Assembly (NCBI GenBank): GCA_030147705.1
Contig: JASBUV010000068.1
Location: 1-33,001 of the forward strand
DNA length: 33,001 nt
Source of the DNA: Gammaproteobacteria bacterium
GTDB lineage: Bacteria > Pseudomonadota > Gammaproteobacteria > Pseudomonadales > Pseudohongiellaceae
Direction: 5' to 3'
Shown here one piece after another: positions 1 through 33,001 of the stretch. Numbering within the stretch: position 1 is the first letter of the stretch; every line of letters starts with the position of its first letter. The position numbers and the translations under genes are program-made. The notes beneath the pieces are model-generated. The model saw only the letters and a program-made list of their open reading frames with translations, was not told the origin of the DNA and made no database searches.

Positions 1-855
1 ATAGAAACGGTCCTTGTTGTCCCTGGCCTGTCGCCAGATGGCTGACTGCCCATCCCGTCCCAGGGCAAGCTCAACTCCGGCGCGGTCTGCAAAGTTCTGC
101 AAGCAGCGCAGATCGAAATTAACGACATTCCAGCCGATCAGTGCATCCGGATCGACTTCGTTCAATAGCGCAAGAAATCCCTGTATAAGTTCGCCTTCGG
201 TGGCAAAGCAGCGAATCTCCATGTCTTCGTGTCTGGATTTTTCATGGAGACTTTCGTGTTCAGCGTACTCTGCAAGCATGAGAACCACCGCGCAATTTCT
301 TCCATACGCGGCAATGGAATAGAGCTGCTCAGCACGATAATCGGTTTCGATGTCAATCGAGAGCGCATTGAGTTCGGGTCGGTAATCGCAAGGTTTAATC
401 GCTGGCTGTTGGCAACTGAGGAATGCGTTGCGCTGCTCGACTTGTTCTGCATGCGCTTTCAGCGTTAGCCCCCCGGTAATAAATCGTTCCATGAGGAAGC
501 GATCCGTTGGCTTGATGTCGTTCTCCAGCAAGACGACTCCGCGCGACTGCAATCGCTCACTGACATCCAGCAGCAGTCTGCGGCTTTGGGCATACAGTGC
601 CGAAACGTTCTGCCGTTGGAAATTCTTCAGTGATGTGGTGCTGATGCGCCAGCCGCTTAACGCGCGCAAGGTAGTTGCGACCAGTTGCTCCTGGTCTGAA
701 GGAAAGAAGCAGACCGCTTCCTGCTCACTGAATGTGACGCGCACTGGTCCAAGGCTGCTACACAGCCAGAAGACCAGTTCGATTCCCCGGGAAGATTCCT
801 GCCACTGACGGGTGAGAATAAACCCGTCAGTGACAACAGCATCAGATGTGTCCAC
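1..855 (-). CDS. polB: DNA polymerase II (family B), N-terminal part including the 3'-5' exonuclease domain; truncated by window start
   Basis: Minus-strand reading gives DGFILTRQWQESSRGIELVFWL...FLMERFITGG...LNALSIDIET...DPDALIGWNVVNFDLRCLQNFADRAGVELALGRD, matching E. coli Pol II N-terminal motifs (GFILTRHW, RYLMERFIT, SIDIET, IIGWNVVQFDLR). GTG start at 855 with an in-frame TGA two codons upstream. The ORF track shows only antisense or alternate frames here. Confidence 0.88.
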   Translation of the reverse strand, partial: MDTSDAVVTDGFILTRQWQESSRGIELVFWLCSSLGPVRVTFSEQEAVCFFPSDQEQLVATTLRALSGWRISTTSLKNFQRQNVSALYAQSRRLLLDVSERLQSRGVVLLENDIKPTDRFLMERFITGGLTLKAHAEQVEQRNAFLSCQQPAIKPCDYRPELNALSIDIETDYRAEQLYSIAAYGRNCAVVLMLAEYAEHESLHEKSRHEDMEIRCFATEGELIQGFLALLNEVDPDALIGWNVVNFDLRCLQNFADRAGVELALGRDGQSAIWRQARDNKDRFY

Positions 856-929
856 AGATCAGTTACGCGGCTACCAGATCACCAGTCGCCGTTGTTGTGC
901 TGAACTTCGAGCTGCTGGCAGCCGAGTAA

Positions 930-2093
930 TCAAGCCTCGATTGTCAATGTGCGAGGGAATTGACCAAAGTCTTCCCAGTAACTGACTTTCTCCGGCAGCT
1001 CATCAGCGGTAGGTTGAACATTGCCCGCCGCATCGATCGCACGAGACACGATGGTGTGCGAACCCGCAGTAGGGTTATCCCAATTCAGATGGAAAAGCTT
1101 CCAGGAGTATTGGGTGTTATTGGGATCCATTTCGGCGCGTTGCCAGGGCCCATCATCGATCTTGATCTCAACACGATCCAGTGGTGAGCCATCATTGAGC
1201 GCAAACCCTGTAATGCGGTAGTTGCCACCCATTTCGGTTACTCGGATTATGGCGGATTTCAGGTTCATGGTTGTAACCGAGTTTTCAACCCATCGTTCAA
1301 CCCCGCCGACATTGGTTTTCTTCAGGGTGACGTAATCGCGACCCATGAAGCGACCCATATAACGCGTATCCTGCACATGGATCTGGGTAAGCCACTTCAC
1401 GTTGGCAACACCATACCAACCCGGCACCAGTAATCGCACTGGCTTGCCATGATAATGGGGCAGGGGCTCACCGTTCATGGTCCAGGCCAACATGTTTTCC
1501 GGGCGCATGGCATCCGGAATAGACAAGCTGCGTGCGAATGCTTTTTCCACTTCACGCCCGCGAATTTCTTCTGTGGATTGGTCCGCACCGAAGAATACGA
1601 TCTCTTTGGCACCGTCCTGAATTCCGGCTTCGTTTAACAACGCTTGCAATGAGGTGCCGCCCCAACTCGCGTTGCCAATCAGACCATGAAACAGGCGCTG
1701 TCCATTGCCGCCACATTCAAACCCGACAATTTGTTCCATACCCTGCCTGGCCTGCAGGTCTGCAAGTGAGAGTTCGATCTCATTATCGACCATGCCCGTG
1801 ATGCGTAATCGCCAGCTGCTATTGTCGATCTCTGGTTGGCCGTAGTGCTGTACCAGATAAAAATCATCGTTATCGGAAATGAAACTGTCGATCAGGCGCG
1901 TGTCCTGATAATGGGTCGAGTTGGGGCGAATGCCGCGCACCTGAAAAGTATCAGGCACATCAGTGAAAGGAACCAGACGCTCTCCCTGAGCCAGTGCTGG
2001 CAGAATAAAACCGGGAGACGATACTGCGGCTAACAGGCCGGTACCGAGGGCACCCTTCAGAACTTTACGACGACCATTGTCTTCGGGATTCAT
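930..2093 (-). CDS. Sulfite oxidase / SoxC-like molybdopterin-dependent oxidoreductase with Tat-like signal peptide
   Basis: N-terminus MNPEDNGRRKVLKGALGTGLLAAVSS (Tat-like RR). Motifs GFECGGNGQRLF, WGGTSLQALL, HGKPVRLLVPGWYGVANVKWL and a C-terminal Mo-co dimerisation-like region are typical of the sulfite oxidase family. Confidence 0.85.
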   Translation of the reverse strand: MNPEDNGRRKVLKGALGTGLLAAVSSPGFILPALAQGERLVPFTDVPDTFQVRGIRPNSTHYQDTRLIDSFISDNDDFYLVQHYGQPEIDNSSWRLRITGMVDNEIELSLADLQARQGMEQIVGFECGGNGQRLFHGLIGNASWGGTSLQALLNEAGIQDGAKEIVFFGADQSTEEIRGREVEKAFARSLSIPDAMRPENMLAWTMNGEPLPHYHGKPVRLLVPGWYGVANVKWLTQIHVQDTRYMGRFMGRDYVTLKKTNVGGVERWVENSVTTMNLKSAIIRVTEMGGNYRITGFALNDGSPLDRVEIKIDDGPWQRAEMDPNNTQYSWKLFHLNWDNPTAGSHTIVSRAIDAAGNVQPTADELPEKVSYWEDFGQFPRTLTIEA

Positions 2094-2246
2094 GATGATT
2101 TCTCTCCTGCTTTCTTATGATGTTAGTGACCACGGAGGGAGCCTGTGGGCAAGATCCGGTGTGTCGTTACTCTACCACATCCACTGGCCAGGAAACGCCC
2201 GGAATATGTTTTCTCAACTTTGCGCAGCAACCGTCCGTAATAAGTA

Positions 2247-2828
2247 GTGAGGGCCCGGAAAACCATCATGATTTCAGGGCTATACAGGAGAAATTCTGTG
2301 TTCACATTGCCACTGTCCAGACTCCGCGCAAGACCCGAGCGCACAGTCATTCCCCCCGCGGTTCTCGCGCAGTCAGCCGCACCCCAAACCAAACGACTGT
2401 TACGGCAAACTTTTGGGCCCTGGCCACATTGTCGGGCATTGGTTTGGGAACAGCTTGTCGACATTGCCTCCTGGGTGCAATGGATGCCAGACGTTAAGGC
2501 AGTCAACCGGCTCGATTCCGGCCCACTCGGACGCGGTACCCGCATTCAGGTTGATAAGGCCTTTCACAGTGAAATCTGGGAAGTCACCCATTGGCACGAC
2601 CAGCGCCGGATCGATATCGAGATCGATGGCCCGTCCTGTCGGGTAGGTTTTTGTGTGCAATTGGCCAAAGGTGCAGATGAAGATCACGCGATCTTGCGAC
2701 TGGATTGCGAGAGTGAAACCAACAACCTGTTAGCCTGGCTAAGTGAGCGCCGCATTGAACAGAGCGGCCTGTCCTGGCTACGCGGGTTTACCCGCTATTT
2801 TCTGACGCAACGACCCCTGGCCGACTAA
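2247..2828 (+). CDS. SRPBCC / polyketide cyclase-like family protein (start uncertain)
   Basis: VWEQLVDIASWVQWMPDVKAVNRLDSGPLGRGTRIQV...W-EVTHW resembles START/SRPBCC N-terminal motifs. The first ~50 residues may be a spurious extension. Confidence 0.5.
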   Translation: MRARKTIMISGLYRRNSVFTLPLSRLRARPERTVIPPAVLAQSAAPQTKRLLRQTFGPWPHCRALVWEQLVDIASWVQWMPDVKAVNRLDSGPLGRGTRIQVDKAFHSEIWEVTHWHDQRRIDIEIDGPSCRVGFCVQLAKGADEDHAILRLDCESETNNLLAWLSERRIEQSGLSWLRGFTRYFLTQRPLAD

Positions 2829-3128
2829 TCTCAACAGCACCACAACTGAACGCGATTCGGCCGCATGCTCCCAAAGCAACGACTCTCAACCCCTGTTCCC
2901 GCAACAGACAGTTCAAACCGCCCTCTATCAAGCTACGTGTAAATTCCATCGCCCACCCATTGCAAGTCGACCGCGGTGCTGCAACAATGCGCTTCAAGCC
3001 GCTGATTTTTAAGTAAATTTGACTTAGTGTGCCGGCCATCACAATTTGCGAGGCATTTTCTGGTATCTTCACCCCGGATTCGGTGAAGCCCCGAATCACG
3101 AGCGAATAACAACAACATCAGATTCCCG

Positions 3129-5438
3129 ATGAAAACGTTACTGTCAGCAGATTCCCAGAGCTTGTTCGACAACGTCGAACAGCAGAAAACCATCAGAGTC
3201 TCTACGGAGTCCTTGCTCCGTGGAATCGACAATTATCGCGTGGACGTCAGACTCAGCCGACGCTTTCGCAACGCGACCAAAAAGCTGATTAGTCTCTTGC
3301 TATCGCAGATCGCTGTCCCCAATCCCAAGACCTTTGACAACACCGAGCTTTACGACAGGCTGCGAGAAAAATATCTCGATCTGATGAGTGTGTTGCTGCA
3401 CCGCGTGCAAACAGATATTAGCGCTGAGGAAATCTATCTGCTGCAGTTTGCTGTTATCAAATACGTCATCAGCACAAGCAAAACGCAGTTGGATCTGGAA
3501 CTACGTGCAGCTACGGCGAGATTGTCCGAGCATCGCAACCAAGGCTCTTCCGATGCCTTGCTTACCCAGGCGCGAGTTTTCTGGGTGAAGAAAAATTATG
3601 ACAACATTCTCTATCAGGTGAACCGGCAAATCCTTCTGCAGTTCCAGAAAGTGGAAGAGCGCCAACTGGCGAGCATGCGCGAACAACATCTTGATGAGAA
3701 GAATGCAGAAATCGTCCCCATTCTGTTCAACCCATTGTTGTTTGCATCGGAACTCAGTGCCTTGCCCGTGTTGCTGAACGAGTTTTCGATGTGGAGTTCA
3801 ACTGCAGACAATAGCGGATTCAATACGCTCAATGACAAGCTTGAGAAACTGTTTGCCAAACAGATTAAAAAAATCGAGATAGACCCTCTTCGCAAGTCGG
3901 TCTCCAAAGAATCCATTACCACCGAAGTTCACGATGAGCTGAAGGGGTTATTTGCCTCGCAGGCATTTCTTGGACCCGCTACCGATACCAAATCAGAGAT
4001 CTGCGAAACTTACGGGTGGCTCGATTCGCCGGAAACAATAAAAGCGCTGTTTGATGAAGAGGCTAATCTGCAGGCGCTCGCGTCTCTGAAAAAAGAACTG
4101 GGCTTCCGGACATCCAGAGCGATAAAAAGCGAGATTAATAAGCAGGCGGGGCTGCTAAAGCGCTTCAGCAAATTGCTACGCAGTGAAAAACTGTTAGCGC
4201 CCATGCTTGCCTCGCACTATATGCGTCGTTCACTGAGCCCATCGCTGCTTGAACACATCGACATGAAGGTGTTGTGCCAATATCTGGCCGGCATCATCCC
4301 CATTGCCAAAGTGACAGAAAGCCTGACCGGTGGCGCGCGATTGAATCCCGAGCAGATCAAATCTCTGGGCGCATTGCGCGAGCAGATCGAGGAAAAGGTT
4401 CAGCGCGCTGACCAGTCTGATATTTTGCGCTTGTTGACTGACATCTGTCGTTATCGTCGCTGCCTGAAGAATTTCCGTTTCGCACATCGCGCCTTCAATC
4501 GATTAAACATCCTGATCGATGAAGACGAGATCAAACTCTCCAAATCCGCTGGCACGCTGTATGACATGCCTACGCGCAGCGAGATCGAGCAGGACGATGC
4601 GCGCATAGCCCATCACGCCATTCTGAAGGCTGACGTCAGAGGCTCAACGACGGTAACGGATGAGTTGCAGAATAAAGGGCTGAATCCGGCTTCCTATTTC
4701 AGCACCCGCTTCTTCAATCCCATCAACAATATTCTTGAAACCTATGGCGCCAACAAAGTCTTCATCGAAGGCGATGCCATTATTCTCAGCTTTCTGGAGT
4801 ATGAGAATGCGCCGCAAGAATGGTATTCAGTCGCGCGAGCCTGCGGCTATGCCAGAGATATGCTGAAGATAACCAGCTCCAATAATCGCTATTCAACCCA
4901 GATGGGCCTTCCCAATCTCGAACTTGGGGTCGGTATCTGTTATTCGGACGAAGCGCCGCGTTATCTTTATGACGGCGATCATCCCATCATGATTTCCGGA
5001 GCGATTGGTCTGGCCGATCGCATGTCCGGTTGCTCCTGGAACCTGCGTGCGATTCTGGAGAAAGGTCTGTTTAATGTTGATGTGCTACAGATCGCCGAAG
5101 GCGAATCTGGCAAGGGTGAAAAAGGGCAGCACTATCTGCGCTACAACGTGAATGGCATTAACATCGATGACAAGTCCTTCGCCAAGTTGAAGCAGGAAGT
5201 CAATCTCAAGACCATGCGCATCAAGCTGAACGACACCAGTCATATTTTTCATGTGGGTCAGTATCCCGATGCAACCGGCCGCAAGAAAGATCTCGTGATT
5301 CGCGAAGGCAAGGTTCGTCTCTGGAAAGACAATACTATCGTCGACAATCCGGATTCCGATGAGAGCTATTTCGAAGTTGTAGTGAATCGCAAGGTCCTCT
5401 CACTTATTCTGGATGCCGTGAACAAGAAGCAGGCCTGA
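3129..5438 (+). CDS. Class III adenylate/guanylate cyclase-domain protein with long helical N-terminal region (769 aa)
   Basis: C-terminal HAILKADVRGSTTVTDELQ...NKVFIEGDAIILSFLEYE...LELGVGICYSD...ISGAIGLADRMSGCSWNLR resembles the class III cyclase fold (metal-binding Asp positions in ADVRGST and EGD). The N-terminal ~480 aa are not recognised. Confidence 0.72.
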   Translation: MKTLLSADSQSLFDNVEQQKTIRVSTESLLRGIDNYRVDVRLSRRFRNATKKLISLLLSQIAVPNPKTFDNTELYDRLREKYLDLMSVLLHRVQTDISAEEIYLLQFAVIKYVISTSKTQLDLELRAATARLSEHRNQGSSDALLTQARVFWVKKNYDNILYQVNRQILLQFQKVEERQLASMREQHLDEKNAEIVPILFNPLLFASELSALPVLLNEFSMWSSTADNSGFNTLNDKLEKLFAKQIKKIEIDPLRKSVSKESITTEVHDELKGLFASQAFLGPATDTKSEICETYGWLDSPETIKALFDEEANLQALASLKKELGFRTSRAIKSEINKQAGLLKRFSKLLRSEKLLAPMLASHYMRRSLSPSLLEHIDMKVLCQYLAGIIPIAKVTESLTGGARLNPEQIKSLGALREQIEEKVQRADQSDILRLLTDICRYRRCLKNFRFAHRAFNRLNILIDEDEIKLSKSAGTLYDMPTRSEIEQDDARIAHHAILKADVRGSTTVTDELQNKGLNPASYFSTRFFNPINNILETYGANKVFIEGDAIILSFLEYENAPQEWYSVARACGYARDMLKITSSNNRYSTQMGLPNLELGVGICYSDEAPRYLYDGDHPIMISGAIGLADRMSGCSWNLRAILEKGLFNVDVLQIAEGESGKGEKGQHYLRYNVNGINIDDKSFAKLKQEVNLKTMRIKLNDTSHIFHVGQYPDATGRKKDLVIREGKVRLWKDNTIVDNPDSDESYFEVVVNRKVLSLILDAVNKKQA

Positions 5439-5453
5439 TACCTGAACCGCGAC

Positions 5454-6482
5454 ATGACTGACGACAAGCAGTTCGACACTGACGAGCAATCGGCTAACTT
5501 GCCTGTTCCGCAATTACCTCTGGCGGACGAAAGCGAGCAGACTTATTTAAAGCGGCTGTCACGCTACCTCACCCTCACTCTGTCACTTCCTGAGCGCAGT
5601 GCTCGCGCATTGAGCGCACTGGTGGGTGGAGGCACTTACTTGCTAAGTGAAACTCTCTTGCCCACCGCCCTGAAATCTACTTCCAGCTATCGCTTCACGC
5701 TGGGCATGTTTCAGGCGTTCCTGATCAGAAACGTCGCTGGCATGGACAATAATGAAACGACGATGGAACTGAAGGAGCGCTTCGTCCAGCGCAAGCTGCT
5801 TGGCACCAGTCTGGAGACCGCGGGCCTTCTGACCATGCACCTGTCTCCGGTCTGGATTTTTGCGATAGCATCCGATGCCGCCAAGGGTGGTCAGGTGTTT
5901 TTGCAGCGCCTGGTGAACGAGCTGAAAAAGAACAAGGTAATCCCTGAAAACGCGAATCCGCAATCGCTCGAACAGATTCTGCAAGCGATCCACGATATGG
6001 GCCGTCAGGGTGCAACGGCGATAGACACGCCACCGCTGTCGAGCGAGGAAGTCAAACAGATGGCCGACGAGCTTCGGGCAAGTACTGCACATCTGGCGAG
6101 CAATTCAGCCCAACTGGTGCCGCGATTTGAATCTCTCTGGAATCAGATCACCTTGATCGCTCATCAGGAAAAAATGTCGGTAGCGCAAATACTGGGGATT
6201 CTATCAGTACACGCCGCCTCCGTGACGCAAGCTGGCCTGGGAACCGTCGGGGCAGTGAGCAAGACCGGCTATTATTTTATAGATGAGATACTGATTGCCG
6301 ATTACAAGAAGACATTGGACGGAATTTCCAAGGCGGGGGCCTGGCAGTACCTCCGAACCAATATGGCACCTTTCCTCTCCAATGCGCAGTCGCATTTTGA
6401 TTTCAAGCGGGAAAGCCGCACGGAGCGTTGGCTAAAGTCTGCATTTCGCGCATTTGTTGCAAATGTGCGGTCTGAGAAGTAG
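5454..6482 (+). CDS. Conserved hypothetical protein, possibly EcsC-like, co-oriented with the cyclase gene
   Basis: 342-aa ORF starting 15 nt after the cyclase stop. RSARALSALVGGGTYLLSETLLPTALKSTSSYRFTLGMFQAFLIRNVAG loosely resembles EcsC-family N-termini. Confidence 0.55.
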   Translation: MTDDKQFDTDEQSANLPVPQLPLADESEQTYLKRLSRYLTLTLSLPERSARALSALVGGGTYLLSETLLPTALKSTSSYRFTLGMFQAFLIRNVAGMDNNETTMELKERFVQRKLLGTSLETAGLLTMHLSPVWIFAIASDAAKGGQVFLQRLVNELKKNKVIPENANPQSLEQILQAIHDMGRQGATAIDTPPLSSEEVKQMADELRASTAHLASNSAQLVPRFESLWNQITLIAHQEKMSVAQILGILSVHAASVTQAGLGTVGAVSKTGYYFIDEILIADYKKTLDGISKAGAWQYLRTNMAPFLSNAQSHFDFKRESRTERWLKSAFRAFVANVRSEK

Positions 6483-6690
6483 CTTTCCCTTTTGAAATTT
6501 TCAGTTTACACACACTGAAACTTGCAAAACTGGCGGGTAAACCCGGCAATTTGAAGAAACAATAAGAAAAGAGCGGGTGTTATGTTACGGTATTTTTACA
6601 GTCGTAAATACCGAATTTACTGACCCTATAAACCACGTGCTAACCGGGATACTCGGCCCACCCTCAAGTTGGGCCGAGGGAGAAAAGTGT

Positions 6691-7005
6691 ATGAACCATC
6701 CTCAATTTACGAAATTTTCACCGATAACGGTGACTGTAAAAAAGAACATGCGTCAGCTTCGTTTGAATGCTGGCTACTCAATGAATGAAGGCGCTCGATT
6801 ACTGGGCATTTCTCGAAAACAACTCGAAGACATAGAAACCATCCGCAACTATGGATGCCATCTTGATCTTGAGCTGCTGGCCAAGATGAAAGTCATCTAT
6901 AAAACCTCTCTCGATGATCTGGTCGGCGACTTGCCGGAAGACTACTATTCAGAATATTTCGTGCGGCCTCGCAAACGACTAGGCTCTACTCCGCGCGGGC
7001 AGTGA
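6691..7005 (+). CDS. XRE-family helix-turn-helix transcriptional regulator
   Basis: MNHPQFTKFSPITVTVKKNMRQLRLNAGYSMNEGARLLGISRKQLEDIETIRNYG...LAKMKVIYKTSLDDLV matches the HTH_3/XRE layout. ATG 6691 follows a GGGAGAAAAG ribosome-binding site; the ORF-track start 6577 is probably upstream of the true start. Confidence 0.75.
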   Translation: MNHPQFTKFSPITVTVKKNMRQLRLNAGYSMNEGARLLGISRKQLEDIETIRNYGCHLDLELLAKMKVIYKTSLDDLVGDLPEDYYSEYFVRPRKRLGSTPRGQ

Positions 7006-7045
7006 CACTGCAAACGCTGCTTTCTTCCCTCGCTCCAGCCCGCCA

Positions 7046-7074
7046 TGGCTCGAAAGTTCCGGATCGTGTATAAT
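7046..7074 (+). promoter_or_regulatory. Putative sigma-70 promoter for the 7107 gene (perfect -10 TATAAT, weak -35)
   Basis: TATAAT at 7069-7074, 33 nt upstream of ATG 7107; weak TGGCTC 17 nt further upstream. Confidence 0.4.
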
Positions 7075-7106
7075 GCGGAATTTTGACCGTAAGAGAAAAG
7101 GTAACC

Positions 7107-7283
7107 ATGGCGAACAAAGCAAAGAAGGAAGCAGCTGTCAGTAATCGCGCTGATTTGGAAGAACATATCGAAGCCTTCCTGAAATCCGGAGGCAAAGTTC
7201 AACAAATCCCGTCGGGTGTGAGTGGTCAGACTTCGACAAGCGGTCCACGACAGATCGTTCTGAGTCACAAGACCAGCTCTTGA
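7107..7283 (+). CDS. Small (58 aa) protein resembling the C-terminal core of SutA-type regulators
   Basis: MANKAKKEAAVSNRADLEEHIEAFLKSGGKVQQIPSGVSG; the FLxxGGKVQxI core is shared with Pseudomonas SutA. AAGAGAAAAGG precedes ATG 7107. Confidence 0.55.
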   Translation: MANKAKKEAAVSNRADLEEHIEAFLKSGGKVQQIPSGVSGQTSTSGPRQIVLSHKTSS

Positions 7284-7414
7284 TCAATTTCAGAGTCTTT
7301 CGGAATACCACACTGGTATCCAAGGCTCGCAAGCTGCAGCGCGGTATTGCTGTAGTTATTTAGAAAGAGTGATATAGGAAAGAACACGATAGCGTAATAG
7401 ACAGAAAGCACGCA

Positions 7415-7454
7415 TCAAAAAACGGGGAGCTGATTAATCGGCTCCCCGTTTTTC
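7415..7454. terminator. Bidirectional Rho-independent terminator
   Basis: AAAAAACGGGGAGC TGATTAATCG GCTCCCCGTTTTT: perfect GC-rich stem with A-run before and T-run after, between convergent genes. Confidence 0.94.
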
Positions 7455-7520
7455 ATTCCTCTTCGAAAAATTGCCCCGCAACAGAGATTGCAGCTTACGG
7501 ACTAGCCGGAAACGGCAACG

Positions 7521-8432
7521 CTATAATTGCTCGACGTCATAACCTGCGTCTGCCAATAGTTTCAACAGACCGTCGTCACCAACAAGATGCGCGGCTCCTA
7601 CCAGTACAAACTCTGTATCGGCGTCCTGCAACATCGCATCGATCTGCGGCAACCAATCCAGATTGCGGCCACGCAATAAAAGCTCGTAGATATCCGGTGC
7701 GCGTTCCTGCATATCGGCGACAAACAGCTCCGTGAGCTGTTCCGCATCACCAGCACGCCAGGCAGAAATCATTCCCAGCATCGCTTCTTCGGTATTTTCC
7801 AAATCTGCCAGAGACATCAGAATGTATTCACTCTCTTTTCCTTCGCCCATAGATGCCAGGAATTCGATTTGCTCTTCGAGTGACTCCAGCCCTTCTATCG
7901 GTTTGCCATCTCCGGAAGCTCTGGCATTAAAATGCGCGTCAACCCCTTCTGGCGTGAATCCCAGTTTCTGGAACTCGAATACTTGCAAGGTGGTTACCAC
8001 CATACCCGGTTTGAATTTCTGCATCATGGCCAGAGGCAGGCCAACACTCGCTGTGTATTCTTGCAATGCTGCGTAGGCTTCTTCGCTTAACACACTTTGC
8101 AGAGTCCTCTCGTCGGTATAACTCATTGCTGTGAGCAAGCGTGCCTGGGTCGCAAGATCCGACATCGCGGCAATATCCGTTTCGAATACCAGTGTGTCAG
8201 ACGCTTCATAGGCTTGATCGTATTCCGTCGGTAGCGGGTAGTCCGAAGCACGCAATAAATGCACCGTGCCGCCGAGATAAACGGTGTTGCTGCCATTGCT
8301 TACCTTCCAGACCGAAGTGTCTGCCGCGACATAGCTGGCAGGAATCAGCGCGAGTAACACGCTGACTGTCAGGACAAAGAGCTTGGAAAGACTACGCAGC
8401 TGTTTGGAAAGGCTTTTCAACATTGGGTCCAC
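7521..8432 (-). CDS. TraB/GumN family protein
   Basis: VWKVSNGSNTVYLGGTVHLLRASDYPLPTEYDQAYEASDTLVFETDI...FVLVGAAHLVGDDGLLKLLADAGYDVEQL; typical GTVHLL and GAAHLVG motifs. Confidence 0.88.
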   Translation of the reverse strand: MDPMLKSLSKQLRSLSKLFVLTVSVLLALIPASYVAADTSVWKVSNGSNTVYLGGTVHLLRASDYPLPTEYDQAYEASDTLVFETDIAAMSDLATQARLLTAMSYTDERTLQSVLSEEAYAALQEYTASVGLPLAMMQKFKPGMVVTTLQVFEFQKLGFTPEGVDAHFNARASGDGKPIEGLESLEEQIEFLASMGEGKESEYILMSLADLENTEEAMLGMISAWRAGDAEQLTELFVADMQERAPDIYELLLRGRNLDWLPQIDAMLQDADTEFVLVGAAHLVGDDGLLKLLADAGYDVEQL

Positions 8433-8487
8433 AACATCTACTCCACGAGGTTTGGCGTTCGAGATTCAGGTATAGTATCACTCACCT

Positions 8488-8524
8488 GCTTAACGGTAGC
8501 ATGGCTCCGTACTAACCGTTAAGC
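8488..8524. repeat. Perfect 10-bp inverted repeat in divergent intergenic region
   Basis: GCTTAACGGT (8488-8497), 17-nt spacer, ACCGTTAAGC (8515-8524). Confidence 0.8.
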
Positions 8525-8565
8525 AAAAACCGGTTTATAGTCTCCCGCTCACGCTGAATCAGACG

Positions 8566-8928
8566 ATGTCGAAACTACTCTTCAGATTACGGAATGTTCC
8601 CGAGGACGAGGCCGAGGAAGTGCGGCAATTACTCGATGAGAACAACATTGCCTGGTTCGAAACCACGCCAGGCAATTGGGGTATATCCATGCCTGCACTG
8701 TGGATCCAGGACGTCAGTGAATTTGAACGAGCACGTGCGTTGATTGACGAATATCAGGCAGCGCGAGCCGTGCGGGTACGGGAAGAGTATCAGCGCGCCA
8801 GAGCGATGGGACAGGCCCCTACGTTCTGGCAAACGTTTCGTGAAAATCCCTTGCGGGTAATCGGCTACTTGAGCATGGCAGGCGTCGTGCTGTATTTCTC
8901 GTTACGGTTTTTTCTGAGCTTTCTCTGA
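8566..8928 (+). CDS. DUF6164-type small membrane protein
   Basis: MSKLLFRLRNVPEDEAEEVRQLLDENNIAWFETTPGNWGISMPALWI...C-terminal TM helix VIGYLSMAGVVLYFSLRFFLSFL. Confidence 0.75.
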   Translation: MSKLLFRLRNVPEDEAEEVRQLLDENNIAWFETTPGNWGISMPALWIQDVSEFERARALIDEYQAARAVRVREEYQRARAMGQAPTFWQTFRENPLRVIGYLSMAGVVLYFSLRFFLSFL

Positions 8929-8959
8929 ACTCTTTCCGAGCTTTCTCTGAAGTAGGGCT
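8916..8959 (+). repeat. 22-nt-period tandem duplication spanning the stop codon of the DUF6164 gene
   Basis: GAGCTTTCTCTGAA at 8916-8929 and again at 8938-8951 (14-nt perfect match at 22-nt offset). Confidence 0.8.
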
Positions 8960-9034
8960 GCCTGCGCGCAGAATAGTGCGCGGGGTATGCAACGATGCTA
9001 GTACTAACGTACTGAGGAATTCTCTGTTAACAGC

Positions 9035-9397
9035 TCAGCTCGCACACAGCTGTTGCCGTAGTCCCTGAGATACGATTGGCTCTTCTTCGACAGCCCCCTG
9101 CTCGATATCTTCTGCGAAGCTGACCGAGTTCTCGACCAGAAACCGCAGCGCAATATCTCGTCCAGACACGCGAGTCACCTGTACAGGCAAGGTCGGCGTT
9201 TCCAGTTCCCAGCCGTCTCCCTGTACTTCGATTTCAAATTCCATCATCACGAAACAGGTCACGTCGTCATGCAAGGTGAGGGCGAGTCCAGAGACCGAAA
9301 GATTTCTGACGGTAGCAGTCAGCACACCCAACAGCGGATGGCGCAGATTAACGCAGTAATCTACTTCCACTCTTCTGTGTTTTCTCCTGTCGATCAT
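9035..9397 (-). CDS. PilZ domain protein
   Basis: MIDRRKHRRVEVDYCVNLRHPLLGVLTATVRNLSVSGLALTL; RRxxRR and (D/N)xSxxG PilZ motifs. ATG 9397 is preceded by AGGAG at 9-nt spacing, so the 9544 start in the ORF track is probably too long. Confidence 0.8.
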   Translation of the reverse strand: MIDRRKHRRVEVDYCVNLRHPLLGVLTATVRNLSVSGLALTLHDDVTCFVMMEFEIEVQGDGWELETPTLPVQVTRVSGRDIALRFLVENSVSFAEDIEQGAVEEEPIVSQGLRQQLCAS

Positions 9398-9685
9398 TGT
9401 TAACTGCTCCTGTGAACCTATACACATCGTTTCTGATGGCACGAGCTTCTCTTCATGCCATGCAAGTAGCATACGAGTCGGATAGAATTCGCGGTGTGAT
9501 TGGGGCCACAGAACATGCTCGATGGAGTTTGAACCAGTTCGCAAATCGCGTCGCGAGACGGTGAAAACAGAGGTATAACGGACGGGTTTTACAGAAGTGT
9601 GACGCAGTTCCGATTTGCCGAAAGAAATGTCAGTGTCTGGAACTTCCCTACAAATTTTTCGCGCTGCAGTGCGTTTTACAGACGC

Positions 9686-12600
9686 TTATCGTGTACCAAG
9701 ATAACTGCGCAGGCGCGGTGGATAACTGCGTTTTAGCAGTAGCTGCTGGAGCGTCCACTGCTCGGCGTTGTTATCTGTAGTGGGTTCTTCCGAAGTGGCA
9801 TTCTGGTGTTGAAGTTCCGGGTTTCTGAGAAAGTGCACTTCGCCTGACTCGAGCATCGCAACTGGAATTCCGCCTTGATAGAGAACCCTGTTGCCACTCG
9901 TGCGCGCAAGCTTGCGTGTTGGCTGTATGAGATTGAGTAGATTGGCCGGATCACATGCTGCCAGACAATAGAAAGGTGCGACCGTGCGCTGACTAATCGA
10001 CTTCTTGAATTGTCTGAGCGCATCAACCGTTTCGGAGTTGGCAAATTGCTCGCCACCGACACCGGCAATGAATCGGCCTCCACGGAGCATTCCCTGCAGT
10101 TCCAGTTTGCGAAGCTGGCGCAGCAGAATCCGCCAGGGCGGAGCGAGTGCTTCGCGCTCAACGAAAGAACGGCATAACACGCCCCAGCGTTGCAGATAAA
10201 CGTGGATCACTCGTTGCAACTGTTCCTCGTCAAGCACATCCCAATCCGGTTGTCTTTGCAGCCTTTGATTGTGGCGGCTAACGCTTTCATTCGACGTGTG
10301 CGTTTTCACAAAAGTATCGAGCAGGCTCCATCGCCCCGCATCGGCGACACCAAACATCGCTTGTCGTTGTCGCCGACGATGAGTCGCTGGCTTCTTGCTC
10401 GCCGGTGTAAGCAGCGCGCGCAGTCCGGTAAAACTGTCGCTGCTCACTCTGCCCTGGCTAACCAGTTCGGCAAGACCTTCTTCCAGTTGCGTACGAAGCA
10501 ATCCGGTGCGCGTTTGAATCTGATCAAAAAAACTGGCGCCGTGATTCAGCAAATCCTGTTCGATACGCTGTGCGTTGGTGCTGTACTCAACCTGACTGTC
10601 GGCCTGTTGTTGCTCAGCGGCCAATGCTTGCCAGATATCCATGTTTTGGCGCAATGCCACTATGATCGGAGTACTGCGCACAGGACCGGCTGTTCTGGCG
10701 CGCTGCAGATTTTTTCTGTTCACAGCCGGTAAGCTGTATCGCCCCCAGAAAGTACGACCACTTATGCAAAGCACATCCAGCCAGTTGGGGTCGTAGTCAT
10801 TCACTCTCGTCGGCATAAGATCGGCTTCCCAACTCGAAGCCGGGACTGAGAAGCCATCGAGCGTGACGAGCGCCGATTGCAAACGGGTCTGCCCGTCCAG
10901 GCCGGGTTCAGCATCCTGCGCAGTCTCGTCTTTGACAGGCATGATGTGTTGCCGATGAAACAGGTACTCGGTGAACGCGTCGAGTGAGACGGGCTTGATC
11001 GCCGCACGGTGACTATCGATGGTGTAGCGATGGATGCGTTGCAATAATCTGCGCTCACACCACTCTGTTAACTCAGCGGCGTCGTGATCAGACTTTTTCA
11101 GAGCTGGGCTGAATTGCCCCTGAAAAACAAATCCTTCCACTTCGAGTGCGAGCAGGGCGGCTTGTATCTGGCTGTGGGCAAAGCCTAGTGGTGCGGCCAA
11201 TTGTTGGGCCGTCACCGGCCCCAGACATTCCAGCCTGCAACGCACAATCTCTCTCGTCGCTTCTTCGACTTCCCATTCTCTTGAGCGGAGCGCTTCCGGC
11301 AGAGAATCGGGCAGTGGCGCTGTTGGCAATACGGCCTTGAACATAGACAGGTTTTCAGCAGCAACCCAAATCGATTCCTGCTGCGTTGTCAGCTCGTAAA
11401 TACGCCCGCTTTTTTGCAAGCCCTCAGCGAGTTGTGCGTACTGGTGAGTCGTAAATTCGGAAACGGTAATGAATGCTGCACTCAGAAGTGCATCATGCAG
11501 CTCCTCACTATTGGTCACCGTGGGCCATGCCTCTTCCCTGACCCGCGCGATTGCTTCTTGATCCAGCACGCTGTAATCGCTGGCCTGAGCCGGGTCAGCC
11601 CAGCTGCGGTGGCGGATTGCATTGGTGCGGCGCTCTTCAAAGGGTGCATCATCTAGAAAGGCATAAGGCCGCGCATTGATGATTTCCTGCGCAAAGGGTG
11701 AAGGTTCGCGCAAGTCCTTGGCAATGAGAGTTAGCTCGTCGCGTTCCATTTGTGCCAGCAGTGCTTCGAGCTCGTCGATATCCATAGCCTCGGTCAGACA
11801 ATCGTTAACCGTCTGCCTGACCAGAGGATGATCCGGGACATCGCGCTTGCCGGAAATATTTTCTGCGCAGGCGATCTGGTCGGGAAACACATGTGCGACG
11901 AGATCTTCTGCATCCATGCGCTGAAACTGGGGCGGCACACGTTTGCCGTTGCGGTTGCGTTGTATCGCCAGGGATCGAGTCGCATTCCAGCGCCAGCGCA
12001 CCTCAAACATGGGCGCGTCCAGCATCGCCTGAATCAACACTTCTCGCACTGTCTTGCTGTGCAGGTAGCGATAGACCTCGTCCAGTTCGAAGCTGTGTAC
12101 CGAGCCGAGAGAGATAACAATACTGTCTTCGTTCGCAGCCGCCTGTAGCTCGAAATTGAACGATTTACAGAAGCGTTTACGCAGCGCCAGACCCCAGGCC
12201 CGATTGAGTCTGCTGCCATACGGTGAATGAATGACCACATGCATATCACCCACTTCGTCGAAGAAGCGCTCCATCACTATCGTGGCACGCGTCGGCATGA
12301 CACCCAGCGCCTGCATGCCGGTCTGTAAATATTCAACCAATTGACTGGCTGCCGCTCTTGGCAAGCCGATGCTATCCACACACCACTGCAGGGCAGCGTT
12401 GGCTGAATCATTGACTAACAGATCTGCTATCCGTTCGCGCAGTGTTGAAACGGCTTGCGAGAGTTCTTGTGTGCGACCCGGCCCTTCACCGAACCAGAAT
12501 GGTATCGTTGGAGACATGCCCTGTGCATCGCGCACTCTGACCTTAAGCCCATCGACGCGTAACATTTGCCAGCTATGTGTACCAAGTGTAAACACGTCTC

Positions 12601-14218
12601 CCGGTAATGCTTCCAGAGCAAAGTCTTCATTGAGTGTGCCGACCACCACGTCTTCCGGATCGAGTACAACCTGGTAGTCGAACATATCGGGTATCGCACC
12701 ACCATTGGTCAGCGCGACCAGATTGGAACCTCGGCGTGCCCGGACTCGACCGTTAACTGCGTCGAGATGCAAATGGGTGCCGCGTCTACCGCGCCGCGAG
12801 GTATAACCTTCGGCCAGCATCGCGATCAATTCATCAAATTCGTTTCTTTCCAGTGCGCGATAGGGATAGGCACTGGTGACCAGTGCGAACAGCTCGTCCA
12901 GAGACCAGCCGACCTCAGGGTCAACGCTTCCGGGCGAGGAAATTTCGGCAATGATCTGCTGCGCGAGAATGTCTGCAGGTTTCTCCGGCATCACAATGCG
13001 ATCCAGCTGCGCATTGTGAATGCTGTGGATCAGCGCGGTTGCCTCTACCAGATCATCACGGGTCAAAGGAAAGAGAATCCCTTTGGGCGTGCCCCGTACG
13101 GAGTGCCCACTGCGACCCACTCGCTGCAAAAAGGTTGCGATGCTTTTCGGTGATGAGAACTGCAAGACCAGATCGATTGAACCCACATCGATACCCAACT
13201 CCATCGAGGCGGTCGCGACCAACACCTTGAGTTTGCCCTGCTTGAGATTTTGTTCTGCTGAGTGACGGTGATCTTTGCTCATGCTGCCATGGTGGGCGGA
13301 CACGGCGCCTTCTCCCAGTCGATCGGTCAGCGCAAGCGCAAGCCGCTCTGAAAGTCGGCGAGTATTTACAAATACCAGTGTCGTCTCATGGGTCTGAATC
13401 AGTTCGACGAGTCGCTCATACAATTCTTCCCAGACTTCATTACTCATCAGCGCAGACAATGGCGACTTGGGAACTTCCAGGGAGATATCCATGGCGCGTC
13501 GAAATCCGGTATCGACGATGACACAATCAGGTTTGCCCGCCACTGTGTTCGTAGAGCCAACCAGATAATGGGCAACCAGATCGATCGGTTTCTGTGTCGC
13601 TGACAGGCCAATGCGCTGCAAATGCTGACCGCTATGCGCGGCTGTCAGTCGCGCCAACCGTTCTACCGAGAGCGCCAGATGAGAGCCGCGCTTGTCGCCC
13701 AACAGTGCATGTATCTCATCGATGATGAGCGTCGAGACACTGGCAAGCATTGCGCGTCCACTGGCGCTGGTCAGGAGTAAATACAGGGACTCGGGTGTCG
13801 TCACCAGAATGTGCGGAGGATTCTTCGCCATTTTCTGGCGCTCGTTGGCAGGCGTGTCACCCGTGCGCACCGCCACACGAATATTCACAGGCGGCAATCC
13901 AGCGAGATGGAGATGTTCCGCGATGCCATCCAGCGGCTGCTCCAGATTCTTGCGAATATCGTTGCTCAGCGCCTTGAGTGGGGAAACATAGAGAACCTGC
14001 ACGCCCTCTTCCAGTTTGTTCTCCAGCCCTTTCTTGACCAGATCATCAATCGCAGCATAGAACGCAGCGAGGGTCTTACCGCTGCCAGTTGGAGCAGAAA
14101 TGAGGGTGTGCCGCCCATCCTGTATGGCCGGCCAGGCCTGGGACTGTGCGCCAGTTGGCTCGCCAAATTGGGCGTGAAACCAGTTCTGGCAAGCAGGATG
14201 AAATCGGCTCAGCGGCAT
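9686..14218 (-). CDS. lhr: Lhr-like large ATP-dependent DEAD/DEAH helicase (start uncertain: 14218 or 14263)
   Basis: FGEPTGAQSQAWPAIQDGRHTLISAPTGSGKTLAAF (Walker A), IIDEIHALLGDKRGSHLALSVERL, GLSATQKP, VATASMELGIDVGSIDLVLQFSSPKSIATFLQRVGRSGH; about 1500 aa. A TATAAT lies just upstream of ATG 14263, arguing against longer starts. Confidence 0.92.
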   Translation of the reverse strand: MPLSRFHPACQNWFHAQFGEPTGAQSQAWPAIQDGRHTLISAPTGSGKTLAAFYAAIDDLVKKGLENKLEEGVQVLYVSPLKALSNDIRKNLEQPLDGIAEHLHLAGLPPVNIRVAVRTGDTPANERQKMAKNPPHILVTTPESLYLLLTSASGRAMLASVSTLIIDEIHALLGDKRGSHLALSVERLARLTAAHSGQHLQRIGLSATQKPIDLVAHYLVGSTNTVAGKPDCVIVDTGFRRAMDISLEVPKSPLSALMSNEVWEELYERLVELIQTHETTLVFVNTRRLSERLALALTDRLGEGAVSAHHGSMSKDHRHSAEQNLKQGKLKVLVATASMELGIDVGSIDLVLQFSSPKSIATFLQRVGRSGHSVRGTPKGILFPLTRDDLVEATALIHSIHNAQLDRIVMPEKPADILAQQIIAEISSPGSVDPEVGWSLDELFALVTSAYPYRALERNEFDELIAMLAEGYTSRRGRRGTHLHLDAVNGRVRARRGSNLVALTNGGAIPDMFDYQVVLDPEDVVVGTLNEDFALEALPGDVFTLGTHSWQMLRVDGLKVRVRDAQGMSPTIPFWFGEGPGRTQELSQAVSTLRERIADLLVNDSANAALQWCVDSIGLPRAAASQLVEYLQTGMQALGVMPTRATIVMERFFDEVGDMHVVIHSPYGSRLNRAWGLALRKRFCKSFNFELQAAANEDSIVISLGSVHSFELDEVYRYLHSKTVREVLIQAMLDAPMFEVRWRWNATRSLAIQRNRNGKRVPPQFQRMDAEDLVAHVFPDQIACAENISGKRDVPDHPLVRQTVNDCLTEAMDIDELEALLAQMERDELTLIAKDLREPSPFAQEIINARPYAFLDDAPFEERRTNAIRHRSWADPAQASDYSVLDQEAIARVREEAWPTVTNSEELHDALLSAAFITVSEFTTHQYAQLAEGLQKSGRIYELTTQQESIWVAAENLSMFKAVLPTAPLPDSLPEALRSREWEVEEATREIVRCRLECLGPVTAQQLAAPLGFAHSQIQAALLALEVEGFVFQGQFSPALKKSDHDAAELTEWCERRLLQRIHRYTIDSHRAAIKPVSLDAFTEYLFHRQHIMPVKDETAQDAEPGLDGQTRLQSALVTLDGFSVPASSWEADLMPTRVNDYDPNWLDVLCISGRTFWGRYSLPAVNRKNLQRARTAGPVRSTPIIVALRQNMDIWQALAAEQQQADSQVEYSTNAQRIEQDLLNHGASFFDQIQTRTGLLRTQLEEGLAELVSQGRVSSDSFTGLRALLTPASKKPATHRRRQRQAMFGVADAGRWSLLDTFVKTHTSNESVSRHNQRLQRQPDWDVLDEEQLQRVIHVYLQRWGVLCRSFVEREALAPPWRILLRQLRKLELQGMLRGGRFIAGVGGEQFANSETVDALRQFKKSISQRTVAPFYCLAACDPANLLNLIQPTRKLARTSGNRVLYQGGIPVAMLESGEVHFLRNPELQHQNATSEEPTTDNNAEQWTLQQLLLKRSYPPRLRSYLGTR

Positions 14219-14276
14219 AGTGGTGGCATGGCCAGCAACAGTGGCCAGATACTGTACGGACATCAGGATTATATAC

Positions 14277-14483
14277 TTGACACACCTACAGGATAAAAAA
14301 ACAGTAGTTGGACAAGATTCCAATCTACCAGACAACCAGATCGAGGTCACTCCTGAGATGATTCGGGTTGGTGTGGCGACCTTTCACAACTTCGATCCCA
14401 AGTTTTATACGTGGGAGGAAATTGTGGCGAAGGTCTACGAATCTATGGCTCGGGGGGAAGAGATAACTTCTTCCCCTTCTTGA
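14277..14483 (+). CDS. Small hypothetical protein, possibly a fragment (start uncertain, no good ATG)
   Basis: NQIEVTPEMIRVGVATFHNFDPKFYTWEEIVAKVYESMARGE resembles the 'ITPEMIxAG...FDP...EEIVxxVYxAM' small hypothetical proteins; only a TTG (14277) is available upstream once the Lhr overlap is excluded. Confidence 0.35.
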   Translation: MTHLQDKKTVVGQDSNLPDNQIEVTPEMIRVGVATFHNFDPKFYTWEEIVAKVYESMARGEEITSSPS

Positions 14484-14988
14484 TTTGCCACTTACAAGAA
14501 CTGATATGAGAAGCAATTCCGGATATAAAGAATGCCCACCTAAACTGTAGGTCAATATCTGGGTCCCGGGGTGGGAATTGTTTGAACATGCTGGCAAACC
14601 CTTCTTTGCCATCATATTTTGCCAACTCTTTAGGCCAGAACCTTAGATCAAAGAGTTCTGATTTTATGTGTTTATTCTCAAACTGAGCTTCATTGGCCCA
14701 ATGGGCGCACATGTTGCGAACTTTGCAGACTATTAAAATGTCATGAAGATCGTCTTTGTTGATTATTCCCATCGTATAGGCAAGCTTTGCCTTATTAGCT
14801 GTAGCCCCGATTGGGCCGGAGGGTTTAAAGAGTTCTCTAAGGATGCCAGAATCTTGAATCAGGCATATTTGAAGCGCTCCAGTCAGGGCGTCGTCAATTA
14901 TCGCAGCGCCCACTATGGCGGAGGCGCGATCTGATTCAGAATATAACTCGTGCCTAAAGAATTCATCCATTGACCTAAGTTCACTCAT
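14443..14988 (-). CDS. MltR-like (mannitol operon repressor family) protein
   Basis: MSELRSMDEFFRHELYSESDRASAIVGAAIIDDALTGALQICL...LFKPSGPIGATANKAKLAYTMGIINKDDLHDILIVCKVRNMCAH matches the MltR layout (DRxAAIVxAxxLDxxL, GPLxxFxxKIxLAYxxGLI, IRKIRNxxAH). ATG 14988 has GGAG 6 nt upstream. Confidence 0.68.
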   Translation of the reverse strand: MSELRSMDEFFRHELYSESDRASAIVGAAIIDDALTGALQICLIQDSGILRELFKPSGPIGATANKAKLAYTMGIINKDDLHDILIVCKVRNMCAHWANEAQFENKHIKSELFDLRFWPKELAKYDGKEGFASMFKQFPPRDPDIDLQFRWAFFISGIASHISSCKWQIKKGKKLSLPPEP

Positions 14989-15106
14989 GACAGACTCCAC
15001 AGACAAAGAAGAGAAAAAACCTGACCCAGACGATGTACTCCGTCGAATGCTAAACACACCGCCCAAAAAAGATAAGAAAGAAAAGAAGAAAAAGGACGAT
15101 AAGTAG
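14987..15106 (+). CDS. Small lysine-rich protein (39 aa)
   Basis: MTDSTDKEEKKPDPDDVLRRMLNTPPKKDKKEKKKKDDK; the DPDDVLxRMLNTPP motif looks protein-like, but no clear RBS. Confidence 0.42.
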   Translation: MTDSTDKEEKKPDPDDVLRRMLNTPPKKDKKEKKKKDDK

Positions 15107-15237
15107 TTTAGGGTTCAGGGCCCGAAGGCCCATCCCCCAAGGATATCTAAAGAAGTATTAGCAGTAAGACGATTGCACGAATTATTGCAGCAACATCTAT
15201 CGATACCCTGAAACGAGAGTTTTCGTATTTAAACATA

Positions 15238-15292
15238 ACGTTTATCTCGATAACTCCCGAGCGCCCGGGAAGTTAATCCCAGAGTTTAACGT
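15238..15292. repeat. 55-nt imperfect nested inverted repeat
   Basis: Outer arms ACGTTTATCTC (15238-15248) / GAGTTTAACGT (15282-15292), 9 of 11 complementary; inner arms GATAACTCCCG (15249-15259) / CGGGAAGTTAATC (15266-15278), complementary with two 1-nt bulges. Confidence 0.6.
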
Positions 15293-15500
15293 CCCTGCCA
15301 AGACGCCAGCGGCCCATATCGCGAGTATGGGAGATTCACTGGATTACGCGGCCCATCACAGGGGCCTAGTCGAGGTGTGTGATCGCATAACAAGGTGGCC
15401 TGGGGCTTCTCTTAACCGGCAGTTTTATTATCGACATGCCGTAAGTCGTACGTCGCGCCCTTTTAGAGTGATGGCGGCTCACTTCGAGAAGGAATCCCGG

Positions 15501-16727
15501 GGCTTGCATGTGCACCCCTGCACTTATGCCTTCAGGAATTAAGGTTGGTCTACCTCCCATCCGGCACGAGTGTTCTTGCAGTATACGCCCTAATCTTCAA
15601 ACCACGAAATAAGGGTGTTCTCAAATCGCTTTTTAAGGTGTTTTGCTGACTTCTCAGTCTTGTAAGCCTTGTTGTTGACCAATCGGATTATAGGTCAGAC
15701 GCTTCCCTGAGATTTGTTTCAGAGCTATATCAGCTCTCTCAGAGTCGTCATAACCGTTAGCTGTCCTGTGGTTGTATCGGAAGTCGAATTCCGAGAGGTA
15801 ACGGGATAGGTGGCGTTCCTTGCAGTGCTGGTAGGTTCCTTTCATGCCGCGCTTAAACACTGAATAGTAGTTTTCCACTGTGTTGGTGTGCAGCAAGGGA
15901 TTGTCCTTGCGTACATACTCGCCAGCAGCGTGGTTAACGATGTGATGCTGTGCGAACTTGGGACCGATTGAGCGATACACTGAGGCACCGTCAGTCATTA
16001 ACTGGGCGTCTCGGGCTACGTTCTCACGGATGATAGGCATTAAGGTTTTAACGTCTACCTTGTCCACATGAATTGATCGCACTTGCTTGGTGTCACGGTC
16101 TACCAGAGACAGGACTTTACGCTTCTGCTTGGAGTAGGGAGCGCCGATTTTGCCTCTTGCAAGGTCTTTACGGGGCTTGGCATCGACCTTGCCCATGTAG
16201 GTTTCATCGACTTCTACCATTCCGCCACCAGAGCCGAAGGGAGACGAGGACTCGTCTTTCATCGCTTCACGGATGCGGTGGCACATGAACCACGCTGTTT
16301 TGTAGGTAACTCCTACAGTTCGGTGGATCTGATGGGCTGAGATGCCCTTCTTTGAAGAACACATGAGATAGGTTGCCATTAACCACTTGTTGAGAGGCAC
16401 CCTTGATCGCTCGAATACTGTACCGACTGTCACAGTGAACTGCTTGCGGCATTCGTACTCTTTGCACTTATACAGACCCACTCTAGCCCCTTTGATGGGC
16501 CAGGCTCCGGTTGAATCACAGTGAGGACACACGGGGCCTTCGGGCCAGCGCAATTCCTCTAAGTATTCTCTCGCTTTGTCTGCGTCTTGAAACTGGGGCT
16601 GTGTTAGATTGCACATATCGTTCACCTTTTGTACGATGTGCTAACTGTATACATTCCCAGTGGGTTTGTAAAGTATATAATTATCACGGACATACAGGTT
16701 AGGTGAGCTTGCGGTGCTTTGCAAGTC
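15501..16727 (-). mobile_element. IS1595-family insertion sequence (boundaries tentative)
   Basis: Transposase plus weak putative terminal inverted repeats: GGCTTGCATGTGCACC at 15501 versus reverse complement of 16713-16727 (GACTTGCAAAGCACC). No 8-bp target duplication seen at these ends. Confidence 0.4.
15654..16625 (-). CDS. IS1595-family transposase
   Basis: LRWPEGPVCPHCDSTGAWPIKGARVGLYKCKEYECRKQFTVTVGTVFERSRVPLNKWLMATYLMCSSKKGISAHQIHRTVGVTYKTAWFMCHRIREAM...VEVDETYMG...NTVENYYSVFKRGMKGTYQHCKERHLSRYLSEFDFRYNHR; Zn-ribbon plus DDE-type core of IS1595/ISXO2. Confidence 0.93.
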   Translation of the reverse strand: MNDMCNLTQPQFQDADKAREYLEELRWPEGPVCPHCDSTGAWPIKGARVGLYKCKEYECRKQFTVTVGTVFERSRVPLNKWLMATYLMCSSKKGISAHQIHRTVGVTYKTAWFMCHRIREAMKDESSSPFGSGGGMVEVDETYMGKVDAKPRKDLARGKIGAPYSKQKRKVLSLVDRDTKQVRSIHVDKVDVKTLMPIIRENVARDAQLMTDGASVYRSIGPKFAQHHIVNHAAGEYVRKDNPLLHTNTVENYYSVFKRGMKGTYQHCKERHLSRYLSEFDFRYNHRTANGYDDSERADIALKQISGKRLTYNPIGQQQGLQD

Positions 16728-16888
16728 AGTCAATGGCGACTACTGCCAGTGCTCCTGACAGGATTATCGAAGACACCAAGTGCGGAGATCGGCCGTGATC
16801 TCTCTGCTTGCGTTCGTATAAAGTCCCGGGGCCCGCGTGGTAATGCGGCGAATACGTCCCTCGACGCCGCAAAAATCGGCTCGGCAAA

Positions 16889-16917
16889 TTGACACAGCCG
16901 GGTGTCAGGGCTACTTT
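16889..16917 (+). promoter_or_regulatory. Putative promoter of lepB-like gene overlapped by a dyad
   Basis: TTGACA (16889-16894), 17-nt spacer, TACTTT (16912-16917). The dyad TGACAC-N6-GTGTCA (16890-16907) overlaps the -35 and spacer. Confidence 0.5.
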
Positions 16918-16959
16918 AAAAGTCTTGGAAGTAGCTTCGCAGGAAGTGTTTAGCCAGTA

Positions 16960-17652
16960 ATGAATTCTCTACCTACCAGCCTCGGCAAGCGCATCACATC
17001 AGCCCTCTCTCGCTTTTGGAAGGACAACAGACAGTTCTTCTTCCTGCTGTGCTGCATTGTATTCTTCAAAAGTGCCATTGCCGACCTGAGCTCGATCTCC
17101 GGTGCCTCCATGCAGCCCACGCTTCTGGATGGCGACAAGGTCTGGGTCAACAAACTGGCCTATGATGTGAAGATCCCTTTCACCGAGATTTCTCTCGCCG
17201 AACTTGCCGATCCGGAACGCGGCGACATCGTGATTATTGATTCAAGTCGGGCGGGCAAGCGGCTGGTCAAGCGCATCGTTGGTTTGCCAGGCGATACGAT
17301 CTACATGCAGAACAATGCACTGGTTATTAATGGCCGCGCTGCCAATTATGAAGTGCTCGATAGCGACGACGATGCATTAATCATCCTCGAAGAACTGCCT
17401 GACCATCCGCATCAGGCGCAGGTGTCTCGTGGCTTTATCAATCGCTCCAATCGCTCCTATGGGCCAACTATTGTCCCGGATGATCAGTATTTCGTGCTCG
17501 GCGACAACCGCGATAACTCCGCCGACAGCCGCGTCTACAGCTTTATCCCCCGAGAGGAAATTATCGGACGTTCGAGTTCGGTGATTTTCTCATTGGACAG
17601 CGATAACAGCTACCTGCCTCGTGGCGAACGGTTTCTTGCAGATATCGAATAA
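16960..17652 (+). CDS. lepB: Signal peptidase I (S26 family)
   Basis: ISGASMQPTLLDGDKVWVNKLAYD (catalytic Ser box), RGDIVIIDSSRAGKRLVKRIVGLPGD (Lys box), YFVLGDNRDNSADSRVYSFIPREEIIGRSS. Confidence 0.92.
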   Translation: MNSLPTSLGKRITSALSRFWKDNRQFFFLLCCIVFFKSAIADLSSISGASMQPTLLDGDKVWVNKLAYDVKIPFTEISLAELADPERGDIVIIDSSRAGKRLVKRIVGLPGDTIYMQNNALVINGRAANYEVLDSDDDALIILEELPDHPHQAQVSRGFINRSNRSYGPTIVPDDQYFVLGDNRDNSADSRVYSFIPREEIIGRSSSVIFSLDSDNSYLPRGERFLADIE

Positions 17653-17780
17653 GTTTTCTGCAAGTTTTTCTGATGCACTCTGAAAGAATTCCCGGAGTGC
17701 TCCGGTTAATGTAGGTGGCAAGTGCCCAAGCAATGTGGGCCTGCTGTACTTGCTCAAATCGAACCCAAAGAGTCATAGCT

Positions 17781-18380
17781 ATGCAAAAACGAAAAATTGG
17801 CAGCCAACCATCTGGTTTGCTCGCTGGATTGCTGATGGTTGTGGGATTGCTCTTCACACCATTGCTTACCGCACAGGAATTCGTGTGGGCACCGGAATTT
17901 CCTGTCGGTGCCGAGATCGCAGAGATTTCTGCCCAGGACCAGGATGGAGAACTGCGCGAGTTCGCTGACCTTGTTGGCGAAAATGGCATGCTGTTCATGC
18001 TCAGTCGCTCCTTCGACTGGTGACCCTTCTGTACTGCTCAGCTCGTGCAGCTGATAGATCTCACAGAACAGTTTGAAGCAATCGGCGTCAGCATTGTGGC
18101 CATGACGTACGATCCCGTGGATTTCCTCAAGGAAGTTGAGCTGGATCGAGGCGTGGAATTCACTCTGCTAAATGACGAGGCCATCACCCACGTCAATCGG
18201 CTGGGCATTCTCAATACTGACTATGCACCGGATTCACGGGCCTATGGTGTGCCCTATCCCGGAATCTTCCTGATCGATACCGACGGTGTGATTCGCTACA
18301 AGTTCGCCGAGGAAAGCTATCGCGACCGCCCGGATTTCGCGAACGTGCTTGAAGCGGCGACAGAAATGGCCGGGCAATAA
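17781..18380 (+). CDS. Putative exported redoxin-like selenoprotein; Sec encoded by in-frame TGA at 18021-18023 (codon 81), motif W-U-P-F-C
   Basis: MQKRKIGSQPSGLLAGLLMVVGLLFTPLLTAQEF (signal peptide)...GMLFMLSRSFDW[TGA]PFCTAQLVQLIDLTEQFEAIGVSIVAMTYDPVDFLKEVELDRGVEFTLLNDEAITHVNRLGILN...RAYGVPYPGIFLIDTDGVIRYKFAEESYRDRPDFANVLEAA. Same frame both sides of one TGA; AhpC/TSA-like redoxin features span the junction. Confidence 0.86.
18029..18066 (+). promoter_or_regulatory. Putative bacterial SECIS stem-loop
   Basis: Core stem TCAGCT (18038-18043), loop CGTGC (18044-18048), AGCTGA (18049-18054); lower stem CTGT (18029-18032)/ACAG (18063-18066). Apical loop begins after 20 nt from the TGA and has G as its second nucleotide, within the general bSECIS model. 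Confidence 0.7.
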
Positions 18381-18400
18381 GCACTGCTGGTGCCTATTGC
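18374..18400 (+). terminator. Hairpin at the 3' end of the redoxin gene (no U-tract)
   Basis: GCAATA A GCAC TGCTG GTGC C TATTGC: 10 bp with one mismatch, overlapping the stop codon. Confidence 0.4.
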
Positions 18401-18431
18401 TAGGGCAAGAATCCCGGAAACTTCTGGAACC

Positions 18432-18456
18432 GAGAGCCAGTCTCTAGCTGGCTCTC
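18432..18456 (+). terminator. Strong 9-bp hairpin downstream of redoxin gene (no U-tract)
   Basis: GAGAGCCAG TCTCTAG CTGGCTCTC. Confidence 0.4.
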
Positions 18457-18500
18457 TGATCCACCTCGACGCTCTACTCGAGTCACTATATGTCTTTCTG

Positions 18501-18548
18501 CCTGTCTCTTCTCCCGTCTCCCCGCCCGTTTCTCCGCCTGTCTCACCA
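18501..18548. repeat. 12-bp tandem repeat, four copies
   Basis: CCTGTCTCTTCT CCCGTCTCCCCG CCCGTTTCTCCG CCTGTCTCACCA; a degraded fifth copy may precede at 18489. Confidence 0.82.
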
Positions 18549-18648
18549 CCACCCTTGATCTGCCTTTTCGATTCACCAGACTTGTCAGCGCAACGATAAA
18601 GCTTGTGAATCTGGCTGATTGTCCATTTCATCTCCGTCTTCGTTGCCA

Positions 18649-18681
18649 GTGCATGACCTTTTGGTATCTACTTACGTCTGA
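18649..18681 (+). promoter_or_regulatory. Putative ECF-sigma promoter upstream of the CBM9/DUF5916 gene
   Basis: GTGCA-N2-ACCTTT-N13-CGTCTGA, closely matching the motif upstream of the ECF sigma gene (21155-21185). Confidence 0.5.
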
Positions 18682-18753
18682 ATAAAACCAGCCGCCATAG
18701 AAGCGGGAAATCCACTGCCCTTGTTGCCCCTGCATTGAGAATTGTAGTTTGTC

Positions 18754-20979
18754 ATGAATACTCTTGCCCGTTGTGCCCGCTTCTTCCTGCTCGTTCTGAC
18801 TCTGTTGCCTGCGCTGACCTATGCGCAGCTCTCCACCTACGATGTCCCTCGCATCAACAGCGAGCCTGTGATTGATGGCAATGTCGATGACGCTGAGTGG
18901 GCGGCAGCGACGCGGGTCCCCGTCAACATCGAATTTGCACCGGGCGATTCCATTCCGGCACCGGTGAATGCAACTGGTCTGCTCATGGAAGACGGTGAAG
19001 TGCTTTATATTGCCTTCATCGCCGAAGATCCGGACCCGGACCAGATTCGCGCGTACTACAGCGATCGCGATTCCTTGTGGGATGACGATTACGTGGAAGT
19101 GGTACTGGACACCTTCAATGATGAGCGGCGCGCCTACCAGTTCTATGTGAACCCACTCGGTATTCAGGCAGACTCCATTCAGGACGACCTCAACAACCGG
19201 GAAGACGGATCCTGGAATGCGATCTGGGACAGTGCTGGCCAGATCACCGAAAACGGCTACATGGTCGAAATGGCCATCCCATTCAAGCAGCTCCGCTTCA
19301 CAACTTCCGATACGGATCAGCAATGGGGCCTCGACCTGATCAGACACTATCCGCGCAATCGCGAACATCGAATTTCCATCGCCGGTCGTGATCGGGATGT
19401 GTCCTGCTATCTCTGTCAGATCAGCAAGGCCGAAGGTTTTGCTGATCTGGAGCGAAGCCGCAATCTGGAGGTGATACCCACTATCACGGCGACCTCAATC
19501 CAGACCCGCGACCCCTATGCGAACACGGGTTGGCAAAGCGATGACATAGACCCTGATGGCGGCATCGACGTACGTTGGGGTATTAATCAGGACCTCTATT
19601 TGAATGCGACCATCAATCCGGATTTTTCACAGGTCGAAGCGGACAGTGCCCAACTGGATATCAACAACACCTTCAGCCTTTATTTCCCGGAACGCCGCAC
19701 GTTTTTCCTGGATGGCGCCGACTACTTCAATAGTGCACAGAATATTGTGCACACCCGGAACATCGCTGACCCAAGTTACGGAGCGAAACTGACCGGCAAG
19801 AGTGGCGACCATTCCTTTGGCTTGCTCTCCGCGCGCGATGAGACCACCAGCTTTCTGATGCCTGGCAATCTCAGCTCCAGACTGGCTGCCCTGCCCGATC
19901 TGGAAAGCGATGTGAGTATTGCGCGTTATCGCTATGACGTGTTCGAGAACTCCAGTATCGGCGCTCTCGTCACGGATCGCCGCGGCGACGGTTACAGCAA
20001 TACGGTGACCAGCCTCGATGCAGTGCTGCGCCCTACCGCATCCGATGTCTTCACCATTCAAACCATGCGCTCCAGCAGCGATTATCCGAACGAGATCCAA
20101 AACCGCTTCAGTCAGGCAGCCCACCTCAGCGACAGTTATCACTATCTCGACTATCGCCACAATGACCGGCGCTGGGACGTGTGGATAGCCTATACCGATG
20201 TTGGCGCTGATTTCCGAGCGGACCTGGGGTTTATCTCGCGCGTGGATTACGACTACTTCGTAACCCGGGTCGGACACAGCTGGCGCAACGATGGTGAAAA
20301 TTTCTTCTCACGCATCCGGGTCGCGCTCGATTACGACATCACACACGATCAGAGTGGATTCGAGCTGGAAGAAGAATTTGAAGTCTTTCTGAACATGAAT
20401 GGCCCGATGCAGTCACGTATTGATGGCCTGTTCGGTGGCAGCAAAACCTACTGGAATGGCCAATACTTCGATGAGCAGTTCAATCAACTGAGTTTGAACT
20501 TCTCGCCCTCGCCGGGTCTTGAGCTTGGCATGATGGTGCGCGTTGAAGATGTGGTCGATTTCGCGAATACGCGGCTTGGGCGCTCAGTGCGCGTAGGCCC
20601 CGAGATTGGCTGGCAGCTTGGTCGTCATATCGAGATCGATGTCGAGTTCCAGCATCAGAACTTCGATGTGGATGGTGGCAGACTGTTCACTGCCAAACTC
20701 ACTGACGCGGAATTTACCTATCAGTTCAACGCGCGGAGCTTTCTCCGTTTCACCGCACAGTACATCGACAACGATCGCAACCCCGATTTATATGTGCGTC
20801 CGGTGCAGAGTCGCAACCGTGAACTGACCACCCAGCTGCTATACAGCTACAAGGTGAATGCCGCAACGCGCTTCTTCGTTGGCTATTCGGACGCCGGCTT
20901 TCAGGATGACGCATTCGAGTCTATCGAGCAGACCAGTCGCGCCTTCTTCGCCAAGTTCTCCTACGCCTGGCAGCCCTGA
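18754..20979 (+). CDS. Exported CBM9-like sugar-binding / DUF5916 domain protein
   Basis: Signal peptide; PVIDGNVDDAEWAAATRV...LYIAFIAEDPDPDQIRAYYSDRDSLWDDDYVEVVLDTFNDERRAYQFYVNPLGIQADS...YMVEMAIPFKQLRF (CBM9-like) followed by a beta-rich region FPERRTFFLDGADYF... typical of DUF5916. Confidence 0.86.
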   Translation: MNTLARCARFFLLVLTLLPALTYAQLSTYDVPRINSEPVIDGNVDDAEWAAATRVPVNIEFAPGDSIPAPVNATGLLMEDGEVLYIAFIAEDPDPDQIRAYYSDRDSLWDDDYVEVVLDTFNDERRAYQFYVNPLGIQADSIQDDLNNREDGSWNAIWDSAGQITENGYMVEMAIPFKQLRFTTSDTDQQWGLDLIRHYPRNREHRISIAGRDRDVSCYLCQISKAEGFADLERSRNLEVIPTITATSIQTRDPYANTGWQSDDIDPDGGIDVRWGINQDLYLNATINPDFSQVEADSAQLDINNTFSLYFPERRTFFLDGADYFNSAQNIVHTRNIADPSYGAKLTGKSGDHSFGLLSARDETTSFLMPGNLSSRLAALPDLESDVSIARYRYDVFENSSIGALVTDRRGDGYSNTVTSLDAVLRPTASDVFTIQTMRSSSDYPNEIQNRFSQAAHLSDSYHYLDYRHNDRRWDVWIAYTDVGADFRADLGFISRVDYDYFVTRVGHSWRNDGENFFSRIRVALDYDITHDQSGFELEEEFEVFLNMNGPMQSRIDGLFGGSKTYWNGQYFDEQFNQLSLNFSPSPGLELGMMVRVEDVVDFANTRLGRSVRVGPEIGWQLGRHIEIDVEFQHQNFDVDGGRLFTAKLTDAEFTYQFNARSFLRFTAQYIDNDRNPDLYVRPVQSRNRELTTQLLYSYKVNAATRFFVGYSDAGFQDDAFESIEQTSRAFFAKFSYAWQP

Positions 20980-21075
20980 GGAAGACCCGGCGGACTCGCA
21001 TTGCTCCGCTGTACGATCAGCCATACGGGCCAGCAGCTGGCTCATTACGCTCCCAAATCCGGCCGAACTGGCGGC

Positions 21076-21097
21076 AAGCCCCGATTTTCGGGGCTTT
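21076..21097 (+). terminator. Intrinsic-type terminator hairpin after the CBM9/DUF5916 gene
   Basis: AAGCCCCGA TTT TCGGGGCTT T; perfect 9-bp stem, short T-tract. Confidence 0.65.
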
Positions 21098-21154
21098 CGC
21101 CTGTTCCGGGCGTTACAAAGTAATCAGTCTTTTTTTTGCAGTCATCCAAAAGAC

Positions 21155-21185
21155 GTGCAAACCTTTCTTTCCCAGCCTCGTCTGA
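21155..21185 (+). promoter_or_regulatory. Putative autoregulatory ECF-sigma promoter
   Basis: GTGCA-N1-ACCTTT-N12-CGTCTGA, 26 nt before ATG 21211; AAC...CGTC layout is typical of ECF promoters. Confidence 0.55.
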
Positions 21186-21210
21186 TCTCTAAAGGGCAGA
21201 ATTGAGCAGC

Positions 21211-21867
21211 ATGGACAAAGCCACAATACATTCGATTGCAACGCTAGCCGGCGGCGAAGAAGCCACGATCAAGTCCGATCGGGAATTGGCACGACGCGCA
21301 GCCCGCGGCGACAGGAACGCCTTCCAGCAAATAGTCGATACCCACAAGCAGCGCATGTTTACCGTTGCCCGCAGTGTGATTGGCGAACCGGCAGCGGCGG
21401 AAGATATCGTCCAGGATTCGCTGATCAAGGCGTACCGTGCACTCACGGATTTTCGTGGCGATTGCCTGCTCTCTACCTGGCTGCATCGCATTACCTACCT
21501 CACTGCGATCGATGCGCACCGCGCCCGCAAACGCTATTTGCAACTGGCGACCGACGACGGCGTCGAAGTCGACATTGAAGACGAAACCCCAGGCTCCAGC
21601 GGCGAAGCCGATGTTGAGTCCAACCAGCTGAAGCAGGAAATCGACGACGCACTCGGTTGCCTCAGCCCTTTTGAGCAGACCGTCTTCACACTACGGCATA
21701 TGCAGAATTTCAAGTTACGGGAGATCGCGCTGGTCGTTGATCGCTCTGAAGGCACAGTCAAGAACATCTTGTTCCGGGCTATCCGCAAAATGCGAGAGCG
21801 CTTGCAGGACAGTTATCTGAACAAGGATCTGAACGGCAGTATGAATGAAGGTATAGAGACATGTTGA
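21211..21867 (+). CDS. ECF-type RNA polymerase sigma factor
   Basis: SDRELARRAARGDRNAFQQIVDTHKQRMFTVARSVIGEPAAAEDIVQDSLIKAYRALTDFRGDCLLSTWLHRITYLTAIDAHR (region 2) and LSPFEQTVFTLRHMQNFKLREIALVVDRSEGTVKNILFRAIRKMRERL (region 4). ATG 21211 or TTG 21202. Confidence 0.93.
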   Translation: MDKATIHSIATLAGGEEATIKSDRELARRAARGDRNAFQQIVDTHKQRMFTVARSVIGEPAAAEDIVQDSLIKAYRALTDFRGDCLLSTWLHRITYLTAIDAHRARKRYLQLATDDGVEVDIEDETPGSSGEADVESNQLKQEIDDALGCLSPFEQTVFTLRHMQNFKLREIALVVDRSEGTVKNILFRAIRKMRERLQDSYLNKDLNGSMNEGIETC

Positions 21868-22619
21868 ATTGTGAATCGTCGCAGCTCCTGATGGCAGATG
21901 CGCTTTACGGCTCACTGCCTCAGGAACAGGAAGCCACGCTGCAGCAACACCTGCAGGAATGTGAAGCCTGCCAATCGCTCTTTTCGTCACTGCATGAAGA
22001 CAAGGGCGTATTGGAGAGCCATGGCATCGCCAGCGGTAATTTCGATGACATTCCTGAACGCGCAGCACTCGACAAGCTGTGGACTAACATCCAACCCGCG
22101 CTCGACAGTATCGATGCGGAACGCTATCGCTCACGCGCAGGTTTCCGACCGGCACCCTGGCTGGCTGCAGGGATGGCGATTGCCGCCAGTGTCATCGTGT
22201 TCTTCTCGGTACTGCCTTCCGGAGTGGAAGACGTAGCGCCGCTTACTGCGAGCAACACAGGCGCACCATCGTCACAGATAAGTCCCGAACTTTTGAGTTA
22301 CCTGACTCGCGTGGAAACGATGCTGATGTCGGTTGCCAATGCGAATGAGAACAGCGCCAATGTCGTGCCTGTGCAGCAAACCTTTGCACGCGACATGGCA
22401 ATGCAGGCGAATTTTATGACCAACAATCTGGACGACTCGTTCAGCTCGGGTCAGTCACGCTTGCTGAAAGACATCGAATTCATGTTATTGCAGATCGCAA
22501 ATCTGGATGAGAGCAACATGGAAGAAGGCGTGAGCCTGTTGCAGCAATACATGGAAGACAACAGTGTTCTGTTGAAAATCAGATTAATGGAGATGCGCAA
22601 TCAGCCAGAGATTATCTGA
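21861..22619 (+). CDS. Zinc-finger (HxxxCxxC) anti-sigma factor
   Basis: CESSQLLMADALYGSLPQEQEATLQQHLQECEACQSLFSSL, a ZAS-type motif; one TM helix AAGMAIAASVIVFFSVL; overlaps the sigma gene end. Confidence 0.85.
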   Translation: MLNCESSQLLMADALYGSLPQEQEATLQQHLQECEACQSLFSSLHEDKGVLESHGIASGNFDDIPERAALDKLWTNIQPALDSIDAERYRSRAGFRPAPWLAAGMAIAASVIVFFSVLPSGVEDVAPLTASNTGAPSSQISPELLSYLTRVETMLMSVANANENSANVVPVQQTFARDMAMQANFMTNNLDDSFSSGQSRLLKDIEFMLLQIANLDESNMEEGVSLLQQYMEDNSVLLKIRLMEMRNQPEII

Positions 22620-22652
22620 GCAGAGGCGCATTGACGAGTAGAGGTGTAGACC

Positions 22653-24329
22653 ATGAAAAAGAAACTCCTGGCACTTTCAATCGGAGTCCTTTCATTATCG
22701 ACCGTGCAGGTTTTCTCCCAGGAAGACAATACGTCCTATCGGGAAGGCTATCAGCTCATTCTGGAACAGCAATGGGAGCGGGCACGCGATCATTTTCAGG
22801 AGTTCCAGACGCAATGGGCGGACAGCTCCTGGGCTGACGATGCGGCTTTCTGGCATTGCTACGCCATTGAGCAACTCAATACCGAATCGCGCGAGCACTT
22901 TGCCTGCTATCAGGATTTCCTGAACAACTGGCCGGAGAGCTCCTGGGTCGCCGATGCACGTGGCAAGATTCTGGTGCTGGGCTCGCGACTTGCGCAACGC
23001 GGAAATCCTGAGTACCTGCAACAGCTCCGCTTCTTCAGCACTGGCGATCCTGATGTAGATTTCGATTTTGATTTCGATGACATCGATGACACCGTCGCTG
23101 CGGCTCTGGACAGAGCGGAACGGGAATTGGAGCGGGTGCGAATTGTGCGGGAAAACATGGTTCCCCCGCGACCTCCCGTGCCAGATGTGCCTGACCTGCC
23201 CGACAATATTTTCATTTCCCAGGACGGCGATGAAATTCGGTTTGAAATTGAAGAAACGATTCGTGAAGCACAACGCAATGCCAGAGAAATGGCAGAGCGA
23301 GCGCGAGAGGCTTACCGCTCCCGTGGATTCAGCCGCAGCCGAAATACGGCGGACGATGAATTGCTGACCATTCTCGCTGCGTTGCGTGATAACGAGAGAG
23401 CCTCTGACATATTACTCGATCGACTGGAGTCCAGTGATGATCCGCAACTGCGCAGTCGTATTGTTCTCTTGCTGGAAGATATTCCGGGCGAGCGCATCAG
23501 CAATTCCTTGCTCGATCTCGTGGATAATGATGAATCGGAAATTGTGCGCAATAACGCAGTGATCGTATTGCTCGACCGCAATGAGCCGGTAGCTCGATCC
23601 AGACTTCTGGAAATCGTCGATGACGAATCCTTTCCGGTATCGATTCGCTCTGAAATAGTCGGGGATCTGGATAACTGGGAAGAGAGTGAAGCCATCCCGG
23701 TGCTGGGTCGTTTGTTGAGAAATTCTACAGAACCAGCGCTCATCGAAGAGGCTGCTGACGCGCTGGCCGATATTGGTAGCGACGAAGCGGTAAGCGTGTT
23801 GCTCGATGGCTTCTCGCAGCAACAGGATATGGGACTGCGCTATGTCATGCTTGAGGAGATCGCCAATCTCGAGACACCACGCGTCATGAATTTTCTTTCC
23901 GATATCGCGCTGGAAAACGAAGACGATGAACTCGCTGCCATTGCCATAGATGGCATCGCAGACCGGGAAGACAATATTGGTGTTGCCGCGTTGGAGCATA
24001 TCTATCTGCAATCCCAAAATCAGCAGCGACGGCTGGCCGCGATGATCGGCATTGGCGAAGCCGAGAACGCCTACGCCTATGATGTAATATCAGAGTTGAT
24101 TGCCGATGAGACGAACCCGGAACTCCTGGCAGTTGCCGCCAACGCTCTGGGCCGCACCGGACAGGAAGATGCGATCGACAGATTGATGTCGATCTATTCG
24201 GCGAGCAGTGATTCCAATGTGCATCGCTCCGTAATCAGAGCGCTGCGCCGTCTGGAACGCTTCCCGGCAGCGACAGAAGCAATGCTGAATATTCTCGAAG
24301 ACCGATTGGCTAGCGCCGAGGCGCAGTAA
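22653..24329 (+). CDS. Exported TPR-like plus HEAT-repeat protein
   Basis: Signal peptide; tandem 'A..HFQEFQTQWADSSWADDAAFWHCYAIEQL' units; C-terminal HEAT-like repeats (LLDRLESSDDPQLRSRIVLLLEDIPGE, LLDLVDNDESEIVRNNAVIVLLDR...). Confidence 0.8.
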   Translation: MKKKLLALSIGVLSLSTVQVFSQEDNTSYREGYQLILEQQWERARDHFQEFQTQWADSSWADDAAFWHCYAIEQLNTESREHFACYQDFLNNWPESSWVADARGKILVLGSRLAQRGNPEYLQQLRFFSTGDPDVDFDFDFDDIDDTVAAALDRAERELERVRIVRENMVPPRPPVPDVPDLPDNIFISQDGDEIRFEIEETIREAQRNAREMAERAREAYRSRGFSRSRNTADDELLTILAALRDNERASDILLDRLESSDDPQLRSRIVLLLEDIPGERISNSLLDLVDNDESEIVRNNAVIVLLDRNEPVARSRLLEIVDDESFPVSIRSEIVGDLDNWEESEAIPVLGRLLRNSTEPALIEEAADALADIGSDEAVSVLLDGFSQQQDMGLRYVMLEEIANLETPRVMNFLSDIALENEDDELAAIAIDGIADREDNIGVAALEHIYLQSQNQQRRLAAMIGIGEAENAYAYDVISELIADETNPELLAVAANALGRTGQEDAIDRLMSIYSASSDSNVHRSVIRALRRLERFPAATEAMLNILEDRLASAEAQ

Positions 24330-25357
24330 TGATGCGCTCTTTCGCTTCCCGGCTACTCACCTTGCTCGCTACCTGTGCCGGATGTGTAGTGTGGACTTTG
24401 CCAGCGCTTGCTCAAATCGAAGTGCACGAGGCGGACACTTCGCTGACCCTGGAAGCACGCTGGCAATGGGCAACTGAACAACTGCCTGGAGACAGTAGTG
24501 CATACATCGCGTGGCGTTTCACTACTGTGCTTGATGAGAAGTTGCACATCAATGCGATGGCCGCATTCGAGCATGGCATTGGTTGGCAGCGCGGCCTTTC
24601 CGTGAATGCCCTCATCGCCGGCAACCGTCGTCCGCAGGAGATCCATCTCCGTTCCCGGGAACTGGTGATGTTGATGAAGTTCAGCAACAGACAACTGCTT
24701 GAGGTCGATCTGCTGGACAGCACCGATCCCATACGCTGGCAGCAGCGACTGTACTGGTTGGGTGATGGTGAGAGCGTCGCAAGCTATCAATTGCTCGCTG
24801 GGCTGCTCGATCCCGACGCGGAGCGCTCGGTCAATCGTGGCCTGATCAATGCCATCGGCGTTCATACCGTCAACGAGCGCAATGGATTTCTCAATGCCTT
24901 GCTGAATACCTCGCAATGGGCTTCCTATCGACCAGTGATACTGCACGCGCTGGCACAGCAACATTCCGGTGAAACTGAAACTCTCTTACTGGAGAGTGCG
25001 GCAAGCGACAATACTGAGCTCACCGAACGCCTCGTGGCAATTACTGCGCTGCGCAGTTATTCCTCACTCGATAGCCTGCAAGTCCTGCTCAGCCTGACCG
25101 ACGCACGTTATCCGCAAAGGCTGCGCCGTGAGGCCATCGAATCCCTGGCCTGGTTCCCCGCAGAACAGGTCAGTGAGCACCTGAACCAGATCGCCTGGTT
25201 TGACGACAATCACCGCGTGCGCAACGAAGCGGTGAAAAGTCTGGCGAAACTACAAAGCGGCAATGCCAACACTCTCTTGCTCACCATTGCGCGCCAGCAC
25301 CCGAGTGCTGCAACGCGTGAAGAAGCAATGGATACCCTGCGTCACCAGCTCTTCTGA
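24329..25357 (+). CDS. Exported HEAT-repeat protein, last gene of the sigma/anti-sigma cluster
   Basis: Signal peptide MMRSFASRLLTLLATCAGCVVWTLPALA; PQRLRREAIESLAWFPAEQVSEHLNQIAWFDDNHRVRNEAVKSLAKLQSG. Overlaps the upstream stop. Confidence 0.75.
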   Translation: MMRSFASRLLTLLATCAGCVVWTLPALAQIEVHEADTSLTLEARWQWATEQLPGDSSAYIAWRFTTVLDEKLHINAMAAFEHGIGWQRGLSVNALIAGNRRPQEIHLRSRELVMLMKFSNRQLLEVDLLDSTDPIRWQQRLYWLGDGESVASYQLLAGLLDPDAERSVNRGLINAIGVHTVNERNGFLNALLNTSQWASYRPVILHALAQQHSGETETLLLESAASDNTELTERLVAITALRSYSSLDSLQVLLSLTDARYPQRLRREAIESLAWFPAEQVSEHLNQIAWFDDNHRVRNEAVKSLAKLQSGNANTLLLTIARQHPSAATREEAMDTLRHQLF

Positions 25358-25393
25358 TCGCTACGCTTGTCTCTTCTAATCGCTACGCTCTCT
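25350..25393 (+). repeat. 22-nt tandem duplication spanning the stop codon of the HEAT-repeat gene
   Basis: TCTTCTGATCGCTACGCTTGTC (25350-25371) then TCTTCTAATCGCTACGCTCTCT (25372-25393). Confidence 0.82.
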
Positions 25394-25451
25394 AAGTTCC
25401 TGTCGCGCAGTACCGCCCTGGTCGATTGTTGCACTGTGCTGTTCACTTCAC

Positions 25452-25488
25452 GCAGCGCCCTGCTTCACTCTTAAGGCAGGTGCGCTGC
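25452..25488 (+). terminator. Strong GC-rich hairpin between the HEAT gene and gcvT (terminator or leader structure)
   Basis: GCAGCGCCCTGC / GCAGGTGCGCTGC pair over 12 bp with one bulge; 12-nt loop; no U-tract. Confidence 0.4.
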
Positions 25489-25570
25489 TGTCCAAAACAC
25501 TGCTATCCCGGTAGAATGCCCTGCATTCAGGAAGCCCAATCGGGCAAACCAGACAAACACGGGAAAGCTT

Positions 25571-26659
25571 GTGGGAGAACGAACCGCTTTATATCAACAG
25601 CATCTCGATGCTGGCGCCAAGATGGTGGATTTCGCCGGTTGGGATATGCCCATCAACTACGGGTCCCAGATCGAGGAGCATCAGCAGGTCAGAACCGCAG
25701 CAGGCGTCTTTGACGTCTCGCACATGACGGTTATCGATGTCAGCGGCGACGATGCCACCAACTATCTGCGCTACCTGCTCGCCAATGACGTTGCCAAGCT
25801 CGATGCATCTGGCCGGGCACTGTATAGCGCCATGCTCAATAATGATGGCGGCGTGGTCGACGACCTGATCGTTTATCGGCTGGACAATGGCTATCGCCTG
25901 GTTGTGAACTGCGCAACCCGCATGAAAGATCTCAAATGGATGGCAGAGCAGGCCCGCGGCTTCGCGGTGGCCATCGAAGAACGTCCCAGACTCGCCATTC
26001 TCGCTGTGCACGGCCCTCAGGCCATTGAGAAATTCTGCGCCACACTGGAATCCGACAAGATTGCTGCGGTCCAGGCGCTGGGCAATTTCCGTGGTGTAGA
26101 GCTTGGCGACTGGTTTGTCGCGCGCACGGGCTATACCGGCGAGAAAGGCATTGAGGTGATTTTCCCCCAGGAACAGGCGGCTGCTCTGTGGGACAAGTTG
26201 CTCGCCGAAGGTGTCAAGCCTGTCGGTCTCGGAGCACGAGATACCCTGCGCCTCGAAGCTGGCATGAATCTGTATGGACAGGACATGGATGATGCGACTT
26301 CGCCTATCGCTGCCAACATGAGCCAGACTATTGCCTGGGAACCTCAAGATCGTCAGTTCGTCGGTCGGGAAATGGTTGAGATACACCGCAAATTGCAGGC
26401 TGACGGCATGCTTCCCGAACTCACCGGGCTGGTACTGGAAGAGCGCGGCGTGCTGCGTCACGGACAGAAAGTGATTACAGACAAAGGTGAGGGAGTTATC
26501 ACCAGTGGCAGCTTTTCACCTACATTGAAGCATTCAATCGCATTAGCTAGAATCCCCGTGAAAAGTGAATCCTGCCAGGTCGACATGCGCGGCTCTTTGA
26601 TCCCCGTGCGAATCGTCAAACCGAATTTTGTCCGCTTTGGCAAAAAAGTATTTGAGTAG
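25571..26659 (+). CDS. gcvT: Glycine cleavage system T protein (aminomethyltransferase)
   Basis: [58 protein letters not shown]...[12 protein letters not shown]...[25 protein letters not shown] start. Confidence 0.96.
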
Positions 26660-26711
26660 TCTTTAACTTGTCCCCGAGCGGACAACACATTCTCTGATGG
26701 AGTCCAGGCCC

Positions 26712-27101
26712 GTGAGCAATATCCCTGACGATTTAAAATATGCCTCTTCCCACGAGTGGGTTCGGATTGATGAAGAGGGCAATGCAACTGTCGGAATCTC
26801 CGATCACGCGCAGGATGCATTGGGAGATATCGTCTTCGTTGAACTGCCCGAGGTCGGCACTACGGTAAACGCCAGGGAAGAAGTGGCCGTGGTTGAATCT
26901 GTCAAAGCAGCCTCTGATATCTATAGCCCGGTTTCAGGCGAAGTGATCGCGGTCAACGAGGCATTGGTCGATGCGCCAGAGACCGTAAACTCCGGGCCAT
27001 ATGACGATGGCTGGTTCTTCAAGATCGCCATCAGCGACGAAGCAGAACTCGCTGATTTGATGGACGCTGAAGCTTACAGCGACCACATCGAAAACGAATA
27101 A
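26712..27101 (+). CDS. gcvH: Glycine cleavage system H protein
   Basis: [77 protein letters not shown] (lipoyl ESVKAAS). GTG 26712 with GGAG upstream preferred over ATG 26697. Confidence 0.95.
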
Positions 27102-27241
27102 TATCCAAGCCCTGTGAATAACAGGATCTTCTGATTGACAGGTGCATGCCTGGGTAGGCATGTTGCCGTTAACTGGCTTTACCTGCGGGTGAGGCACCAC
27201 TAACTCGTTACGCACGTCTTTATTCGGGAATCGCAATCTCC

Positions 27242-30214
27242 ATGCAGACACAGTCTTCCAACACTGTAGGCAGCCTTCAGGCTGCAGACAACGATGCCGC
27301 TCCTTCTCTCAAGGCACTGGAAAATCAGGCTGAATTCATCGATCGCCACATCGGACCCAACAATGCGCAGGTCAGCGCGATGTTGGCTGAGCTTGGCGTG
27401 GCATCGCTTGAAGCGTTGATAGCGGAGACTGTTCCTGCGTCCATTGCACTCGATGCAGCACTGCAACTTGGCGAGCCCATGAGTGAAGCGCAAGCTCTCG
27501 CCAAGCTGAAGTCATTGGGTGCGCAAAACGAACTACGACGTTCCTTCATTGGATTGGGGTACTACGACACAGTAATTCCGAATGTCATTCTCCGGAATGT
27601 GTTAGAGAATCCTGGCTGGTATACCGCTTACACGCCCTACCAACCGGAGATTTCCCAGGGCCGCCTGGAGTGTCTGCTCAATTTTCAGCAGATGATTCTC
27701 GACCTCACGGCAATGGATCTCGCCAACGCTTCTTTGCTCGATGAAGCGACTGCGGCCGCCGAGGCCATGGCGCTGGCCAAGCGCGTCAGCAAGAATCGCT
27801 CGGCGAACAAGTTCTTTGTGCATGAACTGTGTTTCCCGCAAACGATTGATGTGCTGAAAACCCGCGCCCAACGTTTCGGTTTCGAGTTGGTAATCGGGCC
27901 GCTGACCGACCTCAATCCACAAGAGGTTTTCGGTGCGCTGTTCCAATACCCGGACATGAGTGGTGAAGCACGCGACTTGACCGCGATGATCAGCAGTCTC
28001 CACGAAGCCAATGCCATTGCAGTTGTCGCTGCTGACTTGATGAGCCTTACGCTCTTAAAGCCACCCGGTGAGATGGGTGCGGATGTTGTCCTGGGTAACA
28101 GTCAGCGCTTTGGAGTGCCCATGGGTTATGGTGGCCCGCATGCGGCCTATTTCGCCACCAAGGATGAATTCAAGCGCGCGGTGCCGGGACGCATTATCGG
28201 AGTATCAGTGGATGCACGCGGCAAAGCAGCCTATCGCATGGCCCTGCAGACTCGCGAGCAGCACATTCGCCGCGAGAAGGCCAATAGCAACATCTGCACC
28301 GCGCAGGTCTTGCTCGCCAACATCGCAGCGCTGTACAGCATGTACCACGGCCCGACAGGCCTGCGCCGCATCGCTGAGCGTATCCATCGCCTCACCCGAA
28401 TTCTTGCCTCTGGCCTGCGGCAGCACGGCGTGGAGATAGTGAATAATAATTTCTTCGATACCCTCACGATCAAAGTCGACGGTGCCGAAGCAGAAGCGAT
28501 TCTGTCTCGCGCTGATCAGGCCGGGATCAACCTGCGCAGTGCAGAAATTACTGCCAATGGTCCGTTAGCCGACACGATTGGCATTAGTCTGGATGAATGC
28601 AGCAGCAGTGCAGACGTCATTGCCCTCTGGTCTGTGGTGACCGGCGTGGCCTGTGACGCGGCAACTATCGAGTCAGTCGATAGCGCAATTATTGAAGGCA
28701 AGTCGGCGGCGATTATCAGCGCTGAATTGCAACGAACCAGTGCCTACCTGACTCATCCGGTCTTCAACAGCTTTCATAGCGAAACCGATATGATGCGCTA
28801 CCTCAAGCGCCTCGAAAATAAGGACATCTCGCTGACTCACTCAATGATCCCGCTGGGATCTTGCACCATGAAACTGAATGCTGCAGCGGAGATGATTCCT
28901 GTTAGCTGGCCGGAATTCAGCAAGCCACATCCGTTCACGCCGGTCGCGCAGATGCCCGGTTATCAACAGATGATCAGAGAGTTGGAAGACATGCTTGCGG
29001 TCATTACCGGTTTTGACGCGGTCAGCATGCAACCCAATTCCGGTGCACAGGGCGAATACGCGGGGCTGCTTGCTATCCAGAACTATCTGGAAAGCCAGGG
29101 GCAGTCCCAGCGCAATGTTTGTCTGATCCCGACATCCGCACACGGCACCAATCCTGCCAGCGCGCAAATGCTTGGCATGAAAGTGGTTCTCGTGGCCTGT
29201 GACGACGATGGCAACATCGACATCGAAGATTTACGCGCCAAGGCGGAGCAGCATAGCGACGCACTCGCCGCGCTGATGATCACTTATCCTTCGACCCATG
29301 GTGTATACGAGGAGGGTGTGAAAACCATCTGTCAGATCATTCACGATCATGGCGGTCAGGTTTATATGGACGGCGCAAATCTCAATGCACAGGTGGGAGT
29401 GGCGCGACCGGCGGATATTGGTGCGGACGTTTCACACGTAAATCTGCACAAGACATTCTGTATTCCGCATGGTGGCGGCGGCCCCGGCATGGGCCCAATT
29501 GGGGTCAAGTCTCACTTACAGCCCTATCTCGCCAATCATTCAGTAATTACGATTGATGGCCCGAATCCGGGGAACAGTGCTGTCTCAGCGGCACCCTGGG
29601 GTAGTTGCGGAATCCTGCCTATCTCCTGGATGTACATCACCATGATGGGCGCCGAGGGATTACTCGAAGCTACGCAAGTGGCCATACTCAATGCCAACTA
29701 CATCGCGAAGCGTCTGGCGCCGCACTTCCCTGTACTGTATACCGGTCGCAACGGCCGCGTTGCGCACGAGTGTATTATCGACATGCGCCCTCTCAAGCAG
29801 GCGTCGGGAATTACGGAAGAAGACGTCGCGAAGCGGCTGATGGATTTTGGGTTCCATGCGCCTACCATGTCGTTTCCGGTTGCAGGCACTCTGATGATCG
29901 AACCGACCGAGAGCGAGAGTAAACTGGAGCTCGATCGTTTTATCGACGCGATGATCCAGATTCGTCAGGAAATAGCGCAAGTTGAGTCTGGTGAAATCGA
30001 TGCCGAGAACAATCCGTTGCGTCAGGCGCCCCACACGATAGAAGACATGCTCGATGCATCATGGGATCGCCCCTACAGCAAGGAACAGGCGGCCTATCCG
30101 GGTGGCAAGCGCACAGAAAGCAAATACTGGCCGAGCGTTAATCGCATCGACAATGTTTATGGTGACAGAAACCTCTTCTGTGCCTGCCCAGCGATTGATG
30201 TCTACGAAGACTGA
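27242..30214 (+). CDS. gcvP: Glycine dehydrogenase (decarboxylating), P protein
   Basis: [17 protein letters not shown]...[26 protein letters not shown]...[19 protein letters not shown]...[18 protein letters not shown]...[22 protein letters not shown]; single-chain ~990 aa. Confidence 0.97.
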
Positions 30215-30229
30215 TTGATCAGGTGAGGG

Positions 30230-30252
30230 TCGGTGTCAGTTGATGACACCGA
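30230..30252. terminator. Hairpin between convergent gcvP and the downstream minus-strand gene
   Basis: TCGGTGTCA GTTGA TGACACCGA; perfect 9-bp stem. Confidence 0.6.
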
Positions 30253-30284
30253 TTCAGTTTGAGATCCCGGTTGATCTGTTGGCG

Positions 30285-31274
30285 TTAACGAGGTTTGCGC
30301 CCTTCGAGCGGCGAATTGCGCATCTGTTCAAGCTGTTCCATCTCAAGCTGAATCTTTCGCAGGCGCTCATTCAGATCGCGTTTCACATGGATGATCTCGT
30401 CGTCGCCGGACGCATCGAATTCCTTGAATGAAGCATAGACACTGGCGCGTTCGCGCTTCAGTTCCTCCATCCGCCGAATCTTGAACTGGTCAACCTGGCG
30501 CCGTACGGCGAGCCCGGGAATCAATACGATTGAAATTGCACAGGTGAACGGCAAGGCAAGCCAGATCAAAAACAGTGCGCGGGCCAGTTCACTCTGCAAA
30601 TTTGTCCAGTCGACGCTGAACATATAACCCGCAATTAACAAGCCCACGACTGCGATCAGCAAAGCGAAGAACCACAGAGATTCTATGAGCAGCCTGATGC
30701 CGCCGCTACCGTCCGAGTTAAGCGGATCGAGGGTATATTGTAAATTGGGAGCAAAACGCACATAGATGGTAATGACTCCGATGATCGCCCACAGACCGAG
30801 CCCGGAGCAAAATCCCCCCATAAAATAGCCAAGATAAACCATGACCAGCGACAGGGGCGAGGCATGCAATTCTGCCGGCACTCCCAGTGTATGGGCAACA
30901 AAAGTCGTCGCGGTTGCAAACCCTAACGCGGCGATAGTAAATGACCGGTTAGTGAGGGTGCCCTCTATCACTTGTTCGGTGATTTTCGAATTCGCTTCAA
31001 ACTCCACCAGCACCTGCAAACTACGACGAAACACGAAAGTCGCAACGTACAACGCCATCAGACTGGTTGCGATGATGATACTGAGTACCCAACAGTACTG
31101 GCTTAGATAAGCGCCCTTATCAGGCAGGCTGACTACCTGCAGCAAGGAATAGGCTACTCCCAAACCCACTGCAATCCCGGTCCGGGCTGGCCAGGACAGC
31201 ATCTCCCCGTTCCTTACCGGGTCGAAGAAGGGATTGTAGACAGGGATGGGCGGTTGTTCGTCAGTAGATGACAT
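30285..31274 (-). CDS. Conserved hypothetical multi-pass membrane protein with C-terminal coiled-coil
   Basis: Multiple hydrophobic segments (IAVGLGVAYSLLQVV, YFMGGFCSGLGLWAIIGVITI, SLWFFALLIAVVGLLIAGYMF, LFLIWLALPFTCAISIVLIPGLA) and charged C-terminus HVKRDLNERLRKIQLEMEQLEQMRNSPLEGRKPR. Confidence 0.7.
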   Translation of the reverse strand: MSSTDEQPPIPVYNPFFDPVRNGEMLSWPARTGIAVGLGVAYSLLQVVSLPDKGAYLSQYCWVLSIIIATSLMALYVATFVFRRSLQVLVEFEANSKITEQVIEGTLTNRSFTIAALGFATATTFVAHTLGVPAELHASPLSLVMVYLGYFMGGFCSGLGLWAIIGVITIYVRFAPNLQYTLDPLNSDGSGGIRLLIESLWFFALLIAVVGLLIAGYMFSVDWTNLQSELARALFLIWLALPFTCAISIVLIPGLAVRRQVDQFKIRRMEELKRERASVYASFKEFDASGDDEIIHVKRDLNERLRKIQLEMEQLEQMRNSPLEGRKPR

Positions 31275-31516
31275 GGTGCATTCGGTTAGTTACTTGCTCG
31301 GTTAGCGTGTAGAGCGAATTGTGACTTTGCAATGAGGTTAACGGCCGATAGTCGAAATGATCAACACAGGTTGGATTTCAGTTTCGGAATCGCGAAAGTT
31401 AATAAATCAATTGAGGCTACAGGTTGCCATAAGTGCTGTGGGTCGCCAAGCCGATAATGAGAATTTTTACTCATCCTCACAAGAACACTTTGGCAATAGG
31501 TTTTGGACCGTGTTAA

Positions 31517-32296
31517 TTAACGTGCTGGAAGATGAATCGAGTTGCGGGCTGCCTCAAAACGTTCGGTTTCAGTATTGAAATTCGGTCGCCGGGATAGCGT
31601 AATCGCCCGCTCGCCCTCCACAGATTCCGTGTTTCCCGCAGCGCAGCTCCCGAGCGCTTTTCCCTGCGTTAGACTACGGCGGAGAAAACGCCGGGAAGGT
31701 TCACTGAATCCGTTGGCGATGAATTGTCTGTAACGCTGTTTGCTCCCGATGTCGTTTCCAAAAGTCGCGTGCATCACCGGGTGACTGGTTTTGTGCACCC
31801 GCCCGGATCCATTCAAGTCTGATTGGCTTCCGAAGGCGTGGTAAGAATAGCTGCTCCAGTGATGTTTGCCTGGATGATCAAAGCCAGCTTGTTGCGAGCC
31901 TTCCCGCTCAATAAATTTCTGACAATTCAAAACAGCCGCCGCGCCGTGAATACCAGAGATCGCTTTCAGACTGGGAAACACTCGCAGGGAGCGCTCGAAG
32001 CGTTGCTGAAAGTAATCGCCGAAGCAGCCATTCACCGAGTCCGTCCACCGGGCTATCGCCGATCTGGACAACGGCGTTATCAGCAAAAATACTTCGTTAG
32101 GCAAAAGTGCCCAGGCGTGAAGGCTGACACCGAACCAATGACTGCGTGCCTGCAAACGCTGCAAATAAAACTCGTAACAGTAGTCGTCAATGAAACACAG
32201 ACTGCCCATCGCCCCCTTGAGATAACAACAATAGCTCCTCTGCCGGTTGATGTGATCAGGACTGGAGTTCATCGTACTGGTTCGCAAGTCTGACAC
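31517..32296 (-). CDS. Y1/IS200-type (REP-associated-like) transposase homologue apparently lacking catalytic HUH and Tyr
   Basis: HWFGVSLHAWALLPNEVFLLITPLSRSAIARWTDSVNGCFGDYFQQRF...KFIEREGSQQAGFDHPGKHHWSSYSYHAFG...KQRYRQFIANGF follows the RAYT layout (HAYVLMxNHVHLLxTP...RYIELNPVRAGMV...WSSYxxxAxG...YRxLF). Confidence 0.65.
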   Translation of the reverse strand: MSDLRTSTMNSSPDHINRQRSYCCYLKGAMGSLCFIDDYCYEFYLQRLQARSHWFGVSLHAWALLPNEVFLLITPLSRSAIARWTDSVNGCFGDYFQQRFERSLRVFPSLKAISGIHGAAAVLNCQKFIEREGSQQAGFDHPGKHHWSSYSYHAFGSQSDLNGSGRVHKTSHPVMHATFGNDIGSKQRYRQFIANGFSEPSRRFLRRSLTQGKALGSCAAGNTESVEGERAITLSRRPNFNTETERFEAARNSIHLPAR

Positions 32297-32322
32297 CGTG
32301 TGTTACTCCTGATTTAAAACTC

Positions 32323-33001
32323 TCAGCTTGGTTCGATGAGATTGGTGCCAGTGGGTACGAGGCTGACGCGGTGATCGGCGGCCGCCAGCACCGCCGGATC
32401 ATGGCTGACTACGATACTGGTGATTTTCTTGCTACGCAGCCGATCCAGCATTTGCAATGCGGCTTGTTGACCCAGGTGCGTGAGTGTTTCATCTAGCAAG
32501 ATCAAACTGGGCCCGCGATAAAATGCGCGAGCAATCAGGATGCGACGAATTTGCCCTGCAGAGAATTGGCTGCCCAACTCACCCACTCTGGTGGCATATC
32601 CCATGGGTAGTGTGGCTATCAGGTCGGCAATTCCAGCGTCAGCACAGGCCTGTTCGAGTCGCTGCTGATTGGCACCATCGACACCCAGATTGACATTGAA
32701 AGCCAGTGTACCTGCCAATAAATTCTCGTCATGCAGCAGCGCGGCAACCTGTTCTCGAAAGCGGCGCGGACAGCGCTGAGAGTGGTCCCAGCCATCAATA
32801 GTGAGCTCACCACTCTGTAGCGACTCCAGCCCCAGAACAAGTTTCAACAGAGTCGACTTACCGCACCCAGATGGACCGGAGAGCGCAGTGATCTTCTCAG
32901 CCGGAAATTCTGCAGTGAACTGATTGAGAACCGGTGTCTGAGCGCCGGGATATTTGAATGTGACCTTATGCAGTTGGACATGCCCCGACACTGGCGGATT
33001 G
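32323..33001 (-). CDS. ABC transporter ATP-binding domain, probably C-terminus of an exporter/bacteriocin-type ABC protein; extends past window end
   Basis: VQLHKVTFKYPGAQTPVLNQFTAEFPAEKITALSGPSGCGKSTLLKLVLGLESLQSGELTIDGWD...LGSQFSAGQIRRILIARAFYRGPSLILLDETLTHLG; Walker A, degenerate signature, Walker B. Reading frame stays open to the window edge. Confidence 0.82.
   Translation of the reverse strand, partial: NPPVSGHVQLHKVTFKYPGAQTPVLNQFTAEFPAEKITALSGPSGCGKSTLLKLVLGLESLQSGELTIDGWDHSQRCPRRFREQVAALLHDENLLAGTLAFNVNLGVDGANQQRLEQACADAGIADLIATLPMGYATRVGELGSQFSAGQIRRILIARAFYRGPSLILLDETLTHLGQQAALQMLDRLRSKKITSIVVSHDPAVLAAADHRVSLVPTGTNLIEPS

Follow-up and report, generated by a model that had tools for sequence, protein, structure and literature searches.

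The analysed window, a stretch of 33,001 nt, comes from the MAG of a marine gammaproteobacterium that is 78% complete, and carries on its forward strand a redoxin gene (17781..18380, +) which codes for 199 amino acids when the in-frame TGA at codon 81 (18021..18023, +) is translated as selenocysteine (Sec, U) and the TAA at 18378-18380 is taken as the stop. This TGA is the only one inside the frame. In the translated protein it lies in the context ...LSRSFDW-U-PFC-TAQLVQL..., giving the motif W-U-P-F-C, and the second redox residue of this UxxC motif, Cys84, is encoded at 18030..18032 (+) and is invariant in both family alignments. An ORF listing by standard rules returned the gene in two pieces, 17715..18023 and 18045..18380, just as the original prediction had expected of automated callers. 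The fused protein matched the Pfam family AhpC-TSA (PF00578) over residues 42-173 (E 8.6e-21), a match that spans the UGA and, with 74.6 bits, passed the gathering score of 26. Thus, the two frames proved to be one gene interrupted by a TGA, and the assignment of its product to the redoxins of the AhpC/TSA fold family, both as originally predicted, was confirmed. In a search of the fused protein against the NCBIfam profiles, no model scored above its cut-off; the nearest one was that of the SelL-related redox protein NF040769, with 41.2 bits (cut-off 120) for the Sec form and 44.6 bits for a Cys form.

By inspection, the N-terminus of the protein (approximately codons 1-32, 17781..17876, +) is a signal-like segment in which a hydrophobic stretch is followed by A-Q, and A31-Q32 is nearly invariant among the orthologues. 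From this segment, which the orthologues have in common, we infer that the redoxin is exported to the periplasm, in agreement with the earlier proposal. Towards the C-terminus, P-Y-P-G at codons 158-161 (18252..18263, +), with P158, P160 and G161 invariant, is proposed to form the cis-Pro loop of a thioredoxin (Trx) fold. A scan for promoters and terminators gave matches at chance level only.

The gene is flanked by conserved neighbours. A signal peptidase I (Peptidase_S26) gene lies directly upstream (16960..17652, +) and is a neighbour in 54 loci, a gene for a CBM9/DUF5916 protein lies downstream (18754..20979, +) and is a neighbour in 45 loci, and a large helicase gene recurs in 49 loci. 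Between the helicase and the signal peptidase genes (window:14443-16625, -), the window contains a transposase-like ORF (15654-16625), of the IS1595 type by eye, and an ORF of 207 amino acids (14443-15066). Since no homologue of either was found near the orthologous loci, a recent insertion of both ORFs is likely.

Orthologues covering the active site were present in 25 of 36 relatives from the same genus, all 25 with TGA at the same codon, far more than chance would give; another genome of the genus (G030) contained a C-terminal piece of the orthologue only. In a separate scan of records with one genome per species, which shares some species with the genus set, we collected 80 loci from Pseudohongiella, OM182 and other Gammaproteobacteria. 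Codon 81 was TGA in 61 and TGC or TGT in 18 of the 79 scored loci, and the 80th locus, L118, also has Cys at the site and reads RSFAWCPYC. The homologues thus carry Cys or UGA at exactly the codon at which the original prediction had placed the redox residue. In the tree, 18 of the 19 Cys forms fall into one supported clade (99/94), with L124 standing apart, and the distant outgroups L043-L045 carry TGA, so that one or two switches suffice to explain the distribution. Most simply, if not provably, these switches would have gone from Sec to Cys. The dN/dS ratio was approximately 0.1 on either side of the UGA, which shows that the downstream part of the gene is not decaying, as had been supposed from the appearance of the C-terminal half.

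Downstream of the UGA, at 18038..18054 (+), the transcript can form the hairpin U-CAGCU-CGUGC-AGCUG-A, which is identified as a bacterial SECIS element by covariation, frozen wobble positions, folding and agreement with the published bSECIS model (PMC13188914). This model describes a loop of 3-9 nt with a G in the first two positions, a stem of 4-16 bp, a distance of 16-37 nt from the UGA and a minimum free energy (MFE) of <= -7.5 kcal/mol (PMC13188914). The hairpin at the locus has a 5 nt loop (CGUGC) with G at position 2, a stem of 5-6 bp and an apical loop (18044-18048, containing G-U) at a spacing of 20 nt after the UGA, and the MFE of the 50 nt downstream of the UGA was -12 kcal/mol, within the threshold. 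Taken as a single sequence, this 50-nt fold has no unusual stability (z -0.9), and the case for a SECIS element is therefore a comparative one. Two of the stem pairs showed compensatory changes (G-C to A-U and C-G to U-A), 99.2% of the cells were paired, and the observed covariation score was reached by no shuffle. RNAalifold returned the same hairpin together with a sixth pair with further compensation. At the nucleotide level, the codons CAG CTC GTG CAG CTG were nearly without synonymous variation in the 61 TGA forms, with entropies of 0-0.36 bits compared to a mean of 1.38 bits for 37 other conserved codons (p = 2e-4). In the 18 Cys forms, the same codons vary freely, the hairpin is lost, and Val-Gln has mostly given way to other residues. 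The RNA element appears to constrain the protein sequence. The SECIS-like element for which a search downstream of the UGA had been suggested is thus present as a conserved and covarying hairpin.

The genes for incorporation of Sec, a search for which had been proposed with the original prediction, were all found in the window's genome above the respective cut-offs: selA with 579 bits, selB with 398 bits, the tRNA-Sec (selC) with 64 bits and the anticodon UCA, and selD. The latter (L013:1333-3780, -) is of the Cys form and, judged from its sequence only, has an N-terminal NADH-dehydrogenase-like domain; such Ndh-SelD fusions are known from ocean samples (PMC2398784). Among the genomes tested by locus, selA was detected in 11/11 with a TGA form compared to 6/19 with a Cys form (Fisher p = 3e-4, relatedness uncorrected). 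Within the genus set (G000-G036), 31 of the 33 genomes with a match to either the orthologue or a longer TGA paralogue had selA, and three of the four without any redoxin match also lacked selA (p = 0.005, relatedness uncorrected). The two TGA-form genomes without a selA match, G005 and G017, are 79% and 92% complete, respectively, and their missing selA is probably due to incomplete assembly. The Cys-form genomes that still have selA (L099, L106, L107, L110, L111 and L116) have probably retained the decoding of Sec for use in other proteins.

A lone TGA in one incomplete MAG could as well be a nonsense mutation or a misread TGC or TGT, but the same TGA is carried by 61 species-level records from different assemblies, the constraint on the protein continues beyond it, and synonymous freezing and covariation set in just after it. 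Independent genomes of other species therefore rule out a pseudogene or a sequencing error in practice, and we regard both as extremely improbable; the pseudogene had already been called unlikely in the original prediction. A changed genetic code, in which UGA stands for Trp or Gly, or a general readthrough of stops would likewise make UGA a sense codon in the redoxin gene. Against this, the homologues have Cys rather than Trp or Gly at the site, UGA terminates 4 of 61 orthologous genes of the clade, and the genome encodes tRNA-Sec(UCA) together with selA, selB and selD, on which grounds we reject this explanation as scarcely credible. The remaining way of retaining UGA as a stop, namely two separate short genes at 17715..18023 and 18045..18380, follows the ORF listing to the letter, but splits a single Pfam domain and an orthologous gene that is uninterrupted in its Cys forms; in addition, the GTG at 18045, the start of the second gene, is also the codon in the hairpin loop. 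Two genes were thus discarded as well, with a probability close to nil. Taken together, the 61 TGA orthologues, the SECIS element, the dN/dS ratios and the conserved gene order make sequencing error, pseudogene and changed code very unlikely. Of the refuting conditions named with the original prediction, none held among those that could be examined. With the Sec machinery, the Cys and UGA homologues and the conserved hairpin all in agreement with a UGA at the first redox position of W-U-P-F-C, the gene almost certainly codes for a selenoprotein, and the product is very probably an exported redoxin of the peroxiredoxin (Prx)-like UxxC kind.

The function of this selenoprotein is less evident from its family, in which U/C81, C84, W80 and P160 are invariant. 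The AlphaFold2 model was confident (pLDDT 88.6) with a Trx/Prx fold, and the nearest solved structures were BCP/PrxQ-type peroxiredoxins. In a profile alignment against true peroxiredoxins, C84 fell on the peroxidatic Cys, U81 on the conserved Thr and P160 on the conserved Arg. The conserved Thr and Arg of peroxiredoxins are catalytic. The protein could act mainly as a peroxidase, with Sec81 or a Cys at the peroxidatic position reducing periplasmic peroxides, and the membership in the AhpC-TSA family, the kinship with BCP/PrxQ folds and the position of C84 are in favour of this. However, the replacement of Thr by U/C81 and of Arg by P160 is invariant through the family, which hence lacks the canonical peroxiredoxin motif PxxxT/SxxC/U and the catalytic Arg, and the window's genome encodes a separate Sec-peroxiredoxin (L127) with FTGG-U and the Arg. 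We therefore consider a peroxidase an unlikely but not a negligible alternative. The U/CxxC motif that defines Prx-like thiol:disulfide oxidoreductases is present. Judged from alignment and structural model, the family combines a fold of the Prx type with a redox site that resembles that of thioredoxins. Since the Thr and Arg characteristic of peroxiredoxins proper are missing, the most fitting reading of the protein is a periplasmic thiol-disulfide oxidoreductase of the Prx-like UxxC kind, a role that we favour with some reservation. L127 itself (G000:C217:6225-6542, -) is a second selenoprotein of the genome, a canonical exported Sec-peroxiredoxin which reads ...FFPKAFTGG-U-TMQC..., in which Sec occupies the peroxidatic position and the Arg is found as well.

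As a thiol-disulfide oxidoreductase, the redoxin would work as follows. The genome encodes SelB and tRNA-Sec(UCA) for decoding the UGA at codon 81, the conserved hairpin downstream is placed to direct this, and selection has kept the full AhpC/TSA-fold protein of 199 residues. In the periplasm, Sec81 would attack a disulfide (or peroxide) substrate, Cys84 would resolve the intermediate to give a Sec81-Cys84 selenenylsulfide, and re-reduction of the latter would fall to the DsbD pathway or to a periplasmic thioredoxin. The protein would thus function either as a thiol-disulfide oxidoreductase or as a repair reductase, and not as a classical peroxiredoxin. Many relatives contain a TGA paralogue of approximately 380-400 amino acids (e.g. 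L044:1384-2523, +, and L045:787-1938, -), in which an AhpC-TSA domain with W-U-P-Y-C is followed by a C-terminal DsbD_N-like domain, and the SECIS hairpin of this paralogue lines up with its counterpart in the redoxin family and covaries with it. The window's genome also encodes a DsbD-type membrane protein. This protein and the DsbD_N fusion of the paralogues suggest DsbD as the electron donor of the redoxin, an assignment that we put forward tentatively.

Among known systems, the family shares the Prx-like fold with the SelL-related NF040769, its nearest NCBIfam model, but scores far below the 120-bit cut-off and has UxxC. The motif of SelL is UxxU. Sec-peroxiredoxins (TxxU, PF00578), of which L127 is a probable member, belong to the same superfamily, but have Sec at the second, peroxidatic position, preceded by Thr, and the catalytic Arg; in the redoxin, Sec takes the first position of the motif, and neither the Thr nor the Arg is there. 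ResA/TlpA/DsbE proteins are likewise exported with a WCxxC-type site and a proposed cis-Pro, and ResA was among the weaker matches; however, no such NCBIfam model was above its cut-off for the redoxin, whose fold is nearer to BCP/PrxQ. The closest likeness is to selenoproteins listed as 'Prx-like thiol:disulfide oxidoreductase' in 2006 (PMC1794560), represented as Prx-like 1 (PF00578, UxxC) by 225 Sec members in the 2008 GOS ocean survey (PMC2398784) and listed again as PF00578 UxxC/UxxU selenoproteins in a 2026 review (PMC13188914). They have in common with the redoxin the AhpC/TSA domain, the UxxC, the Cys homologues and a bacterial SECIS directly after the UGA (PMC1794560, PMC2398784, PMC13188914). 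The claim of an exported selenoprotein redoxin largely holds, with the qualification that its kind was already published. Compared to this published kind, whose type example is WP_010940744.1, the redoxin set is exported, has W-U-P-[FY]-C and lies beside signal peptidase I in the Pseudohongiella/OM182 lineage. In the papers searched, we found no mention of Pseudohongiella with selenocysteine or of OM182 with a selenoprotein. The set is apparently an unnamed subfamily of a known selenoprotein kind, widespread in the Pseudohongiella/OM182 lineage.

The splitting of the gene by ORF calling, together with the lack of an NCBIfam model, means that this conserved redox protein of marine Gammaproteobacteria (Pseudohongiella/OM182) probably escapes annotation, or is annotated in pieces, in many cases. 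The matched Sec and Cys orthologues in conserved synteny lend themselves as a clean natural experiment, both on the reasons for which Sec is retained or lost and on the way in which a SECIS element constrains a protein sequence. As a speculation to which we give rather little weight, the exported Sec redoxins of this aerobic marine lineage may make up a large clade without a name. The SECIS hairpin would dictate their residues Leu-Val-Gln after the site, a constraint from which the Cys clade is free; with the DsbD_N-fused TGA paralogue, such redoxins could form a dedicated selenium-based periplasmic reductase relay.

Two minor observations were made besides. The redoxin of L119, whose record is titled as a Klebsiella pneumoniae MAG, groups with freshwater gammaproteobacterial MAGs (L115), and the title is probably a mislabel. 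Elsewhere in the window, at window:930-2093 (-), lies a gene for a sulfite dehydrogenase-like molybdoprotein (SorA/SoxC family), which scored below the NCBIfam cut-offs.

Follow-up and report, generated by a model that had tools for sequence, protein, structure and literature searches.

A very probable bSECIS hairpin downstream of an in-frame UGA in a peroxiredoxin-like UxxC selenoprotein gene of a marine-type gammaproteobacterium

The window, that is, the whole 33,001-nucleotide stretch of DNA that was analysed, contains an open reading frame (17781-18380) interrupted by nothing but a TGA at 18021-18023, and an inverted repeat follows this TGA closely. Is the UGA read as selenocysteine (Sec), and does the repeat form the bacterial SECIS element (bSECIS) for that reading? 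The features concerned are as follows.

15654-16625, reverse strand: IS1595-type transposase gene (DDE_Tnp_IS1595), upstream of the Peptidase_S26 gene
16960-17652, forward strand: signal peptidase gene (Peptidase_S26, by Pfam), next upstream
17781-18380, forward strand: open reading frame through one UGA, for a predicted 199-aa exported selenoprotein of the AhpC/TSA fold with RSFDW-U81-PFC84 (UxxC); translation, Pfam, AlphaFold and PDB fold match
18021-18023, forward strand: UGA, putatively read as Sec81; the homologues have TGA at this site in 92 distinct genes and TGC/TGT in 35 others
18027-18032, forward strand: 5' side (TTCTGT) of a possible lower helix, in the minimum free energy (MFE) fold; unsupported as part of the element
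18038-18043, forward strand: 5' arm (TCAGCT) of the putative bSECIS upper stem; sequence, fold and stem test
18044-18048, forward strand: apical loop (CGTGC), with G18045-U18046 as the G[U/G] that published bSECIS loops show
18045-18047, forward strand: codon U+8 (GTG, Val89), which begins with the loop GU
18049-18054, forward strand: 3' arm (AGCTGA) of the putative upper stem; sequence, fold and stem test
18063-18068, forward strand: 3' side (ACAGAA) of the possible lower helix, unsupported as part of the element
18754-20979, forward strand: gene for a DUF5916/CBM9-like protein, next downstream and kept beside most Sec-form genes

The hairpin in the window

The preliminary description, made from the sequence of the window, had proposed a 6-bp stem, TCAGCT-CGTGC-AGCTGA, with a 5-nt loop placed 20 nt after the UGA and G as the second loop base. 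This agrees with the sequence letter for letter: the UGA-to-loop distance is exactly 20 nt, the second loop base is G, and the hairpin lies inside the open reading frame. The published bSECIS consensus (PMC13188914, Fig. 2A) has a loop of 3-9 nt, an upper stem of 4-16 bp, a G within the first two loop positions in the form G[G/U], a distance of 16-37 nt from the UGA and an MFE of at most -7.5 kcal/mol. The hairpin at 18038-18054 falls within all of these limits (5-nt loop CGUGC, 6-bp stem, 20 nt, MFE of -8.6 to -13.6 kcal/mol computed on segments of 46-59 nt), the MFE being a weak criterion. It is therefore like the consensus in loop size, stem length, loop G[G/U], UGA spacing and MFE limit. 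It differs in that the loop and arms of the studied clade are unusually uniform (TCAGCTCGTGCAGCTGA is nearly invariant) and in that a conserved lower helix finds no support in this clade. The Rfam scan of the window gave no match at the gathering score.

Folding, which the preliminary description had suggested as a check, gave a divided result. The lower pairing CTGT/ACAG was recovered in the MFE fold, where it extends to 6 bp (TTCTGT/ACAGAA), but the stability was no better than that of shuffled sequences (z +0.9 to -1.2, not significant). Furthermore, counting both strands, the window has 1196 TGA trinucleotides, and a hairpin compatible with the permissive bSECIS model comes after 654 of them (55%). 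Only 2 of the 1196 precede a hairpin of a strict form, with at least 6 Watson-Crick bp and an NG[GU] loop of 5 nt, and the hairpin at 18038-18054 is one of these two. The hairpin had been put forward as independent support for the selenoprotein call; because such hairpins are common, that support is weak when the hairpin is taken alone. Judged from sequence comparison across homologues (49 perfect stems vs. 6.9 expected) and not from folding, the hairpin is above chance.

Stem, loop and codons in the Sec and Cys forms

In a search of relatives, orthologues across the genus carried one in-frame TGA. A wider search yielded the Sec form from families f41, f31 and f4 and the Cys form from the sister genus g23 and family f42. 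When named genomes were scanned, the group fell with Pseudohongiella, OM182 and other Pseudomonadales. The distinct sequences amounted to 92 Sec genes (TGA) and 35 Cys genes (TGC/TGT). Before the stem counts, we set apart L173-L175, three Sec homologues that have diverged to 27-29% identity, which left 89 Sec genes. A stem at the hairpin's UGA spacing was looked for in these three and was absent; they represent a divergent selenoprotein group (FRGHWUPYC and similar), in which the SECIS may sit further downstream.

We compared the five core pairs of the stem (18-32, 19-31, 20-30, 21-29 and 22-28, with the U of the UGA as 0). All five were intact at the same spacing in 83 of the 89 Sec genes vs. 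9 of the 35 Cys genes, and a core with one unpaired position was found in 6 of the 89. Pair 21-29 was C-G in 82 Sec genes and T-A in 7, never mixed, and was paired in 46% of the Cys genes. Pair 20-30 was G-C in 79 Sec genes, A-T in 6, G-T in 3 and A-C in 1. On the tree, the Sec genes changed at least 4 times at pair 21-29 and at least 8 times at pair 20-30. In register, the upper stem paired at 0.99, and when it was slid by 1-4 nt this was at most 0.56. RNAalifold returned a weak structure for all Sec genes together (-2.1), just the hairpin's stem for the genus-like Sec set (-6.7) and no structure for the Cys genes. Conservation of the stem, compensatory pairing and a contrast between Sec and Cys forms were thus observed. 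The preliminary description had proposed looking for covariation across orthologues and had staked its call on Sec orthologues carrying a stem at this spacing; the stem is kept there in Sec and not in Cys genes, its changes are compensated, and L173-L175 are the exceptions. On a protein tree built without the stem columns, the Sec/Cys state changes only three times, so the association of the stem with Sec rests on few independent events.

The palindrome could also be a by-product of protein conservation, given that the codons of a Q-L-x-x-L peptide (CAG CTN NNN CAG CTG) form the stem by themselves. Indeed, the stem also turns up in some Cys homologues that carry QLQQL (9 of 35, perfect in L054). 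Since this peptide tends to form a palindrome unaided, a test at the level of synonymous codons matters. We kept the amino acids fixed and drew synonymous codons from the flanking codons in 100,000 simulations. Among 57 Sec clusters, 49 perfect stems were observed vs. 6.9 expected, and none of the 100,000 simulations reached 49; the clusters are not fully independent, and the P of this null is not phylogenetic. The 28 Cys clusters stayed on the null, with 4 perfect stems observed vs. 3.4 expected (P 0.46). In addition, where L048 and L163 have Phe in place of Leu (CTC to TTC), the other arm has changed to match. We therefore regard a mere by-product of the peptide as very improbable.

The codons of the stem are also unusually fixed. 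Where the amino acid agrees, codons U+6 to U+10 were identical at 0.98 among 64 genus-type Sec genes, vs. 0.48 in the rest of the compared stretch; the corresponding value for 20 sister-group Cys genes was 0.41. Just 5' of the stem, the U+4/U+5 codons (18033-18038) are AAA GCT in relatives, conserved at 0.89 and 0.86, and ACT GCT in the window; they may contribute to recognition by SelB or the ribosome.

The loop followed the same division. G[GU] occurred at the same place in 89 of the 92 Sec genes, including all 83 whose stem is intact, and in 4 of the 35 Cys genes. Correspondingly, codon U+8 was GTN or GGN in 89 of the 92 Sec genes (Val 82, Gly 7), which matches the published G[G|U] loop pattern (PMC13188914). 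The 35 Cys genes had Val in 3 and Gly in 1 at this codon, and otherwise Gln, Glu, Ile or others. The natural reading of these alignments is that Val or Gly at U+8 would be required by the RNA and not by the protein. We lean towards the broader view that the SECIS loop dictates this part of the protein, U+8 being Val or Gly only because GUN or GGN gives the loop GU or GG, and that the Cys lineages freed this residue and the surrounding codons.

Two details of the preliminary description lend the call no support. The lower helix CTGT/ACAG is not conserved in register: in the form TTCTGT/ACAGAA it was paired at 0.58 in register vs. 0.63 when slid by -2 nt, with all six pairs present in 1 of 64 genes, and we rejected it as a conserved part of the element. 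Further pairs extending below the upper stem were paired at no more than 0.53. The C after the UGA had been read as a weak termination context. This C comes from a Pro codon that is also kept in 33 of the 35 Cys homologues, and since the Pro codon (WUPYC/WCPYC motif) is common to the Cys genes, the C is no evidence for recoding.

Reading of the UGA, the product and the genome

Standard ORF calling ends the gene at UGA 18021-18023, as would be expected if the UGA were a true stop arising from a nonsense mutation, a sequencing error or a split gene. However, the same UGA aligns with the redox Cys (CxxC position) of the homologues in dozens of separately assembled genomes, and the downstream frame is conserved, at 51-79% identity in the scan of named genomes. 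A true stop here is hardly credible.

Reading through the UGA gives a protein with ...LSRSFDW-U-PFC.... The 199-aa protein matched Pfam AhpC-TSA (PF00578) with an E-value of 8.6e-21 and 74.6 bits (cut-off 26), and the domain has UxxC (U81-P-F-C84) rather than TxxU. AlphaFold predicted a confident thioredoxin-like fold (pLDDT 90.6), and the nearest solved folds in the PDB were peroxiredoxins, Sulfolobus Bcp4 (TM 0.89 by target length) and M. tuberculosis AhpE. Sec81 stands just before helix 82-93 with Cys84 one turn beyond it; the attacking residue of the thioredoxin-like/peroxiredoxin fold is usually found just before such a helix. By eye, the N-terminus looks like a signal peptide. Our best inference from these predictions is an exported UxxC oxidoreductase or peroxidase. 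The best NCBIfam match by E-value (1.3e-10) was the SelL-related redox protein NF040769; its score of 41.2 bits is below the cut-off of 120 and the match covers residues 46-118 only, so we did not file the protein under this family.

Of 76 long loci inspected (L076-L155), 58 have a Peptidase_S26 gene upstream of the Sec-form gene, and none of the 58 is a Cys-form locus. This neighbour may be linked in function to selenoprotein export, or the arrangement may simply reflect common descent. Within the genus, paralogous selenoproteins of about 400 aa (L049, L050 and others) have SADWUPYC, followed at the C-terminus by about 200 additional aa. They have the same hairpin with the loop CGTGG, and some genomes hold several copies (at least 4 in G025).

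The genome of the window (G000, window contig C179) comprises 2.66 Mb in 295 contigs and is 77.9% complete. It has a tRNA-Sec with anticodon TCA (UCA; 64 bits), SelA (579 bits), SelD (248 bits) and SelB (398 bits), the last with the winged-helix RNA-binding domain PF09107 (SelB-wing_3). SelB was found in 31 of the 31 Sec-form genomes tested vs. 5 of the 18 Cys-form genomes. The SelD locus (L179, G000:C242:17259-18215) lies within an 820-aa open frame, which is probably the known Ndh-SelD fusion. The genome also has a second selenoprotein, the TxxU peroxiredoxin L002 (G000:C217:6168-6533; FFPKAFTGGUTMQC), with a 7-bp hairpin, GGCGCTG-CGTGA-CAGTGCC, whose loop CGTGA starts 21 nt after the UGA and is nearly that of 18038-18054.

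If UGA coded for an amino acid such as Trp or Gly throughout the genome, it would likewise be read in frame and would need no SECIS; we give this almost no weight, as neighbouring genes end at UGA (15654 for the transposase, 20979 for the DUF5916 gene), the UGA alternates with Cys codons and not with Trp or Gly, and the full Sec machinery is present. A DNA operator or transcription terminator within the gene would suit the near-perfect palindrome but is just as implausible, given that the palindrome is tied to the Sec form at a fixed distance from the UGA inside a conserved frame, with no T run after it.

Proposed mechanism and relation to known selenoproteins

The call of a selenoprotein gene with a bSECIS has come through each computational test that might have overturned it: the Sec machinery is present, orthologues have the same UGA, the stem at fixed spacing goes with the Sec form, and its changes are compensated. 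On this comparative evidence, we are highly confident that the hairpin at 18038-18054 represents the bSECIS of a UxxC Prx-like selenoprotein gene. With the ribosome at UGA 18021-18023, SelB, loaded with GTP and Sec-tRNA(UCA), would bind the mRNA hairpin, with its 6-bp upper stem and 5-nt GU loop, through its C-terminal winged-helix domain and would deliver Sec at the UGA in place of termination. The product would be an exported oxidoreductase of the peroxiredoxin fold, in which Sec81 and Cys84 would act as the redox pair. We infer SelB binding, Sec delivery and the redox chemistry from established biology.

UxxC Prx-like selenoproteins of PF00578 have already been described (PMC1088965, PMC2398784, PMC13188914). 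The present protein shares the AhpC/TSA fold, the UxxC, the occurrence in marine bacteria and the bSECIS after the UGA with those of the Sargasso Sea (PMC1088965) and the Global Ocean Sampling ('Prx-like 1', PMC2398784). The version of the studied clade differs in that it looks exported, has RSFDWUPFC and adjoins a signal peptidase gene. By the shared features, it may fall within that published subfamily. Our literature search found no paper combining Pseudohongiella and selenocysteine. Very probably, the element and the protein are of a known type, and the locus is a new example from a marine-type gammaproteobacterium with unusually clear evolutionary evidence.

Dozens of Sec genes, set against close Cys homologues, made it possible to test at codon level with an internal control, and the outcome was clean. 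Across a mostly uncultured group of Pseudomonadales, the finding restores a gene that is split at the UGA by standard ORF calling. It also offers a compact natural set for the bases read by SelB and for the constraints that recoding signals place on proteins. If the loop does dictate residue U+8, the family would be a natural experiment on an RNA signal shaping protein evolution, with faded hairpins in the Cys descendants.
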